Under the pieces are notes generated by a model. That model worked only from the letters and a program-made list of their open reading frames with translations, did not search any database and was not told where the DNA came from. From Vibrio pacinii DSM 19139 (GTDB taxonomy: Bacteria > Pseudomonadota > Gammaproteobacteria > Enterobacterales > Vibrionaceae): 64,000 nt of DNA. The translations under genes and the position numbers were made by a program. The DNA lies in contig NZ_KL543978.1 in assembly GCF_000711795.1 (NCBI RefSeq), positions 149,826-213,825 on the forward strand, given 5' to 3'. Positions 1 through 64,000 of the stretch are shown here, in pieces; positions within the stretch are counted from its first letter, which is position 1, and every line of letters begins with the position of its first letter.

Positions 1-669
1 TTCGCCTAATTCTACCTTTTCAAATAACCATTCGATGTCTTTTGGATCCATACGAATGCAACCAGAACTGACACGAAGACCGATTCCAAAATCTTTATTG
101 GTGCCATGAATAAGATAATCACCAATACCATAAGCGAGACGAAGTGCATACTCCCCTAGAGGGTTGTCAGGCCCCGCTGGGACCACGGCTGGAAGCTCGA
201 TCCCTCTCGCACGGTACTCTTTTCGAATAGAGGCTGGTGGCGTCCATGTCGGATTGGGGCGTTTCTGACTAATGCGAGTTTCCATTTCTGGCGTATCGCG
301 ACCAATTCGGCCAATCCCAACCGGAAATATATGAACTTTATTGATTTCAGGTTGAAAGTAGTAGAGGCGCAGTTCAGCCAAGTTAATCACCACCCCTTGA
401 CGTTCGACATTGGGTAATATTATCTGAGTTGGAATGGTCAGTACGTAGTCAACTTGTGGCAAAAAAGGATCGACGCCTTTGTTTGCCGCCATAAGCGACA
501 AAAATCCCACATCATACTGCTTGGCAATATTTGCCAGTGTGTCACCCTCTGCCACTTGATGAAACTGAGTACGCCCAACAATACTGCTGCCTTCAAGCGG
601 GAGGTCGTAAGTGGCAGCAAACACAGATGTACTCAAGCAACAACACCAAGCGATAAATTTACGCACCAT
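1..669 (-). CDS. L,D-transpeptidase with LysM domain (3' end cut by window)
   Basis: Periplasmic peptidoglycan cross-linking or Lpp-attaching enzyme of the ErfK/YbiS/YcfS type. The 223 visible residues start with a short signal peptide (MVRKFIAWCCCLSTSVFAA). A LysM-like stretch follows at about residues 37-82 (VAEGDTLANIAKQYDVG), then a YkuD catalytic domain. The active-site signature is visible near the visible end: an IHGT histidine and, downstream, SSGCIRM with the nucleophilic cysteine. The gene is read from the ATG at 669, overlapping the end of phrB by 11 bases, which suggests translational coupling. The C-terminus lies outside the window. The family is clear; the exact substrate (Lpp or peptidoglycan cross-links) is not. 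Confidence 0.9.
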   Translation of the reverse strand, partial: MVRKFIAWCCCLSTSVFAATYDLPLEGSSIVGRTQFHQVAEGDTLANIAKQYDVGFLSLMAANKGVDPFLPQVDYVLTIPTQIILPNVERQGVVINLAELRLYYFQPEINKVHIFPVGIGRIGRDTPEMETRISQKRPNPTWTPPASIRKEYRARGIELPAVVPAGPDNPLGEYALRLAYGIGDYLIHGTNKDFGIGLRVSSGCIRMDPKDIEWLFEKVELGE

Positions 670-2086
670 CGTTCGTTTCCTTGGCTTCTTTGTAGAGGCT
701 TAAGGTTATCTCTCTTTCGCTCTTGTGATCAACGATTGGTGCAGGATATGACAAAGCTTTGGCATTGGGCGACTTCCAAGGAGAGTGAATCCACTTGTCA
801 GGCAAATTGGCTAACTCAGGAACCCAAGTGCGAACAAAGTGCCCCTCAGGGTCAAAGCGTTCGCCCTGTGTGGTTGGGTTGAAAATGCGAAAGTATGGCT
901 GACCATCGCAGCCCGTTGATGCACACCATTGCCACCCACCGTTGTTTGCAGCGTAGTCACCATCCACCAGCTTGGACATAAAGTATTGCTCACCAATGCG
1001 CCAATCAACATGCAAATCTTTGACAAGAAAGCTGGCCACAATCATCCTAAGACGATTATGCATCCAACCGGTTTTGTTTAGTTGACGCATCGCCGCATCG
1101 ACAATTGGGTAGCCCGTATTACCGGTTTTCCATGCCTCGATAAACGCCGGGTTATCACGCCACAATAGGTTATCCCCCCACGGCGTAAAACTGTGCCCTT
1201 TACTTAATTTAGGTTCAAAGTAGATCAAATGTTGGTAGAACTCTCGCCACACCAACTCGCTTTGCCACACCTCTCGTCCGCCCGTCAAAGGTAGCTCACG
1301 CTGGTAGGTTAAACGTGCCATACATTGACGTACTGATAAGGCGCCAATAGCAAGGTAAGGCGACAGCAAGCTGGTAGCGTTTAGTGCCGGAAAATCCCTA
1401 TGCTGATCATAACCATCCGCTCCATCGCTATCGAAAGCACGCAATTGGTCAATGATTGATTGTGTATCAACCGCGTAAGCTTCACTGCTTTCACGAGGAT
1501 AATCAAAACAGGACTCAAGACACCATGGCGTTACCTTTTTATCATGCCACACTGCGCGCTGAGCAATGGGGGCAACTTTAGTGACTCGCCATGGCTGTTG
1601 ATACATTTTGGCTAAATAAGCACGTTTGAACGGGGTAAACACTTTGAAGTATTGTCCTTGCTTATTCATCACACTGCCCGGTGGCAATAGGCACTTGTCA
1701 TCTAGTGCGTTACTTTCAAGATCAGCTGCGTCAAGCAATTCAACAAGTCGTTTATCACGTGCAACTTCATTGATTTCATACTCTTTATTGAAATAAACCC
1801 TCGAAGCCGAATGGGTTTGTGCGAGATCAGCAACCATTTGTGCCGCTTCATTGTACGTCGGGGCTTGCGCGTAAATCAGCGGTATATTGTTATGCTCAAG
1901 ATCTTTTTGCAGTTCGAATAAGCGACGATAGATGAGGTCCGCTTGGATCGGAGCAAGATGATGCTCAGCCCACGTTTGCGGCGTAGCAATATAAACCGCC
2001 ACCACAGGTTCACCGCTTATCGAGGCGTGATAAAGCGCGCTGTTATCTTCTACTCGTAAATCTCGACGTAACCAGACAATATTCAT
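659..2086 (-). CDS. phrB: Deoxyribodipyrimidine photolyase, class I
   Basis: Light-driven repair of cyclobutane pyrimidine dimers in DNA, with FAD as cofactor and an antenna chromophore in the N-terminal domain. The 475 residues match the usual length (E. coli about 472). It opens with the family start MNIVWLRRDLRVEDN (N-terminal alpha/beta antenna domain). The C-terminal FAD domain has GWMHNRLRM, DGDYAANNGGWQW and CDGQPYFRIFNP, which carry the conserved flavin and tryptophan electron-chain residues. It lies 8 bases after the MerR gene and overlaps the L,D-transpeptidase, so it is the third gene of a minus-strand operon. The neighbouring MerR regulator suggests light or oxidative control. Confidence 0.96.
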   Translation of the reverse strand: MNIVWLRRDLRVEDNSALYHASISGEPVVAVYIATPQTWAEHHLAPIQADLIYRRLFELQKDLEHNNIPLIYAQAPTYNEAAQMVADLAQTHSASRVYFNKEYEINEVARDKRLVELLDAADLESNALDDKCLLPPGSVMNKQGQYFKVFTPFKRAYLAKMYQQPWRVTKVAPIAQRAVWHDKKVTPWCLESCFDYPRESSEAYAVDTQSIIDQLRAFDSDGADGYDQHRDFPALNATSLLSPYLAIGALSVRQCMARLTYQRELPLTGGREVWQSELVWREFYQHLIYFEPKLSKGHSFTPWGDNLLWRDNPAFIEAWKTGNTGYPIVDAAMRQLNKTGWMHNRLRMIVASFLVKDLHVDWRIGEQYFMSKLVDGDYAANNGGWQWCASTGCDGQPYFRIFNPTTQGERFDPEGHFVRTWVPELANLPDKWIHSPWKSPNAKALSYPAPIVDHKSEREITLSLYKEAKETNDGA

Positions 2087-2094
2087 TTTACCCT

Positions 2095-2883
2095 CTAGTG
2101 TTCAATCAAATCTGACAGCAAAACTTCACCATCAAAGCTGTGTTTGATTCTTTCTATTGTTGCGGTCTGAGTTGGGCCTAACGGACGCGAGCTATAAAGA
2201 GCCAATACCTGATAAGCGCCTAAACCGCTATGCTCAACTAACCCAGATAAATCATCGACACCATCAATGATCACCATATGCATACCTAATTGTGAAAGTT
2301 TCAATGCCCATAGTCTCGAACCAAAGTCATTGATAGAATCTGAGCTAATAAACAAGCAACGTCCACTTCGAGCCGCTTTGTTCTCGGCATCAATGATGGC
2401 GCTCAAGCGCGCAGACAAAATCGCATCCATTAATCCTTTTTGCAGTGAGCGCAAACCAAAACGGACTAAAGATAATGCTTTCACTGAAGGCTGAATAAAT
2501 TGGCTATCGACCACGTCGAGCGGATACTCTTTTAGCACCGTACTGACGATAGCGTCGGCTTTACTCTTGTTCAAATCAGCCAGAGCCTGAAGAAATTTCG
2601 CCACCTCTTCTAACTGCTCTACGCCAACCAACTCGACGCCATCAAGCGAGACATTAGACTCAAGCACCGCTTTGACCTTGCCAATCGGCACCCCTTTGTT
2701 GAGCCAACCTTGGATCTCACCGATCAAAGCGACATCTTGGTCTGTGTACAGACGATGCCCTTTTTCAGTTCGCTGAGGTTGAACTAGACTGTAACGTCTT
2801 TGCCAAGCTCTGAGCGTCACTGGTTTAACGCCTGTTATTTCAGAGACTTCACGAATTGCGTATAGCTTTTTCTCACAATCCAT
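2095..2883 (-). CDS. MerR-family regulator of the photolyase operon
   Basis: DNA-binding regulator, 262 residues. The N-terminal MerR winged helix is clear at residues 6-75 (YAIREVSEITGVKPVTLRAW, then GHRLYTDQDVALI). The C-terminal part (about 85-262) has the layout of a helical plus Rossmann-like cobalamin-sensor region, as in CarH/LitR (LFISSDSINDFGSRLWALKL, HMVIIDGVDDLSG). It lacks the DxHxxG histidine motif that binds cobalamin in that family. The start overlaps the end of the DUF523 gene by 11 bases and phrB begins 8 bases downstream. A homologous MerR protein beside phr is reported to act in the blue-light response of V. cholerae. Whether this protein senses light itself is unknown. Confidence 0.85.
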   Translation of the reverse strand: MDCEKKLYAIREVSEITGVKPVTLRAWQRRYSLVQPQRTEKGHRLYTDQDVALIGEIQGWLNKGVPIGKVKAVLESNVSLDGVELVGVEQLEEVAKFLQALADLNKSKADAIVSTVLKEYPLDVVDSQFIQPSVKALSLVRFGLRSLQKGLMDAILSARLSAIIDAENKAARSGRCLFISSDSINDFGSRLWALKLSQLGMHMVIIDGVDDLSGLVEHSGLGAYQVLALYSSRPLGPTQTATIERIKHSFDGEVLLSDLIEH

Positions 2884-3823
2884 ATCTTAAACGTAACTCC
2901 TGAGGGTGTGGTTGCAAGAAGGCCTGCTCAGCCAAATATTCATCCGGATGAGCCGATAAGTAGTGTTTCAACAGCGTCAATGGCGCAAGTAAAGGTAGTA
3001 GGCCGACGCGATAATCATCAATGACCTGACGTAACTCTTGTTTTTGATTCTTGTCTAAGTTGCGCTTAAAGTAACCTTGGATATGCATCAGCACATTGGT
3101 ATTGTTTTTGCGACTGGCGCGGTGTGACATCGCGTTCATCAGTCCTTCTCGATATAGGCGATAAAACTCGTCGAGTTCATACTCTTTGATGTTGGCGACA
3201 AGCTTACCTAACTCTTTATAAGAGGCAGGATGGTGCGCCATTAAAGTGAGTTTGTATCGCGAATGGAACGCAACGATCTTTCCTCGCGTAGGCTCATCTC
3301 CCATCGAGTTGTAGAAGTCATGAAGTGAGAATATCCGCGTAATAAAGTTCTCTTTTAACACGGGGTCATTAAGACGACCATCTTCCTCAACTGGTAACCA
3401 AGGCATGCCTTTCATCAATTCATTGGTATAAAGGCCAACCCCGATGCTCTCGGCGTTGTTCTTGTTGTACACCTTGACTCGTTCCATGCCGCAAGTAGGA
3501 GACTTTGCACAAACGATGTAGCCGCAAAGTTGCTGTTGTTCGAGCTCAGCAACTTTACTTTTCGAATAATCCAGCACCTTATCAGTGTGGTCCTGAGTGG
3601 GATCTTTTGTCTCAACCAGCGCAATGCGTTCTTGGTCGGAAACCAGTCGAATGGTAGGTCGCGGCACAGGCATGCCAGAGCCGACCTCTGGGCACACGGG
3701 GACAAAATCAAAGTATGGCGCAAGTTCCTTAGTCACAAACTTACTTATTTTGTGGCCTGAGTCGAAACGCACACGCTCACCTAACACACAAGAACTGATG
3801 CCTATTTTAATCGTTTGATCCAT
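2873..3823 (-). CDS. DUF523-DUF1722 (YbgA-like) protein
   Basis: Two-domain protein of 316 residues. DUF523 spans about residues 5-155, with the conserved opening IGISSCVLGERVRFDSGHK and a second cysteine patch (GYIVCAKSPTCGMERVKVY). DUF1722/YbgA spans about 185-300 (RYKLTLMAHHPASYKELGKL). The same fusion sits before phr in many gammaproteobacteria, and E. coli ybgA is upstream of phrB. The biochemical role is not known; the conserved cysteines suggest a metal or thiol site. It is the first gene of the operon, with a good ribosome site (AAAGGAG) a few bases before the ATG at 3823. The preceding promoter region carries repeated TTGTATA boxes. Confidence 0.88.
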   Translation of the reverse strand: MDQTIKIGISSCVLGERVRFDSGHKISKFVTKELAPYFDFVPVCPEVGSGMPVPRPTIRLVSDQERIALVETKDPTQDHTDKVLDYSKSKVAELEQQQLCGYIVCAKSPTCGMERVKVYNKNNAESIGVGLYTNELMKGMPWLPVEEDGRLNDPVLKENFITRIFSLHDFYNSMGDEPTRGKIVAFHSRYKLTLMAHHPASYKELGKLVANIKEYELDEFYRLYREGLMNAMSHRASRKNNTNVLMHIQGYFKRNLDKNQKQELRQVIDDYRVGLLPLLAPLTLLKHYLSAHPDEYLAEQAFLQPHPQELRLRYGL

Positions 3824-3841
3824 GAGTGGCTCCTTTACATT

Positions 3842-3918
3842 ACTGTGCTATACAATTTTTATTCTTGTATAAGTTTTAGCACAGTTTTAATGAGGTGTAC
3901 AAAAAAAATATTTGTATA
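3842..3918. promoter_or_regulatory. Repeated TTGTATA boxes in a nested inverted repeat before the photolyase operon
   Basis: A perfect 9-base inverted repeat, ACTGTGCTA (3842-3850) and TAGCACAGT (3877-3885), encloses a second one, TATACAA (3849-3855) and TTGTATA (3865-3871). A third TTGTATA lies at 3912-3918. The boxes sit just upstream of the DUF523 start on the minus strand, where a MerR-type regulator would bind. Reading them as the operator of the operon's own MerR protein is an inference. Confidence 0.55.
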
Positions 3919-4054
3919 ACTTTGAATAACAGTTACGAAATAAAATCCGTTTTCGTTCACTTGGTTAAGCAAACGTTTTTCCGAATCGATTGCTCAATCA
4001 CTTTCAACACATTTAGTTATCAATGGTAAAAAAGGGGCAGAGACAAGCACTTTA

Positions 4055-4070
4055 TGTGAGCTATATCTCA
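4055..4070 (+). promoter_or_regulatory. CRP-like site upstream of deoD
   Basis: TGTGA-N6-TCTCA, one base from the symmetric CRP consensus TGTGA-N6-TCACA, about 105 bases before the deoD start. CRP/CytR control of nucleoside genes is known in enterobacteria and in V. cholerae. No CytR box was identified, so only the CRP part is proposed. Confidence 0.5.
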
Positions 4071-4174
4071 TGGCTTATTACTTCATAAGGCTAGTATTGC
4101 CTCAACAGATTATTCAAAATCAACATAATTAGTAATCAGAAGCTTGAGTTACTAATAAACTTGGAGTATTGACT

Positions 4175-4885
4175 ATGGCAACCCCTCACATTAACGCAAA
4201 ACCAGGTGATTTCGCTGAAACCGTGCTAATGCCTGGTGACCCACTACGAGCTAAGTACATCGCAGAAACGTTTTTAGAAGATGTTGAGCAAGTGTGTGAT
4301 GTTCGCAATATGTTTGGCTATACAGGTACTTACAAAGGCAAGAAAGTGTCTGTAATGGGCCATGGTATGGGTATCCCATCGTGCTGTATCTATGTTCACG
4401 AATTGATCGCTGAATACGGTGTAAAAAATGTTATTCGTGTTGGTAGCTGTGGCGCAGTACGTGACGACGTTAAACTTATGGATGTTGTCATCGGTATGGG
4501 TGCTTCTACCGATTCGAAAGTAAACCGTATTCGTTTCAACAACCATGACTTCGCAGCGATTGCTGACTACGGTCTATTAGAAGAAGCGGTTAACCAAGCA
4601 CGTGCGCAACAAGTGCCAATCAAAGTCGGTAACGTGTTCTCTGCTGACCTTTTCTACACTCCTGAAGCTGATATCTTCGAGAAGATGGAAAAATTAGGCA
4701 TCTTAGGCGTTGATATGGAAGCGGCTGGTATCTACGGTGTCGCGGCTGATCTTGGTGCAAAAGCTCTGACAATTCTTACCGTGTCAGACCACATCATCCG
4801 TGGCGAAAAACTCAGTGCTGAAGAGCGTCAGAAGTCATTCAACGACATGATGAAAGTCGCACTAGAAACAGCCATCAACATCTAA
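4175..4885 (+). CDS. deoD: Purine nucleoside phosphorylase, DeoD type
   Basis: Cytoplasmic phosphorolysis of purine (deoxy)ribonucleosides to free base and (deoxy)ribose-1-phosphate for salvage. The 236 residues match E. coli DeoD nearly end to end. Visible signatures are [20 protein letters not shown] at the start, the phosphate-binding [20 protein letters not shown] for ribose binding, and the catalytic aspartate in TVSDHI. I start at ATG 4175, after TTGGAG with good spacing; an in-frame TTG two codons earlier (4169) is less likely. It stands alone, not in a deoCABD operon, and may be a second deoD copy as on V. cholerae chromosome II. Confidence 0.96.
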
Positions 4886-4894
4886 TCAAAGTTA

Positions 4895-4919
4895 GCTGCC
4901 AACTATCTATATTGGCAGC
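4895..4919 (+). terminator. Hairpin after deoD
   Basis: GCTGCCAA (4895-4902) pairs with TTGGCAGC (4912-4919) around a 9-base loop, 9 bases after the deoD stop. No long T-run follows, so termination may be weak and some read-through into the next gene is possible. Confidence 0.5.
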
Positions 4920-4943
4920 AATATTAATCCCGAGGGGGAGATA

Positions 4944-6413
4944 GTGACGACTGGCAAACTGCCACAGGACGCAGACGGGTTACAACTCAATTTTTGTAAA
5001 ACATTGGCGTGTGACAATTTTGGTTTGAGTGATGCACATCGTTATGTTGTGCAGCACGCTAACCCCAAGCGACCTGCGATGGTTTGTCGGGAGTGTGGTG
5101 CTTTCCCCCCCTTACTTAACAACCAAGAGGTGCTTAACGAACTGCATCGGTTAAGACATCTCCACAGTGATGGCCTTCCCGCATGTCGTAACGACGACTG
5201 TGACAACTTTGGCCTCTCAGTTCATACCCACAAAAACCTTTACCACGCTTTTGGTTACAGTGGCGATCGCCAACGCTATCGCTGTAAATTGTGCCAATCA
5301 ACCTTTGTTGATAAGTGGTCCGGTGCCAACAAAAAACTCCATTTTCAAGAAAACCTCCTTGGTTTGCTCTTTATGAGCTATTCGGTGCGCGAAATCTGCC
5401 GCAAATTAGAGATCAATCCAAAGACGTTCTACGATCACCTCGATCATATCGCTAGTCGATGTCGAAGAAAGCTCGCTATGTTTGATGCACGTTGGGTAAA
5501 TCATGCAGCCAATTATGAGCTGGCATCACACTATATTACTCTCCAACCCAAGAGCAACAATGGCGTATTATGGATCGCTACCGGGGAAGCTCACAGTGGT
5601 TACATTCTTTGCCAGCATGTCAATTACTCGGCCAATGAAGAGCCTGTAGGCGAGGTTGACCATGACCCATACCACTATCCGGCAAGGTTTGTCTCTCGTG
5701 ATCACTCATCTGAAGCCAACATGACGACACCTGAGCCCTCGCCGATACTGCGTGAACGTATTGATCAAAAATATCAAACCATCCTAGCGCGCGGTAATGT
5801 CGAAGACCCAATGGGTAATCTGACGGTATTTAATTACCCATCAAAGGGCGCACTGATCCGACCGCCCTACACTTCGTACGCGCATTTTTTACATGTGCTT
5901 GATTTGTGCCAAGAGGACCGACAAGTTTCTATATACCTACCGCAAGACCCGGTTCTACGTTCGGCTGCGCTGAGTGTCTGTTTGCAACGAATCCAACGTC
6001 AAAATGTCGACCTTCTGTATGTTGAAGAAGATCAATCATGGCATCAAGATTACCCTATTGATAAAATTGACATTGTTCATATGGGCTGGTGGCGTGACCG
6101 CTGGGCAATTGCAAACAATGGCTCGACCTCAAAGGGAATCTGTTACCTAGCTGGCTGTAACAACCAACCTAAACAATGGCTTAGAACTGCATCAATTCGT
6201 CAAACGGCTTTCTTCCAACACCGCTTTGAAACGCTTTTTGAAAGTTTTATCAACGAGCCTAGACGTAAGTTACGACCCGGTGGTTTGCTTCCTATGCTTG
6301 ATATATTCAGAGCTTGGCACAATTTGTGCTACCAAAATAAGGAAGGGAAGACAGCGGCGCAGATGTTAGAACTCACACCATCACCTTTGACACTGAGTGA
6401 GCTGCTTGCCTAA
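4944..6413 (+). CDS. Duplicated zinc-ribbon / HTH protein resembling a tamed transposase
   Basis: 489 residues, function unknown. The N-terminus holds two copies of one zinc-ribbon module: a C-x4-CDNFGLS pair followed by CRECG (residues about 18-52), then again C-x4-CDNFGLS followed by YRCKLCQSTF (about 81-118). Next comes a helix-turn-helix-like stretch (SVREICRKLEINPKTFYDHL), as in InsA-type insertion sequence proteins, then a region with WIATGEAHSGYIL that looks like the start of an RNase H-like transposase core. The acidic residue expected there is not in place. No inverted repeats or target duplications flank it. Start is GTG after a GAGGGGGAG ribosome site. Best guess: a resident DNA-binding protein derived from a transposase. 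Confidence 0.7.
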   Translation: MTTGKLPQDADGLQLNFCKTLACDNFGLSDAHRYVVQHANPKRPAMVCRECGAFPPLLNNQEVLNELHRLRHLHSDGLPACRNDDCDNFGLSVHTHKNLYHAFGYSGDRQRYRCKLCQSTFVDKWSGANKKLHFQENLLGLLFMSYSVREICRKLEINPKTFYDHLDHIASRCRRKLAMFDARWVNHAANYELASHYITLQPKSNNGVLWIATGEAHSGYILCQHVNYSANEEPVGEVDHDPYHYPARFVSRDHSSEANMTTPEPSPILRERIDQKYQTILARGNVEDPMGNLTVFNYPSKGALIRPPYTSYAHFLHVLDLCQEDRQVSIYLPQDPVLRSAALSVCLQRIQRQNVDLLYVEEDQSWHQDYPIDKIDIVHMGWWRDRWAIANNGSTSKGICYLAGCNNQPKQWLRTASIRQTAFFQHRFETLFESFINEPRRKLRPGGLLPMLDIFRAWHNLCYQNKEGKTAAQMLELTPSPLTLSELLA

Positions 6414-6544
6414 CTAAGGTAGTGTGACGAGCGCCGTTAAACCGTGCCTGTTTTATTACTTTTAGTAGAGTTCACTCTCTAGCTATTCATATAATGCTAC
6501 AAAGGGTGTGTAAGTAGAATACTCAGCAGTATAGGATTGATTCA

Positions 6545-8032
6545 TTGGATAAAAGCCAACGGCTGTTAGAAGTCGAGATAGAGCAACTCAAAGGCAGAAT
6601 AGAGACTGACCCTGAAAAAGTCTGGGCAGTTGCAGAGCAATGTGCATCGCGTTCTGCACAAATTCTCTATCCCGAGGGCGAAATCCAATGTTTGGTGATT
6701 ATGTCGCGCTGCGCGTGGTGCTCAATGGAGTACCGCAAAGGCCTAAAGTACATCAAAGAAGCGTACAGCAAACTGAATGTTCTCGATACTGACGACTTGC
6801 TTCCAGAAATTTTACACATCCACGCGCTGCATTATTGGGGCCAAGCTAAATACTATTCAGCTCAGCAATACTGGATTAACGCGTTAGAACAATCCGCCCT
6901 GATTGATGAAACTGAAATCCAACTCGAAGCATTAATCGGTCTAGGTAACGTTTGGCGCATTACCAATGAATACCACCTTGCCAAAACCACTCATGAACTT
7001 GCCGTAAAGGTTGCCAATAACGCACGCATTGGTTGGTTAGAGGGTAAAGCGCGAATTCTTTTGGCTTGGGATTACTACCTCCTCAATAATTATGTTGAGA
7101 TGCTCTCAGTGCTTGATGGGGCCGCAGAAGCACTCAAGGATCACTACGATAAGACGTGGCAAGCGGAGGTGTGGGATTTTCGCGGTCTTGCTCTACTTGG
7201 ACTCGAACGTATTGAAGATGCCGAAGAAGCCACCAACAAAGCACATGATCTTGCGATACGACACGACTTAATATGGATGAAGGCGCACTCCTTTATCAGT
7301 CGAGCGCGCGTTGAACTATTGCGTAAACAACCTCAAAAAGCAGCAGAACTGTTGATTAAAGCCGAGCAATCTGCAGTGACTTTTGATAATGGTGAATTGC
7401 TGTCACAAATCTGCTTTCAACAATCACTTGTCGCCGAAGAGTCTGGCGATTACCGATTAGCGCTCGAAGCATTCCGAAAATATCGTCGACATTCTACTAA
7501 TATGTTGCGTGAGCAAACCGCCCGAGTCAGTAGCGACAAAGCACGCGCATCTAAAAGACAACTCGAACAGCGTGCGCGCAAACTCATTAACCGAATCCGT
7601 GGACAACATGAGTTCGATCCTGAAAAGCAGCTGAGCCAAATGGTGTCAGAAACCTATTGGTGGGAACAATTGGTTCTGTTTAAGACCGAGCTCAAACGTT
7701 CAAATCATGCAGTCATCATGTTGCAACATTCAGACTCAAATTATCTCGATATTTGTACCGAACTCGCACACTCTCTGTGTAACAAACAAGATCTACTCTC
7801 GCGTTTAAGCAGTGAAAGACTGGGAATTTTACTTGCTGATAAAGGCGACGAGGCAGTTGGCGTTTTCGATGTGCTGACAAAAATGATAGAAATCTACCCT
7901 TGGCATCGAAAAGGGTTAAATAACGAACTCCCTAAAGTGGTCTATCACGACATTCTTTCTTTCCCATTCACCTTAGATCAACTAGAAGAAAACCAGAGAC
8001 AGGAAGAACACGATGGAAGTACTGTTAAATAA
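6545..8032 (+). CDS. TPR protein with degenerate GGDEF domain (pseudo-diguanylate cyclase)
   Basis: 495-residue cytoplasmic protein with no signal peptide. Residues about 1-320 are helical TPR-like repeats (ALIGLGNVWRITNEYHLAKT, GLALLGLERIEDAEEATNKA). A basic coiled-coil linker (about 330-355) leads to a C-terminal region (357-470) that aligns by eye with the GGDEF domain of the next gene: FDPEKQL for TDPLTNL, and RLSSERLGILL where that protein has VRFGGEEFLII. The catalytic aspartates and GG(D/E)EF are absent, so it should not make c-di-GMP. It probably senses or binds a partner, possibly the adjacent cyclase, with which it overlaps by 20 bases. Start is TTG after AGGA with 8-base spacing; this start is less certain. 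Confidence 0.75.
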   Translation: MDKSQRLLEVEIEQLKGRIETDPEKVWAVAEQCASRSAQILYPEGEIQCLVIMSRCAWCSMEYRKGLKYIKEAYSKLNVLDTDDLLPEILHIHALHYWGQAKYYSAQQYWINALEQSALIDETEIQLEALIGLGNVWRITNEYHLAKTTHELAVKVANNARIGWLEGKARILLAWDYYLLNNYVEMLSVLDGAAEALKDHYDKTWQAEVWDFRGLALLGLERIEDAEEATNKAHDLAIRHDLIWMKAHSFISRARVELLRKQPQKAAELLIKAEQSAVTFDNGELLSQICFQQSLVAEESGDYRLALEAFRKYRRHSTNMLREQTARVSSDKARASKRQLEQRARKLINRIRGQHEFDPEKQLSQMVSETYWWEQLVLFKTELKRSNHAVIMLQHSDSNYLDICTELAHSLCNKQDLLSRLSSERLGILLADKGDEAVGVFDVLTKMIEIYPWHRKGLNNELPKVVYHDILSFPFTLDQLEENQRQEEHDGSTVK

Positions 8033-9593
8033 GATTACCGACTCTGGATTAGATGCGACATCAGTCAGCGGTGAAGAAGCGCTGATTTTTTGGAATCATG
8101 CTCGACAACATGTTGCCACAACAGCACAAGAAAAAGCGCAATGTTTAATCATTAGCGCTGAATTTCGCTCTGAGCTAAAACAACTGCAAACCAGTATTGA
8201 TGAACTGCGGGAAGCACTTGATTACTTAACGCTGCCCGAAGACGCAGAGTTGGTTTTAGAAGTCCGTCATGGTTTAGCAGAACGAATGGTTGAAAATGGT
8301 GACTTCCATGGAGCGCTCAATCAGTACATCAGCGCATCAACCATTGCGGTCGACAACGGCTTTATTGATGCTTATGTATTAGCGGTTTTAGGCATGGGTA
8401 ACTTATGTGACGCTTATGGCGATCATAACCGCGCTCTGCGTTACTACCAAAAGGTCGACAGTATCGATCACGCCATTACCAGCCGTTCATTACGCCTACG
8501 TTATAAACTCTACATGCTCGCATGCTATATCGAACTCAACCGTACGACTGCAGCGACTGAGTTAATCAAAGAGTGTGAAGAGCTCAGTATTCTGGTCAGC
8601 GATAAAGTTCTGTCCGGTCAAGTATTGCTGTATCAGGCAAAGCTCTATCGACAAAACCAGCAGATTGATTTGGCGATGCAATGCTTAAGCAACGTTCAGT
8701 ACGCCGCAGGCAATATTCATTCTACCTGGCTCTCAAACATGATACGCCTTGAAATCGCCTACTGTTTGAGCGAACAAAACAAGCCACATATCGCCAACTG
8801 GTTACTCGAGTCGACCCGCAGACGAGTGCGACTTTACGCCTCACCGGTATTGAGCCTTAAACTGTGCGACTCACTTGCCGCGATCTGCACGCAAAATAAA
8901 GACTATCGAGCGGCCCTTAATTACGAAAAACACGCTTATCGTATTGAAAGCGATCTGATGAAGAAGGTTCCGATTGGCGAACTCGGTGCAAGTCAATTAC
9001 GCCGCCTATCGCGCTTTGAATTGCAGTTAAAACTGATCTTATCTGAGCAAGAGAACCGTGAGCTCAAAGAGACAACAGAGAATCAAAAGCATACCGTAGC
9101 GAAATTACAACAAGACGTGTTTACCGATCCATTAACCAACTTACATAACCGGCGATGGCTCGATGTTAAACTCAAAGATCTTTTGCTGCATGATGTCCCC
9201 TTTGCACTGATGGTCGTCGATATTGACCACTTTAAGTCAATCAATGATGAACTTAGCCACCTTGTCGGCGATAAAGCAATTGTCAACGTGGCTCATGAGC
9301 TTAATACCTACTTTAAATTCCGTGGCGCTTCATGCGTGCGATTCGGTGGCGAAGAGTTTTTGATCATTCTTGAGCGCTCGACGCTTGAACAAGCCGAAAT
9401 GCATGCAGAAAACTACCGCGAACGCATTTATCAGTTCGGTTGGCATAACATTTTGGGTGAACGTGGCCTTACCGTCAGTATTGGCATTACGCTACATCGC
9501 GAAGGGGAAAATACTCAGCGTACCTTTTATCGTGCCGACAAAGCGCTGTATCGTGCTAAAGCCAACGGACGCAACCAAGTGTGTACTGAATAG
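8013..9593 (+). CDS. TPR-GGDEF diguanylate cyclase
   Basis: Makes cyclic di-GMP from two GTP. Of 526 residues, about 1-320 are TPR-like helical repeats. A coiled-coil linker runs to about 368, and the GGDEF domain spans 371-526. The active site is intact: TDPLTNLHNRRW, the metal-binding VVDIDHFKSIND, FGGEEF at 445-449, and the C-terminal ADKALYRAKANGRN. The RxxD inhibitory site expected just upstream reads FRGA, so product inhibition through that site is unlikely. No membrane segment is seen. The ATG (ribosome site AGGAAG) lies inside the end of the preceding pseudo-cyclase gene, indicating coupled translation. Confidence 0.93.
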   Translation: MEVLLNKITDSGLDATSVSGEEALIFWNHARQHVATTAQEKAQCLIISAEFRSELKQLQTSIDELREALDYLTLPEDAELVLEVRHGLAERMVENGDFHGALNQYISASTIAVDNGFIDAYVLAVLGMGNLCDAYGDHNRALRYYQKVDSIDHAITSRSLRLRYKLYMLACYIELNRTTAATELIKECEELSILVSDKVLSGQVLLYQAKLYRQNQQIDLAMQCLSNVQYAAGNIHSTWLSNMIRLEIAYCLSEQNKPHIANWLLESTRRRVRLYASPVLSLKLCDSLAAICTQNKDYRAALNYEKHAYRIESDLMKKVPIGELGASQLRRLSRFELQLKLILSEQENRELKETTENQKHTVAKLQQDVFTDPLTNLHNRRWLDVKLKDLLLHDVPFALMVVDIDHFKSINDELSHLVGDKAIVNVAHELNTYFKFRGASCVRFGGEEFLIILERSTLEQAEMHAENYRERIYQFGWHNILGERGLTVSIGITLHREGENTQRTFYRADKALYRAKANGRNQVCTE

Positions 9594-9619
9594 TCAGTCA
9601 AGAGATTGGCATGACCCTA

Positions 9620-10504
9620 TCAGCGTACAAAAAATAGCGAAATACCTGCCACGGCGCAAAACGTGCCTATCAGTCCACGACGCGTAATAGGTTGACCTTT
9701 GACCGCATAAATCGCGAGCATAAACAGTGGACTGGTCGCGATAAGCGTTTGTGCTACTGCTGGGTTGGCATATTTCAACGCAATCTGTTGTAGCCACAGG
9801 GCTAAAAAGGTGCCAACAAAAATCGCGCTAAGCAACCAGCCAAAACTATTCGCTGTCAAATAACGTAGATTACTTCGCATCACAGAAAACGGCCGTTTCT
9901 CTACAACCGCGATCACCACTACTACGGCCATCACACCAGCCGAAAGGCGGATGAACGCGCCGAGTAAAGGAGAAACGTCGCCAGCCACCAATGCATAATG
10001 CGAAATAACAACACCGCTTGCTTGGCAAACACTGGCAAGTAAACCAAAACCTATCCCCTGCCAATCAATCGTTTGACCATCATTGTGAAAGACTACCACT
10101 GATACCGAGACCGTAACGATAATAACCCCTAGCCAACTTTGGATAGGTAATACGCTACCCAGAGCAAGTAATGCCAACACTCCGGAAAGTGGCGGCGCTA
10201 ACGACTCGAGTAATAAAGTTTTATTCGGCCCAATCCGTTTTAATGAGGCAAAATACGCGCTGTCACCAATAGCAATGCCTATCACACCGGAAAGGGCAAG
10301 AATGAACAGATGTTGAGAAGACAGCACGACATGAGTTTGTGGGGTAAAAGGAAGTAGCAGTAACATCATCACAGACGCAACAACACCTTTCACAATGTTG
10401 AGCTGTAGCGCACTAAAACGATGGCTAAATTGACTATAGATCCACGTTGCCAACGACCATACCAATGCAGCACCAACGGCTGCAATCTCTCCTTGAAATG
10501 GCAT
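9620..10504 (-). CDS. EamA/DMT-family membrane transporter
   Basis: Inner-membrane protein of 294 residues with about ten hydrophobic segments in two EamA repeats (first from GEIAAVGAALVWSLATWIYS, second from GIGFGLLASVCQASGVVISHY). This is the drug/metabolite transporter layout; the substrate cannot be told from sequence. It runs convergently to the diguanylate cyclase gene, with 26 bases between their stops. Start is ATG at 10504. Confidence 0.88.
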   Translation of the reverse strand: MPFQGEIAAVGAALVWSLATWIYSQFSHRFSALQLNIVKGVVASVMMLLLLPFTPQTHVVLSSQHLFILALSGVIGIAIGDSAYFASLKRIGPNKTLLLESLAPPLSGVLALLALGSVLPIQSWLGVIIVTVSVSVVVFHNDGQTIDWQGIGFGLLASVCQASGVVISHYALVAGDVSPLLGAFIRLSAGVMAVVVVIAVVEKRPFSVMRSNLRYLTANSFGWLLSAIFVGTFLALWLQQIALKYANPAVAQTLIATSPLFMLAIYAVKGQPITRRGLIGTFCAVAGISLFFVR

Positions 10505-10643
10505 CCTTTTCCCTATTATTAGCTAAACATAGATCAAAACAATATAACATTAACGTATCTAATGTATTGTTTTTATTCCTATACTTTACATTTGAATAAA
10601 CGTAATCTTAGATAATTTTGCCACCACAGAAAGGAACATACTT

Positions 10644-11030
10644 ATGTTTTTGGACTACTTTGCACTTGGGCTATTGGTCTTCGTCGCACTGGTGATTTTT
10701 TATGGCATCATCGTTATTCACGATATTCCCTATGAAATTGCTAAAGAGCGTGAACACCCGCATCAAGACGCAATACATTATGCTGGCTGGGTTAGCTTGT
10801 TTACTTTGCATGCAATTTGGCCATTTCTATGGATATGGGCAACCTTGTGGCGTAAAGAACGCGGTTGGGGCTTTCAAAAACTAGAGGCTGAGCAACACGA
10901 CATTCATCATAGAGTCGATGCTTTAATCGATCAGGTGACGCAACTGCAAGCAGAGTTAAACGAGTTAAAAGCGCAAAAAAATAGTGCTTTGATGCAAGAA
11001 ACTTCACGTCAGGATGAGGAGAAAAACTAA
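10644..11030 (+). CDS. DUF3302 inner-membrane protein
   Basis: 128-residue membrane protein with two hydrophobic segments (about residues 3-25 and 48-68) and a charged, coiled-coil-like C-terminus (IHHRVDALIDQVTQLQAELN). It matches the DUF3302 (YiaW/YibI) family, which accompanies an HlyD-type protein in E. coli (yiaVW, yibHI). Here too the next gene encodes such a protein; the stop TAA and the next ATG share one base. A good ribosome site (AAAGGA) precedes the ATG. The family's role is unknown. Confidence 0.82.
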   Translation: MFLDYFALGLLVFVALVIFYGIIVIHDIPYEIAKEREHPHQDAIHYAGWVSLFTLHAIWPFLWIWATLWRKERGWGFQKLEAEQHDIHHRVDALIDQVTQLQAELNELKAQKNSALMQETSRQDEEKN

Positions 11031-12160
11031 TGGATTTACTGCTCATTCTAACTTACACCGCTATTTGTATTACCATTTTTAAGGTGTTTAAAATCCCTTT
11101 GAACAAATGGACGGTGCCAACGGCAGTTCTGGGCGGTGTGGTTTTGATTGGTACACTTATCCTATTAATGAACTACAACCACCCGTTCACTCAAATAGGC
11201 AATCAAGTCTACTCAACCACACCGATTGTTTCTGGCGTAAGAGGTCGAGTCGTAGAGGTTTCTGTCCAAGCCAATAAACCACTTAAGCAAGGTGATGTTC
11301 TGTTTAAAATCGACCCGATTCCTTATCAAGCCGAAGTGGCAAAAAAACAAGCGCAAATTAAAGAGGCAAGTCAAAGCGCTCTTGGATTGGAGTCTTCTCT
11401 TCAAGAGGCTTTAGCGTCAAAAGCCAAAGCGGTCGCCGAACGAGACAAAGCCAAACGTGAGTTTGACCGTTATCAACGCGGTTATGACAAAGGTGCATTC
11501 ACTGAGCAACAACTCGATACACGCCGTCAGGCTTATAAAGCAGCTGAATCCACCGTTAATGTGGCTAACACCAAAATAGAAAGAGCACAGCTAGCGCTTG
11601 AGTCTGAAATTGGTGGTGAAAATACAACGGTCGCGCGTTTGATTGAAGAATTGCGTCAAGCTGAGTTCAATTTAGAGCAAACCATTGTCCGGGCACCAAC
11701 CGATGGTTTCGCCACGCAATTGGCGTTGAGACCCGGCGTAATGGCGGTCCCTTTACCACTGGCACCAGTGATGACCTATGTACATCAAGAAGACATCTAC
11801 TATACGGCGGCATTCAGACAAAACTCACTACAACGCCTAGAACCTGGTTACGAAGCAGAATTTGTTTTCAGAGCGCTACCGGGTAAAGTATTCAAAGGCG
11901 AAGTGGTTGAGTTGCTACCCGCTATAGGTGAGAGCCAGTTCCAAGCGCGTGGGGCGCTGCTAGGCACCGACGCCTTGCGAACGAGCGGACGGGTTTTTGT
12001 TAAGCTCAAAATCACCGATGACCTTTCGCAGTACAACCTGCCTTTGGGCACAGCGGTCGAAGTGGCTGTTTACTCGGATAAATTTACCCATGTTTCTATC
12101 ATGCGAAAAGTTCTTATCCGCATGAAGAGCTGGCAAAACTTCCTCTATTTGGATCACTGA
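11030..12160 (+). CDS. HlyD/EmrA-type membrane fusion protein (YiaV/YibH-like)
   Basis: 376-residue periplasmic adaptor anchored by N-terminal hydrophobic segments (about 1-22 and 28-47). It has the HlyD biotinyl-lipoyl halves (IVSGVRGRVVEVSVQANKPL, then QTIVRAPTDGFATQLALRPG) around an alpha-helical hairpin (about 95-205) and a beta-barrel part after that. Such proteins link an inner-membrane exporter to an outer-membrane channel, yet neither is adjacent; only the DUF3302 protein is, as in the E. coli yiaVW pair. A strong terminator follows. Confidence 0.85.
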   Translation: MDLLLILTYTAICITIFKVFKIPLNKWTVPTAVLGGVVLIGTLILLMNYNHPFTQIGNQVYSTTPIVSGVRGRVVEVSVQANKPLKQGDVLFKIDPIPYQAEVAKKQAQIKEASQSALGLESSLQEALASKAKAVAERDKAKREFDRYQRGYDKGAFTEQQLDTRRQAYKAAESTVNVANTKIERAQLALESEIGGENTTVARLIEELRQAEFNLEQTIVRAPTDGFATQLALRPGVMAVPLPLAPVMTYVHQEDIYYTAAFRQNSLQRLEPGYEAEFVFRALPGKVFKGEVVELLPAIGESQFQARGALLGTDALRTSGRVFVKLKITDDLSQYNLPLGTAVEVAVYSDKFTHVSIMRKVLIRMKSWQNFLYLDH

Positions 12161-12168
12161 TAAAAATT

Positions 12169-12204
12169 AGAAAGCCTAGAATCTCCTCTAGGCTTTCTTT
12201 ATTC
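12169..12204. terminator. Intrinsic terminator after the HlyD gene
   Basis: AGAAAGCCTAGA (12169-12180) pairs perfectly with TCTAGGCTTTCT (12187-12198) around a 6-base loop, followed by a T-rich tail. The complementary strand also ends in A/T, so it may serve the converging gene at 12214-12570 too. Confidence 0.88.
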
Positions 12205-12213
12205 ATTCACTGT

Positions 12214-12570
12214 TTACGCCAAGTTGAGAAACAGTTCATCATCTGTCATGTATTTATGCTTAAACCCTAAATTGCGTAAGTGCATAAACATGAAGTTGGG
12301 GAAACCCGGAGCGAGTAGATCGTTGGGTTGCCATACAATACCGCCCACGAACACATATCGGCCTTGTTTGTCTTCACTATGCAATGAATTGTTAAGATCC
12401 GTTGATAGTTCAGGTCTTACCCCTTCTACTACACAAACAATTTGCCCTTTTGCGACGCCAACCACTCGTTGAACTAAGTTGGCCTTAACGCCGCACTTCC
12501 ATGCTTGACGCGTCGCCATTTCAAATCCGCACTTCCTGACGGCCTTTTCAATATTGACGATGAGATTCAT
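12214..12570 (-). CDS. Hypothetical 118-residue protein
   Basis: I do not recognise this protein. It is soluble, without signal peptide or membrane segment. It starts MNLIVNIEKAVRKCGFEMAT and includes a polar middle part (PELSTDLNNSLHSEDKQGRY) and a C-terminus with FMHLRNLGFKHKYMTDDELF. Two cysteines lie close to the N-terminus (near positions 12 and 24), with another further on. I start at ATG 12570, with AGG five bases before it; an in-frame GTG two codons upstream is possible. It converges on the HlyD gene and shares its terminator. Normal codon pattern and spacing support a real gene. Confidence 0.6.
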   Translation of the reverse strand: MNLIVNIEKAVRKCGFEMATRQAWKCGVKANLVQRVVGVAKGQIVCVVEGVRPELSTDLNNSLHSEDKQGRYVFVGGIVWQPNDLLAPGFPNFMFMHLRNLGFKHKYMTDDELFLNLA

Positions 12571-12985
12571 AATCACCTATCTCAAATGTACAAACATCCC
12601 TTTAGCATATGGGCCACGCTCACCAATTACGACTGAGTGTTTTAGCCATTTTCTCACCAGATGAAAAAAACTAAAAAATGACCCACCACTAACCACTGCC
12701 CTACACATTGGTTCGCACCAAATGAACACTTGCCCTATCACTCGAATCAATCGCTGCTACAATTTGCTATTAAATGACACGTCTATTTCTCGGCGTTATC
12801 GCACATCGATGTACATTAGCACTCAAACAAGACTAGGATCACAATAACAAAACAAATGTGCAGATTAATTACATAATATTGAGATTAAACCCTCATAATT
12901 CTGCCGCTTTGACCGATAAATTAACAGATACATTACTAGCCAATCCCAATTAGCCTTCCGGCATAGACGGAATAGGAATCCCAAT
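12571..12985. other. 415-base gap before the chemoreceptor gene
   Basis: AT-rich divergent promoter region. GACCGATAA at 12911-12919 resembles the -10 element of flagellar sigma-28 promoters, which would fit the downstream chemoreceptor, but no convincing TAAAG -35 box lies at the right distance. No gene or strong repeat seen. Confidence 0.4.
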
Positions 12986-14416
12986 ATGAAAGAAGTTGAA
13001 TTTCGAACGATAGACAAGCTGTTTATTAAGATGTCGATAAATGACAAGGTATGGGTCATTTTTGCATTGTTTCTAATAACAGTAGCCGCGTTAGCTGGTG
13101 GCAGATACTCTCACACACTGCAAGCGTTTGAACAACACACCTTGTTCGCAGCTGAGCAAAGGCTCGAAGGGGCGATAGCCGCGAGCACGCCTGAAAGCTT
13201 AAAGGCATTTAATCAGATTCAAGCGGTCAATCGCGTTTCGCCGCCTCGCTACGATCAAGGCTTAGCCACCGTATCCAAACAAGGTCCAGACGGCAAAGCG
13301 TATCAACTAACGTTAGATAAACGTAACCAAGCACAGCAAGTGAAATCTGAAGCGATGATGAGCTTTGGATTGAGCTTTTTATGGGTCATCCCATTTGCCA
13401 TATTTTGCTACTGGGTAGCAACCTTCCTCGGCGGCGCACTTTGGGTGCTGTACACCACGACTCAACGTATTGGTGAAGGCGACTTAACCTCACGCCTCGG
13501 ATTCCACCCTGGTCGTGACGAGTTTGGTACCATTGGTTGTGCTCTCGATAAAGCCATGGATACACTGACCGACCTGGTTGTGGTGGTCAAAGACAATGCC
13601 ACAACATTGAGTGAAACCTCGTCTTCATTTGAACAAGAAATGAAGACCAGTGAATCACAAATTAGCCAACAATATGCTTCTCTTGACTCTGTCGCCACGG
13701 CGATGGAAGAGATGACGGCATCGGCAAAAGAAGTGACGAATATTTCTCAACAGTCTACGTCTCAAACAGAGAGCGACTCACAGCATATCGAGCAAAGTTA
13801 CCAGCGCGTACAATCTGCGATTAGTGAGATCACTAAGCTCTCTGATTATATTGCTCAAGCCTCCCAATCGGTTGCAACCTTGACAGAAAACACCACGCAA
13901 ATTAATGAAGTCATCACGACCATTAATGCCATCTCTGAGCAAACCAACTTGCTGGCTCTAAACGCGGCAATTGAAGCGGCGCGTGCTGGCGAGCAAGGTC
14001 GAGGTTTTGCTGTTGTTGCCGATGAAGTTCGCACCCTCGCAGGCCGCACACAATCCGCAACCGTAGAAATTCAGGCAATGATCGAAAAACTGCAATCAGA
14101 AACTCGCAGTATTGCTTCGATCACTGAACAAACCGTCAGCCAAGCGCAAACCAGCAGTGACTTGGTGGCCGATATCGGTAGTGATGTACAGTCGATTTCA
14201 GACTCAGCACGTTCACTGATGGATATGAGCATCCAAATCTCAACATCAGCAGAAGAGCAAAGTGCCGTTGCCAATGACATAGCCTCTGAACTCAGTGATA
14301 TACGTACTCAGTCAAATACCATCCGTAACATTGCCGAGCAATCGTCACTGGGGGTCGCTAACCTGACCAAAGCATCGGTCTCTCTAGCCGACATTCTCAA
14401 GCAATACCGCACTTAA
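12986..14416 (+). CDS. Methyl-accepting chemotaxis protein
   Basis: 476-residue chemoreceptor signalling to CheA/CheW. One membrane segment lies near residues 24-42, a small periplasmic part of about 80 residues follows, then a second membrane segment near 128-150 and a HAMP region ([20 protein letters not shown]). The long cytoplasmic coiled coil has the hallmark hairpin tip ([20 protein letters not shown], then [19 protein letters not shown]). The periplasmic part is too small for a dCache domain, and the ligand cannot be told. No C-terminal pentapeptide tether for CheR/CheB is seen; it ends KQYRT. A ribosome site (AGGAAT) precedes the ATG. Confidence 0.95.
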
Positions 14417-14422
14417 TCATCT

Positions 14423-14446
14423 AAGGGGCCAATGGCCCCTTATCTC
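14423..14446 (+). terminator. Terminator after the chemoreceptor gene
   Basis: AAGGGGCC (14423-14430) pairs with GGCCCCTT (14434-14441) around a three-base loop, followed by ATCTCTTATC. GC-rich stem, short and interrupted T-tract. Confidence 0.75.
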
Positions 14447-14563
14447 TTATCTCTATTCCTTACCTTCTCACCAGTCGCCGGCTAAGTCACAATTTGTCAA
14501 CACCAGCATTACATTCCATTAAATTCGATTTAGACTAATTACTCAGTCTCAAGGAGAAGCAAC

Positions 14564-14992
14564 ATGGACAATTTACTGGCAGATTACCCAGTTATTACTG
14601 AAATCCCCGTGGCATGGGGTGAAATGGATGCGCTACAACACGTCAATAACGTGGTTTACTTCCGTTATTTTGAAACCGCTCGTCTCGACTATTTCAACCA
14701 AATCGACCTACTGGTAAATTTGCAGCAGAGTAAAATTGGCCCTGTACTCGGCCATACTGAATGCCATTACAAGCGCCCAGTCACCTATCCAGACACTTTG
14801 CTCATTGGGTCACGAGTGATTGATCTTCAAGACGATCGCTTTACCATGGAGTACCAAATCGTCAGTAAAAAACAAGGTAAAGTCACCACCAACGGCCGTG
14901 CAACTTGCGTAATGTTCGATTTCAAAAACAATACCAAAGCGCCCATTCCAGATCAGATCAAGCAGGCGATTATTACTGCGCAAGAGAAATAA
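14564..14992 (+). CDS. Acyl-CoA thioesterase, 4HBT hot-dog fold
   Basis: 142-residue single-domain hot-dog enzyme of the YbgC/FcbC/4-hydroxybenzoyl-CoA thioesterase group, hydrolysing acyl-CoA thioesters in the cytoplasm. The active-site segment WGEMDALQHVNNVVYFRYFE carries the catalytic aspartate and the HVNN turn. The later MEYQIVSKKQGKVTTNGRA is the usual beta-sheet end. The start follows a strong ribosome site (AAGGAG). Substrate preference is unknown, and it is not next to tol-pal genes where ybgC itself sits. Confidence 0.9.
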   Translation: MDNLLADYPVITEIPVAWGEMDALQHVNNVVYFRYFETARLDYFNQIDLLVNLQQSKIGPVLGHTECHYKRPVTYPDTLLIGSRVIDLQDDRFTMEYQIVSKKQGKVTTNGRATCVMFDFKNNTKAPIPDQIKQAIITAQEK

Positions 14993-15115
14993 TCGTTCCA
15001 GCAAGGCATTGGTAATAAAACAGCATCCATCGCCGAGATTGAGAATAGGTGTCCGATGCGATTTAACTTGGTATATACTTCGCGTCACCGTTAAACAAAC
15101 TACTTTATTATTAAG

Positions 15116-15820
15116 ATGAACAAGAGCTTATTAACTAACCTTGTTGCCCTTGCTTTGCTGGCTGGCGGTTACCAAGCAGACAACCAAACCGCCTTTTACG
15201 CGGGCTTATTTGCATTTTCTGGAGCCATTACTAACTGGCTCGCTATCCATATGCTGTTTGAAAAAGTCCCCGGACTGTACGGATCAGGAGTAATACCAGC
15301 TCGATTCGAGGAGTTTAAGGCGGCCATCAAAACCTTAATGATGGAGCAATTTTTTACGCAGTCGAATATCGACAAATTTTTAAACAAAGAGATGGGTGGG
15401 AGCACCACACTTAACCTAGAGCCAGTGCTAGAAAAAGTAGACTTCAATCCTACCTTTGACTCTCTTGTGGACGTGATTGCTAACTCTTCATTTGGCAGTA
15501 TGTTAACCATGTTAGGTGGCACTGAAGCACTACAGCCACTTAAACAGCCCTTCGTCGAGAAGATGCAAGAGTCAGTGGTTCAAATCAGCCAAAGTGATTC
15601 GGTCAAACAAGCCTTAAAAGAACAATTTGAATCGCCTGCCATGATGGAAGAGATTCAGCTAAACATTGAAAACATTATAGATCAGCGTCTTAATGAGCTT
15701 ACGCCAAAGCTGGTTAAAGAGATGGTGCAACAGATGATTAAGCAGCACTTAGGCTGGTTAGTCGTTTGGGGTGGTGTATTTGGTGGCCTAATTGGCATTG
15801 GCTCATCATTTGTTGCCTAA
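15116..15820 (+). CDS. DUF445 membrane protein
   Basis: 234-residue protein with an N-terminal hydrophobic hairpin (about residues 5-45, NQTAFYAGLFAFSGAITNWL) and a C-terminal membrane segment (about 212-232, GGVFGGLIGIGSSFVA). Between them is a long amphipathic helical domain. The motif AITNWLAIHMLFEKVPGLYG marks DUF445 (YheB/YjiN-type). Function unknown; probably inner-membrane with the helical part in one compartment. Single gene ended by a strong terminator. Confidence 0.85.
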   Translation: MNKSLLTNLVALALLAGGYQADNQTAFYAGLFAFSGAITNWLAIHMLFEKVPGLYGSGVIPARFEEFKAAIKTLMMEQFFTQSNIDKFLNKEMGGSTTLNLEPVLEKVDFNPTFDSLVDVIANSSFGSMLTMLGGTEALQPLKQPFVEKMQESVVQISQSDSVKQALKEQFESPAMMEEIQLNIENIIDQRLNELTPKLVKEMVQQMIKQHLGWLVVWGGVFGGLIGIGSSFVA

Positions 15821-15842
15821 CTAACCTCAATCAATCAACACT

Positions 15843-15870
15843 AAGGGAAGCCGATTGGCTTCCCTTTTTT
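15843..15870. terminator. Bidirectional intrinsic terminator
   Basis: AAGGGAAGCC (15843-15852) pairs perfectly with GGCTTCCCTT (15857-15866) around GATT, followed by TTTT. It lies between the converging DUF445 and Lrp-type genes and touches the end of the latter. Confidence 0.92.
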
Positions 15871-16345
15871 ATAACTTGGCGATCAAATCGGCGTTAACGC
15901 CAAAACTCGTTTTATGCTCTTCAATCACCACTTCACTTCGCGTTTGGATAACGCCGGGTAAGGTGCCGAGCTTAGTCGACATAAAGCTTTGATAAGCTTT
16001 CATGTCTTTAACACGCACCTTGATCATGGTATCGAAGTCGCCAGATAAGGAATAACACGCTTCGATCTCGGGCATATCGGCAACCGCTTGAGCGAATTTT
16101 TCAAAAATAGAGAAGCTAGTTTGATCGAGGCGAATATGGATAAAAACCTGTACATCTAGGCCGAGCTTTTCTGGGTTCAATTCGGCATGATAACCACAAA
16201 TATACCCTTCTTTCTCTAGCCGTTTGACCCGGTCTGAACAAGGCGAGGTGGTCAAGTTAACCTGTTTGGCCAACTCGACAATCGGCAGGCGGCCTTTTAG
16301 ATTGAGTGCGCGCAGAATTTCTTTATCAATTCTATCTAGGTTCAT
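15869..16345 (-). CDS. Lrp/AsnC-family transcriptional regulator
   Basis: 158 residues. An N-terminal winged helix (DRIDKEILRALNLKGRLPIV, then TTSPCSDRVKRLEKEGYICG) is followed by a RAM ligand-binding domain (about 65-150) with the family's YSLSGDFDTMIKVRVKDM and LPGVIQTRSEVVIEE. Such regulators usually bind amino acids and assemble as octamers. It is similar in layout to Lrp and BkdR-like proteins but is not Lrp itself. Its targets cannot be told; the put genes 0.5 kb further along are a possibility but already have their own AraC regulator. Confidence 0.92.
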   Translation of the reverse strand: MNLDRIDKEILRALNLKGRLPIVELAKQVNLTTSPCSDRVKRLEKEGYICGYHAELNPEKLGLDVQVFIHIRLDQTSFSIFEKFAQAVADMPEIEACYSLSGDFDTMIKVRVKDMKAYQSFMSTKLGTLPGVIQTRSEVVIEEHKTSFGVNADLIAKL

Positions 16346-16443
16346 GGTTGGCCCAAAATTAACAACGTGTATTGAGCTCTATTCTAGAGGAAAACCGCGC
16401 GACGTTAATAGCCGCAAGTGATGTTGACCGTTAAGTTGTGAGC

Positions 16444-16677
16444 TTATGCGATTTTTGCGTCCGAAAAACGATTCGCAACAGGTTCAACGGCCGTTTGACT
16501 ATTGCATACTCGGCAAAATGATTGCTTTTCCATCTTAACGTAATGAGCACCTTGAAATAGCGTAGAGAAAGTATAAGACAGGCTTTTTAGCAAAGAATCA
16601 TGCTGTACTTCACAACGTTTCATTACGACCTTGTGGTGCGTTGTTTTGTGACAACAATGGCAGTGCATTTGTGGCAT
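16444..16677 (-). CDS. Small cysteine/histidine-rich zinc-binding protein
   Basis: 77-residue protein with two metal-binding knuckles: MHCHCCHKTTHH near the N-terminus (residues 4-15) and CRVC near residues 55-58. This is the pattern of a small zinc ribbon. Between them is a short hydrophobic/aromatic stretch (SLSYTFSTLFQGAHYVKME). A clear ribosome site (AAAGGAG) precedes the ATG at 16677, which supports a real gene. I do not recognise the family. It lies between the Lrp-type regulator and the put genes, on the same strand as both. Confidence 0.65.
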   Translation of the reverse strand: MPQMHCHCCHKTTHHKVVMKRCEVQHDSLLKSLSYTFSTLFQGAHYVKMEKQSFCRVCNSQTAVEPVANRFSDAKIA

Positions 16678-16800
16678 CTTCGTCTCTCCTTTTTACGCTC
16701 GTTATTGATAGTCGACACATTTTGAGAGCGAGAGTTCATAAAATTCAAACGATAGTTCAGAAAACGTGAGTTATGTTCAATAAATAGAGCAAAAAAACCA

Positions 16801-16826
16801 AAAAAGCCCCGAAATCGGGGCTTTTT
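16801..16826 (-). terminator. Terminator of the put operon
   Basis: AAAAAGCCCCGA (16801-16812) pairs with TCGGGGCTTTTT (16815-16826) in a nearly loopless palindrome. On the minus strand it ends in a T-run just after putP (stop at 16846). Confidence 0.9.
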
Positions 16827-16845
16827 CTAACAAAACGTTCGCGAT

Positions 16846-18333
16846 CTAGTCAAGTTCGACTAAATGCTTCTTAAACGTCGCATGTTGCGATTTTACGCTC
16901 TGCTCAGGTTCACCTGTTGCCAAGCTGACAATCACGATAGCGGCAATCGAGAAAATGATTCCTGGAACAATCTCATAGACATCGAACCATCCACCAGACA
17001 GCTGTTTCCAAACAACGATTGTGATACCACCAACGAGGATACCCGCGAGAGCGCCGTTACGGTTCATACGCTCCCAGTACAGGCTCAGAATTAGAGCAGG
17101 ACCAAAGGCTGCACCAAAACCTGCCCAAGCGTAAGAAACCAGACCAAGGACTGAGCTGTCTGGAGTCATCGCAAGCACAAGCGCCACAATTGAAATGCCA
17201 ATCACTGCGATACGGCCAACCATCACAATCTCTTCCGAAGACGCGTCTTGTTTAAACACTTGCTTATAAAAGTCTTCCGCCAAAGCTGAAGATGAAACCA
17301 ATAGCTGTGAGTCAGCAGTACTCATTACTGCCGCAAGAATCGCAGCTAATAGAATACCCGCAATCACTGGGTGGAAGAGTGCATTAACCAGAAGCATGAA
17401 TATCTTCTCACCATCGTCAATGCCAAGACCTGTATTGGTTACATACACCAAACCAACCAAACCAACTAACATAGCGCCAACCATCGACAGTGCCGTCCAA
17501 ATTACCGCAATGCGACGAGCCGTGATGAGGTCTTTGTTCGAACGAGAAGCTTGGAAACGTGCCAGGATATGCGGCTGTCCAAAGTAGCCCAAACCCCATG
17601 CTGCCAGTGAAATGATCGCGATTGCCGATAAAGGCTCGCCTTTTGAATCGTTCCATAGCGTCAGTAGTTGTGGGTTGATGTTCGCCAAGTCGCTATTTAA
17701 CTGACCAAAGCCACCTTCTAGCGCAACAATAGGCACAATAAGCAGTGCTGCCGACATCAACAAACCTTGAACTAGGTCAGTCCAAGAGACCGCAAGGAAG
17801 CCACCAAACATGGTATAAGAAACAACACATACCGTCCCGATAATCACTGCGGTGGTGTAATCCAAGCCGAATACGGTTTCAAATAGTTTACCACCTGCAA
17901 CTAAACCTGAACTGGTATAGAAAAGGAAGAACAACAGAATGAAGAATGCCGAAATTACCTGAATCATTTTAGACGTGTCATTAAAGCGACGTGATAAGAA
18001 CTCAGGTAAGGTTAGTGCGTCTGTGGTAATACTGTAAGTACGTAAACGTTTTGCGCTTACAAGCCAGTTAAGCCATGTACCTATCAGCAAACCACCCGCA
18101 AGCCAGAATGCTTCGACACCCGCAGCATACGCGTAACCAGGTAAGCCAAGCAGTAGCCAGCCACTCATGTCTGAAGCGCCCGCTGAAAGTGCCGCAGGCC
18201 ATGGTCCTAGTGTACGGCCGCCCAGGAAATAATCGCTTGAGCTTTTCGTTCGTTGATATGCATACACGCCTATTGCTAGCATCATCAAAAGATACGCAAT
18301 AAACGTTGTCGTAATAGCAAAGCTATTTTCCAT
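16846..18333 (-). CDS. putP: Sodium/proline symporter
   Basis: Inner-membrane uptake of proline with Na+, feeding PutA. The 495 residues, with about thirteen membrane segments, match the solute:sodium symporter family and PutP in length. Signatures include TFIAYLLMMLAIGVYAYQRT at the start, SDYFLGGRTLGPWPAALSAG with ASDMSGWLL, and the central GLGYFGQPHILARFQA. The ATG follows a good ribosome site (GAGAGGAC). It is the last gene of the minus-strand put operon, 71 bases after the PutA C-terminal domain gene, and is ended by a strong terminator. Confidence 0.96.
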   Translation of the reverse strand: MENSFAITTTFIAYLLMMLAIGVYAYQRTKSSSDYFLGGRTLGPWPAALSAGASDMSGWLLLGLPGYAYAAGVEAFWLAGGLLIGTWLNWLVSAKRLRTYSITTDALTLPEFLSRRFNDTSKMIQVISAFFILLFFLFYTSSGLVAGGKLFETVFGLDYTTAVIIGTVCVVSYTMFGGFLAVSWTDLVQGLLMSAALLIVPIVALEGGFGQLNSDLANINPQLLTLWNDSKGEPLSAIAIISLAAWGLGYFGQPHILARFQASRSNKDLITARRIAVIWTALSMVGAMLVGLVGLVYVTNTGLGIDDGEKIFMLLVNALFHPVIAGILLAAILAAVMSTADSQLLVSSSALAEDFYKQVFKQDASSEEIVMVGRIAVIGISIVALVLAMTPDSSVLGLVSYAWAGFGAAFGPALILSLYWERMNRNGALAGILVGGITIVVWKQLSGGWFDVYEIVPGIIFSIAAIVIVSLATGEPEQSVKSQHATFKKHLVELD

Positions 18334-18370
18334 GTGATTTGTCCTCTCTAATAATATCGCCTTCCCTGAA

Positions 18371-18409
18371 TGCCCTCTGAATTCGAGGGCAAACTAACGA
18401 AGAGTTAGT
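18371..18409 (-). other. Paired hairpins between the PutA-CTD gene and putP
   Basis: TGCCCTC (18371-18377) pairs with GAGGGCA (18385-18391), and ACTAAC (18393-18398) with GTTAGT (18404-18409), the latter reaching into the stop codon. No T-run follows on the minus strand. Probably an intercistronic mRNA structure rather than a terminator. Confidence 0.4.
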
Positions 18410-19103
18410 GGGTTTCACTACCAAGTTCAAGCAAGGTCGCGTTACCGCCCACCGCTGTTATATTTATTGTTCGGGTACGCTCTGTAATAAAACGGAGCGC
18501 TAAGTGTGGATCGTGTGCAACAGGAATGTTCACCAGATCCGTTTCAGACGTTAGGCTTACAATGGCGCCAGAACGCTGTGCAAGTAAGCGGTTGATTGTT
18601 TTTTCAACCTCATTACTACCCACGTAACCAAGACTGCGTACATCCGAATCGAGCAATTGATGGTAAGCATCAAGCGCAACAAATTGTACTAAGTGAGTAG
18701 GTAATGAAGACTGCACATAAGCAGACTCTAAAGCTTGGCTAAGCTCATCGTCATCACTGCATAAGATAACGGTGTTGCCCGCGATTAACGCCGCCGTTAA
18801 CTGCGCGACTACGGCATGCTTAGCCTGCTGTTGTAATGCATCCTGAATGACAACAGCGACACCGCGACCTGCGGTGTAAAGTTCGTTGGTTTCACCCGTT
18901 GGACCAACCAATTGATGAGTCTCAGCGAGTAACGCTGACGCTTGCTCAATATGGTAAGAAACAACGGCAGCCAACTCAGGCTCTACTTGTTGTAAAGCCT
19001 GTTTAAAAGCAAGCAAACACTCACTTTTTGAATCAAAATCGGTCAGATTCCAGTTTTCCCAAGCTGAAAAAGCATCAGAAAAACGAGTGACTTGATGAAC
19101 CAT
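18405..19103 (-). CDS. Free-standing PutA C-terminal (ALDH-fold) domain
   Basis: 232 residues, usually labelled as a pyrroline-carboxylate dehydrogenase, but it lacks the dehydrogenase Glu and Cys and is half a domain long. It reads like the C-terminal domain of long PutA proteins: LVGPTGETNELYTAGRG, an LTAALIAGNTVILCSDDDE Rossmann-like segment, and the end ERTRTINITAVGGNATLLEL. That end closely resembles the C-terminus of E. coli PutA as I remember it. In long PutAs this domain packs on the P5C dehydrogenase active site and helps close the substrate tunnel. The adjacent PutA stops exactly where this domain would begin, so I infer a split PutA whose tail acts in trans. It lies 22 bases after putA. 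Confidence 0.8.
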   Translation of the reverse strand: MVHQVTRFSDAFSAWENWNLTDFDSKSECLLAFKQALQQVEPELAAVVSYHIEQASALLAETHQLVGPTGETNELYTAGRGVAVVIQDALQQQAKHAVVAQLTAALIAGNTVILCSDDDELSQALESAYVQSSLPTHLVQFVALDAYHQLLDSDVRSLGYVGSNEVEKTINRLLAQRSGAIVSLTSETDLVNIPVAHDPHLALRFITERTRTINITAVGGNATLLELGSETH

Positions 19104-19125
19104 AATTATTCCCCTCGCCTTTTAA

Positions 19126-22100
19126 TTAAGAAAACTGTGCTTGTGTAAATCGATACAGGTAGTGTGGACCACCCGCTTTCGGCCCCGTGCCTGACAGGCC
19201 TTGACCACCGAACGGTTGAACACCTACGACTGCACCAACTTGGTCGCGGTTGATGTAACAGTTACCTACACGAGCGTGTTTCTCTATCCAACGATAAGTC
19301 GTTTCGTTGCGACTATGGATACCCATGGTTAGACCAAATCCAGTATTGTTAATTTGTTCAACCACCTGTGTTAACTCATTGGCCTTAAAGCGAACAATAT
19401 GTAAGATCGGACCAAACTGCTCTTCTTTGAGACATGAAATATCAGCAATTTCAAATGCCGTTGGAGGCACGAAATCGCCATGAGCATGCTCATCCGTCAA
19501 CGCCAGTTGGGCAATTTTCTTCTCGCTACTACTCATGTGTTCAATGTGCGACATCAACTTAGATTTAGCCGTAGCGTCAATCACGGGACCAACATCAGTC
19601 GAATGCAAGTACGGTTTACCGACACTCAGCTCTTGCATCGCACCTTGAATCAGCGCCGTGATTCGATCCGCAATATCCGCTTGAACATAAAGCACTCGCA
19701 GCGCACTACAGCGTTGACCTGCAGAAGCAAATGCCGAACGAATCACATCACGTACAACTTGCTCTGGAAGTGCTGTACTGTCGACGATCATCGCGTTCTG
19801 ACCGCCCGTTTCAGCGATGAATGGAACCGGAGCCGCGTCGCGAGCGGCAAGAGTTTGGTTGATACGTTGAGCGGTTGCTGTCGAGCCAGTAAACGCCACG
19901 CCCGCAATCGCAGGATGAGACGTAAGTGCTGATCCAATTTCTGCACCACGACCCGTTACCAATTGAATAGTACCTGCAGGGAAGCCGGCATCTATCATCA
20001 GTTCAACAGCACGAGCCGCGATAAGGCTGGTTTGCTCGGCAGGCTTAGCCACTACGGTATTGCCTGCCACCAACGCAGCGGTGACTTGACCTAAGAAGAT
20101 AGCCAACGGGAAGTTCCACGGACTAATACAGACAAACACACCGCGACCTTGGCGAGTCATCGACCGGCTTTGGCCATCGAACCCCTTGAGCGACAATTCA
20201 CCTAGGGCATCGACCTGCTTAGCGTAGTAACTACAAAAATCAACCGCTTCACGCACTTCATCAATACCATCATGGATGGTTTTGCCCGCTTCTTGATGAC
20301 ACAGCGCCACCAGCTCTGCTAAATGCTCTTCTAACAGGTCAGCTAATGCTTCAAGTTTTTCACCACGTTGCGCTTTCGGCGTCGCCTGCCAGCTTGGGAA
20401 TGCTTGCTGCGCACCCTCAATCGCAGCGGAAACATGATCAAGTGATGCAAAAGCAATCTTACCCACTTCGATACGTCGGTCGTATGGTGCAGTGACGACT
20501 TCAGTATTAAGATTTTCCTTGATCATGCTTTCAGCGAGTAATTTATTGTTGATTACCGGACCACCAATCCATTGCTTACTAAGAAAACTCTCAACTTCAT
20601 GCTCGAACGGCTTAGCTTCACTTTCGATATCGATGTTGACGCCAGCAGAGTTTTTACGCTCTGGGAAAATATCCATTGGCAGTGGGATACTGGTGTTATT
20701 AAAGCTATCGAACGCCAACAGCATATCAACCGGGTGCTGAGTTAAACTGTCGATAGGACAGCGCGCATCGACCAAACGGTGAACAAATGAGCTGTTCGCG
20801 CCATTTTCAAGCAAACGGCGAACCAGATACGGCAGCAAATCTTTATGGCTACCAACCGGGGCGTAAATGCGAACAGATTGTTGATATGCGCTCATGGCGT
20901 GGTTATATAGCGAGTCGCCCATGCCATGCAGACGCTGAAATTCAAAGTCTTTATGTGTTGCCATGACCGCGATTGAGGTCACCGTCTGCGCGTTATGACT
21001 GGCAAACTGCGGGAAAATATTACCGCGAACGTGGTCACTCAATAGGAAACGCGCGCAGGCTAGATAAGCCACGTCGGTCGCTTCTTTACGAGTATAGACA
21101 GGATAATTAGCGTAGCCCGCTTGCTGAGACCATTTGATTTCGCTGTCCCAGTACGCCCCTTTCACCAAGCGAAGTGGGATCAAATCACCCTGCTCTTTCG
21201 CTAGGCGGTTTAGCCAAACAAGAACTGGCAAAGCACGTTTAGAGTAGGCTTGAATAACCAGACCAAACTTGCCCCAGCCCTTAACTAATTCACTACGGTA
21301 AACTTTTTCAAATAACCTTAAAGAGAGCTCAAGACGGTCAGCTTCTTCGGCATCAATCGTAATCGCGACATCTAACTCAACGGCACGGCGTAGAAGTTGT
21401 TGTAACGTATCGTAGAGCTCGGTCAATACACGCGCTTCATTGGCCACTTCGTAGCGTGGGTGCAACGCAGATAACTTAATCGAAACCGAGGGCGCTGGAC
21501 TTTTGTCAAAAGCGTAGGTATCTCGACCCACCGCTTCGATCGCCATTAGATAATCTTTGAAATATTTATTTGCATCGGCCGTCGTTAACGCCGCTTCACC
21601 CAACATATCGTAAGAGTAAGTGAAGCCTTTATCGCGCATCGCTTTGCCATTTTTCTGCGCTTCTGTAATGCTGCGACCTAGGACAAACTGATGACCCATG
21701 ACTTTCATTGCCTGATGCATCGCCTTACGAATCACAGGTTCTGACATCTTGTTAACTAAGCGGTTAACGGCACTGACTGGGCTTTGTGCTTCATTTTCAG
21801 ACAGGCCAACCACCTTCCCAGTCAGCATTAATCCCCAAGTTGAGGCGTTAACGAATACTGAGTCTGAATTTTTCAGGTGAGATTTCCAATCAGCCACAGT
21901 GAGTTTATCGCGAATCAACGCGTCAGCGGTGGCGGCATCAGGAATACGCATTAGCGCTTCAGCAAGACACATTAACAAGATACCTTCGTGGGTATCCAGA
22001 CTATATTCAAGCAGTAGCGCATCAATCATTTGAATTGACTTTTTATCGGCTCGAATCGCTTTAATCAGATCCGTTGTCTTGACTGTAATCTGTTCTTTTT

Positions 22101-22245
22101 CAGCATCGGTTGGCATTGCCAAAGGCAGCAATTGGTTTAGCCATTGTGATTCGTCCACCATGTATAGTGGCGAGATCAATGACCAAAGCTCATTAAGCGG
22201 TTGCTCAACGAACTCAGCATTCAACACATCAGTTGCTGTAAACAT
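19126..22245 (-). CDS. putA: Bifunctional proline dehydrogenase / P5C dehydrogenase
   Basis: Oxidises proline to glutamate in two steps, with FAD (proline dehydrogenase) and NAD+ (P5C dehydrogenase). Of 1039 residues, the N-terminal helical part and the PRODH barrel span about 1-500 (DAEEADRLELSLRLFEKVYR, RLVKGAYWDSEIKWSQ, SHNAQTV). The dehydrogenase spans about 520-1035, with Glu812 in ETGGQN and Cys846 in AGQRC, 34 residues apart as usual. It lacks the ribbon-helix-helix repressor domain of E. coli PutA and ends at GTGPKAGGPHYLYRF without the C-terminal domain, which is encoded by the next gene. Start ATG follows GAGGAAAA. Likely activated by the neighbouring AraC protein. Confidence 0.97.
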   Translation of the reverse strand: MFTATDVLNAEFVEQPLNELWSLISPLYMVDESQWLNQLLPLAMPTDAEKEQITVKTTDLIKAIRADKKSIQMIDALLLEYSLDTHEGILLMCLAEALMRIPDAATADALIRDKLTVADWKSHLKNSDSVFVNASTWGLMLTGKVVGLSENEAQSPVSAVNRLVNKMSEPVIRKAMHQAMKVMGHQFVLGRSITEAQKNGKAMRDKGFTYSYDMLGEAALTTADANKYFKDYLMAIEAVGRDTYAFDKSPAPSVSIKLSALHPRYEVANEARVLTELYDTLQQLLRRAVELDVAITIDAEEADRLELSLRLFEKVYRSELVKGWGKFGLVIQAYSKRALPVLVWLNRLAKEQGDLIPLRLVKGAYWDSEIKWSQQAGYANYPVYTRKEATDVAYLACARFLLSDHVRGNIFPQFASHNAQTVTSIAVMATHKDFEFQRLHGMGDSLYNHAMSAYQQSVRIYAPVGSHKDLLPYLVRRLLENGANSSFVHRLVDARCPIDSLTQHPVDMLLAFDSFNNTSIPLPMDIFPERKNSAGVNIDIESEAKPFEHEVESFLSKQWIGGPVINNKLLAESMIKENLNTEVVTAPYDRRIEVGKIAFASLDHVSAAIEGAQQAFPSWQATPKAQRGEKLEALADLLEEHLAELVALCHQEAGKTIHDGIDEVREAVDFCSYYAKQVDALGELSLKGFDGQSRSMTRQGRGVFVCISPWNFPLAIFLGQVTAALVAGNTVVAKPAEQTSLIAARAVELMIDAGFPAGTIQLVTGRGAEIGSALTSHPAIAGVAFTGSTATAQRINQTLAARDAAPVPFIAETGGQNAMIVDSTALPEQVVRDVIRSAFASAGQRCSALRVLYVQADIADRITALIQGAMQELSVGKPYLHSTDVGPVIDATAKSKLMSHIEHMSSSEKKIAQLALTDEHAHGDFVPPTAFEIADISCLKEEQFGPILHIVRFKANELTQVVEQINNTGFGLTMGIHSRNETTYRWIEKHARVGNCYINRDQVGAVVGVQPFGGQGLSGTGPKAGGPHYLYRFTQAQFS

Positions 22246-22264
22246 GCGTTTTCCTCAATCTCAG

Positions 22265-22283
22265 ACCTGAAATCATTTCAGGT
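22265..22283. promoter_or_regulatory. Palindrome in the putA leader
   Basis: ACCTGAAAT (22265-22273) and ATTTCAGGT (22275-22283) form a perfect 9-base inverted repeat around one base, about 20 bases before the putA start. It could be an operator or an mRNA hairpin next to the ribosome site. No T-run makes it a terminator. Confidence 0.45.
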
Positions 22284-22332
22284 TTCCTACAATGGCAAGC
22301 AGTGTATTTTGAGCTTGAGAAGATTACTTGTC

Positions 22333-22369
22333 AAAAACTCCGAGTTTTTTGCTAAAAACTCTGATTTTT
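22333..22369. promoter_or_regulatory. Tandem AAAAACTC boxes, candidate PutR sites
   Basis: Two related near-palindromes lie in the same orientation 21 bases apart: AAAAACTC-C-GAGTTTTT (22333-22349, perfect) and AAAAACTC-T-GATTTTT (22354-22369, imperfect). Two direct copies at two helical turns is the typical layout of AraC-family activator sites. They lie about 90-125 bases before putA. Binding by the AraC protein encoded just upstream is inferred. Confidence 0.5.
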
Positions 22370-22432
22370 AACAAAACAAAAACAGAGTCACACTCAAATG
22401 AGTAAAATATTATCTCGATTGCGTTATCTTAT

Positions 22433-23248
22433 TTAACCGAATTGTTTCTTGTACTGAGAAGGTGACATACCTTGAAGGCGGGAAAAAGAGTGAGTAAAGG
22501 TGCTTTGACCAGAAAAACCGGTGAACTCCGCAACCTGACCAAGGGTAAGGTTGCCTTGCTCGATAAATTGCTTAGCCATATCAATTCGCTTACCAAGCAC
22601 ATACTGATGTGGCGTAATGCCCATCTGCTCTTTAAACACTGAATGGAATTGACTTTCACCAAGAAAGACGCTGCCTGCTAACTGGGTGACAGAAATTCTT
22701 TGAGTGAGATGTTGTTCAATGTAACGATCGATTGCTTCTAGATCGAAACGTGAGTCTTTACGCGACGTTTCAAATGCCGACATATGGCGCTGTAAAAGCG
22801 CCACAACCGTGTCATTGCAAGCTCGGCTGAGCAATAAGTCATCAGGGTTCGCTTGCATTTCTGCGACCAACATCTGGATTAATTTTTGGATTTGTCCATC
22901 CAGTTTAAAGTAGGTCTCTTTTTGGTTCAGCTCGTTGAGACGCTGTAGCAGCATTGCATCACCCTCTTTAGGCAAGGGCATGTTAAGCACCAAAATGTCA
23001 GATTGACCGACCACACCACCAAATGCGTGTCCCGTCCCCGACGTCACAACGCAACCTTGGCCTGGGCCAACCAAATTACCATAACCACTGACCTCAAATT
23101 CTGCTTGGCCTTTCAAGCCAATGACAACTTGGGTGTAATTATGATCATGACACTCCATGTAAGAAGGCAAAGTGATAATTTGGGCAGGTTTAGGCGACAA
23201 TTCTTTGGCAGTCGATGCTTCACTTGGCGGTTTATTTGCGCGAGACAT
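22433..23248 (-). CDS. putR: AraC-family regulator of put genes (PutR-like)
   Basis: 271 residues. The N-terminal half is a cupin-like sensor (about 28-100, YMECHDHNYTQVVIGLKGQ). The C-terminal half holds the two AraC helix-turn-helix motifs (ITQ-type first helix near QRISVTQLAGSVFLGESQF, then LTLGQVAEFTGFSGQSTFTH and the end GMSPSQYKKQF). Next to putA in Vibrio this gene is PutR, an activator of putAP in response to proline in V. vulnificus. It replaces the self-repression that E. coli PutA exerts with its own DNA-binding domain. Same strand as putA, 187 bases upstream. Confidence 0.85.
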   Translation of the reverse strand: MSRANKPPSEASTAKELSPKPAQIITLPSYMECHDHNYTQVVIGLKGQAEFEVSGYGNLVGPGQGCVVTSGTGHAFGGVVGQSDILVLNMPLPKEGDAMLLQRLNELNQKETYFKLDGQIQKLIQMLVAEMQANPDDLLLSRACNDTVVALLQRHMSAFETSRKDSRFDLEAIDRYIEQHLTQRISVTQLAGSVFLGESQFHSVFKEQMGITPHQYVLGKRIDMAKQFIEQGNLTLGQVAEFTGFSGQSTFTHSFSRLQGMSPSQYKKQFG

Positions 23249-23742
23249 AGCAGATCACGAAAAAAGTTAGCAGTGGGTTTCGGCATGGTATAACAAAAGT
23301 GACGTAACTCGAAATTACTATTAATCAATTATTAAATAGGTTGCACAGCTCGAATCAGGGTTATCGCTCAATATCACTTTGCGCTGGTTAAAAAAACGCC
23401 AATCAAAACACTGGAAGAATGATCAAGTGCACATAAATTACGGCTCATGTCACTTCTATCCGCTTTAGCCATTCTGGATCAAAAATCTTTACTTGCATAT
23501 TTCTTGAATGCGCCCAAAATGGAATATGTATTAGATAAGTTTATCTCTAATTATGATAAACTTAGGTAACACTCTCTTCGAGTAGAGTGATAGAAATGGA
23601 AGAAAGAGACCTTTGCAAGGCATCTGAACAATGGACTGTCAAAAGTTTGTCTTTTTCCTAATGTAAGTTGCATATATTGTAGATATGCACTGATTTGATT
23701 ATTTTACATTGGTTGTTTAAACGTTAATTGTTGCAGGGACTT
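23249..23742. other. 494-base divergent region with an inverted repeat
   Basis: Holds the promoters of putR (minus) and of the PEGA-protein gene (plus). The clearest structure is a perfect 10-base inverted repeat, TAAGTTTATC (23536-23545) and GATAAACTTA (23555-23564), about 180 bases before the plus-strand gene. A smaller one, CACTCT/AGAGTG, lies at 23570-23589. They look like operator sites; no T-run follows. No gene seen here. Confidence 0.45.
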
Positions 23743-24840
23743 ATGATCATACGTCGCATCGCAGCGCTTTTGCTTGCGCTAAGCCCTATTTGGGTTTCGA
23801 CTTCGATTTTTGCACAAGAAAGTCTACAGGCTGATCCTGTTGCTGAAATCGAAACTAAATTAGAAACTAAAGAAGCTGAATTGGGCACTATGGCTGCAGA
23901 GTTTGACTCTGAAGCTGAACGTCTCCAACAACTTCGAAACGAACAAGATAAGCTTGAGCGCCAAGAGCAAGAGCTCAACGCAAAGCGAAATCGAGCTAAG
24001 TCAGCTTTGGACAAACAATATAGCCGTCTTTTAGATGATCCAGAGATCGACTTAGTTTCTTTTCAAAAAGCTTATCAAGACGCTTGGACTGAAGTTAAGG
24101 ATAACCAGTCAGCGATTCTTGAAAACCAACAAGCCATCACTGAAAGTGAAATGCGATTGTCTCAGGTCAAACAAAAGCAAGCACGCCTAAACAGCGAACT
24201 TTCTTACCTGCAAGAGCAAAGAGTTGAGGCACGTGTAAAACGCTTAGCGGCTGAACTACGTGAAAGTGATGTATTGGAGACCAGCTACAAAACCACCTGT
24301 TCATCAACGATGACGATTGGCGAGTGTAAGAACCAAGGTCACTATTTAACCAAGCAAAAAGCGGTCAAAGCTTTCAAAGCTAAGTTGATGGATAGACTTA
24401 CTGAATCTAACATCGCGAAGCAGAATGCCAAAGACGTTCAGCTCAATGTACATGTTCAGGAAAACCAAGTGATCCGTTCTGGTTTCGAAGGCAGCAACGA
24501 CTATTACACAGAGATGCGTTCACAACTGCAGGCACGCCCTGAAGCGTCAGCAGCTTGTAAGCTGCTAAACGTGTCGTCTCGCTACTGTTTAAAAGGCGAA
24601 CAAACAGCAGACAACAAGAAGCAAGACAAAAACTGGGTCAACGTAACGGTACGTTCTGATCAGTTTGACGATGATGTCGTGATTAATGGTATTAACTACG
24701 GGAGTACTCCTGTTGAAGTTGTACTGCCTCGTGGTCAACACCAAGTCACGGTATCAAAAAACGGATTTGAAACTTATAACCGCGTGATCAGTGTCAATAG
24801 TAGTGACACGGTTTGGGTTAAGCTTCGTCCAAGTGGCTAA
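23743..24840 (+). CDS. Periplasmic coiled-coil / PEGA-domain protein
   Basis: 365 residues, function unknown. A signal peptide ends near residue 24 (STSIFAQE). A long charged coiled coil follows (about 30-175), containing SRLLDDPEIDLVSFQKAYQD. A conserved middle domain (about 180-290) has four cysteines (TTCSSTMTIGECKNQ; AACKLLNVSSRYCLK). The C-terminal PEGA domain spans about 295-365 (VVINGINYGSTPVEVVLPRG, VTVSKNGFETYNR). PEGA domains are cell-surface or periplasmic beta-sandwiches. The next gene is a paralogue with an extra C-terminal domain. I start at ATG 23743, preceded by CAGGGAC; a TTG 15 bases earlier is in frame but less likely because it would precede the signal peptide. Confidence 0.82.
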   Translation: MIIRRIAALLLALSPIWVSTSIFAQESLQADPVAEIETKLETKEAELGTMAAEFDSEAERLQQLRNEQDKLERQEQELNAKRNRAKSALDKQYSRLLDDPEIDLVSFQKAYQDAWTEVKDNQSAILENQQAITESEMRLSQVKQKQARLNSELSYLQEQRVEARVKRLAAELRESDVLETSYKTTCSSTMTIGECKNQGHYLTKQKAVKAFKAKLMDRLTESNIAKQNAKDVQLNVHVQENQVIRSGFEGSNDYYTEMRSQLQARPEASAACKLLNVSSRYCLKGEQTADNKKQDKNWVNVTVRSDQFDDDVVINGINYGSTPVEVVLPRGQHQVTVSKNGFETYNRVISVNSSDTVWVKLRPSG

Positions 24841-24872
24841 CGATTGTTTTACCAATCTGATTCACAAAGATG

Positions 24873-24937
24873 AACGAAAGCGCCATTTTGATCTTAAGTT
24901 ATTCATTGATAACTTAAGACAAAGTGGCGTTTTCGTT
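24873..24937. terminator. Long near-perfect hairpin between the PEGA paralogues
   Basis: About 30 bases (24873-24902) pair with 24909-24937 around a 6-base loop, with two G-U pairs and one bulge. The inner part is AACTTAAG-type and the outer AACGAAA/TTTCGTT. It is likely to end or process the upstream transcript in either direction. The T-tract is short, so it may also stabilise mRNA. Confidence 0.65.
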
Positions 24938-24981
24938 TAGAATAAGCCCATTAACCAATAATTAGATGTAGAAGATAGTCA

Positions 24982-26808
24982 ATGCGTCCAGGTTTATCCG
25001 CCCTTTTGTTAGCATTATTGCCATGCTTAGTTTCGTCTCCAGCCCTCGCTGAAGATGGGCAAGCGTCATTAGTTCAAATTGATGACCAATTGTTCACCAA
25101 ACATGACGAACTCAGCACAGCGCGACAAACAAAAGACGAGCAGCAAGCACTGCTAGATAAAAAACAAGCTGAACTTAACTCTCTCGATCAACAAGCGAAA
25201 GCATTAGAGAAAGCTTTCACTGACGCAAAGCAAAAGCTCGAGTCTGATTATCAACGTATGATTGACGACCCGAGTGTCGACTTGGTGGCCTCTCAACAAG
25301 CTTATCAAGACGCCTGGTCAACGGTTAAACAAAATCAGAAAGCACGCCTAGCGGCAGAACAAGCCGTTGAAGAGCAACGTGCGTTGTTAGTCACACGCAA
25401 TGCTGAAGTGGAAGCAATTGAAAAAACAATTGCCGGCCTTGGCGAAAGCAAAATTCGCGCACGAGTTGAACAACTTAACCATGAACTGCAACAGCCAAGT
25501 AATATCGCGGTCAGCTTTACCAACCGCTGTCAGCCATCAATGACATTAGCTCAATGCGACCAACAAACTCGCGAGCTAGCACTGCAAAAGGCGGTTAAAC
25601 AGTTTCGCAGTGAGATCCCAAACCAAACCAGCGAAAGTGCTTTGGTGAAACGTAATATCAACGATGCCACTCTCAATATTCACGTGTTAAGACATGCCAC
25701 CAAGCAGTCTGGTTTTTATGATGGTGTCCGCTACCGCATAGTTATGGATGTAGAGCTAGAAACAAGACCAAGCGAAACCGTGGCTTGTCAGTTGCTTCAG
25801 GTCGAAAATCAATACTGTTTCGCTCCCGGCGTTGATAGCAGCAAACAATTACCTGTCGATCAGGAAATTGCTTGGGTGACCTTCTCTTTACGTTCAAATC
25901 AATACAATGACAGTGTCTTTATTGATGGTGTCTCTTATGGCAGTACCCCTATCGAAGTGATGTTGCCAACGGGATCGCACAATGTCTTGATCAAAAAAGA
26001 AGGCTACCAATCGTTTAATCAGCAAATATCGATTAAATCTGACACTTCTTTACGCGCCGTATTAACAGAGAAAGCCAATCCATTACGCGATGGAACTAAG
26101 TTTGCCGATGGCATGGCCAACAAAGGTTCAGCGCCAGAAGTTGTCACTTTACTGCCTGGCAAGTTCTATGTGGGCGAAGAAGGCTCAAGGCAAGTCTACC
26201 TTGATCATGCTTTCGCGATTGGGGTTACTCCAGTGACCGTTAGCCAATTCGCGACCTTTGTAGAACACACTAGTTATCAAACGGATGCCGAGCTCAAAAA
26301 CACCTGTACCGCATTGGTTAACGCCGAAGTCACTCCTATTGCTAACAGCAGTTGGCGCGACCCAGGCTTTAAGCAATATCCAAATTCTCCAGTGGTGTGT
26401 ATTAGCCAAAATGACGCTAGCTCATACACCAATTGGCTGCGCCAACAAACTGGAGCATCTTATCGTTTACCCACTGAAGATGAATGGGAAATCGCCGCAC
26501 GTGCTGGTAGCCAAGATAAGTATTGGTGGGGTGATGAATTTAAACCAGGTCAAGCTAATACCGGTTGGAGTGGCACACCTTGGTCAAATATAAGTACCGC
26601 TCCGGTCAGCGCTTTCAAACCAAACCAATTAGGTGTTTATGATAGTGTTGGCAACGTGTGGCAGTGGACCAGTAGTCCGCGTGGCATCGTTAAGGGAGGC
26701 GCTTGGAATTTTTCGCCGAATATGGCGGCGGCAGATAAGCAATTATTCCTCTCTCCATCAGAAGCCACCAACTATGTTGGCTTTCGTATCGTACGCGATA
26801 TCAATTAA
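24982..26808 (+). CDS. Periplasmic coiled-coil / PEGA / FGE-like (SUMF1-type) protein
   Basis: 608 residues. A signal peptide ends near 23 (SSPALAED). A coiled coil (about 30-175) includes QRMIDDPSVDLVASQQAYQD, the same signature as in the preceding gene. The four-cysteine middle domain and a PEGA domain (VFIDGVSYGSTPIEVMLPTG) follow, then a formylglycine-generating-enzyme-like domain (about 385-608): SYRLPTEDEWEIAARAGSQ, GVYDSVGNVWQWTSS, KGGAWNF, NYVGFRIVRD. The two catalytic cysteines of true FGE, normally just after the GGxW motif, are missing, so sulfatase activation is unlikely. It is a paralogue of the upstream gene with an added domain. Confidence 0.85.
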   Translation: MRPGLSALLLALLPCLVSSPALAEDGQASLVQIDDQLFTKHDELSTARQTKDEQQALLDKKQAELNSLDQQAKALEKAFTDAKQKLESDYQRMIDDPSVDLVASQQAYQDAWSTVKQNQKARLAAEQAVEEQRALLVTRNAEVEAIEKTIAGLGESKIRARVEQLNHELQQPSNIAVSFTNRCQPSMTLAQCDQQTRELALQKAVKQFRSEIPNQTSESALVKRNINDATLNIHVLRHATKQSGFYDGVRYRIVMDVELETRPSETVACQLLQVENQYCFAPGVDSSKQLPVDQEIAWVTFSLRSNQYNDSVFIDGVSYGSTPIEVMLPTGSHNVLIKKEGYQSFNQQISIKSDTSLRAVLTEKANPLRDGTKFADGMANKGSAPEVVTLLPGKFYVGEEGSRQVYLDHAFAIGVTPVTVSQFATFVEHTSYQTDAELKNTCTALVNAEVTPIANSSWRDPGFKQYPNSPVVCISQNDASSYTNWLRQQTGASYRLPTEDEWEIAARAGSQDKYWWGDEFKPGQANTGWSGTPWSNISTAPVSAFKPNQLGVYDSVGNVWQWTSSPRGIVKGGAWNFSPNMAAADKQLFLSPSEATNYVGFRIVRDIN

Positions 26809-26814
26809 GTATCT

Positions 26815-26837
26815 GAGGGGGATTTCCCCCCTTTTTT
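26815..26837 (+). terminator. Terminator after the FGE-like gene
   Basis: GGGGG (26817-26821) pairs with CCCCC (26826-26830) around ATTT and is followed by a T-run, starting 6 bases after the stop codon. Confidence 0.88.
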
Positions 26838-26867
26838 ATTTATTTCAAAAAGATAGAATCGATAACG

Positions 26868-26891
26868 AACTTAAGTCTAGCCACTTAAGTT
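26868..26891. promoter_or_regulatory. Inverted repeat upstream of the candidate small RNA
   Basis: AACTTAAG (26868-26875) and CTTAAGTT (26884-26891), perfect 8-base arms with an 8-base spacer. It ends just before the proposed -35 box of the RNA below, a position suited to an activator or repressor. Function inferred from position only. Confidence 0.35.
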
Positions 26892-26936
26892 TGATATCTA
26901 TTGATATGTCTATCTCTCAGTGATTTATTCTGAGTA

Positions 26937-27016
26937 CATAGAACCTCTTCTACACTTGGACAGGAACTTATGGTTCTTGTATTTGCCAGTCATCAATTGA
27001 TGCCTGGCATTTTTTA
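26937..27016 (+). ncRNA. Candidate orphan small RNA (about 80 nt)
   Basis: An intergenic stretch with its own apparent signals, separated from the previous gene by that gene's terminator. A possible promoter has TTGATA (26901-26906) and TTTATT (26924-26929) 17 bases apart. One stem pairs AGAACC (26940-26945) with GGTTCT (26972-26977). A terminator stem follows: TGCCAG-x-CATCAA pairs with TTGATG-x-CTGGCA (26984-27009), then seven T. Nothing else needs this terminator. No known family was recognised, and expression is unproven. Confidence 0.5.
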
Positions 27017-27168
27017 TTCATCGTCCCACTCTTCACTTGATTACAGTCAACCATTACACTGTCTGATTAATTAACGAGCAATCAATCGACTTATCTAATA
27101 TCTACAACTGCCTATTCAATAGAACATGCTATGATAGTCATCTTATTTAATAGCTTACTGTTGCACCT

Positions 27169-27882
27169 GTGAATCCACAACAGCTCTCCCTTTTTGCTCA
27201 ATTACCCGGATATTGGGGATGCAAAGATCTCAGTTCGGTTTTTGTTTATGCTAACGACGCTTACGCCAAATTAATCGGCTTTGATCAATCTCATGATTGT
27301 ATCGGTTTGACCGACCACCAGATGCCGAGCCCAACCACCCGCTGTGCTAGCGACTTTGTCAATCAAGATCGATATGTCATGGAGCACAAAACTCAGCTCA
27401 AAGTGTTAGATATCCACCCCTACCCTGATGGAACCTGGCGTGCACATATCTTTACCAAGACCCCATGGCTTGATGATAGTGGTCAAGTTCAAGGTACAAT
27501 ATTTTATGGTCAAGAGCTGTCAGATACTGCGATTTTAGAAGTGGGTCATTGGATTTGTCGGGCCACTGGAATCTCAACAGAACGCCCCATGACGGCCGTT
27601 ACTCCCGCAACGAGTACCCTGAGCTGTCAGTTAACCGACAGAGAATCTGAAGCATTGTTTCTGCTTTTATATGGTAAGAAACCACACTACATCGCCAATA
27701 TTATGAACATATCGGTGAAAACATTAGAAAGCTACGTGGTGCGATTAAGGCGTAAGTTTGGGGCTCATTCAAAAGCCCAATTAGTCGAAATGGCGCTTGA
27801 CCAAGGCTATGGATCGCATATCCCGAAAACATTATTGAAAACCCAAATTTCGGTTGCTCTCAATAGTGAATACGCCACATAA
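27169..27882 (+). CDS. PAS-LuxR transcriptional regulator
   Basis: 237 residues. The N-terminal PAS-like sensor domain (about 10-120) shows SVFVYANDAYAKLIGFDQSH and PYPDGTWRAHIFTKTPWLDD. The C-terminal LuxR helix-turn-helix (about 155-215) shows LTDRESEALFLLLYGKKPHY, IANIMNISVKTLESYVVRLR and the final KFGAHSKAQLVEMAL. This pairing is widespread and uncharacterised in vibrios; the PAS ligand is unknown. It is not an acyl-homoserine-lactone type. The start is a GTG with a weak ribosome site; no better start fits before the PAS domain. Confidence 0.82.
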   Translation: MNPQQLSLFAQLPGYWGCKDLSSVFVYANDAYAKLIGFDQSHDCIGLTDHQMPSPTTRCASDFVNQDRYVMEHKTQLKVLDIHPYPDGTWRAHIFTKTPWLDDSGQVQGTIFYGQELSDTAILEVGHWICRATGISTERPMTAVTPATSTLSCQLTDRESEALFLLLYGKKPHYIANIMNISVKTLESYVVRLRRKFGAHSKAQLVEMALDQGYGSHIPKTLLKTQISVALNSEYAT

Positions 27883-27893
27883 GTGGCGTATTC
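27868..27893. terminator. Bidirectional terminator between the LuxR gene and pdxH
   Basis: GAATACGCCAC (27868-27878) pairs perfectly with GTGGCGTATTC (27883-27893). The hairpin includes the stop codon of the LuxR gene and lies just before the end of pdxH. T-richness is modest on the plus side (GATTTTG). Confidence 0.8.
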
Positions 27894-27902
27894 GATTTTG
27901 TC

Positions 27903-28538
27903 CTAAGGAGCTAAACGGTCGATAATCCACTGCTCTTCTTGTTTCGAGAACAAAAAGCGATCGTGAAGTCGATGCTCTCCACCCTGCCAAAACTCTATGC
28001 TTTGTGGTCGAATACGATACCCGCCCCAGAAACTAGGTACTGGGATCTCTCCGGCTTCAAACTTTTTCTTGAGTTCAAGAAACTTGCCTTCCAGCACGCC
28101 ACGAGCGGAAATTCGGCTACTTTGTTTACTGGCGATAGCGGCAAGTTGGCTACCTTTAGGGCGAGAAGAGAAATACTTCAAGTTTTCCGTTGCCGATAAT
28201 TTTTCTGCTACACCGGTAATATGAACTTGACGTTCTAATGGGTGCCATGGGAAATGGAGGCTAACTTTGGCATTATGCTCTATGTGCTGCGCCTTGCGGC
28301 TACCCAAGTTAGTATAAAAAACGAAACCGCGCTTATCGACATCTTTTAGTAGTACAATACGCTGAAAGGGCTGACCCGTTTGATCAACGGTCGCGACTGT
28401 CATTGCTGTCGGGTCGGTCAGTTTCGCCTCAATGGCTTGTTTTAACCACAGGTTAAACTGCTCGATTGGGTCTGCGTTGAGATCTTTTCGGCGCAGTCCA
28501 CCTTTGTTATATTCGCGGCGAATATCTTCAAGTTCCAT
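27903..28538 (-). CDS. pdxH: Pyridoxamine/pyridoxine 5'-phosphate oxidase
   Basis: FMN enzyme that makes pyridoxal 5'-phosphate from PNP or PMP, the last step of vitamin B6 salvage and synthesis. The 211 residues align with E. coli PdxH (218) from the start to the end: [74 protein letters not shown] and the end IDRLAP. I choose ATG 28538, six bases after GAGGAC; an upstream in-frame ATG at 28601 adds 21 residues that do not resemble the family. Confidence 0.95.
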
Positions 28539-28750
28539 CTCTTGTCCTCGACGAAATTTTTCATCGATTGTGCGCGCTTCTCGACAAGAACTCAAGCCCA
28601 AGCCGCGGGTTATGACTACACTTTATTAAAACCATCTATCAAAGTGGAGAAACCTATCATTTTGAATGACAAAACTGACGCTAAGTCCTTAACATTTTTA
28701 GCTATCAGTAATAAAATCAATCGAATATCACCATATTACAAGGATCACCG

Positions 28751-30142
28751 ATGAGTAAGAGCCGTTATAACAAGCTTACTCCTGACGAGCTGGATTATGT
28801 CGATGACAAAACCGCTGCGTTATTATTGAACACGCCAAACAGTGCCCGCATCATGCTGTGGGTAATGGTGATCTTTTTTGTTTTGGCAGGTTTATGGGCT
28901 GCGTGGGCTGAAATTGACAAAGTCACGGTGGGCCAAGGAAAGGTCGTTCCCTCTTCACAACTTCAAGTGGTGCAAAACCTCGAAGGTGGCTTGGTCAAAG
29001 AGATCCTTGTTCGTGAAGGACAGAAAGTCGAAAAAGGCCAGCAATTGTTGCTGATTGATGACACGCGTTTTCGTTCAGATTACCGCGAGCGTGAACAACA
29101 AGTCGCCAACTTAACCGCAAGCGTGCTGCAACTGTCAGCATCCATTACCAGCGTGGTCATTGATGAAGAGTTTGAAGACGCAGAATGGCAACGAGCGGTG
29201 TTGCTCAATTTTAACCGCCTCGCCTTTCCTCCTATATTGGTCGAGTCTCAACCTCGACTTGTCGCGCGTCAACGAGATGAGTACCGTCAAGATCTCGAAA
29301 ACCTCCGTAACCAACTGTCCGTGATTGACCAACAAGTTAAGCAAAAACAACAAGATTTAGTAGAGATCCAGGCGCGTATCAAAAACTTACGTGAAAGCTA
29401 CCGCTTTGCCGATAAAGAACTTGAGATTACACGTCCACTTGCCGAAGAGGGGGTGGTTCCTCGCATTGAATTGCTAAAACTGCAGCGCCAAGTCAACGAC
29501 ACGCGCCGCGAACTAACCTCAAGCGAACTCAAAATGCCGGTTTTACAATCAGCAATTAGAGAAGCGATGCTTAGCCGTATTGATGTTGCCCAGAAGTTTC
29601 GTTCAGAACAGCAAGAAAAGCTCAACGAAGCTCAAGACAGACTTTCATCATTGACTGAGTCGACAATAGGTCTGGAGGACCGCGTAAACCGCACCGTCGT
29701 AACCTCGCCAGTCACAGGCACAGTAAAAACGCTCAACGTTAATACAGTTGGAGGCGTTATTCAGCCGGGTATGGATATTGTGGAAATCGTTCCGAGTGAA
29801 GATACGCTGTTGGTTGAGGCTAAGATTGCACCTCAGGACATTGCATTTTTGCGCCCTGAACTGCCAACCATTGTTAAATTTAGTGCTTATGATTTCACTA
29901 AATATGGTGGGTTAGAAGGCACTTTAGAACATATTAGTGCCGATACCACCACCGATGAAGAAGGCAATAGTTTCTATCTTGTGCGTATTCGCACCAAAGA
30001 GACCAGTCTCGACAAGGATAACTCACTGCCTATAATTCCGGGAATGACGGCTTCTGTCGATATTATTATTGGTAAGCGAACCATACTTGAATATCTGCTC
30101 AAACCAATTTTAAGTGCTCAAAACAACGCCCTGAAGGAATAG
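28751..30142 (+). CDS. lapC: Type I secretion membrane fusion protein, LapC-like
   Basis: 463-residue HlyD-family periplasmic adaptor linking the LapB-type ABC exporter to an outer-membrane TolC-like channel. One membrane segment lies near residues 33-52. The first lipoyl half is VVPSSQLQVVQNLEGGLVKE, a long alpha-helical hairpin spans about 95-310, and the second half (VVTSPVTGTVKTLNVNTVGG) leads to a barrel domain. It opens the lap cluster; the next gene encodes the LapG protease. Start ATG after AAGGATCACCG. Confidence 0.9.
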   Translation: MSKSRYNKLTPDELDYVDDKTAALLLNTPNSARIMLWVMVIFFVLAGLWAAWAEIDKVTVGQGKVVPSSQLQVVQNLEGGLVKEILVREGQKVEKGQQLLLIDDTRFRSDYREREQQVANLTASVLQLSASITSVVIDEEFEDAEWQRAVLLNFNRLAFPPILVESQPRLVARQRDEYRQDLENLRNQLSVIDQQVKQKQQDLVEIQARIKNLRESYRFADKELEITRPLAEEGVVPRIELLKLQRQVNDTRRELTSSELKMPVLQSAIREAMLSRIDVAQKFRSEQQEKLNEAQDRLSSLTESTIGLEDRVNRTVVTSPVTGTVKTLNVNTVGGVIQPGMDIVEIVPSEDTLLVEAKIAPQDIAFLRPELPTIVKFSAYDFTKYGGLEGTLEHISADTTTDEEGNSFYLVRIRTKETSLDKDNSLPIIPGMTASVDIIIGKRTILEYLLKPILSAQNNALKE

Positions 30143-30144
30143 CT

Positions 30145-30186
30145 ATGACTAATTTTAATGACCGTTATTCAAGGATTGCCGCTTGA
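30145..30186 (+). CDS. Possible 13-codon leader ORF coupled to lapG
   Basis: ATG at 30145 runs 13 codons (MTNFNDRYSRIAA) to a TGA at 30184-30186 that overlaps the TTG start of lapG (30183). It begins two bases after the lapC stop. Ribosomes finishing this frame could restart on the weak TTG. Coding status is uncertain. Confidence 0.3.
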   Translation: MTNFNDRYSRIAA

Positions 30187-30863
30187 AGGCAATCACTCTA
30201 GCAAAATGCTCAGTCGCCTTTGCGCTGTTATTTTTTGCTACAACGACTTCGTTTGCTCTTAACACCCAAGAGCAACGTTGGGTTGATTCGGTCAGAAAAA
30301 CCTATGGCGACCGCGCCGGAAGGCGAGTGGAAACCTGGCGTCGGGAGATGTCTCAGTACGCTTCGCTACCCGAGCGACAAAAGCTCACCAAAGTGAACAG
30401 CTTCTTCAACCAGCTTAACTTTGTTGATGATATTAATCTTTGGGGAAAAAACGATTATTGGGCAACACCGCTCGAATTTTTAGGCAGTAATGCGGGTGAC
30501 TGCGAAGATTTTACCATTGCCAAATATTTCTCTTTATTAGAGCTCGGCGTCTCCGATAAAAAACTGCGCTTGGTTTATGTTAAGGCTATCGAGCTCAATC
30601 AGTTCCACATGGTGTTGGCATACTATTCCACCCCCAGTGCCGAGCCAGTACTGTTGGACAATATTAACCCAGAGATTAAACGTGCTTCTACCCGCCGCGA
30701 CTTATTACCTATTTACAGTTTCAACGGTAAAAACTTGTGGCTAATGAAGTCGAAAAACGGACAACTTGCAGGGAAATCTTCTAGGCTCAGCCTTTGGAAT
30801 GATCTCCGTGCGCGAGAAAAATCGCTCCAACTAAACAAACCCATAGTCAATTATGATGAGTAG
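30183..30863 (+). CDS. lapG: LapG periplasmic cysteine protease
   Basis: Calcium-dependent, transglutaminase-like cysteine protease that cuts the N-terminal anchor of LapA-type adhesins and so releases biofilm cells. Of 226 residues, a signal peptide ends near 25 (TTSFALN). The catalytic triad is visible: Cys107 in NAGDCEDF, His142 in QFHMVLAYY and Asp159 in LLDNI. The residues flanking the cysteine (Asp106, Glu108) match the calcium site of the family. The start is TTG at 30183, 8 bases after AAGGA, and overlaps the stop of a short upstream frame. LapD, encoded next, sequesters LapG when c-di-GMP is high. Confidence 0.93.
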   Translation: MKAITLAKCSVAFALLFFATTTSFALNTQEQRWVDSVRKTYGDRAGRRVETWRREMSQYASLPERQKLTKVNSFFNQLNFVDDINLWGKNDYWATPLEFLGSNAGDCEDFTIAKYFSLLELGVSDKKLRLVYVKAIELNQFHMVLAYYSTPSAEPVLLDNINPEIKRASTRRDLLPIYSFNGKNLWLMKSKNGQLAGKSSRLSLWNDLRAREKSLQLNKPIVNYDE

Positions 30864-30868
30864 GCAAT

Positions 30869-32779
30869 ATGACGTTATATAAACAACTTGTCGCCGGCAT
30901 GATTGCGGTTATTTTAATGTTGCTGATTTCAGTGTTTATCATTGAATTTAATACAACACGAAACAACCTCATTCAACAGCAGCAATCCGAGGTAAATAAT
31001 ACCATCAATACTGTTGGCCTGGCCCTAGCCCCCTATCTAGAGGACAAAGACCAAGTCGCAGTTGAGTCGGTCATTAATGCACTATTCGATGGCAGTAGTT
31101 ATTCAATCGTACGGCTTATCTTCTTAGATACTGGTGACGAGATCCTACGTACCTACCCGGTCCAGCCCAATGACGTCCCTAAATGGTTTACCCAACTCAA
31201 TCTATTTGAACGTATACATGATCGCCGTGTTGTGACGAGTGGTTGGATGCAGTTAGCAGAAGTCGAAATTGTGAGTGATACTGGAGATGCCTACATTCAG
31301 CTATGGCTTGCGTTTGAACGTTTAGTTATCGCGTTCTGTATTATTCTGCTTATTGGTTTGTTTGCTATTTCGTTCATTCTTAAACGTGCGCTCCGTCCAT
31401 TGCAATTGATTGTTAATAAAATGGAGCAAGTCGCGCGTAATCAGTTTGGCGATCCACTGCCACGACCTACCACACAAGATTTGATCTACGTTGTTGATGG
31501 CATTAACAGCATGTCATCTCAACTTGAAAAATCATTTAAAGCACAAGCAAAAGAGGCGCAGCAACTGCGTGAACGTGCCTATATCGACCCAGTTTCCCAG
31601 TTAGGTAACCGTGCCTACTACATGAGTCAACTCAACTCATGGCTTGGCGAAGGTGGTATGGGTGGTGTCGCTATTCTCGAAGCGAGCTTTATTCGTGAAC
31701 TCTACGACGACAAAGGCTACGAGGCTGGTGACGGGATGGTGCGAGAGCTCGCCGATCACCTAAAAGTGTCGCTCTCTTCACCTAACGTAACACTTGCACG
31801 CATTTCGACCGAAGAGTTCGGCTTTATTGTTCCTAACCTTGATGAGAGCGAACTAAAATTAATCGCCGAAAGTATCATCACTTATGTACAAGACGTCAAT
31901 GCTGACCCTACGGGTATGGCGACACCGAACATTTCGCTTGGGGTTGTTTATAACAAGGGCTCGACCAGTTCAACTGAGCTATTAACTATGCTCGACAATG
32001 CGTTGGCCGCAGCGAAGTCAAACCCAGAGTTGGATTACAGCTTCGTGACGGGTGAACAGACCGACAGTTTGATGGGCAAACAACAATGGAAACAATTAGT
32101 CAGTGAAGCCATCAGCAACGATTGGTTTAGCTTCCGTTTCCAAGCGGCTAACGACAGTTCCGGTCAAACCTATCACCGAGAGGTGTTCTCAGCGATCGAA
32201 AAAGAAGGTGAACGTTACAGCGCAAACCAATACTTATTTGCACTCGAACAACTCAATGCCAGCCACCTGTTTGATGAGTACGTCATCGAATCGATAGTCA
32301 AACGTTTAGAGGCGGGTGAGTTTCACGCACCAGTCGCCATCAACATCGCGCAAAGCAGTATTTCTCAACCAAGCTTTATCCGTTGGGTGACTCAACTGCT
32401 TAATAAACATACTCAAGTCGCCTCATTGCTCCATTTTGAGATCCCAGAGAATTGCTTTATTAACTCACCACACCATACCGCCTTATTTTGTAATGCGGTG
32501 CGCGGCGCAGGTGCTGATTTCGGTGTCGACAACTATGGACGAAACTTCCAATCGCTTGATTATATTAATGAGTTCCGCCCTGCGTATGTAAAACTCGATT
32601 ATCTCTACACCCATCATCTTGATGACGAAAAACAGAAATTTACTCTGACGTCAATTTCAAGAACAGCGCACAATCTGGGCATTAAGACCATTGCATCGCG
32701 AGTCGAGACACAGACTCAGTTAGACTTCTTAGCTGAGCACTTTATTGAAGTCTTCCAAGGCTTCATCGTAGATAAATAA
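30869..32779 (+). CDS. lapD: LapD c-di-GMP receptor (degenerate GGDEF-EAL)
   Basis: 636-residue inner-membrane receptor. A membrane segment lies near residues 7-26, a LapD/MoxY-type periplasmic domain at about 30-145 (LAPYLEDKDQVAVESVINAL, TSGWMQLAEVEIVSD), a second membrane segment near 150-170, and a HAMP region (ALRPLQLIVNKMEQVA). The cytoplasmic domains are degenerate: STEEF in place of GGDEF, and EVF where EAL is expected. It therefore should bind but not make or break c-di-GMP. When c-di-GMP is bound, the periplasmic part holds LapG inactive. Five bases after lapG. Confidence 0.93.
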   Translation: MTLYKQLVAGMIAVILMLLISVFIIEFNTTRNNLIQQQQSEVNNTINTVGLALAPYLEDKDQVAVESVINALFDGSSYSIVRLIFLDTGDEILRTYPVQPNDVPKWFTQLNLFERIHDRRVVTSGWMQLAEVEIVSDTGDAYIQLWLAFERLVIAFCIILLIGLFAISFILKRALRPLQLIVNKMEQVARNQFGDPLPRPTTQDLIYVVDGINSMSSQLEKSFKAQAKEAQQLRERAYIDPVSQLGNRAYYMSQLNSWLGEGGMGGVAILEASFIRELYDDKGYEAGDGMVRELADHLKVSLSSPNVTLARISTEEFGFIVPNLDESELKLIAESIITYVQDVNADPTGMATPNISLGVVYNKGSTSSTELLTMLDNALAAAKSNPELDYSFVTGEQTDSLMGKQQWKQLVSEAISNDWFSFRFQAANDSSGQTYHREVFSAIEKEGERYSANQYLFALEQLNASHLFDEYVIESIVKRLEAGEFHAPVAINIAQSSISQPSFIRWVTQLLNKHTQVASLLHFEIPENCFINSPHHTALFCNAVRGAGADFGVDNYGRNFQSLDYINEFRPAYVKLDYLYTHHLDDEKQKFTLTSISRTAHNLGIKTIASRVETQTQLDFLAEHFIEVFQGFIVDK

Positions 32780-32796
32780 CAAATAAAAGGTATAGC

Positions 32797-34911
32797 ATGC
32801 AGGATCCGCTATTAAATTCTCTTATCTACGTCAGTCGATACTATGGATTAGCTAACTCTCCCGAGGCGTTAATTAATGGCTTGCCGCTCTCCGATGGTAA
32901 GTTGACCCCTTTTCTGTTCCCTCGCGCAGCAGAACGTGCCGGGCTAGTCGCGAAAGAGAACCGCGCAGAACTTGATGAAATTTCACAACTGGTGTTACCC
33001 GTTGTACTGATTTTAAAAGGTGGTGACGCTTGTGTTCTCAATAGCATCAACGCAGACAAAACCGAAGCTGAAATTGTTTCTGGAGAGTCGGGGTTGGTGC
33101 CCATTTCCATTTCTCTTGAAGAACTTAGCCAACTCTATGTTGGTCGCTACTTTCTAGTAAAAAAGCAGTTTCGTTACGACGAACGCTCACCAGAAATTTT
33201 AAAAACACGCGAAGGTCACTGGTTCTGGAGCACGATTTGGCAATCGAAAAAAATCTATCGAGACGTGTTGATCGCTTCAATTTTGATCAATTTATTTGCC
33301 ATCGCTGCGCCAATGTTTACCCGTCTAGTGTACGACAAAGTGGTGCCCAACCTAGCGTTTGAAACCTTATGGGTACTCGCGAGCGGTATTTTCGTCATCT
33401 TCTTGTTTGACCTTACTCTCAAGCTGATGCGCAGCTATTTTATCGACGTGGCAGGGAAGAAGTCCGATATTTTGATCTCTTCTAAACTGTTCAGTAAAGT
33501 CATGGGCATTCGAATGGAATCACGCCCAGCGTCGGTTGGCGCCTTTGCCCGTCACTTACAAGAATTTGAGTCGATCCGTGAGTTCTTTACTTCTGCAACG
33601 ATTGGCTCTTTGATTGATTTGCCTTTCGCCATTCTCTTCTTGTTGCTGATCTGGTTAATGGCAGGAAGCCTTGTGTTCGTCCCGATTATCGGGGTTCTGA
33701 TCTTAATCATTTACTCGTTGTTGATTCAAGGACCTTTGCGTCACACGATCGAGGAAGGCTCACGACTTGCTTCGCAAAAATACGCCAACTTAATCGAAAG
33801 TCTGGCCGGTTTAGAGACCGTTAAACTATTTGGCGCGCAGAGCCAATTCCAATACCGTTGGGAAGAAGCCGTCGCGCATATGGCGAATTGGAGTGTTAAG
33901 AGCCGTCGCATCACTGATGGCATTCAAAATACCGCCGGATTTGTACAACAAGCCTCTAACGTCGGTATGATTATTCTCGGCGTCTACTTAATTGCAGAGG
34001 GCGAGTTGACCATGGGTGGCTTGATTGCCGCCACCATGCTCAGTGGTCGTGCAATTGGCCCTATGGTTCAGTTATCGCTGCTTTCCACTCGTTACAATCA
34101 AGCTAAGTCATCCATGACGATTATTGATCAAGTCATGTCGATGCCAGATGAACAAGAAGAAGGCAAACGCTACATCCATCGTCCGATCATTCATGGCAAG
34201 ATTGAGTTGGATAAAGTGACCTTCCACTACCCAGACTCACCTGTCGCTTCGATTCGTGATTTAAGTTTAACCATCAACCCTGGCGAAAAAGTCGCCATTA
34301 TCGGCCGTATTGGTTCAGGTAAGACAACGTTAGAACGTTTGATTATGGGGTTGTTTAAACCTACTGAGGGTCACGTTCGTATCGATGATACTGACATAGA
34401 CCAACTGCACCATATCGATATTCGCCGCAATATCGGTTGTGTTCCGCAAGACAGCCAACTGTTTTATGGCACGATTCGCGACAACATTACCTTAGGTCGA
34501 CCACTGGCTGACGATAGAGATGTTCTCGACGCCGCAAACCGCGCTGGTGTGACGGTATTCACCCAACAAGATCCCGCGGGTCTTGAACGTCAAGTGGGCG
34601 AAGGTGGTTTAATGCTGTCGGGGGGACAACGTCAAGCCGTTACCATCGCACGTGCAATCCTTGGTCGTCCTCCGGTATTGCTGCTTGATGAACCAACAAG
34701 CGCCATGGATAACCGTTCAGAAATGCATATAAAACAACAACTCGCGCAATTAAAATCAACCGAGACGCTGATTTTAATCACCCATAAGACCTCAATGTTG
34801 GATGTCGTGGATCGAGTTATCGTGATGGAAAAAGGCTGCATCATTGCTGATGGACCTAAATCAGAAGTGCTTAACAGCCTTAAGCAAGGTAAAGTCAGAG
34901 CGGTCAACTAA
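32797..34911 (+). CDS. lapB: LapB-like type I secretion ABC transporter
   Basis: 704-residue exporter ATPase of the RTX/LapA type. An N-terminal C39-like domain (about 1-135) lacks the cysteine of peptidase members, so it is a substrate-docking domain. The six-helix membrane domain spans about 160-440 and the ATPase about 465-704: Walker A IGRIGSGKTTLERL, signature LSGGQRQAVTIARA, Walker B VLLLDEPTSAMD. It completes the lapC-lapG-lapD-lapB set. The adhesin substrate and the LapE outer-membrane channel are not in the window. A strong terminator follows. Confidence 0.92.
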   Translation: MQDPLLNSLIYVSRYYGLANSPEALINGLPLSDGKLTPFLFPRAAERAGLVAKENRAELDEISQLVLPVVLILKGGDACVLNSINADKTEAEIVSGESGLVPISISLEELSQLYVGRYFLVKKQFRYDERSPEILKTREGHWFWSTIWQSKKIYRDVLIASILINLFAIAAPMFTRLVYDKVVPNLAFETLWVLASGIFVIFLFDLTLKLMRSYFIDVAGKKSDILISSKLFSKVMGIRMESRPASVGAFARHLQEFESIREFFTSATIGSLIDLPFAILFLLLIWLMAGSLVFVPIIGVLILIIYSLLIQGPLRHTIEEGSRLASQKYANLIESLAGLETVKLFGAQSQFQYRWEEAVAHMANWSVKSRRITDGIQNTAGFVQQASNVGMIILGVYLIAEGELTMGGLIAATMLSGRAIGPMVQLSLLSTRYNQAKSSMTIIDQVMSMPDEQEEGKRYIHRPIIHGKIELDKVTFHYPDSPVASIRDLSLTINPGEKVAIIGRIGSGKTTLERLIMGLFKPTEGHVRIDDTDIDQLHHIDIRRNIGCVPQDSQLFYGTIRDNITLGRPLADDRDVLDAANRAGVTVFTQQDPAGLERQVGEGGLMLSGGQRQAVTIARAILGRPPVLLLDEPTSAMDNRSEMHIKQQLAQLKSTETLILITHKTSMLDVVDRVIVMEKGCIIADGPKSEVLNSLKQGKVRAVN

Positions 34912-34928
34912 CCCTAAAGCGTAAAATG

Positions 34929-34958
34929 AAAAAGCCATCAGTTCGATGGCTTTTTGTT
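34929..34958. terminator. Bidirectional terminator between lapB and chiA
   Basis: AAAAAGCCATC (34929-34939) pairs with GATGGCTTTTT (34945-34955) around a 5-base loop, with A and T runs on both sides. It serves the converging lapB and chitinase genes. Confidence 0.92.
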
Positions 34959-34976
34959 TATCTTAAGCAGACGAAG

Positions 34977-37520
34977 TTAGCTCGTTGGGCAACTTGCTAC
35001 CCCCACTTCCTTCCACACACCCCACTGACCGGATTGCGTAGGATCATCGCCTTGAGTCCACCATTTTGCTTCCCAAACTTTACCAGCCCACGTGACTTGT
35101 TGACCACCGTTGTAGACTGCTGCCGCATCCCACAGATTATCGCACAACTCACCACCTGATGAAGTTTTAGTCACAACAACCGTACTCGACGCTGTGACAT
35201 TGGCTTGGCCATCGCTAACCGTCACAGTAAACGCTAATGAGGTATCTTGGGTGTATTCAGCAGCAACAAAGCTCACCATTGCACCATCGATCGTCGCGTT
35301 TAATCCTGCAGGGATATCCCATGAATAGCTGAGTGGGTCATTGTCGGCATCGCTTGAGGCAGATGCATCGACGACTACCACATCGCCACTTTGGACTGTG
35401 GCAGGAGCACTAACGACAGCGACTGGCGCTTGGTTTACTGGTGGCAGATCTTGCGGATTAATGCTAATCACAACGGTATCTGATGCAGAAGCGCCTTCAT
35501 TATCGGTCACTGTTACCTTGAAACCGTAGCTTTGTGACGCCGTCACCTCATTAGCAGCAAAACTTGCCTGCGCAGTGTTAGTACCCGTCAACGTCACCGT
35601 CTGACCTGAAACTTGCGTCCACTCGTAACTCACAATAGCTCCGTCGCTGTCTTTCGACGCTCCGGCATCTAAAGTCACCGTCACCGGACCAACGACCGTT
35701 TGGTCTGCGCCCGCATTTGCCACTGGCGCTTTATTGACCGGCGTACCAGTACCACCAGCTAAACCTTCATGCATTGCATTTAAGATATCGCCGTTATCTG
35801 CATCAATCTCCCACGAGAACAGACCAGCTAGACCTAAGTCGCGAACATAAGCGCCTTTCACTTTCACAGAGCGGTCGTCATCAAACGTAATCAGTTTACC
35901 TGACGTCGGATTCCATAGCCAAGGGGCTTGCGCTTGCTCATCGTAACCATATTGGAAGCCATTAATACCCGTATTGTCAGGCCCCAACATAAACGACTTA
36001 ATGCCTTTATAATCAATAACTCCATCTTCCCAAACGCCTTGAGCACTTGAGCCTGTCAGTTTACCGTTACCAACACCTGTCATTGGATCTGTTGGGTCAC
36101 TTAATGAGCTCGGTAGTACCCCTTCCCATCCACGCCCATACATGGCCGCACCAAGCACAAGTTTGTTAGCCGGGACGCCTTGAGCCAGTAATAACTGAAT
36201 ACCATTGTCTGAAGTATAAGCTGGCCCAGTATATGGTTTGCCATTCTCATCGACGCCAGTTCCATCACATTGACCAGGACGCATAAAGTTACCGCAATAA
36301 AGCGCCGTCTGATGGCCGAGGACATTGTTCCAACCGCCATAGAAGTCATAAGTCATGGCGAAGATATAGTCCATGTACTGTACTGCATCGGCATAATCAA
36401 CATCTTCTATCTTGTCGTGGCCAACGCCAATCGCAGAGGTCAACTCATAAGTACGACCACTATTCGCTTCCAACTCGTCAAGCATGGCACGCAATTCACG
36501 CATCAATGCGACATAGGCCGGGCCATCATTAACCGGATCGCCCTTGTCGGCAGCAGCACCGCCGCCGCCAGGAAATTCCCAGTCAATATCGACACCATCA
36601 TAGAACTTCCATGTGGTTAAGAAACGTTTAACCGAAGCAACAAACGTATCTCGGTTGGCTTTGGTGGTAAAATCAAAGAATGGGTCTGATAACGTCCAAC
36701 CGCCAATAGATGGAATGATCTTAAGATCGGGGTTACGCTGCTTGAGTGCCATTAACATGGCATAGTTGCCCTTGATTGGAGAGCTGTATTCATGGCCTGC
36801 CTGAGGGAAACTCTTTTGATAAGCGGCCCATGGGTCATGAATCACAACTTCATAGTCAGGCACCCCCTGACAAGCAGTCATAAGCGCATTGTAGCTGTTG
36901 CCACCAACCGATTTCACCGACTCGTTAGGACCACAAATTGGGATAAATCCGTAGAGGATATGAGTAAGATTATCTGCAGGCAGGTTATCAACGGTGTAAT
37001 CGCGACCATAAATACCCCACTCGACAAAATACGTCCCGACGACTGTATTCGGGTCGGTATTGTATGACTTGTTATTTGGATCAATGTTCATCGCAAGCGG
37101 CGCAAGGTGAGCACCATCGGTATCCGCGACCACAATTTCGGCTGGCGCACTGGTACTACAGCCCGTGGCGTCACACGCTTCGATGGTCAACTGATAACGG
37201 CCGCCTTTGCCATATTGGAAGTTGGCACTGGTTTGGCTACCCGCAATTGGACCGGTTGCGACTTCAACACCATCAAAGTAAATCTTGTATGTATCCCCTG
37301 TGGTTCCACTCCACTGGTTAAACTTAATACTGATATCCGCTTGTTCTTTATACTTAACCATCTGGTTGTAGCCAGAGGTGGTTTCCATTGCCAATTCAAT
37401 CTTAGAAAACTGTAGATTGTTCGATCCATATACATCAACGCTCGGAGCAGCAGGTGCCGCCAGCGTAGTGCCAGAGATCGCCAATGCGATGCTCGCTGCA
37501 CATATAGTAATACGATTCAT
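34977..37520 (-). CDS. chiA: Secreted chitinase, GH18 (ChiA type)
   Basis: Extracellular endochitinase degrading chitin to chitooligosaccharides. The 847 residues match V. harveyi ChiA (about 850). A signal peptide ends near residue 22 (ISGTTLAAP). The N-terminal chitin-binding domain spans about 23-140, and the GH18 barrel about 155-585 with the acid/base glutamate in DGVDIDWEFPGG and FAMTYDFYGGWNN. Two Ig/PKD-like domains follow (PVANAGADQTVVG; PVAVVSAPATVQSG), then a C-terminal CBM5/12 (YNGGQQVTWAGKVWEAKWWT). I start at ATG 37520; an ATG 48 bases upstream would give a poor leader. nagB lies 8 kb away on the other strand. Confidence 0.95.
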   Translation of the reverse strand: MNRITICAASIALAISGTTLAAPAAPSVDVYGSNNLQFSKIELAMETTSGYNQMVKYKEQADISIKFNQWSGTTGDTYKIYFDGVEVATGPIAGSQTSANFQYGKGGRYQLTIEACDATGCSTSAPAEIVVADTDGAHLAPLAMNIDPNNKSYNTDPNTVVGTYFVEWGIYGRDYTVDNLPADNLTHILYGFIPICGPNESVKSVGGNSYNALMTACQGVPDYEVVIHDPWAAYQKSFPQAGHEYSSPIKGNYAMLMALKQRNPDLKIIPSIGGWTLSDPFFDFTTKANRDTFVASVKRFLTTWKFYDGVDIDWEFPGGGGAAADKGDPVNDGPAYVALMRELRAMLDELEANSGRTYELTSAIGVGHDKIEDVDYADAVQYMDYIFAMTYDFYGGWNNVLGHQTALYCGNFMRPGQCDGTGVDENGKPYTGPAYTSDNGIQLLLAQGVPANKLVLGAAMYGRGWEGVLPSSLSDPTDPMTGVGNGKLTGSSAQGVWEDGVIDYKGIKSFMLGPDNTGINGFQYGYDEQAQAPWLWNPTSGKLITFDDDRSVKVKGAYVRDLGLAGLFSWEIDADNGDILNAMHEGLAGGTGTPVNKAPVANAGADQTVVGPVTVTLDAGASKDSDGAIVSYEWTQVSGQTVTLTGTNTAQASFAANEVTASQSYGFKVTVTDNEGASASDTVVISINPQDLPPVNQAPVAVVSAPATVQSGDVVVVDASASSDADNDPLSYSWDIPAGLNATIDGAMVSFVAAEYTQDTSLAFTVTVSDGQANVTASSTVVVTKTSSGGELCDNLWDAAAVYNGGQQVTWAGKVWEAKWWTQGDDPTQSGQWGVWKEVGVASCPTS

Positions 37521-37872
37521 ACCTATTTCTCTCATCCCTTGTATGTTTGCCCCAATTGTCAGAGCCACGTCTGTTCAATCGAAAGTGAAGAACATCACCT
37601 TCAGTATTTAAGAGACTTTTTTTTTAATGGAAAAAATAAAGACTAAATACGAGTGATTACTTAAAAATTTATCGACGTTATCAGCTTGTTACATGACAAG
37701 CTCGATACTGAGTCAAAATCTGAGAAAATATAAGTAATCAGAATTAAACGCGGTTTAAATCAAGCAAACCAGCAGTTGGCACTATCAACAATTCAGTGAA
37801 CAAGATAGAAAACTGCTGAAATTTGTTAAAAGTGCAGCAGTGGTTCCAATATCAACAGAAATAGCGATGTAA
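37521..37872. other. 352-base chiA upstream region
   Basis: AT-rich promoter region of the chitinase gene, bounded on the far side by a tnaA/tpl remnant. I see no gene, terminator or convincing operator. A run of nine T lies near 37617. Confidence 0.5.
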
Positions 37873-38118
37873 TTATTTAGACTTAAAACGCGCCGTGAAA
37901 TGACGTAACACAGGCAGTTCGTACTCAAAGGTTAACCCTTTCAGCTCATGCGCGCGCTCCTTCAAGGCAATTATCGCGTCCGCGACGTAGTCGATGTGAT
38001 CGTTGGTGTAAACGCGTCTTGGAATAGTTAAACGCATCAGATCAAGCTCAGAAGGCTTTTGCTCAATCGTGCGTGCAGTGCAACTGGCAGAAACAATGAA
38101 ATTAGCAAACTTCTCACA
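37873..38118 (-). pseudogene. Remnant of tryptophanase / tyrosine phenol-lyase
   Basis: An open frame from just after a TAA at 38119-38121 to a stop at 37873 encodes the C-terminal end of a beta-eliminating lyase: [57 protein letters not shown]. These match the last 60 or so residues of TnaA/Tpl by eye. The roughly 400 preceding residues, including the PLP lysine, are absent. The upstream codons ([17 protein letters not shown]) do not resemble the family. It has no plausible start and looks like a leftover of a deletion. Whether it was tnaA or tpl cannot be decided. Confidence 0.75.
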
Positions 38119-38189
38119 TTAAGATATTGAAATCGCATTGAGAGCTAGGCACTCTCTTGGTTTAAATGTCTGTTGACTAGGGATCGATA

Positions 38190-38822
38190 ATGAAAATAAA
38201 AACCACACTCTTCACTGCCATCGCACTTGGTATAAGCAGTTATGCCTCCGCTCAAGTGACGATTAGCATTCCTGATACGATTGATGTCGTTGTCGCCAAT
38301 AATACCAAGCCTGAACTCAAAGGCGGCTTCTTTGATGCCAGTAAAACGTTAATTCTGCCTGATGGCGAGAATCAGATTCTGTTTATCTATAAGCCCTATT
38401 TCGACCAAGGCAAAGACCGCGTTATACTTGACAGTGACCCGCTGATCGCCACATTCAGTGCTCAAGATCAACAGCTAGAATTTGAAATGCCAACTTACCG
38501 CAACGCTCATCGAGCATCGCAACAGATCCATAGCGTAGAATGGTCTCTAAAAGACAGCAGCGGAAACCTTATTCCAGTAAAGCAAGACAAATTGGTTAAA
38601 GAGGGCATGCAGATTGGCCGTAACCTACAAGTGGAGCTGGCTGAATACAACCGTAAGGGTGGCAAGGCTGCATTGTCTGGTTTGACAGCGACCCCCGTCG
38701 TCGCAACGATTGACAGTAAAAAATCGGCCGACTCAACGGCCGAAGAGATGCTGTATTTTTGGTATAACAAAGCTGATGCAAACACCAAAGCACGTTTCAA
38801 AGCGCACATTAATCAGCAGTAA
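38190..38822 (+). CDS. DUF2057 (UPF0319, YccT-like) exported protein
   Basis: 210 residues with a signal peptide (IALGISSYASAQ, cut near 22), so periplasmic or surface. The DUF2057 domain fills the rest (TISIPDTIDVVVANNTKPEL, KTLILPDGENQILFIYKPYF). It ends with a helical tail (AEEMLYFWYNKADANTKARF). Function unknown. AGGGA precedes the ATG. It lies between the lyase remnant and a converging HD-GYP gene, with only 6 bases between their stops. Confidence 0.85.
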   Translation: MKIKTTLFTAIALGISSYASAQVTISIPDTIDVVVANNTKPELKGGFFDASKTLILPDGENQILFIYKPYFDQGKDRVILDSDPLIATFSAQDQQLEFEMPTYRNAHRASQQIHSVEWSLKDSSGNLIPVKQDKLVKEGMQIGRNLQVELAEYNRKGGKAALSGLTATPVVATIDSKKSADSTAEEMLYFWYNKADANTKARFKAHINQQ

Positions 38823-38828
38823 TTGACG

Positions 38829-40121
38829 TCACAAGGAGCCATTGCACACAAGCAGTGGCTCAACATGCGTTTGGCCCGTCGATATGCGATAACACTCTTC
38901 GCCATTCGCCACTAGACATCTAAACAGCTCAGCATCAAGTTTACCTTGCTCGACTAATTCACGAATAATCGCAATCGCCTTCTCTAGCGATAAACCCGCA
39001 CGATACGGTCTTGATTGAGTCAAGGCTTGAAACACATCGGTAATCGCAATCAATCGGCTCGGTTCATCTAACTCGTCCGCATCAAGGCCGAGTGGATAAC
39101 CTGAACCATCAAGACGCTCATGATGATTGGATGCCCACTGAATAATCTCGGTATTGGCAAAGATCCTTTGCAGTACATGGCGTGAATCGGTCGCGTGACG
39201 TTTGATACATATATACTCTTCATCCGTCAGGGTACCGGGTTTGTGTAGTACTCGATTCGGCGTTTTGAGTTTACCGATATCGTGGATAAGACCAGCAAAA
39301 TACAACATACGAGTCGTATAGGCAGGGTATCCCAACTGAGTGCCGAGATATTCGGCCAATTGAGCGACATGCAGTGAATGCTGATAGGTAAATGCGCTTT
39401 TCGCATCAACAATTTTACCAAACAGCTCAGCAACCTCTATTGACTCATCCAGACCAATTCTTAACGAGAAAAATGGCAAATAAGAAAAATGCTCAGCAAG
39501 CGATTCTATATAACGCGGTTCCATTGAGAACCAAAAATCATCACACTCAATCAACTCAAGCATTGCATTGACTTGGGTCGTTTCAAACATAACGTCACAA
39601 TTAGCTTTGAGCTCTTCGGCAATATTGCGTTTGCATTGATGGGACAAGTTTCCGTAGCAATCTAGGTTAGCATTCGCTCGCAAGTTATCGAGCCGATCGG
39701 CTAAAAAAACCAAACTCGCAAGCTGTTTGTCTTCTTCACTAACTCCTGCCAGAGGCTTTAAATCTTGCCACCAAGTGTGATGATAAAGGATCGGCGTCGC
39801 CATTGAAGACAACGGTTGACAGGCACTTAACAGTTCATAGCCTCTGATACAGTGGTGATTGGTATCGCTTGGTACTAGCTGAGACAAAAGCCCGTTACGC
39901 TCATTTAAATCAGACACTCCACAATCATGAACGAGTCCCAGAGAAAAAACGAATTGGGCTTTTTCATTACTCCAGTTAAGCTGTTGAGCGCAGCGATGGG
40001 CAATATAGGCAACACGATGACCGTGATAGATTTCGTCGACACCGACAGCATCAAGCGCATAGGCAATTTCAAACAGTACACGACGTAGGTCGACACTTAT
40101 TTCTTGCTTGGCAAAGACCAT
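38829..40121 (-). CDS. HD-GYP phosphodiesterase with an N-terminal second HD domain
   Basis: 430-residue cytoplasmic protein. The N-terminal HD-like domain spans about 30-200 (YHGHRVAYIAHRC, FSLGLVHDCGVSD). The C-terminal HD-GYP domain spans about 240-410 with the full signature: HSLHVAQLAEYLG, LIHDIGKLKTPNRVL, NHHERLDGSGYPLGL. This tandem layout recalls V. cholerae VCA0681 (V-cGAP1), which cuts 3'3'-cGAMP, although most HD-GYP proteins cut c-di-GMP. Substrate is therefore open. No sensor or membrane segment. Stops 6 bases from the converging DUF2057 gene. Confidence 0.9.
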   Translation of the reverse strand: MVFAKQEISVDLRRVLFEIAYALDAVGVDEIYHGHRVAYIAHRCAQQLNWSNEKAQFVFSLGLVHDCGVSDLNERNGLLSQLVPSDTNHHCIRGYELLSACQPLSSMATPILYHHTWWQDLKPLAGVSEEDKQLASLVFLADRLDNLRANANLDCYGNLSHQCKRNIAEELKANCDVMFETTQVNAMLELIECDDFWFSMEPRYIESLAEHFSYLPFFSLRIGLDESIEVAELFGKIVDAKSAFTYQHSLHVAQLAEYLGTQLGYPAYTTRMLYFAGLIHDIGKLKTPNRVLHKPGTLTDEEYICIKRHATDSRHVLQRIFANTEIIQWASNHHERLDGSGYPLGLDADELDEPSRLIAITDVFQALTQSRPYRAGLSLEKAIAIIRELVEQGKLDAELFRCLVANGEECYRISTGQTHVEPLLVCNGSL

Positions 40122-40343
40122 TGTGACGTTTCCAATTATTAGTATTTATTATGCCGCACAGAGTAAACTAAAGTACTAATGATAAACCATAGCATATGAA
40201 AGGTTATTAACAGAACTGTGACTTCACCAACGTAATGCATATTTTACGTGCTAGAGTTTTACCATTATTTGCATGCCAGTTTGCTAGCCATCACCGCTTG
40301 ATTTTGTTACGTTTCTTACAGCAAAGCATGCAAGGAATGGAAT

Positions 40344-40889
40344 ATGTTTAGACGCACTATCGACCCTGATATCGACTTAGCTCTTATTCAAGAGTCATTT
40401 GCCCCATATTACAGCCAAATTGTTGCTGAACAGCGTGACTACTTAGCCGAATGGTTAGCCTGGCCACAACACTGTCAAAGCGACCAAGACTTTCGTCTTT
40501 TTGCTCAACGTATGTTGCACGATTACGCCGACGGAAAGTCGATGACTTGCGCTATTTTTTTCCGCGATGAGCTCGTCGGAAACTGCAGTTTCAACAAAAT
40601 CAATTATGATACCCAATGCGTTGAAATTGGTTATTGGTTGAGTCAACACCATCGAGGTAAGGGCATAATGCCGCGCGCTGTTCACTCTCTTATTCAAATC
40701 GTGTTTGAAGAATTAAACATGGAGAAGGTGCAATTATCAGCCGCCGTAGATAACCATGCCAGCCGCCGAGTAGCAGAAAAAGTAGGCATGGTGTTAGAAG
40801 GCATCCTAACCAATCAAGAAAAAGTCTCTGGCCGTATTCTTGATCATGCCGTTTACGGACTCAAAAAGTCGCCATTAATGAGTGAGTGA
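40344..40889 (+). CDS. GNAT acetyltransferase, RimJ/RimL type
   Basis: 181 residues, one GNAT fold. The acetyl-CoA site is visible in IGYWLSQHHRGKGIMPRAVH, and the late VDNHASRRVAEKVGMVLEGI is typical of RimJ/RimL-like N-acetyltransferases. The target, ribosomal protein, other protein or small molecule, cannot be told. Start ATG after AAGGAATGGAAT. Single gene. Confidence 0.88.
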   Translation: MFRRTIDPDIDLALIQESFAPYYSQIVAEQRDYLAEWLAWPQHCQSDQDFRLFAQRMLHDYADGKSMTCAIFFRDELVGNCSFNKINYDTQCVEIGYWLSQHHRGKGIMPRAVHSLIQIVFEELNMEKVQLSAAVDNHASRRVAEKVGMVLEGILTNQEKVSGRILDHAVYGLKKSPLMSE

Positions 40890-40973
40890 ACACGTTGTTT
40901 TTTTAGATTAATAGAGATTTACCAAACTATGTACTACTATTGGCGCCAGATTTTGTAGTTAGAGAAATTTCTA

Positions 40974-41402
40974 ATGTCTACAAGCATTAAACTAATTTTG
41001 ATCGTCCTAGCTTTGAGCGGTGGCTTTTTTGCCAGTGACATCATTAAGTGGTTTCAATCACCTCAAACCAATATATCGTTAAACGATTACTGCTTAGTCA
41101 CAACAGCGGGTTGTCAGCAAGACGGAATTCGCATCACTGCTGACCGTGATACTACCCAACCGTTAGCGCCCACTCAACTCACCGTTGACTGGCCAAACTC
41201 CAGCAGTGAAACGCTGTTTCTGACACTTCAAGGATATGAAATGGATATGGGTAAGTTGGTCTTTAAATTGGACAAAAAACCTCAAGGTCAATTTACGGGT
41301 CAAGTCGTACTGCCGGTATGTACATCGGATGCCATGACTTGGTACGGCACTCTTTCTGACCAAGTCCACTCAATCAACACTTCAATAAGGATGGAACGAT
41401 GA
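40974..41402 (+). CDS. Membrane-anchored protein before sco, possibly copper-related
   Basis: 142 residues, one N-terminal membrane segment (about 5-22, LILIVLALSGGFFASDIIK), the rest periplasmic. Three cysteines (NDYCLVTTAGCQQD and VLPVCTSDAM) and a methionine-rich bit (GYEMDMGKLVF) could bind copper. The layout recalls FixH/YtkA-like beta-sandwich proteins (TAD... LTVDWPNSSSETLFL). I do not firmly recognise it. The last four bases (ATGA) overlap the start of the SCO gene, so it is part of a copper operon. Confidence 0.7.
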   Translation: MSTSIKLILIVLALSGGFFASDIIKWFQSPQTNISLNDYCLVTTAGCQQDGIRITADRDTTQPLAPTQLTVDWPNSSSETLFLTLQGYEMDMGKLVFKLDKKPQGQFTGQVVLPVCTSDAMTWYGTLSDQVHSINTSIRMER

Positions 41403-41998
41403 GTAAGAAATGGGGATTCGCACTCTTAGCCGCGTTTGTCTTGGGTGTTGGTTTAAATCACTATTATATTAATTCTCAAAGCGCTTCTACGTTGACTGAT
41501 AGCACGCCTAACTCAAGCATCTTATATGGTGAAAACAATGCCCCGGTCGATATCTTTGCCCCAAGTGATCAACGAATTCGCGTTGTCTATTTCGGTTTTA
41601 CCCGTTGCCCTGATGTTTGTCCTACCTCGCTGGCAATGTTAGCAGGTGCACTCAATCAAATTGACGATAAAACCCAACAACAATTTCGGCCGCTTTTTAT
41701 CTCGCTTGATCCTGAGCGTGATGCCGCGGCAGACGCTTATCAATACGCTCAGTATTTTCATCCGATGATAGAAGGATTGTCAGCGCCACTCGACATTACC
41801 ACTCCGCTGGCTCATCGCTATGGCGTTATTTTCCGCAAGACCAAGTTAGAAAACTCTCAACTTGAGTACACGCTCGATCACAGTTCTTATTTCTACTTTC
41901 TCCAACCCGATGGCACGTTAATCACTAAAGTGCCACATACTCTGACACCGGCGCCCTTGGTGGAAGCCTTTAAAAACCTGAATTCCAAAGGATTATGA
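41399..41998 (+). CDS. SCO1/SenC-family copper chaperone
   Basis: 199 residues with an N-terminal anchor (about 5-20) and a periplasmic thioredoxin fold. The copper site is complete: Cys70 and Cys74 in RCPDVCPTSLAM and His161 in LDHSSYFYF, with ISLDPERD in between. SCO proteins deliver copper to CuA of cytochrome c oxidase. Coupled by ATGA to the preceding gene, and followed by a PCuAC chaperone gene, which fits one copper-delivery operon; no oxidase genes lie nearby. Confidence 0.92.
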   Translation: MSKKWGFALLAAFVLGVGLNHYYINSQSASTLTDSTPNSSILYGENNAPVDIFAPSDQRIRVVYFGFTRCPDVCPTSLAMLAGALNQIDDKTQQQFRPLFISLDPERDAAADAYQYAQYFHPMIEGLSAPLDITTPLAHRYGVIFRKTKLENSQLEYTLDHSSYFYFLQPDGTLITKVPHTLTPAPLVEAFKNLNSKGL

Positions 41999-42000
41999 CC

Positions 42001-42450
42001 ATGAGATTGAAAGCCTTGCTACTGGCCGTTTTTGCCTTAAGCCCTCTTGCTCACGCAGATCAAACCGACATTATGGCGCACAACGCGTACGCCCGTGCCA
42101 CGCCGCCCAATGCACCGACCAGTGCAGTATTCGTTGAAATCCTCAATCAAGGTGACAAAGATCGCTACATTGTATCTGCGTCAACGCCAGCCGCCGGCAA
42201 AGTAGAACTTCACGATGTGATTACCGAAGGCGATGTGATGAAAATGCGTCAGATCGAGCGCATCGAAGTGCCAAGTAAAGGAAAAGCAATACTTAAACCT
42301 GGTAGCCTGCATATTATGTTGTTCGACCTTAAGCAAGCGTTTGTAGAAGGTGAGCAGATAGACGTAGAGATTACGTTTGCCAATGGTGAACAACAAACCT
42401 TTAGTGCGCCAATCAAGAAAGTCATGAGTGGCATGAAACACCATCATTAA
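42001..42450 (+). CDS. Periplasmic copper chaperone PCuAC (DUF461)
   Basis: 149 residues. A signal peptide ends near residue 18 (ALSPLAHAD). The Cu(I) motif H-x10-M ... H-x-M is seen as HDVITEGDVMKM and GSLHIMLF. The C-terminus has a short histidine tail (MSGMKHHH) that may add copper binding. PCuAC hands copper to SCO or to CuA. I start at ATG 42001 because AAAGGA is well spaced for it; an ATG at 41995 overlaps the sco stop but is too close to that site. Confidence 0.9.
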   Translation: MRLKALLLAVFALSPLAHADQTDIMAHNAYARATPPNAPTSAVFVEILNQGDKDRYIVSASTPAAGKVELHDVITEGDVMKMRQIERIEVPSKGKAILKPGSLHIMLFDLKQAFVEGEQIDVEITFANGEQQTFSAPIKKVMSGMKHHH

Positions 42451-42460
42451 AAAATGACTT

Positions 42461-42488
42461 AACAAGGTGGGTAAGCTCCCACCTTGTT
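42461..42488 (+). terminator. Hairpin ending the copper operon
   Basis: AACAAGGTGGG (42461-42471) pairs perfectly with CCCACCTTGTT (42478-42488) around a 6-base loop. The T-rich tail is weak. Confidence 0.75.
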
Positions 42489-42838
42489 GATTAGATAATT
42501 GGTTTAAATGACTGCGCGAGCAAAGACGCCACTGTGGACTTTGCCAGAGTAAAGAGCTTCGTTTAAAAAGCTGACGACGTTTTATAAAAATTCAAAATGA
42601 ACAGCGTCAGTATAAGTGGTAAATCGACTTACAAGACGAAGAGTCTCCCGCCCCTCTTATTCACCAAACAAGCACACAATAGCAACATAAAATTCACATC
42701 ATCTCATTTCAATTAATTTTTCATGCTAATTTTCAATTACATCTAGACACATTATTTCAAGCCGCTAGTATATCGATCTCAGTTTGATATAACTGTTATT
42801 ACTATAACTCTATAAAACTATTCATTGCAGGGATAACT
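42489..42838. other. 350-base upstream region of sstT
   Basis: AT-rich stretch with no gene, repeat or clear operator seen. Presumably contains the sstT promoter; TTGATA near 42784 is a possible -35 box but the spacing to a -10 is unclear. Confidence 0.4.
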
Positions 42839-44053
42839 ATGCAACACAACTCACTTATTGCACGCTTTGCTCGTGGCAATCTGGTTTTGCAGATCCTAGC
42901 CGGCATCATTCTCGGTGTAGGTCTAGCGACTGTTTCTCCACAGCACGCTCAAAGTGTTGGATTACTCGGAAGCCTGTTCGTTGGTGCGCTCAAAGCCGTC
43001 GCCCCTATTCTCGTTTTTATTTTGGTCGCTGCCTCGATCGCCAATCAGAAAAAAAACCAGCATACCTATATGCGTCCAATCGTGGTGCTTTACCTTTTTG
43101 GTACGTTAACTGCTGCACTGACCGCAGTCGTACTTAGCTTTTTATTCCCAACCACATTAACGCTTGTAACAGGTGCCGAAGGCGCAACACCACCACAAGG
43201 TATTGCTGAAGTCTTAAATACTCTGTTATTTAAGTTAGTCGACAACCCAGTTAATGCTCTGATGAGTGCAAACTACATTGGTATTTTGGCATGGGCGGTT
43301 GGCCTTGGTCTGGCGTTACACCACGCATCAGCTACAACCAAAGCGGTATTTGAAGATTTGAGTCACGGCGTTTCGCAGATCGTTCGCTTCATTATACGTC
43401 TGGCTCCTTTTGGTATCTTTGGTTTGGTTGCCTCAACGTTGGCAACGACTGGTTTCGACGCCTTAGCTGGCTACGCTCAACTGTTGGCTGTTCTGCTGAG
43501 TTCAATGGTTATTATTGCTCTCGTAGTCAATCCAATCATCGTTTATGTCAAAACAGGCGAGAACCCGTACCCACTGGTACTAAGATGTCTGCGTGAAAGT
43601 GGCGTGACGGCCTTCTTTACCCGTTCAAGCGCTGCAAACATCCCTGTAAATATGGCGTTGTGTGAAAAGCTTAAGCTTGACGAAGATACCTACTCAGTCT
43701 CGATTCCTCTTGGTGCAACCATCAACATGGCAGGCGCTGCGATTACTATCACAACCCTGACTCTTGCTGCCGTTCATACAATGGGTATTGAAATTGACTT
43801 ACTGACAGCGCTACTACTCAGCGTCGTTGCAGCAGTTTCAGCTTGTGGTGCCTCTGGTGTTGCTGGTGGTTCGTTATTACTAATCCCATTGGCCTGTGGT
43901 CTGTTTGGTATTCCTAATGAAGTGGCGATGCAAGTGGTCGCGGTTGGCTTTATTATCGGTGTGGTGCAAGACTCTGCAGAAACGGCGCTGAACAGTTCAA
44001 CAGATGTCGTCTTTACAGCGGCGGTATGTAAAGCGAAACAAAAACAAGCGTAA
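42839..44053 (+). CDS. sstT: Serine/threonine:Na+ symporter
   Basis: Inner-membrane sodium-driven uptake of serine and threonine, dicarboxylate/amino-acid:cation symporter fold. The 404 residues agree closely with E. coli SstT (414) along the length: [55 protein letters not shown], and the C-terminal [17 protein letters not shown]. The start follows GCAGGGAT. Ended by a strong terminator. Confidence 0.96.
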
Positions 44054-44067
44054 TCTTTGCTGATACT

Positions 44068-44099
44068 AAAAAAGCCTCGTCATCACGAGGCTTTTTTGT
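44068..44099. terminator. Strong bidirectional terminator after sstT
   Basis: AAAAAAGCCTCGT (44068-44080) pairs perfectly with ACGAGGCTTTTTT (44085-44097) around CATC. It also lies downstream of the converging Sel1 gene. Confidence 0.93.
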
Positions 44100-44130
44100 A
44101 TTTATAGAAAGGTGTTCAAACAATCGATGA

Positions 44131-45306
44131 CTAATGTTTGTCAATCGGTGACTGAGTAAAATCAAGACGCTCGCTACTCGTTTCCGAGGCTTGAACGTCC
44201 GTCTCATCGGTTAAGAGATCTTCAATCACCGTGGCAGGATCGGTCATGGTAAGCTCGTCATTCAGTTGCTCGGCGTCTATCGGCGCCGCAATACGGCTGT
44301 TATCATCAATCGGAATATTACGCTTGTAGAGTCGATTAAGTGCCTTAATGATTGAGTGCTTACTGACTTTTCGTTCACGAATTTTCTTAACAATCGGCTT
44401 AGCGAGACTTTGCAAACCAACAACCGTATCGACACCAATATGCATCGCGACCTGATCTCGTAAATTACGCGCAGAGTCATGACCAAGTTGCGCCGCTAAA
44501 AACAGCCAGATGTAAGCGATAGAGTTTCCATTTGGACGATGTTCCATCCACGTTTCTCCGGCTCTGTACATAGCCTCTAGATGGCCTTTTTCCGCCGCAC
44601 GCTCTATCCAATAACAACCGCGCTCAAAGTCTTGAGGCACACCCCATCCTTTGATGTAATTTAAGCCAAGCTTCATCCGACCTTGATTGCTTTTAAGCTC
44701 AGCAGCATCACGATAGTACTCGCTCGACTTGGTCGGGTTCTTTTGCGGATTGTTAGGCGATATCCACCAATCTCCCAAGAAAATCAGCGCATCAACATAA
44801 TTTTGTTCGGCCGCTGACTCCATAATGTCGAGCGCCTTGGCAACATTGATGTCGGTACCATGACCATTAAATAGCGCCATGCCCATTTCGTATTTATGCG
44901 GTAGACTGCCATCAGCCGCCGCAATACACACTTGCCAAAACTTCGCTTTCTCTTTAAGCACAAGATCTTGTTTCATCTTATTACTCAGACGTACAACTCC
45001 GTACATCCCAGTCACACTGTCAAGCTCAGCCGCTTTGGTATACCAGTGAAGTGCTTCTTTCAAGCGCGCTCTTTCTGCTTCTTTTGCCAAGTAAAGAATG
45101 GTCGGAAGATCGCCATTTTCTGCTTTAGCAATGCGTTCTTGTTGTTCTTGCTTGCGATGTTTTTCTATCGCCTTTCGTTGCGCGATACTACGTTCTCTGC
45201 GCTCTTGTTCTAAACGTTTTTTACGCAGTGACAGCGCCAGCATCCACATAAACATGCCCAGTAGCAGCAATCCGGTCGCACCAATGGCGATCCCTATTAT
45301 ATTCAT
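44131..45306 (-). CDS. Membrane-anchored Sel1-repeat protein
   Basis: 391 residues. An N-terminal membrane helix (about 5-26) precedes a highly charged coiled-coil stretch (about 28-60, many Arg/Lys/Glu/Gln). Sel1/TPR-like repeats fill about 65-285 (EALHWYTKAAELDSVTGMYG; YYRDAAELKSNQGRMKLGLN; GCYWIERAAEKGHLEAMYRA; IAYIWLFLAAQLGHDSAR). The C-terminus is acidic. Such proteins scaffold complexes; no specific role can be given. Convergent with sstT. Confidence 0.85.
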   Translation of the reverse strand: MNIIGIAIGATGLLLLGMFMWMLALSLRKKRLEQERRERSIAQRKAIEKHRKQEQQERIAKAENGDLPTILYLAKEAERARLKEALHWYTKAAELDSVTGMYGVVRLSNKMKQDLVLKEKAKFWQVCIAAADGSLPHKYEMGMALFNGHGTDINVAKALDIMESAAEQNYVDALIFLGDWWISPNNPQKNPTKSSEYYRDAAELKSNQGRMKLGLNYIKGWGVPQDFERGCYWIERAAEKGHLEAMYRAGETWMEHRPNGNSIAYIWLFLAAQLGHDSARNLRDQVAMHIGVDTVVGLQSLAKPIVKKIRERKVSKHSIIKALNRLYKRNIPIDDNSRIAAPIDAEQLNDELTMTDPATVIEDLLTDETDVQASETSSERLDFTQSPIDKH

Positions 45307-45678
45307 TCGTTCTTCTTTCGTGTATTAAGCTAATTATAATATCGGCAGCATACTCAAATGATTGAGTTTCTCAATCATACCCTATAACACACACACCACA
45401 TACTGCTATACCATTAGTGGATGCAATGCAGTTCACAAGCTAGAGCAATTGATTGTCTGCTCACTTTTGAGCTTATTTTTATAATAAAATTTTTTCGGCA
45501 ATAGTTACATAAACGACGATAATTTTAGTCAATCATTGTGCTTATCAAACCCTTCCGTGCCATATTTAAGACTAATTTATGAAAAATTGACCAAAAACAA
45601 TAGCAGAAATACATCACTTATTTTATAATGCGAATTAATGATTCAAAACATCATAAATTCTAACATTAGGGGCAGAAA
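45307..45678. other. 372-base divergent region with a palindrome
   Basis: Divergent promoter region of the Sel1 gene and nagB. ATGATTGAG (45358-45366) and CTCAATCAT (45370-45378) form a perfect inverted repeat around TTT, possibly an operator. A very AT-rich block lies near 45480-45500 and 45620-45640, where NagC could bind, but I cannot assign a NagC site. No gene seen. Confidence 0.4.
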
Positions 45679-46479
45679 ATGAGACTTATCCCATTAAACA
45701 AAGCCGCACAAGTCGGTAAGTGGGCAGCAGCGCACATCGTAAAACGTATTAATGACTTTCAGCCGACCGCAGATCGCCCATTCGTTTTAGGTTTGCCGAC
45801 TGGCGGCACACCTCTGGCGACTTACAAAGCGCTGATCGAACTGTATAACGCAGGCGAAGTGAGCTTTAAGCATGTTGTGACTTTCAATATGGATGAGTAC
45901 ATTGGCATCTCTGAAGATCACCCTGAGTCTTACCGTTCATTTATGTATAACAACTTCTTTAATCACATTGATATCCAAGAAGAAAACATCAATCTTCTTA
46001 ACGGCAACGCCGAAGATAATGAAGTTGAATGCCAACGTTACGAAGACAAAATCAAGTCTTACGGCAGAATTAACTTGTTTATGGGCGGCGTGGGCAATGA
46101 TGGTCACATTGCCTTTAATGAGCCGGCATCGTCACTCTCTTCACGCACTCGTATCAAAACCCTAACGGAAGATACCCGCATTGCTAACTCGCGCTTCTTT
46201 GATGGTGATATTGAACAAGTACCTAAGTACGCACTGACGATTGGTGTGGGTACACTGCTAGACTCTGAAGAAGTGATGATTCTGGTTACAGGTCACAACA
46301 AAGCTCTAGCACTGCAAGCTGCGGTAGAAGGCAGTGTTAACCATCTATGGACAGTTTCTGCACTGCAACTGCATCCTAAATCGGTTATCGTTTGTGACGA
46401 AGCAGCCCAGCAAGAACTCAAAGTAAAAACGGTTAAGTACTTTACAGAGTTAGAAGCAAAAAATATTGTCGGTTTCTAA
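45679..46479 (+). CDS. nagB: Glucosamine-6-phosphate deaminase
   Basis: Converts glucosamine-6-phosphate to fructose-6-phosphate and ammonia, linking chitin and GlcNAc use to glycolysis. The 266 residues equal E. coli NagB. Catalytic residues are seen in FNMDEYIGI (Asp72) and [14 protein letters not shown] (Asp141, His143, Glu148), with [12 protein letters not shown] nearby for the allosteric/phosphate site. It stands alone, away from nagA, as in V. cholerae. The start follows TTAGGGGC. In the same region as chiA, both serving chitin use. Confidence 0.97.
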
Positions 46480-46500
46480 ATCTAAGAATCTAAGACGAAT

Positions 46501-46533
46501 AAAAAATCCGAGTTTAATACTCGGATTTTTTGT
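46501..46533 (+). terminator. Terminator after nagB
   Basis: AAAAAATCCGAGT (46501-46513) pairs perfectly with ACTCGGATTTTTT (46519-46531) around a 5-base loop. Confidence 0.93.
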
Positions 46534-46603
46534 TGTCGCCCATCGAAAAGGTATGGCGACACCACCACCAGCCACTCTCGTTAACACGGGTCAACAGTGA
46601 CCG

Positions 46604-48040
46604 TTACCGCAGAAAAAGACTTGATAACAGTTTAACCAACAACTTGGGATAATTAAGCAATAGATGACTACGCGGCAACCATGATGGTGTCACCATTACG
46701 GTTTTAGCATGTGAAAAGGTATAGAACCCTTCTTTGCCATGGTAGTGGCCAATTCCCGACTCGCCAATACCACCAAATGGCGCATCATCCGCCGCGACAT
46801 GCAGTAAAGTATCGTTGATCACTACGCCTCCACTGTGGGTCTGTTCAACCACCTGTTGTTGCAGCACCTGATTATCTGACATCAAGTACAGTGCGAGCGG
46901 TCGAGGCCGTTCGTTGACAATAGTAAAGGCGTCACTTAGCTGTCGATAACTGATAATGGGCAAGATCGGACCAAAAATTTCCTCTTTCATCAATAACATT
47001 GAGTGAGTCACCCCAGTGATAAGATTTGGCAACATTTGCCGCTCATTCAACTGGACATCCTCAAGCGTATGAATGGTTGCCCCTTGTTGCTTGGCGTCAG
47101 ACAAGTAAGTCTGCAAACGTTGATATTGACGCTCATTAACGATCTGGGTTATCGGCACTAGCTGCCCCTTGCGAACAAAACGCTTTTTGTACTTGGCCAA
47201 ATAGGTATTGATGAACAGCTGCTCTTTACCTTCCGGTAGCAAAATATAGTCAGGGGCAACGCAAATCTGCCCGGCATTGATTGATTTCCCGATCATAATG
47301 GCATCGACGGCGCGTTTTATATCAGCATCATCGCCAATGATAACGGGCGATTTTCCACCTAATTCTAACGTCACTGGGGTTAGATTTTTCGCCGCAGCCT
47401 GCGCAACCAAACGCCCCACTGACGTCGAACCAGTGAAAATTAGATGATCAAAGGGTAAGGATGAAAAACTCTCCGCAATGTCGGCTTCACCTTCAATAGC
47501 AAAGATATGATCCTCAAGCGATGCACATATTTCGCTCAGCACTTGATTGGTGTGTGGCGTGTACTCACTAAGTTTAACCATAACGCGATTACCGGCAGCT
47601 AACGCGGTCACGATAGGGCCAAGGCTAAGAAAGATTGGAAAATTCCACGGCACAATTACTCCGACGACCCCAACGGGCTGGTACTCAACTTTTACCTTTG
47701 ACGGTGAGAGCAATAATCCGGCGTGACGACGGCTTGGCTTCATCCATTTTTTTACGTGTTTGATGGTGTAATTAATATGGTTTACGGCGGGTAGAAGATC
47801 GCTGATCAAACTATCGAATTCGCTCCGAAATCCGTAATCGTTTTTCAATGCCTCAACTAGGTCATCTTGCCGAGCAAGTAACTGTGCTTTTAAGCGCGTC
47901 AGCAACGCGATTCTTTGAGCGTGATCTGGGTACGGATCATTGTGATAGAGTGCCTGAACTTTTTGATACAACTGCTCAAGCTCTTGCTTATTTTTGACAT
48001 GTTCCTTATGCCAGCGATTCAAATCGACCACTTTTTCCAT
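46604..48040 (-). CDS. Aldehyde dehydrogenase, coniferyl-aldehyde/ALDH3 type
   Basis: NAD(P)-dependent aldehyde oxidation. The 478 residues match the coniferyl aldehyde dehydrogenase (CalB-like) branch, with a C-terminal hydrophobic tail (SHLLLNYPKLLVKLLSSLF) as in membrane-bound ALDH3 proteins. Catalytic residues lie 34 apart: Glu in LELGGKSP and Cys in NAGQICVAPDY, with VGVIVPWNFP and the NAD-binding FTGSTSVGRLV. The true substrate, probably long-chain or aromatic aldehydes, is unknown. I start at ATG 48040; a TTG just before is in frame. Confidence 0.92.
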   Translation of the reverse strand: MEKVVDLNRWHKEHVKNKQELEQLYQKVQALYHNDPYPDHAQRIALLTRLKAQLLARQDDLVEALKNDYGFRSEFDSLISDLLPAVNHINYTIKHVKKWMKPSRRHAGLLLSPSKVKVEYQPVGVVGVIVPWNFPIFLSLGPIVTALAAGNRVMVKLSEYTPHTNQVLSEICASLEDHIFAIEGEADIAESFSSLPFDHLIFTGSTSVGRLVAQAAAKNLTPVTLELGGKSPVIIGDDADIKRAVDAIMIGKSINAGQICVAPDYILLPEGKEQLFINTYLAKYKKRFVRKGQLVPITQIVNERQYQRLQTYLSDAKQQGATIHTLEDVQLNERQMLPNLITGVTHSMLLMKEEIFGPILPIISYRQLSDAFTIVNERPRPLALYLMSDNQVLQQQVVEQTHSGGVVINDTLLHVAADDAPFGGIGESGIGHYHGKEGFYTFSHAKTVMVTPSWLPRSHLLLNYPKLLVKLLSSLFLR

Positions 48041-48136
48041 CAATAGCTACCAACTCATTCAAACAATTTACTCATAGTAGTAAGTTTTTGCTCTAATGTC
48101 GCTAAACAGGTCGCCTGCAATGGTCAATTATTGTCT

Positions 48137-48205
48137 AAAAAGGAAAACGCAGCGCCATAGACATCAGCTTGTGGGGGACAGGAGCATGTTTCATCGGCGC
48201 TGCGT
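48137..48205 (-). terminator. Terminator-like hairpin, possible end of an unassigned minus-strand RNA
   Basis: ACGCAGCGCC (48147-48156) and GGCGCTGCGT (48196-48205) form a perfect 10-base stem with a 39-base loop. On the minus strand the stem is followed by TTTTCCTTTTT, like an intrinsic terminator. It lies after the divergent sgrR promoter and before the aldehyde dehydrogenase start, so it could end a small RNA or act as a leader attenuator. Confidence 0.45.
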
Positions 48206-48357
48206 GTAGAACCACCTACCAAATCAGTAAGCCAAATTATTGTGCCACTGAATAAGGAAAGGTAACACTGAGATCTTTTTCCTGCCTTTGTTCCCCATTT
48301 ACCTGATAACGGCGACTTTTAAACGAAATAATCTGGAAAAAGCGCGAAAACAGGAAC

Positions 48358-48384
48358 AAAATGAGATTTATCATGACTCATTTT
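48358..48384. promoter_or_regulatory. Inverted repeat next to the sgrR ribosome site
   Basis: AAAATGAG (48358-48365) and CTCATTTT (48377-48384) with an 11-base spacer, directly before AGGAG of the sgrR-like gene. SgrR represses its own gene in E. coli, so this could be its operator; an mRNA hairpin is the alternative. Confidence 0.4.
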
Positions 48385-48398
48385 AGGAGTGTTTTGCT

Positions 48399-50159
48399 GT
48401 GTCCGAGCTTAACTTGCTGCGCTATTACTCGCGCCTAGTGTCATTTGGTGTCGGTGACGAAGTGAAAACAACCCTGCCAGATGTCGCCAATATCCTCTGC
48501 ACCAGTCCTCGACATGCGCGCAACCTTCTCAGTCAAATGCAACAACTGGCTTGGCTCACGTGGCAACCAAAATCAGGCCGTAACCAACGTTCAACCTTAT
48601 TCCTTCGGCCCTCACTCGCTGAATTGAAAAGACAATTGGCGAGCGAACGAATTTTGCAAGGTCAATATGAAAAGGCGCTGTCACTGCTTAATCAAGATCA
48701 ATTAGCATTTGGCCAACTACTGCAAAGAACCTCCGGCGCATCATTGCGCGAGGGCTTGATGCATATTCAGCTAACCTATAAGCGCGCCTTTGAGCACTTG
48801 GTGCCCCATCAATTACAGCGTTCCAGTGAGCGTTATTTACTGCGTCAAATCTATTGCTGTTTAGTGGCAAGTAGTAACGACGGTCAACTTGAAGCCCAAC
48901 TTGCTCATCATTGGAACTACGATGAATCCTCTCTTGAATGGTCTTTCTTTCTTCGCCCTGGGCTCACTTTTCATAATGGCAAGCCCATTAGCGCTGAATG
49001 TATTGTTGCGTTGTTTGACAAACTGGTTCTACTTGACGATTACCGCAGTGAACTCAATCACTTGGTTCGGGTTTATTCACCCGGAGCTAACCGCGTGGTA
49101 TTTCAACTCAGTGAACCCGACCAAGGCTTTGGAGGGTTGATCTCCGGGGTCAAGTATTCGATTCAACCTCCTGAGCAAGTCAACCTATCCGCCCCTATGC
49201 TAGTGGTAGGATCTGGGCCCTTCGAAGTGACTGAGCACTCACACACCAAGCTGTGCCTTAGGGCCTTCGAGCGTTATTACGCTTGTCGTGCCTTGACTGA
49301 TCAAGTGACCATTTGGCATTTAGATGAAAGCGAACTTGGCGACAAGCAACAAATTGAAACCAATCAACCCGGAGCATCACTGCGCCCGTCCTGTCATTAC
49401 TATGTTGCCCATGCGGTAGGAAAAAGCAAAGCTGTTGAAAGTGAGATCAAGCAGAGCAGAACTGAAGATGGTTGTATGTTTGTGCTATTCAATCAATGCG
49501 CCAATGTCGTGCTCAGTGAGCAGCAGCGTCGCTATCTCTCGACCTATATTACGCCACAAAAAGTCTACCAGTACCTCGACCAAACTGGCCAGTTGTTCGG
49601 CTGTGAACTAGCGAGTAACTTACTGCCGATTTGGCATAAAATTACCCGACCAACCATGCCTAAAACTGACTTGCCGCCACAGATCGATATTGCCATCTAC
49701 GATTACAGTTCGCTGCGCCATTGCGCTCTCGCAGTCAAACACTTACTTGAGCAACTAGGAGTGACGGTAACTATCAATAGCTATAGCTACCGAGAGCTCA
49801 CCGCGTTGTCTATCTCGGGCCAATTAACGGAGTCTGTGATTATCACCAACATCAATTTGGACGATAACCGCCACGCCTCGGCGTTTAACAGCTTGTATCA
49901 TAATCCGATCATCCAACGCTGCATTGGTGAGTCATCCAAGCAGTGGCTAATGGAACACCTCACTTCGCTGCGTGCTCAAACCCAACTACATGACTACTTA
50001 GAGGCACTTGAACCGATCGCTTCTGCATTGATCAATCAATTTTGGTTAGCGCCACTGTTTCACCACCGACAAACTCTGCGCTTTCAGGGCGTTTTGAATG
50101 ATGTTGAACTGACGAACTGGGGTTGGCCAGATATTCGCAATGTGTGGTCGACGGACTGA
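48399..50159 (+). CDS. sgrR: SgrR-family transcriptional regulator with solute-binding domain
   Basis: 586 residues with no signal peptide, so cytoplasmic. The SgrR-type N-terminal DNA-binding domain spans about 1-115 (LPDVANILCTSPRHARNLLS, WLTWQPKSGRNQRSTLF). A periplasmic-binding-protein (SBP family 5) domain spans about 150-580 (LAHHWNYDESSLEWSFFLRP, GLTFHNGKPISAECIVALF). In E. coli SgrR activates the small RNA SgrS under sugar-phosphate stress. Whether this is the true orthologue or an SgrR-like paralogue is open. Start GTG after AGGAG. The adjacent oligosaccharide locus may supply a ligand. Confidence 0.85.
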   Translation: MSELNLLRYYSRLVSFGVGDEVKTTLPDVANILCTSPRHARNLLSQMQQLAWLTWQPKSGRNQRSTLFLRPSLAELKRQLASERILQGQYEKALSLLNQDQLAFGQLLQRTSGASLREGLMHIQLTYKRAFEHLVPHQLQRSSERYLLRQIYCCLVASSNDGQLEAQLAHHWNYDESSLEWSFFLRPGLTFHNGKPISAECIVALFDKLVLLDDYRSELNHLVRVYSPGANRVVFQLSEPDQGFGGLISGVKYSIQPPEQVNLSAPMLVVGSGPFEVTEHSHTKLCLRAFERYYACRALTDQVTIWHLDESELGDKQQIETNQPGASLRPSCHYYVAHAVGKSKAVESEIKQSRTEDGCMFVLFNQCANVVLSEQQRRYLSTYITPQKVYQYLDQTGQLFGCELASNLLPIWHKITRPTMPKTDLPPQIDIAIYDYSSLRHCALAVKHLLEQLGVTVTINSYSYRELTALSISGQLTESVIITNINLDDNRHASAFNSLYHNPIIQRCIGESSKQWLMEHLTSLRAQTQLHDYLEALEPIASALINQFWLAPLFHHRQTLRFQGVLNDVELTNWGWPDIRNVWSTD

Positions 50160-50194
50160 AATTGAGCGGACAATAATTAGTCCACTCAATTTTC
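50159..50194 (+). terminator. Terminator of the sgrR gene
   Basis: AAATTGAG-x-GGAC (50159-50171) pairs with GTCC-x-CTCAATTT (50180-50192), then TCTGT. It overlaps the stop codon by one base. Moderate T-run. Confidence 0.7.
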
Positions 50195-50366
50195 TGTATC
50201 GTAAACAGCAGCCTCAAAACGATCAACGCTGACAGCAACTCGAGCTCTGTCAGCGTAATGACTAACATTGATTGCGTTATCCTTGAGCACAGTTACCTGT
50301 GTACGCCAAATAGATTAGCCGACACAAATTATTAGCCAACACTATGCCAATCAATCAGCATTAAGG

Positions 50367-53141
50367 TTACAGTTTAACAAATACGATTTGCTCTAACTGC
50401 AAGCCTGGTTTAACAAAGTCTAACGTCAACTGATAGTAACCCTGTTCAAGTTTAACTTGCAGCCCCTCAACCTTGATCGATTTTCCATCGGTACCGTTGG
50501 TTGGTAACGTCTGGCTAAACTCGCCATTAAGCCACAAGCTACACGCAGACTGAGCCAGCGAATCACGGTCGTAGTTCATCACCCCATGACATTGATAGAT
50601 CCCAGTCTGCTCAACGTAAAACGACAACGTAAGGTTGGTTTTACTGTTGATCTCAATCGGTTGTTCAACACTGTGATATTGCTCAGTTTTTGCACTGTTA
50701 TGAGCCGAGAAAGCTTTGATCGGATCATAGGCGACAAGCGGGCGCTCCATTGCAGGGGTTTGCAAGATAAAGCGACAGATATTCATCGCACAGCGTTGTA
50801 ACTCGCCTAATTCTAGCGTGCCGTTATCCAACGCCTCGATGGTATCATCGCCCATCGCATTAGTTTTAGCACCATCATTCTCAACCACCATATACAGATC
50901 ATTTTGCGAACGAATCATAAAGGATGTGAAGGTTTTCGCTTCTTTTCCAGCTTGAATTGGATCGTTCATTTTCGCCCACCAATCCGTCATTACAATACCG
51001 CGATAACCCCACTCATCACGCAAGATTGCGGTATTCAGGTCATAGTTAGAAGCCGCCCAATGACCATTAACTGGGTTATACGATGTCATGATTGTCGTCG
51101 CATCGCCCTCTTTTACCGCCATTTCAAACGCTTTAATATGTATTTCACGCAACGCCCTTTGTGACATCACGCTGTCCACATCAACACGAGCCGTTTCCTG
51201 ATCATTGGCTGCATAATGCTTAATTGTTCCGGAAACACCCGCTTGCTTCAGTCCACGAGTTTGCGCAGCGGCCATCACTCCGGTCATCAATGGATCTTCT
51301 GAGAAATACTCAAAGTTACGCCCATTAAGTGGATGACGATGAATGTTAATCCCTGGGCCAAGTAATGTATCGATTTGATTGGCTTTGAGCTCTTGGCCAA
51401 CTAAGTTAAACAACTGCTGATTAAGCGGTCTGTTCCACGTACAGCCCAATAGAGTACCAATTGGCACTTGGGTCGCTTTGTGGCCACTGTCCATACGAAT
51501 ACCCGATGGTCCATCGGCAGCGGCAACCACGGGAATACCCAATTCAAATAGCTCATCACTGACACCACCAAACGCAGCCGCTGTGCCTGGCGTGACTTTG
51601 GGACTGCACATCCCTTCGCCGCGTACAATGGTTGCTAACTGTTGCGGTGTCATTTGCGCGACAAACTGCTCTAACGTCGCTTGTTTTTGTTTAACGTGAT
51701 GAAGTTTAATGCCTTGGTCAGCAGTAAACTCGATAGATTGCGGCATGTTGTCTTTAATGCGCTGCGCCATATCAGTCGTACGCAGTGGTACTGACTCATA
51801 GGTTAAGGTATACACGCCATCATGATTGCAATCGCCTGGTATAATTCGCTCAAACGCGGTAATTGGAGCACAAGCCTCTGTCAGAGCTTCAACGACAAAG
51901 GTCTCATCCACCTGCCAGTTTGGCTCAACTTTCACCGCTTCACGAACACTTGCACCTACGTAGAAGTGATACTGACCACGCTCAATCACATAACTGTTTT
52001 TAAATCCGCTCGCGCCAGTGTCGTCAAAAGAGGCCAGTCGATCTAACGTTAGCTCGATGCTCAACGTCTGAGACTCACCAGGATGGAGTCGCTCTGTTTT
52101 CTCAAATCCAACCAAGCTGCGAGCCGGTTTACCTAACGCCCCTTGCGGCGCTGCGACGTAAAGTTGAACCACCTCTTTGCCCGCATAAGTGGTGCCAATA
52201 TTGGTCACTTTAACGTTGAAACATAGCGTCGTTTGCTTACCTTGACCTTTCACTTCGAGCCCAAGCATTTCGCGTGAGAACTCGGTGTAACTTAAACCAG
52301 CACCAAAGGGAAACTGAACGGCCTGTGGCGCAAATGTTTCAAAGTAGCGATAGCCGACGTAAATATCTTCAGCGTAGAGATTGTAATCTTTAGCACCGAA
52401 ATGAGCCGAAGATGGGTAATCTTCTAATCGGTATGCGATGGTGTCGGTCAAGCGGCCACTCGGTGAAACATTACCACTGAGGATATCGGCTAACGCATGC
52501 CCTCCTTCCATACCAGCGGCCCAGCTATACAACACAGCTTTAATCGACTGATGATGTTCAACCGTGGTGAGCCAAGACATATCCATAATGTTAGTGACAT
52601 TCATCACCACAATCACGTGATCAAAATGCTGGCTAACTTTGCTGAGCATATCGAACTCAGTTTCAGTAAGACGATAACTTCCTGATGCATCCGCGTTGTC
52701 TTGATCTTCTCCAGCAGTACGTCCTATAAACACCACCGCCTTTACCGATTGCTGCGCAGCATCGATAACCAACTGCTCGGTTAGGGGCATTTCTTGTTGG
52801 TACCACGGCTCTGCTGCCCAGCCACCGCCGCCATCATCAAACGGGTGATCGGCAATCCACTCTTGATAGATAGCGACCAAGTCTTGGTTGATAGAAATAG
52901 TTGCATTGCTGCGCAAACCTTCTAATGCACTGATCGAATAAGGGACATTCACTGCACCACCCGATCCAGTACCACTGCGGTAGGTATCAATTTGGCAGCG
53001 CCCAAAAAGTGAAACGGTTTCGTTGCAGCGCAACGGTAAAGTAGCGTCGTCATTTTTGAGTAACACGATCCCTTCTGCCGCCGCTTGGCGACTCACTGGT
53101 GCTAAGCTTTGCTGCGCTTGGATAATGAGGTCATTGTTCAT
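50367..53141 (-). CDS. Circularly permuted GH3 beta-glucosidase
   Basis: 924-residue glycosidase without signal peptide, so it acts on imported sugars. Domain order is the reverse of most GH3 enzymes. The alpha/beta sandwich comes first (about 15-270: AEGIVLLKNDDATLPL, GTGSGGAVN, AGMEGGHALADILSG), then a fibronectin III-like domain (about 290-410), then the TIM barrel (about 480-800) with the nucleophile Asp720 in GIVMTDWW. Permuted GH3 glucosidases are known, e.g. from rumen bacteria. The last 100 residues (CHGVMNYDRDSLAQSACSLW) look like a small carbohydrate-binding beta sandwich. Beta-glucosides are the likely substrates. Divergent AraC gene 152 bases away. Confidence 0.9.
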   Translation of the reverse strand: MNNDLIIQAQQSLAPVSRQAAAEGIVLLKNDDATLPLRCNETVSLFGRCQIDTYRSGTGSGGAVNVPYSISALEGLRSNATISINQDLVAIYQEWIADHPFDDGGGGWAAEPWYQQEMPLTEQLVIDAAQQSVKAVVFIGRTAGEDQDNADASGSYRLTETEFDMLSKVSQHFDHVIVVMNVTNIMDMSWLTTVEHHQSIKAVLYSWAAGMEGGHALADILSGNVSPSGRLTDTIAYRLEDYPSSAHFGAKDYNLYAEDIYVGYRYFETFAPQAVQFPFGAGLSYTEFSREMLGLEVKGQGKQTTLCFNVKVTNIGTTYAGKEVVQLYVAAPQGALGKPARSLVGFEKTERLHPGESQTLSIELTLDRLASFDDTGASGFKNSYVIERGQYHFYVGASVREAVKVEPNWQVDETFVVEALTEACAPITAFERIIPGDCNHDGVYTLTYESVPLRTTDMAQRIKDNMPQSIEFTADQGIKLHHVKQKQATLEQFVAQMTPQQLATIVRGEGMCSPKVTPGTAAAFGGVSDELFELGIPVVAAADGPSGIRMDSGHKATQVPIGTLLGCTWNRPLNQQLFNLVGQELKANQIDTLLGPGINIHRHPLNGRNFEYFSEDPLMTGVMAAAQTRGLKQAGVSGTIKHYAANDQETARVDVDSVMSQRALREIHIKAFEMAVKEGDATTIMTSYNPVNGHWAASNYDLNTAILRDEWGYRGIVMTDWWAKMNDPIQAGKEAKTFTSFMIRSQNDLYMVVENDGAKTNAMGDDTIEALDNGTLELGELQRCAMNICRFILQTPAMERPLVAYDPIKAFSAHNSAKTEQYHSVEQPIEINSKTNLTLSFYVEQTGIYQCHGVMNYDRDSLAQSACSLWLNGEFSQTLPTNGTDGKSIKVEGLQVKLEQGYYQLTLDFVKPGLQLEQIVFVKL

Positions 53142-53293
53142 CTGTACACTCTATTCGTTATTAAGGTGAAGCGTAGAGGGCTGGCGAATACAGCCATAAC
53201 ATGTAAACCGATACGCTTTATATTCAAAACATAGTAGACTTGGATTACGCGCAATTCTACGAATATAGCGACAATAAAAAGGAAAAAAACGAC

Positions 53294-54214
53294 ATGACAC
53301 CGCGCTATCGACTTCGATCACATCAACGTTATCAACATCTGAACTTTGCTTTTGTCGATGGAGACCATAAAACCGACTTCGCAATGCACAAGCATGATTT
53401 TTCAGAGCTGTTTTTGGTACTCGAAGGCAGTGGCAAGCATGTGGTTTCAAAATATGAATACCCTTTGAACACTGGCGACATTTTTGTTATCAACGGTGAT
53501 ACAGAGCACGGGTTCAAAGACGTCGATAACCTCAAACTGATCAATCTAATGTTCGATGCATCGTCGCCTTTTTTTGAGTTGCCTTCTATGCGCGCACTGT
53601 CCGGTTATCAAGCGCTGTTCAAAATTGAGCCGATAGCCCGTCAAACCAGTGAATATAGCGCCAAGCTTACGCTCAGCCGTGAGCAGTTACCGCAGGCTGC
53701 GACTCTATTAGAACAAATTCGTAACGAATACCAACAAGCAGAACCTGGCTTTGAGATCGTCATCAGCAGCCTAATGCAGCAATTGGTGGTCAAACTGGCT
53801 CGGCTTTATCACAAGCAGCAACTTGATACCCCTCAAACCACCTTTGTACTTAGCCGCGCCTTGGTATACATAGAACAACACTTCACCGATAGCCATATCG
53901 ACATTGAACACATCGCCAATGCAGCGTTTGTTAGCTCAAGGCAATTGCAGCGTTTATTTCGTCAATACTTTGAGTGTTCACCAATGCAATACCTGCGCAC
54001 ACTGCAGCTTAACTATTCACATCAGTTGATCATTGACGAAAAGGTAGGTTCGGTTCAGGTTATCGCCGAGCGAAGTGGTTTTAGTGACAGCAACTATTTT
54101 TCCAAGTGCTACAAACAACAATTTGGTCAAACCCCGCGTACAGACATAAAAAAAGCCGCTACACAGAGGAGCGGCAAAGGCGATAACGAGGAGCAAGTCC
54201 TGTATCAGAGATAA
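53294..54214 (+). CDS. AraC-family sugar-type regulator
   Basis: 306 residues. An N-terminal cupin sensor domain (about 15-100: MHKHDFSELFLVLEGSGKHV, YPLNTGDIFVINGDTEHGF) is followed by two AraC helix-turn-helix motifs (about 195-290: DIEHIANAAFVSSRQLQRLF, VIAERSGFSDSNYFSKCYK). This is the layout of RhaS/RhaR-like activators. I start at ATG 53294, after AAAAAGGA; an upstream in-frame TTG (53240) would add 18 residues with no support. It diverges from the GH3 glucosidase and probably activates it; it also ends close to the porin, which converges on it. Confidence 0.85.
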   Translation: MTPRYRLRSHQRYQHLNFAFVDGDHKTDFAMHKHDFSELFLVLEGSGKHVVSKYEYPLNTGDIFVINGDTEHGFKDVDNLKLINLMFDASSPFFELPSMRALSGYQALFKIEPIARQTSEYSAKLTLSREQLPQAATLLEQIRNEYQQAEPGFEIVISSLMQQLVVKLARLYHKQQLDTPQTTFVLSRALVYIEQHFTDSHIDIEHIANAAFVSSRQLQRLFRQYFECSPMQYLRTLQLNYSHQLIIDEKVGSVQVIAERSGFSDSNYFSKCYKQQFGQTPRTDIKKAATQRSGKGDNEEQVLYQR

Positions 54215-54250
54215 TAGGTCAACAAAGTGTTGTGACTAATAATGGATAAT

Positions 54251-54288
54251 AAAAAAAGTTAGGTGTGCCTCTTGGCTAGACACACCTA
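54251..54288 (-). terminator. Terminator of the porin gene
   Basis: On the minus strand, TAGGTGTG (from 54288) pairs with CACACCTA (to 54260) around a 13-base loop, then a run of seven T (54258-54252). It ends the porin gene 20 bases after its stop. Confidence 0.85.
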
Positions 54289-54308
54289 GGTGGGTAGCGT
54301 CTACCTGC

Positions 54309-55592
54309 TTACCACCAAGCCTCAAACATAGCACCAACGGTTAGCGTATCTAGATCGGTCGGGTCTTCATTTACACCTGTAAATTCATTGTCTTGGTTAC
54401 CGACTGTCGCGTAGAAACGCAACATTGGGCGAGACCAGGTTTCACCACCGATGGCCATATTTTGCGAAACCGTTGCTTTCCAAGAGCTGTTTTGTGCATC
54501 AAAGTCTTTGTAATCCACTACGTTATAGCCCGCTTCAAACCAAGTTGAATGGACATCATCCCATTGGTAGGTTGGACGTACGATTGCGTGGTAGTTGACG
54601 CGGCTCTCACTGCCACTAACATCCAATGATTGATAACCTACAGAGTATTGAATGCCTGCGCGATCAGTCAGAGATTGGCCACCATCAAACTGAACGAGTA
54701 ACGCGTTTTGATCTTCAGCCACAGCGTAGCTGTACAATACACTGTCTTTCGCGTTGTCTGCGTAGCGAACAATCAATTTTTGGCCCAAGAACCCAAGCTC
54801 AGCAGCCACTTGGTATGCTTCGATTTTCTCTCTGCTATCGACTTGCTTCGAGTCCCAACCGTAGTTGGCATATAGGCTTAGGTCAAACGTTTCGCCCAAG
54901 TTAAAACCGTGCAACTTGGTGGTTACCGCATATCGACCAGAATCAGAAACGTTACCACCGTCTATCTCACCGACAGCGCCCACGTTTAGCTTAACGCCAC
55001 CAAGATCGAGGTTGTAGAAGCCCGCACCTTGACCATCATGAGACATCCAAAAGTAGTCGTTCAAATCGGTTTGTGGACGTTGATGGAAGTCGCGGCCTGC
55101 CCAAATGTAGAGATCTTTTTGCGATTCAAACAAGTTAGTCGCGCCAGCGTAAAACTTCTTCAAACCAATATCAGGGTCACTCGCCCATGAAGGGTCAGCC
55201 CAATGTTCCATCATCAGGACGATATCCCAAATAGCACCGCCGTCACTTTGGAATGCTTTAGCGAACTGGAACTCACCACCATTTCCTTCGTTACCCAAAC
55301 GGCCGGTTGCATTCGCATTGAGAGAACCGAATGATCCAACACGTTTTGCATCACTGCCTTGGTAATGTGCACCATAACGTGCGTAACCAGAGAAAACGAT
55401 ACCTGCGGGCACCTCAGTTTCAGAAGAAAGAACCGCAGGTTGTTGGTCATCAAAATAATTTGTTTCTAGCTTCGTTTCTAGTTCTTGAATTCGCTTCTCA
55501 AGTGAAGCCACATCTGTTTCAGCTGTCGAAGCAAATGAGGCCATTGAGGTCGCGATGATGGCAGCAAGAGGTAAAACCTTAAAATGTTTCAT
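54309..55592 (-). CDS. Sugar porin with periplasmic coiled coil (LamB/BglH/ScrY family)
   Basis: 427-residue outer-membrane channel. A signal peptide ends near 24 (ASFASTAE). A short coiled coil follows (about 26-45, VASLEKRIQELETKLE), as in BglH and ScrY, then a beta-barrel of the maltoporin family (GIVFSGYARYGAHYQGSD, GRDFHQRPQTDLNDYFWMSH). It ends in the aromatic GAMFEAWW typical of barrels. BglH-type porins take up aryl-beta-glucosides, which fits the GH3 gene. Two GAAAGCGCTTTC boxes lie just upstream, so the LacI protein likely represses it. Confidence 0.88.
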   Translation of the reverse strand: MKHFKVLPLAAIIATSMASFASTAETDVASLEKRIQELETKLETNYFDDQQPAVLSSETEVPAGIVFSGYARYGAHYQGSDAKRVGSFGSLNANATGRLGNEGNGGEFQFAKAFQSDGGAIWDIVLMMEHWADPSWASDPDIGLKKFYAGATNLFESQKDLYIWAGRDFHQRPQTDLNDYFWMSHDGQGAGFYNLDLGGVKLNVGAVGEIDGGNVSDSGRYAVTTKLHGFNLGETFDLSLYANYGWDSKQVDSREKIEAYQVAAELGFLGQKLIVRYADNAKDSVLYSYAVAEDQNALLVQFDGGQSLTDRAGIQYSVGYQSLDVSGSESRVNYHAIVRPTYQWDDVHSTWFEAGYNVVDYKDFDAQNSSWKATVSQNMAIGGETWSRPMLRFYATVGNQDNEFTGVNEDPTDLDTLTVGAMFEAWW

Positions 55593-55620
55593 AGTAACTC
55601 CATGTTCGATACGCCATTAA

Positions 55621-55632
55621 GAAAGCGCTTTC
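55621..55632. promoter_or_regulatory. LacI-type operator 1 (porin)
   Basis: GAAAGCGCTTTC, a perfect 12-base palindrome (extended AAGAAAGCGCTTTCTT), 29 bases before the porin start. Central CG and symmetric arms are typical of LacI/GalR-family sites. Confidence 0.85.
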
Positions 55633-55783
55633 TTTTATTAGGGTAATAATTGCCAAAAACTAGCAATAGAACGGTATTTCTCCAACAAAGTGATGGAAGG
55701 CAGTGAAATATCAGTCTTGAATTCTGGCAATGGCAAGCAGTCTATCGATAATAGCCCCTACAAAATGTGATAAACAACCCAAA

Positions 55784-55795
55784 GAAAGCGCTTTC
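55784..55795. promoter_or_regulatory. LacI-type operator 2 (porin)
   Basis: Second perfect GAAAGCGCTTTC, 152 bases from operator 1 on the far side of the porin promoter. The pair could form a repression loop. Confidence 0.8.
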
Positions 55796-56015
55796 AATAT
55801 GGGCAAGATCACAAACCCAACAGGTGATAGTCATTAATCATATCGATTGAAAATAAATATAAATGTCGTATTTAACCAACAATACCGCCCACTCAAACCA
55901 TTAACAGTCTAGTAAATACAGTGCAACACCCTTTACTGTTTGTGTCTTGAGCGATTAAAATCACCATAATCAAAAACTTGTTGCACAACTTGTTTTTAAT
56001 CGTTAGCTTACAAAA

Positions 56016-56027
56016 GAAAACGCTTTC
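56016..56027. promoter_or_regulatory. LacI-type operator 3 (lacI gene)
   Basis: GAAAACGCTTTC, one base from the perfect palindrome, 137 bases before the LacI regulator's start. Suggests self-control. Confidence 0.75.
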
Positions 56028-56163
56028 TTGAGAATTTATAGCTCAGACGCAATATACTTTTGTGCTTAAGCAGAACAGGATAAATAGAAGACAGCTGATT
56101 TAGCTTTGTTTGAACAATTTGAAGCGCCGCATCTTGCTGTTTTTATTGATAAAGGAACACTCC

Positions 56164-57162
56164 GTGATTACGATTAAAGAAGTGTCAGAATTGGCTAAAG
56201 TCTCTCAGTCAACCGTTTCCCGAGCACTTAACGGCCACCCTACCGTCAAAGAGGCAAATCGTAATAAGGTCTTCGAAGCCATCGAACAATTAGGGTATAA
56301 GCCCAACGCCTTCGCTCAAGCCTTAGCATCAAGTCGTTCGAATAGTATTGGTATGCTGGTCGGCTCATTGGATGGCCCTTTTTATGGACCTTTGATGCAT
56401 TACGCTGAAGATACTGTTCGACAGAAAAATAATTACCTTATCGTCACCAGTGGTCAAGAGTCTTATGAAAAAGAACAAGACTCGATTAATTTTCTTCGAT
56501 CTAGGCAGGTCGACGGACTAATCATTCACTCAGATAAACTCTCTGATGACGAATTGATTAAAGTAGTCGAAGACAACCCATCGACCATCATCCTCAACCG
56601 TTGCATTCCTGAAGTCGCCGAACACTGTATCTATATCGACAATGAGCTGGGTGGTTACTTAGCCACCAAACACTTGCTTGAGCTTGGTCATACTCGCGTT
56701 GCGTGTATCACTGGGCAATTGAGTAAAGGCGATAGTCGCGATCGATTACAAGGCTATCGCAACGCTTTAGCCGAGTTTGGCCTTCAATACGATGCGAATC
56801 TGGTGGTCGAAGGTCGCTTTGACCATAACGGTAATCACGATAAAGCAAGACGTCTACTCGACCGCGCCCCCGACATCAGCGCCATATTTTGTCAAAATGA
56901 TAATATTGCTCTGGCTGTATATGACATCGCAATTGAAAGAGGCATCAAAATAGGTAAAGACTTGTCCGTGGTAGGTTTTGATAATGACAGCCACAGTCAG
57001 CATATCCGCCCCAGGTTAACGACCGTCAACTTCCCAGTTGAGGAGATGGGCACTGAAGCCGCGCATGGTGTTCTCTCTTTCGTAAACAAAGAGGCACTAA
57101 CGATTAAACATCGTTTAGAGCCAAAGTTGGTTGTCCGTGAGTCGGCGGGCGCTTTTGAATAA
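56164..57162 (+). CDS. LacI/GalR-family repressor of the oligosaccharide locus
   Basis: 332 residues. The N-terminal LacI helix-turn-helix (about 1-60: ITIKEVSELAKVSQSTVSRA, LGYKPNAFAQALASS) and hinge are followed by a sugar-binding periplasmic-type domain (about 62-330: IGMLVGSLDGPFYGPL, ISAIFCQNDNIALAVYDIA, DLSVVGFDNDSHSQHIRPRL). I start at GTG 56164, preceded by AAAGGA with proper spacing; an in-frame TTG at 56110 would add 18 residues before the HTH. Five matching palindromes around it define its probable targets. The effector is likely a beta-linked disaccharide. Confidence 0.93.
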   Translation: MITIKEVSELAKVSQSTVSRALNGHPTVKEANRNKVFEAIEQLGYKPNAFAQALASSRSNSIGMLVGSLDGPFYGPLMHYAEDTVRQKNNYLIVTSGQESYEKEQDSINFLRSRQVDGLIIHSDKLSDDELIKVVEDNPSTIILNRCIPEVAEHCIYIDNELGGYLATKHLLELGHTRVACITGQLSKGDSRDRLQGYRNALAEFGLQYDANLVVEGRFDHNGNHDKARRLLDRAPDISAIFCQNDNIALAVYDIAIERGIKIGKDLSVVGFDNDSHSQHIRPRLTTVNFPVEEMGTEAAHGVLSFVNKEALTIKHRLEPKLVVRESAGAFE

Positions 57163-57215
57163 CAGTGCTGCTAAATAACAACTCGGTATTTTGCAATATA
57201 AAGTGATGATGACAA

Positions 57216-57236
57216 AGGTGCTCTCATGGAGCACCT
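57216..57236. terminator. Hairpin between lacI and the binding-like gene
   Basis: AGGTGCTC (57216-57223) pairs with GAGCACCT (57229-57236) around TCATG, between two converging genes. Weak T-tracts on both sides. Confidence 0.6.
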
Positions 57237-57249
57237 AATACAACCTTGA

Positions 57250-58002
57250 TTATCGATAAATCATAGGCAGTAATGGATTCTCAAGCGCAATGCTATCACG
57301 ACTCTCCAAATCCACAGCTTTTAGTACCTTGGCAAAATGTTGTATAAATAGCTGATCAAAACAGCCATTATTGATGATTATTTTTAAACCTTGCTCTAAC
57401 TGCATTGCCAGTTGAGGTTGCGATGAATTGACGTAGAAAACCACAGGAAAAGAATATCTAAGCGCTTTGGTTGGCTCAATCATTAACGATGCAGTATGCG
57501 TATCATACTGTTGTAAAACTTCATCGGCTTCATTGGCACCAAGAGTCAGAAAATCAACTTTACCCTGTGCAAGCCAAGTCAACATTTCAGCTAAACTGCC
57601 CTTCTCTTTGACGTTGTAACCATTATGTCGGAATAATTCAGCATCAACCCACGTATTTGGCACACCAACACATTGTTGCTTAAGCTCATCTTCAGACATG
57701 TGAGCAAACTCACCTTGACGTGAGTGATGAATTATCGGAACACGCCAACCTAATAGGCCCTTGCATAACGGCGTTGGAACCTCAATAAAGTCACGCCCCA
57801 TAAATTTGCGATTGCCTGCCACTGTCACAAGTAGATCAGCGCCGTTATCAAGCACAGCCCCTTCATCATCGGCATTGGGGTAATCGGTCATGTCATTATG
57901 TACTTGCTCATCAATACCAATGTGATGTAGAACAAGTTCAAGCAGTTGATGTTCATAAGCCTGCCTTGCAGCGGACTTATTTCCATTCCAGAAGTGGATC
58001 AT
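57250..58002 (-). CDS. Cytosolic solute-binding-like protein (type 2 periplasmic-binding fold)
   Basis: 250 residues with no signal peptide. The sequence resembles a two-lobe binding-protein fold (LLELVLHHIGIDEQVHN at the start; SLAEMLTWLAQGKVDFLTLG; FPVVFYVNSSQPQLAMQLEQ; LKIIINNGCFDQLFIQHF near the end, as in the SBP family 3 type). It is not secreted, so it may be a sensor or a remnant. I start at ATG 58002, with AAAGAG before it. It sits within the LacI locus, with an operator (58060-58071) 58 bases upstream. Role unknown. Confidence 0.7.
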   Translation of the reverse strand: MIHFWNGNKSAARQAYEHQLLELVLHHIGIDEQVHNDMTDYPNADDEGAVLDNGADLLVTVAGNRKFMGRDFIEVPTPLCKGLLGWRVPIIHHSRQGEFAHMSEDELKQQCVGVPNTWVDAELFRHNGYNVKEKGSLAEMLTWLAQGKVDFLTLGANEADEVLQQYDTHTASLMIEPTKALRYSFPVVFYVNSSQPQLAMQLEQGLKIIINNGCFDQLFIQHFAKVLKAVDLESRDSIALENPLLPMIYR

Positions 58003-58059
58003 AGACGACTCTTTAATGGCTAAAATCATCAGCAAACTTTATCCAATCCACCCACCAAA

Positions 58060-58071
58060 GAAAGCGCTTTC
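58060..58071. promoter_or_regulatory. LacI-type operator 4
   Basis: Perfect GAAAGCGCTTTC, 58 bases before the minus-strand binding-like gene, in the divergent region shared with the importer genes. Confidence 0.85.
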
Positions 58072-58368
58072 TTTCATTTTGTACTGAAATGTGACACCTC
58101 GCAAATTTACTGATAAAAAAGACGTGATCTGACTCAAACAATTGCCTCAACTCCCCTTAAAGTACGTCCTCTATTCAGCGATAAATCTATCTGAAAAAAG
58201 TTTGATTAAAATCAAAGTCATCACTTTAACTAACTAATTTAAAAGAGAATTAACGCAAAAAGACCATTGGACAAACTTTTTGAAACTTGAGCTAATTTCT
58301 GTGATCCACAATGAACTTTGCACACAAAAGTTTGAAATCCTCTTAGGATCAGCATAAAACGGCCCTAA

Positions 58369-58380
58369 GAAAGCGCTTTC
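58369..58380. promoter_or_regulatory. LacI-type operator 5 (importer operon)
   Basis: Perfect GAAAGCGCTTTC, 56 bases before the ABC binding-protein start. Together with operator 4 it flanks the divergent promoter region (309 bases apart). Confidence 0.85.
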
Positions 58381-58435
58381 TCAAGTGCTTCGGGGGATGA
58401 ACCAAACCTATAACTAAATAAATAAGGACGATGTG

Positions 58436-60079
58436 ATGCATAAGAAAACTCTGGTCGCTACGCTTGCTACCAGCATGCTTTTATCAACGACTGTTCAAGC
58501 AGACGAAATTAAGCAAGGCGGTACGTTAATAGTTCCGATCATTAACAATGGCTTTGTTGAGAACTTTAACCCCTATACAACCAAAGATATTCTTATTGGA
58601 ACCATGTTTGAACCGCTAATGGTTCATAACAACATGACTGGTGATATTGACTACCGCCTTGCCGAGTCATACCAGTATTCAGACGATCTTAAAACGCTGA
58701 CAATTAAAATTCGAAACGGTCTCACTTGGTCGGACGGTTCACCACTGACTGCAGAAGATATTGCCTACAGCTATACCATGCCAAAAGAGGCTCCAGCCTT
58801 CGACATAAAAGGTTTTTGGGGCGAGGCTGGTAACCTGAAGTCAATCGATGTAATTGATAACGTGACAGTACAATTTAACCTTAAAGAGGCTGACTCTACC
58901 TTTATTCTTCACGTCAGCGCGTATCATATCGTACCTAAGGCTCAGTGGTCGAAAGCCAAGGATTTGACCACTTTTACTAACCCGAATCCAATCGGTAATG
59001 GTCCGTTTACTGAGGTTAAGTATCAACGTGCTCAACAGATGGAACTGTGCCGCAACCCTAACTACTATTTAGCCAACGAAAATCGCCCTTACATTGACTG
59101 TGTAAACTTCCGCTCGTTCAGTGATAACTCACAAGTTCAACCCGCTCTGATTCGTGGAGAAATCGATTGGGGTTCAAACTTTATTGCTGATATTGACCGT
59201 ACTTATGTCGATTTAGATAAAGAGAACAACCATTACTGGTACCCAGCGAATGATGCGATTCACCTATATGTAAACACGAAAGAAGCACCGTTTGATGATG
59301 TTAAAGTTCGTCAAGCACTTTCCATGGCACTGGACCGTGAGTCAATTGTCGAGTTTGCAGCCTACGGCTATCCAACCGTGAACTACAACGTAGGCGGTAT
59401 CGCTGAGCTTTATTCGCCGTATATCGATCACGACTTAAACAAAGAATACGCTTCTTTAACTCAATTCAACCCTGAAAAAGCCAACAAACTATTGGATGAA
59501 GCGGGATTGAAAGATACCAATGGCGATGGCATCCGCGAAACCAAAGATGGCAAGCCATTTGAGTTTGATATTGAAGTAGTAAACGGTTGGACAGACTGGA
59601 TCCAAGTGGTTCAGATGGTGTCTGAGTACTACCAAGAAGTCGGCATCAAAGCCAATGTAAAAACGGTTGACTGGTCGGTTTACGACGAAAACTTGAAGAA
59701 AAGCACCTACAGCATGTCGATCAACTGGTCGATGGTTGCTGCAGACCCAATTCTTGCTTTCCAAGAGTACTACCACACCTCTCGTATTGGCGTAACTTGG
59801 CATGCAGGTCACGGTGTGCATAGCCCAGAAGTCGATGAGATGATCGAAGCGTTTGGCCGCACTTCTGATACAGAAAAACAGCAAGCGATCATTGATGATC
59901 TACAGCGTTTCACCGCAGAGAACATCCCGTTTATTCCATTGTTTTCTAATGCGACTTGGTTCCAGTACAGCACTAAGAAGTTCACTGGTTGGCCAACAGC
60001 AGAAAACCCATACGTTCAGCCAGTATTTTATGATGCAGGTAAGCGTGTGATTATCCTTAATAACTTACACCTTAAGTAA
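58436..60079 (+). CDS. ABC importer solute-binding protein, SBP family 5
   Basis: 547-residue periplasmic binding protein of the oligopeptide/oligosaccharide (Dpp/Opp/CbtA) family. A signal peptide ends near 23 (STTVQADEI). The family signature is ESYQYSDDLKTLTIKIRNGL, TWSDGSPLTAEDIAYSY. Some members bind cello- or chito-oligosaccharides instead of peptides; the LacI operators, porin and GH3 gene point to beta-glucan oligosaccharides here. I start at ATG 58436 (AAGGA 7 bases upstream). First gene of a five-gene importer operon. Confidence 0.92.
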   Translation: MHKKTLVATLATSMLLSTTVQADEIKQGGTLIVPIINNGFVENFNPYTTKDILIGTMFEPLMVHNNMTGDIDYRLAESYQYSDDLKTLTIKIRNGLTWSDGSPLTAEDIAYSYTMPKEAPAFDIKGFWGEAGNLKSIDVIDNVTVQFNLKEADSTFILHVSAYHIVPKAQWSKAKDLTTFTNPNPIGNGPFTEVKYQRAQQMELCRNPNYYLANENRPYIDCVNFRSFSDNSQVQPALIRGEIDWGSNFIADIDRTYVDLDKENNHYWYPANDAIHLYVNTKEAPFDDVKVRQALSMALDRESIVEFAAYGYPTVNYNVGGIAELYSPYIDHDLNKEYASLTQFNPEKANKLLDEAGLKDTNGDGIRETKDGKPFEFDIEVVNGWTDWIQVVQMVSEYYQEVGIKANVKTVDWSVYDENLKKSTYSMSINWSMVAADPILAFQEYYHTSRIGVTWHAGHGVHSPEVDEMIEAFGRTSDTEKQQAIIDDLQRFTAENIPFIPLFSNATWFQYSTKKFTGWPTAENPYVQPVFYDAGKRVIILNNLHLK

Positions 60080-60088
60080 CTCTCCATC

Positions 60089-60117
60089 GCATGGTCGTGG
60101 CAGTGCCATGACCATGC
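60089..60117 (+). other. Intercistronic hairpin after the binding-protein gene
   Basis: GCATGGTCGTGGCA (60089-60102) and TGCCATGACCATGC (60104-60117) pair at 13 of 14 positions. No T-run follows. Such hairpins between a binding-protein gene and its permease genes usually protect the upstream mRNA and give more binding protein than permease. Confidence 0.7.
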
Positions 60118-60140
60118 TTAATTCAGTTTAAGGTAATTTT

Positions 60141-61115
60141 ATGTCGTTTTTATTTCGCCGATTTGGCTTTTATTTTACCGCTTTCCTCGTAGCAATTACT
60201 TTTAACTTTGCGCTACCAAGGATTATGCCTGGTGACCCAGTGGCCGCTTTATTCGCAGCTTCTGCGGGCCAGATGGACCCATCTCAGATGGACGCTGTAC
60301 GCGAGATGTACGGCTTCGTAGATGGCAATATTTTTGTTCAATATTTCTCTTACATTAAAAGTGTCTTCACCCTTGATTTGGGACCTTCAGTACTGATGTT
60401 CCCTGTCAGCGTCATGGACGTTATCGCAATGACGCTACCTTGGACTCTTTTTCTCGCATTAGGCTCTTTGATCGTCGCCTTAATTATCGGCGTTAGCATC
60501 GGCACTTATGCGTCATATCGCCGTGAAGGGTTATTCGGTCAGTTTGTTCCACCGATTCTTGCATTTATTAGTAACTTCCCATACGTGGTAACAGCATTAT
60601 TACTGTTTTACTTTTTTGGCTTAAAGATGGAACTGTTGCCACTTGCATACACTTATGATCAAAGCTTAGAGCCAAGTTTCAGTTGGGAATTTATCTCCAG
60701 TGTTCTTAAGCATGCCGTATTACCTGTTGGTTCAATGGTTGTAGTCGGTATTTCGACTTGGGTCTTTAACATGCGCAACGCGATGATCAACGTGCTCGGT
60801 GAAGACTATGTCACTATGGCAGAAGCCAAAGGCCTTAGCAGCTTCCGTGTGATGTCTCGTTACGCTGGCCGAAATGCGATTCTTCCAGTTGCCACAGCGA
60901 TTGCAATGGCGATTGGCTTCTCATTCGCAGGTTCAATCATGACAGAGATCGTTTTTAACTATCAAGGTCTGGGAAATGTACTTCTCAATGCGATCAATGC
61001 ACGTGATTACCCTCTAATCCAAGCGATCTTACTTATTCTTGTAACCGCAGTCCTCGCCGCTAACTTCATTGCGGATTTACTGTACGTTTGGCTTGACCCA
61101 CGAATCTCTAACTAA
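60141..61115 (+). CDS. ABC importer permease 1 (DppB/OppB type)
   Basis: 324-residue inner-membrane permease. The N-terminal segment (about 8-28) ends in FALPRIMPGDPVAALFAASA, the usual Opp/DppB start. The core has about six membrane helices (IVALIIGVSIGTYASYR) and the EAA-like loop GEDYVTMAEAKGLSSFRVMS that contacts the ATPases. Pairs with the next gene. Substrate inferred from context: oligosaccharide or peptide. Confidence 0.92.
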   Translation: MSFLFRRFGFYFTAFLVAITFNFALPRIMPGDPVAALFAASAGQMDPSQMDAVREMYGFVDGNIFVQYFSYIKSVFTLDLGPSVLMFPVSVMDVIAMTLPWTLFLALGSLIVALIIGVSIGTYASYRREGLFGQFVPPILAFISNFPYVVTALLLFYFFGLKMELLPLAYTYDQSLEPSFSWEFISSVLKHAVLPVGSMVVVGISTWVFNMRNAMINVLGEDYVTMAEAKGLSSFRVMSRYAGRNAILPVATAIAMAIGFSFAGSIMTEIVFNYQGLGNVLLNAINARDYPLIQAILLILVTAVLAANFIADLLYVWLDPRISN

Positions 61116-61123
61116 GGTGCATC

Positions 61124-62110
61124 ATGGATAACTTATTGAACCCAAATGTCGATCCGAATGAACCTGTGATTAAACAGTCGACATTTTGTTGGAAAAACAT
61201 CAAACAGAAACTGCATGGTTTGTACAATTTCTTCTATGGCAACCCACCAGCTATCATTGGCACCTTCTTGCTCACTGTCGTGCTGATAGGAACACTATTC
61301 GCACCTGTGCTCGCCACACATGATCCAGAGAAACGAGTTGCAAGGCCACACGAAGCCCCAAGCGCAGAGCACTACTTCGGTAGCACGCGTTCTGGACGAG
61401 ACGTATACAGCCAAGTGCTATATGGAGGCCAAAAAACGTTGTCGGTAGCTCTAACGGCTGGTGTTATCGCAATGACGCTCGCGGTAGTGGTTGGTTTAAC
61501 CGCTGGATATTTTGGTGGCAAAATCGACGAGCGTTTGAACTTCCTGACCAACGTATTCTTGGTGTTCCCACAGCTCCCCTTATTGATCGTACTAGCGGCC
61601 TTTTTTGGGCAAGTCGGTTCCGGGGTCATCGCCTTGCTGCTCGGGATCACTTCCTGGCCGTGGGGTGCCCGTGTTATTCGCTCACAAACCATGGCGATTC
61701 GCAGTAAAGAGTTCATCATTTCAGCAGAAGTAATGGGGGAATCAAAAGCTCGCATTATTTTTATCGAAATACTACCGAATCTAATTTCTATCGTATTCGG
61801 TGGTTTCTTGGGCGCGGTTATTTATGCAATGGGCGCAGAAGCGGGGCTTGGTTTCCTAGGTCTCAGTGATGCGACAGAAGTCAGTTGGGGCTCGATGCTT
61901 TATTGGGCGCAAACGTCCGCATCACTCTACACCGGCGCTTGGTGGGAAATGTTAGTGCCAGCGATTGCACTAGCAATAACTGGCGGCGCGTTGGCTTTAA
62001 TCAACATGTCGATTGACCAAGTCAGTAACCCGAAACTAAGAACTGGCCCACATATGAAACTGTGGCGCAAACTAAAGTTAGAAGCAGATAAACGTAGAGG
62101 TCTAAAATGA
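61124..62110 (+). CDS. ABC importer permease 2 (DppC/OppC type)
   Basis: 328 residues. An N-terminal cytosolic arm precedes a first membrane helix (about 45-65), then DPEKRVARPHEAPSAEHYFG and STRSGRDVYSQVLYGGQ, the typical DppC region, and the permease core with the loop SKEFIISAEVMGESKARII. It starts 8 bases after permease 1 and overlaps the next ATPase gene by 4 bases (ATGA). Unusual C-terminal basic tail (KLKLEADKRRGLK). Confidence 0.92.
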   Translation: MDNLLNPNVDPNEPVIKQSTFCWKNIKQKLHGLYNFFYGNPPAIIGTFLLTVVLIGTLFAPVLATHDPEKRVARPHEAPSAEHYFGSTRSGRDVYSQVLYGGQKTLSVALTAGVIAMTLAVVVGLTAGYFGGKIDERLNFLTNVFLVFPQLPLLIVLAAFFGQVGSGVIALLLGITSWPWGARVIRSQTMAIRSKEFIISAEVMGESKARIIFIEILPNLISIVFGGFLGAVIYAMGAEAGLGFLGLSDATEVSWGSMLYWAQTSASLYTGAWWEMLVPAIALAITGGALALINMSIDQVSNPKLRTGPHMKLWRKLKLEADKRRGLK

Positions 62111-63069
62111 GCACCCTATTAGAAATCAATAATCTGTGTGTCGATTACGTCTCTCCGAATGGCGTAGCACGTGCTGTCAACAATGTTAGCTTAAAGATTG
62201 CAGAAGGCGAAACCCTGGGTATCGCAGGTGAATCAGGCTGTGGAAAAAGTACCCTCGCCTTTGCTATTTCTCGACTGCACAAAGCACCGGCACTGATCTC
62301 TGAAGGTGAAATCCTATACAAGGGTCAAGATATATTGAAAATGACGGACCGCCAGCTACGTGACTTCCGTTGGAATGACGTGTCAGTGGTTTTCCAAAGT
62401 GCGATGAACTCTCTCAACCCAGTGATTACCATCGGTGAACAACTTACCGATGTTATCCTCGCACACCGAAAAGTGCGCTATCAACAAGCTCATGATCGCG
62501 CAGTGGAACTGCTTAAAGTCGTCGGTATTCATGCAGACCGCATGGCAAGTTTCCCACACCAACTGAGTGGCGGGATGCGTCAACGTGTGGTCATCGCTAT
62601 TGCTCTCGCACTGGAGCCAAAATTGATCATCATGGATGAGCCAACAACGGCGCTCGACGTGGTGGTAGAACGCGAGATTCTTAACGAGCTCTATGATCTT
62701 AAAGAAAAATTTGGTTTTTCAATCCTATTCATAAGCCACGACCTGAGCTTGATGGGTGAAATCGCCGACCGAATTGGTGTGATGTACGCTGGCAACCTAA
62801 TTGAGCTTGGCGATGCTAAGCGTGTGTTTAGTCAACCCGATCATCCCTACAGCCAAGGGCTTATCTCTTCTTTTCCGACCATTCACGGACCAAAAGAGCG
62901 ACTATATGGTATTCCGGGCAATCCCGTGAACCTACTGAAGATTCCGCAAGGTTGTAACTTCCAAGAGCGCTGCACTAAGTGTAGTGAAGTATGTTCGCAA
63001 CAAGAGCCGAGACTTATTGCTAACCGACCTAACCATCAAGTGGCCTGTCACCTAGTAGAGGAAATGTAA
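62107..63069 (+). CDS. ABC importer ATPase 1 (DppD/OppD type)
   Basis: 320-residue ATP-hydrolysing subunit. Walker A GIAGESGCGKSTLAFAISRL, Q-loop VVFQSAMNSLNPVI, signature LSGGMRQRVVIAIALA, Walker B LIIMDEPTTALD, and the switch histidine in SILFISHDLSLM. The C-terminal oligopeptide-type extension shows four cysteines (CNFQERCTKCSEVC), as in the iron-sulfur or metal-binding tails of this family. Overlaps the permease gene by ATGA. Confidence 0.94.
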   Translation: MSTLLEINNLCVDYVSPNGVARAVNNVSLKIAEGETLGIAGESGCGKSTLAFAISRLHKAPALISEGEILYKGQDILKMTDRQLRDFRWNDVSVVFQSAMNSLNPVITIGEQLTDVILAHRKVRYQQAHDRAVELLKVVGIHADRMASFPHQLSGGMRQRVVIAIALALEPKLIIMDEPTTALDVVVEREILNELYDLKEKFGFSILFISHDLSLMGEIADRIGVMYAGNLIELGDAKRVFSQPDHPYSQGLISSFPTIHGPKERLYGIPGNPVNLLKIPQGCNFQERCTKCSEVCSQQEPRLIANRPNHQVACHLVEEM

Positions 63070-63070
63070 G

Positions 63071-64000
63071 ATGGAGCTTATCGAAAAACATCAAACTATT
63101 TTATCTATTGAAAACTTGGTAAAAGACTTTCCTATCGGTCAATCGAAAAACATGATGCGTGCCGTCAATGACGTGTCGTTTGAACTCAAGAAAGGTGAAG
63201 CACTTGCCATTGTAGGTGAATCAGGCTCTGGCAAAAGTACAGGTGCCCGTATTCTTACCCGCATTTATGACAAAACGGCCGGAAATATTACCTTCAAAGG
63301 ACAACCTTTGGATGAATATATCAAACAGCATGGTGAACTTGAGTACGCTAGACAAGTGCAGATGATCTTCCAAGACCCATTTGGCTCACTTAACCCAGTG
63401 CACAGCATCTATCATCACATTGCACGACCATTATTAATTCATAAACGAGCTGAAAAAGAGGCGATCCCGAAACTTGTCCATGACTTACTTGAATTGGTCG
63501 GCCTTAGCCCTGCCAAAGAAACAGCGGAAAAGTTTCCCTATGAATTGAGTGGTGGCCAACGTCAGCGTGTAGCGATTGCACGTGCTTTAGCGGTCGATCC
63601 TGAAGTCATTCTTGCCGATGAACCGATTTCGATGCTTGATGTGTCAGTTCGCCTTGGCATCTTAAATCTCATGTCCGATCTCAAAGATAAGCATGGTATT
63701 TCTTTCATGTACATCACGCACGACATCGCAACCGCACGATACTTTGCCGAGAAAACCGCGGTGATGTACGTCGGTCATATGGTCGAATGGGGTAGCAGTG
63801 ATAGCGTGACACAAAACCCACAGCATCCCTACTCGAAGCTATTGCTGTCAGCAGTACCTGAGCCTGGTCAATCCGGTCGTCGTGAGCTGCTAGCGAAAAA
63901 AGGTGACATTCCATCTTGGAAACCAAGCAGTGTCGGTTGTCCATTTGCGACCCGATGTTTGAAAGCGAGCGAGGAGTGTACCCAATCCATTCCTGAGCCG
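63071..64000 (+). CDS. ABC importer ATPase 2 (DppF/OppF type, 3' end cut)
   Basis: 310 residues visible. Walker A AIVGESGSGKSTGARILTRI, Q-loop MIFQDPFGSLNPVHS, signature LSGGQRQRVAIARALA, Walker B VILADEPISMLDVSVR, and ITHDIATARYF. The C-terminal cysteine cluster has begun (GCPFATRCLKASEEC). It starts at ATG 63071, one base after the stop of ATPase 1 (TAAG, then ATG). The end of the gene lies beyond the window. Completes the two-ATPase importer. Confidence 0.93.
   Translation, partial: MELIEKHQTILSIENLVKDFPIGQSKNMMRAVNDVSFELKKGEALAIVGESGSGKSTGARILTRIYDKTAGNITFKGQPLDEYIKQHGELEYARQVQMIFQDPFGSLNPVHSIYHHIARPLLIHKRAEKEAIPKLVHDLLELVGLSPAKETAEKFPYELSGGQRQRVAIARALAVDPEVILADEPISMLDVSVRLGILNLMSDLKDKHGISFMYITHDIATARYFAEKTAVMYVGHMVEWGSSDSVTQNPQHPYSKLLLSAVPEPGQSGRRELLAKKGDIPSWKPSSVGCPFATRCLKASEECTQSIPEP

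Follow-up and report, generated by a model that had tools for sequence, protein, structure and literature searches.

In Vibrio and in some related bacteria, PutA, the enzyme of proline breakdown, is encoded without the piece that elsewhere caps its tunnel, and a small adjacent gene carries this piece on a protein that resembles a dehydrogenase from which the catalytic half has been removed. In the window, by which we mean the whole stretch of 64,000 nucleotides analysed here, the small gene lies 22 bp downstream of putA, in a different frame, and is followed by putP (Table 1). The first-pass annotation had in fact placed a 232-aa gene directly after a putA of 1039 aa that ends at the end of its P5C dehydrogenase (P5CDH) domain, and its coordinates were right. 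With a probability of about 0.78, we consider the small protein to be a non-catalytic PutA subunit that docks through a flap and a lid and covers the P5C/GSA tunnel. It would be half of a P5CDH-like protomer, with the catalytic domain missing, docked onto the P5CDH module of PutA by its GPTGExN flap and its C-terminal lid peptide. In that position it would cover the channelling tunnel, brace the aldehyde site, and do what falls to the second protomer in type A PutAs and to the fused C-terminal domain in long ones. In long PutAs this C-terminal domain seals the tunnel through contacts that imitate those between subunits in other PutAs. The docking, the covering of the tunnel and the need for such a subunit are inferred from the solved PutAs, and the earlier suggestion that the small protein may act as a lid in trans stands as the best reading.

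Table 1. Positions, within the window, of the genes and motifs discussed in the text.
Feature	Position	Strand	Details
Candidate PutR, regulator of the Lrp/AsnC family, downstream of putP	15869-16345	-	PF01037, 2.5e-23
putP, sodium/proline symporter	16846-18333	-	495 aa; TIGR02121, 3.6e-212; follows the small gene in the putative operon
Small gene	18405-19103	-	232 aa; P5CDH-like, without catalytic domain
C-terminal lid motif, small-protein residues 203-228	18420-18497	-	LRFITERTRTINITAVGGNATLLELG; seen by pattern in 79 of the 80 named loci
Flap motif, small-protein residues 67-76	18876-18905	-	GPTGETNELY; invariant over 62 rows at nine of ten residues and almost so at the remaining one
Intergenic gap between putA and small gene	19104-19125	-	22 bp; GAGGGG, ribosome-binding-like stretch (by eye)
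putA	19126-22245	-	1039 aa; P5CDH-domain end ...GTGPKAGGPHYLYRF plus TQAQFS
Flap-equivalent site, PutA residues 688-696	20158-20184	-	GFDGQSRSM; GPTGExN unrecognisable; type A PutAs have the flap here (alignment)
AraC-family regulator, upstream of putA	22433-23248	-	PF00165, 9e-21

The order putA, small gene, putP recurs in 80 of 82 loci, with the AraC-family regulator accompanying putA in 73 of the 82 and the Lrp/AsnC-family regulator present in 50 of the 82, some loci ending early. A PutA reading frame of more than 900 aa with an adjoining small one is seen in 78 of the 80 named Vibrionales loci; of the other two, one is a contig of 4.6 kb and one has a broken putA. Within the genus, both genes occur in the same 114 of 118 genomes (one of these a poor assembly in which both are fragments) and neither occurs in the same 4; no separate small gene was found at E<=1e-25 among the class sample's 228 other genomes, and a single one lies outside the order (locus L132 of genome G508) in a phylum sample of 120 genomes. 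Purifying selection acts on the small gene, with a dN/dS of 0.03-0.12 in 15 of 16 locus pairs and of 0.24, at a dS of 0.03, in the other one. Its product evolves faster than PutA (dN/dS 0.02-0.04), a point against the proposed subunit role. Because the pair is shared by so many loci and dN/dS is low in nearly all the locus pairs, a sequencing accident is ruled out as the source of this layout. The gap between the two genes ranges from -134 to 24 bp in 78 loci, its six overlaps coming from first-start ORF calls, so that the real overlap may be shorter or absent. Given this variable gap, and since all three frame relations occur among the 78 named loci (22, 17 and 39), a conserved read-through or frameshift joining putA to the small gene is excluded.

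The PutA of the window consists of the PRODH and P5CDH catalytic core, in which the catalytic GQRC and AETGG are intact, and it ends where the P5CDH domain ends, with no C-terminal domain. The RHH domain (PF21775) was not found in it at E<=1, and was detected at 4.3e-22 in a long control PutA (L125); this PutA is thus without the N-terminal RHH that marks the trifunctional type C. The absence of RHH had been noted before as a loss, and the absence was confirmed, but a loss in the split lineage is not implied, since a type A relative (L126) and a long PutA (L123) are without this domain as well. In domain content (PRODH and P5CDH, no RHH, no C-terminal domain) the window PutA is type A-like; the flap and the lid, which type A PutAs carry on their own chain, are however absent from the split PutAs. 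By pattern, the flap GPTGExN is present in the core of 15 of 17 type A PutAs (L149 and L150 being the two without it), in none of 25 split, 16 fused and 78 named split PutAs, and the lid motif is present in 16 of 17 type A tails and in none of the same 25 and 78 split proteins. The partner is where both are found: the flap in 23 of 25 small proteins, in 80 of 80 named ones and in 16 of 16 fused domains, and the lid in 24 of 25, 79 of 80 and 16 of 16, respectively. Flap and lid are thus almost fully partitioned, the small protein having both and its PutA neither. These counts are pattern matches, in which a diverged motif is scored as missing, and they leave out, as does the core tree, two long PutAs whose P5CDH end was not located (L133 and L134), the broken putA (L030) and the short loci L001-L011. 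In two divergent pairs, L113 and L115, the flap or lid patterns fail, which, like the two type A PutAs without a flap pattern, counts against the proposed role.

The small protein itself is a relative of P5CDH and PutA, in which N-terminal helices, the flap, a Rossmann domain, the last segment and the C-terminal lid can be followed and the catalytic domain is absent. Its conservation is concentrated in the two proposed contact segments, as 30 of its 36 invariant residues fall within the flap region and tail, which make up 55 of its 232 residues, and residues 198-228 have a mean identity of 0.97. NCBIfam PutA models match it at 7e-22 and 2e-16, and a profile built from 62 rows of the small protein retrieved 9 distinct PDB sequences at E<=1e-3, all PutAs, in agreement with the earlier view that it is related to PutA; these matches go well beyond what chance would give. 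Type A BjPutA was the best profile match (1.7e-27, in two pieces), and the C-terminal domain of SmPutA was matched collinearly (residues 59-228 to 1080-1235, E 5.8e-9). The likeness to the E. coli-type C-terminal domain that had been noted by eye held in that the protein is a lid-bearing, PutA-type domain of the ALDH superfamily, but the P5CDH domain and tail of the short type A PutAs match ahead of the C-terminal domain of either E. coli-type PutA or SmPutA.

The structural model of the small protein, a mostly confident one (pLDDT 82.8, pTM 0.82), has 4q73 as its top fold match (Z 21.5, rmsd 2.9 over 205 residues), tied with other ALDHs from Z 21.0. Residues 64-68 and 209-232 fall under a pLDDT of 50, as expected in this model if these flap and tail segments become ordered only on a partner; low values in the tail might alternatively stem from a shallow alignment. 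A single-chain read-through model of PutA core and small protein, made from a locus (L043) with the small gene in frame by reading the putA stop as Gly, was of low confidence (pLDDT 66, pTM 0.51, from a shallow alignment of Vibrionales sequences only), and although it reaches as far as residue 1169-1175 in the VIA matches with SmPutA, the rmsd there is about 15-17 A; we base no conclusion on it.

As for how the pair came about, we tentatively propose, at somewhat less than even odds, that in vibrios and their relatives a type A homodimer turned into an obligate two-subunit heteromer: the P5CDH end would have been duplicated in tandem, the copy losing its catalytic domain and becoming a dedicated tunnel-lid subunit, and PutA would have lost flap and lid. 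This would have happened independently of the domain fused in long PutAs, and in convergence with it. A separate lid could then tune the leakage of P5C. In the quick trees that we computed, the split PutA cores form one clade within a group, supported by an SH-aLRT of 100, that includes the order's own type A PutAs. Just before GGN in the lid, V or I is found in 24 of the 25 small proteins, in all 6 of the order's type A PutAs, in 1 of 10 other type A PutAs and in 0 of 16 fused domains, and the mean identity of the small-protein lid is 61.3% to the order's type A PutAs and 42.3% to fused domains. Less probable, and on balance unlikely, is that the small gene is the C-terminal domain of a long PutA, captured by transfer and recombination beside a type A putA whose own flap and lid were lost afterwards. 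Such a capture would agree with the domain tree, which places the small proteins on the C-terminal-domain side, and with a family (f12) that includes both long PutAs, fused in L119-L121, and split ones, in L023 and L117. The lid, however, is nearer to that of the order's type A PutAs, and the AU test rejects neither a grouping of the small proteins with the P5CDH group of their own PutAs (p = 0.66) nor one with the order's fused domains (p = 0.77), in a tree where long branches meet. The first domain tree, like all the trees a quick one, was computed after dropping the rows of L149, L115, L114, L019, L151, L137 and L135 and ten split P5CDH units, and the later AU tests on it after dropping all 12 rows of L125, L136, L112, L113, L132 and L018.

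It seems rather improbable that the subunit serves mainly redox-dependent membrane association, that is functional switching, in place of tunnel closure. RcPutA, which has a fused C-terminal domain, is reported to bind membranes more with proline, and its authors implicate the domain in switching (PMC5293562). In the small protein, however, conservation is highest in flap and lid, exactly the parts that the PutA core is without, and in solved PutAs the tunnel has its cover in the oligomerization domain or in the C terminus.

That a long (type B/C) PutA underwent fission, a new stop and start freeing a C-terminal domain that still uses the same docking site, appears more improbable still, even though it was the sense in which the first-pass annotation had called PutA split. 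The small protein does share the anatomy of the long-PutA C-terminal domain, with which, in SmPutA, it is collinear, and both its place in the domain tree and the AU test allow it to be grouped with the fused domains of its order. The core speaks against such an event, as it groups with type A PutAs and placing it with long PutAs is rejected by the AU test (p = 6e-6 for those of the order, 2e-44 for all long ones), and so does the lid residue shared with the order's type A PutAs. For the PutA core, these sequence comparisons leave fission strongly disfavoured.

A 2013 paper on V. campbellii (PMC3858670) names the gene at this operon position PutC, a P5C dehydrogenase, a reading to which we give practically no credit, as the catalytic domain is missing, the catalytic GQRC and the NAD/oxyanion motifs PWN and K[PA][AS][ED] (the NAD lysine) are each found in 0 of 105 small proteins (101 distinct), and the window PutA keeps P5CDH motifs of its own. 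As had been argued before, the dehydrogenase label is therefore very probably wrong: with no Cys-bearing catalytic domain, a normal P5C dehydrogenase is excluded, and any dehydrogenase activity very unlikely, on sequence grounds. The further statement that both the Glu and the Cys of the dehydrogenase are lacking was correct for the Cys but not for the general-base Glu, which is retained as E187 in 60 of 62 Vibrionales rows, and by pattern in 20 of 25 proteins of the wider set. A third, looser NAD-loop pattern persists in 19 of the 105. The proposed subunit role leaves unexplained both this pattern and a Glu retained without the catalytic Cys.

PutA serves as a model for substrate channelling. 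In the forms treated in the papers cited here the tunnel cover is on the same chain or on an identical partner, and in the bacteria studied here it is apparently a separate subunit; channelling with the lid on and off could therefore be compared by adding or omitting one protein, leaving the enzyme unmutated. Our open-licence literature search found no report of a separately encoded PutA C-terminal domain. The annotation of this gene, called P5C dehydrogenase PutC by position in the V. campbellii paper and "aldehyde dehydrogenase family protein" in a Salinivibrio record, should be corrected.

Compared with known systems, the small protein shares with PutC from the putBCP operon of V. campbellii (PMC3858670; our locus L152) its place between the PutA gene and putP, a likeness of position only, and its sequence speaks against the published dehydrogenase label. 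In type A PutAs flap and lid are both on the same chain, and in long PutAs both are in the fused C-terminal domain. In BjPutA, the cover of the tunnel comes from the oligomerization domain of the partner protomer (PMC5786444), and in SmPutA the C terminus is described as a lid over part of the tunnel (PMC12398946). Like the type B/C C-terminal domain of SmPutA from Sinorhizobium meliloti (PDB 5kf6), the small protein has flap, Rossmann domain and lid and no catalytic Cys, and there too the P5CDH domain is without a flap; unlike it, the small protein has its own gene, its PutA core lies outside the long-PutA lineage, and its sequence and lid are nearer to type A. The P5CDH (GSALDH) domain and tail of BjPutA from Bradyrhizobium japonicum (PDB 3haz, 4q73) are its best sequence match and its top fold match, but the small protein is without the catalytic domain, the catalytic Cys and two NAD/oxyanion motifs, and is a separate protein of 232 aa, not part of a homodimer.

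Type A (short) PutAs carry the flap motif GPTGExN within the P5C dehydrogenase (P5CDH) domain in 15 of 17 sequences and the lid motif at their own C terminus in 16 of 17, while in long PutAs the core part is devoid of the flap (0/16), and flap and lid both reside in the fused C-terminal domain (16/16). When split PutAs were searched by pattern, neither the flap nor the lid was found, each in 0 of 25 sequences and 0 of 78 from named loci, and it is their small partners that hold the flap (23/25; named loci, 80/80) and the lid (24/25; named loci, 79/80). The small proteins of loci L113 and L115 fail the flap pattern, that of L115 also fails the lid pattern, and the end of the L099 protein deviates from the lid motif.

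The layout of the V. pacinii locus is reported in the table. The chain of its PutA runs six residues beyond GGPHYLYRF, and a domain search gave no match to the N-terminal RHH repressor domain. Only 22 bp, with a GAGGGG stretch preceding the small gene, separate putA from the start of the latter, which is in a different frame. The closest named locus compared is that of Vibrio salilacus (98% identity for the small protein, 99% for PutA). Residues 73-187 of PutA match Pfam PF14850, titled "DNA-binding domain of Proline dehydrogenase", a name that may misdirect annotation; the same domain is also present in PutAs with no RHH match (L123, L126). As in the window, a SUMF1/EgtB/PvdO gene adjoins the AraC gene in the Salinivibrio record, where the small gene is annotated "aldehyde dehydrogenase family protein". 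Vibrio proline use is described as controlled by PutR, an Lrp-family activator (PMC3223726), and the Lrp-type gene of the window fits such control as that source presents it.

Features of the putA locus and its neighbors (window coordinates)
Feature	Position	Strand	Remark
PEGA-domain gene	24982-26808	+	beside AraC gene; PEGA 1e-17; additional sulfatase-modifying-factor domain, 5.4e-50
PEGA-domain gene	23728-24840	+	beside AraC gene; PEGA 2.9e-19
AraC regulator	22433-23248	-	first of the putA gene row
putA, 1039 aa	19126-22245	-	proline dehydrogenase (PRODH) and P5CDH domains
small gene, 232 aa	18405-19103	-	between putA and putP
putP	16846-18333	-	after the small gene
Lrp-type regulator	15869-16345	-	after putP

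Pfam recognizes in the small protein an aldehyde dehydrogenase (ALDH) fragment (2.9e-6), and NCBIfam matches it to a 1042-aa PutA model over the P5CDH region (7e-22, 77 bits) and to the E. coli-type 1318-aa model over its C-terminal end (2e-16, 59 bits). With a 62-row profile, the nine distinct PDB sequences matched at E<=1e-3 were PutAs without exception: type A BjPutA matched as two stretches (1.7e-27), residues 608-769 and 967-998, on either side of the skipped catalytic domain, and long SmPutA matched at the end of its chain, across 1080-1235 (5.8e-9). For the predicted fold (pLDDT 82.8, pTM 0.82), the top structural match is the BjPutA P5CDH, at Z 21.5 and an rmsd of 2.9 for 205 aligned residues; other ALDHs, beginning at Z 21.0, are tied with it, and SmPutA scores about 20. 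The small protein is therefore an ALDH half, made of the N-terminal helices, flap, Rossmann domain, last segment, and lid, from which the catalytic domain is absent. None of the 105 small proteins examined (101 distinct) has a Cys motif, PWN motif, or NAD lysine pattern, and a looser NAD-loop pattern persists in 19 of them. Despite the loss of the catalytic Cys domain, residue 187 of the window protein is the conserved ALDH general-base Glu, which 60 of 62 Vibrionales rows share; in a wider set, the corresponding pattern is present in 20 of 25 small proteins. A structural role is likely for this residue.

The 62 Vibrionales sequences share 36 invariant residues, of which 30 fall in segments 61-80 and 198-232 (55 of 232 residues); these segments were picked around the type A flap and lid motifs after the list of invariant residues was seen. 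The model drops below pLDDT 50 at residues 64-68 and 209-232. Taken with the model, this conservation pattern reads as that of a putative scaffold displaying two binding segments. The dN/dS of the small gene was 0.03-0.12 in 15 of 16 locus pairs (0.24 in the remaining one, at dS 0.03), and that of PutA was 0.02-0.04 in the 10 computable pairs.

With regard to origin, a core tree of 58 rows sets the 25 split PutAs off from the rest by a single branch (SH-aLRT 99) and places them in a group with six type A PutAs from their order (SH-aLRT 100), the long PutAs of the order standing elsewhere. In a 30-row tree, the likelihood falls by 137 log units when the split core is forced to join the order's long PutAs (AU p 6e-6) and by 249 when it is joined to all long PutAs. 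The PutA half is thus not derived from a long PutA. The ancestry of the small half is less certain. According to a rival history, it would be a domain captured from a long PutA; in the domain tree it does lie nearer the fused domains, and neither grouping, with these or with the P5CDH of its own PutA, was rejected. Its lid shares a mean identity of 61.3% with type A PutAs of the order, 49.6% with other type A PutAs, and 42.3% with fused domains, and V or I precedes GGN in 24 of 25 small proteins and 6/6 type A PutAs of the order, compared to 1/10 other type A PutAs and 0/16 fused domains. We favor a history in which the small gene arose as a partial tandem duplicate that lost the catalytic domain. 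As for the fused domains themselves, they occur at several places in the core tree (long PutAs L125, L136, L142-L145, L025-L027, and others), the label needing at least three changes along the starred branches, and may have more than one origin; that of L136 closes with an SPHYLYRF-type tail resembling a P5CDH end.

Of the 118 genomes sampled from the genus, 114 have the small gene, and the same 114 have split-type PutA; the other four lack both. G632, an assembly of 1370 contigs counted among the 114, has both genes in fragments. Genomes G607 and G616, also of the genus, have two matches each to PutA and to the small gene; the two genes seem to be duplicated as a pair. At least 49 of 197 genomes in the order sample, from five families, have a separate small ORF, and occur alongside others whose PutA is long or of type A. 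At E<=1e-25 there was none in the 228 other genomes of the class sample, and a 120-genome phylum sample yielded one outside the order (L132). The named loci, Vibrionales throughout, are the best 80 of 344 and, together with one V. campbellii and one Salinivibrio record, show the putA-small gene-putP order in 80 of 82 cases. In L091 (Vibrio mytili) and L030 (genome G010), a full-length putA ORF was not found and the small gene is open, putA being spread over several frames in L030; this may reflect sequencing error or decay. Two divergent pairs come from family f13 of the same order. One, L115, lies in a genome (G060) that also carries a canonical pair (L116), and lacks the GQRC and ETGG patterns in P5CDH, besides its altered small-protein lid, so that this PutA may no longer be an active dehydrogenase. 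In the other (L114, genome G099), the PutA tail contains ELLTLGS, by eye resembling a vestigial type A lid.

Judged by operon position (compare L152), the small gene corresponds to PutC of the V. campbellii putBCP operon, as the latter is laid out in PMC3858670. The simplest reading is that the small protein would provide, through putative docking, the tunnel cover for split PutAs. SmPutA is believed to function as a monomer, and its C terminus is described as a lid covering part of the tunnel (PMC12398946); the C-terminal domain of RcPutA reportedly contributes to both aldehyde dehydrogenase activity and channelling (PMC5293562).
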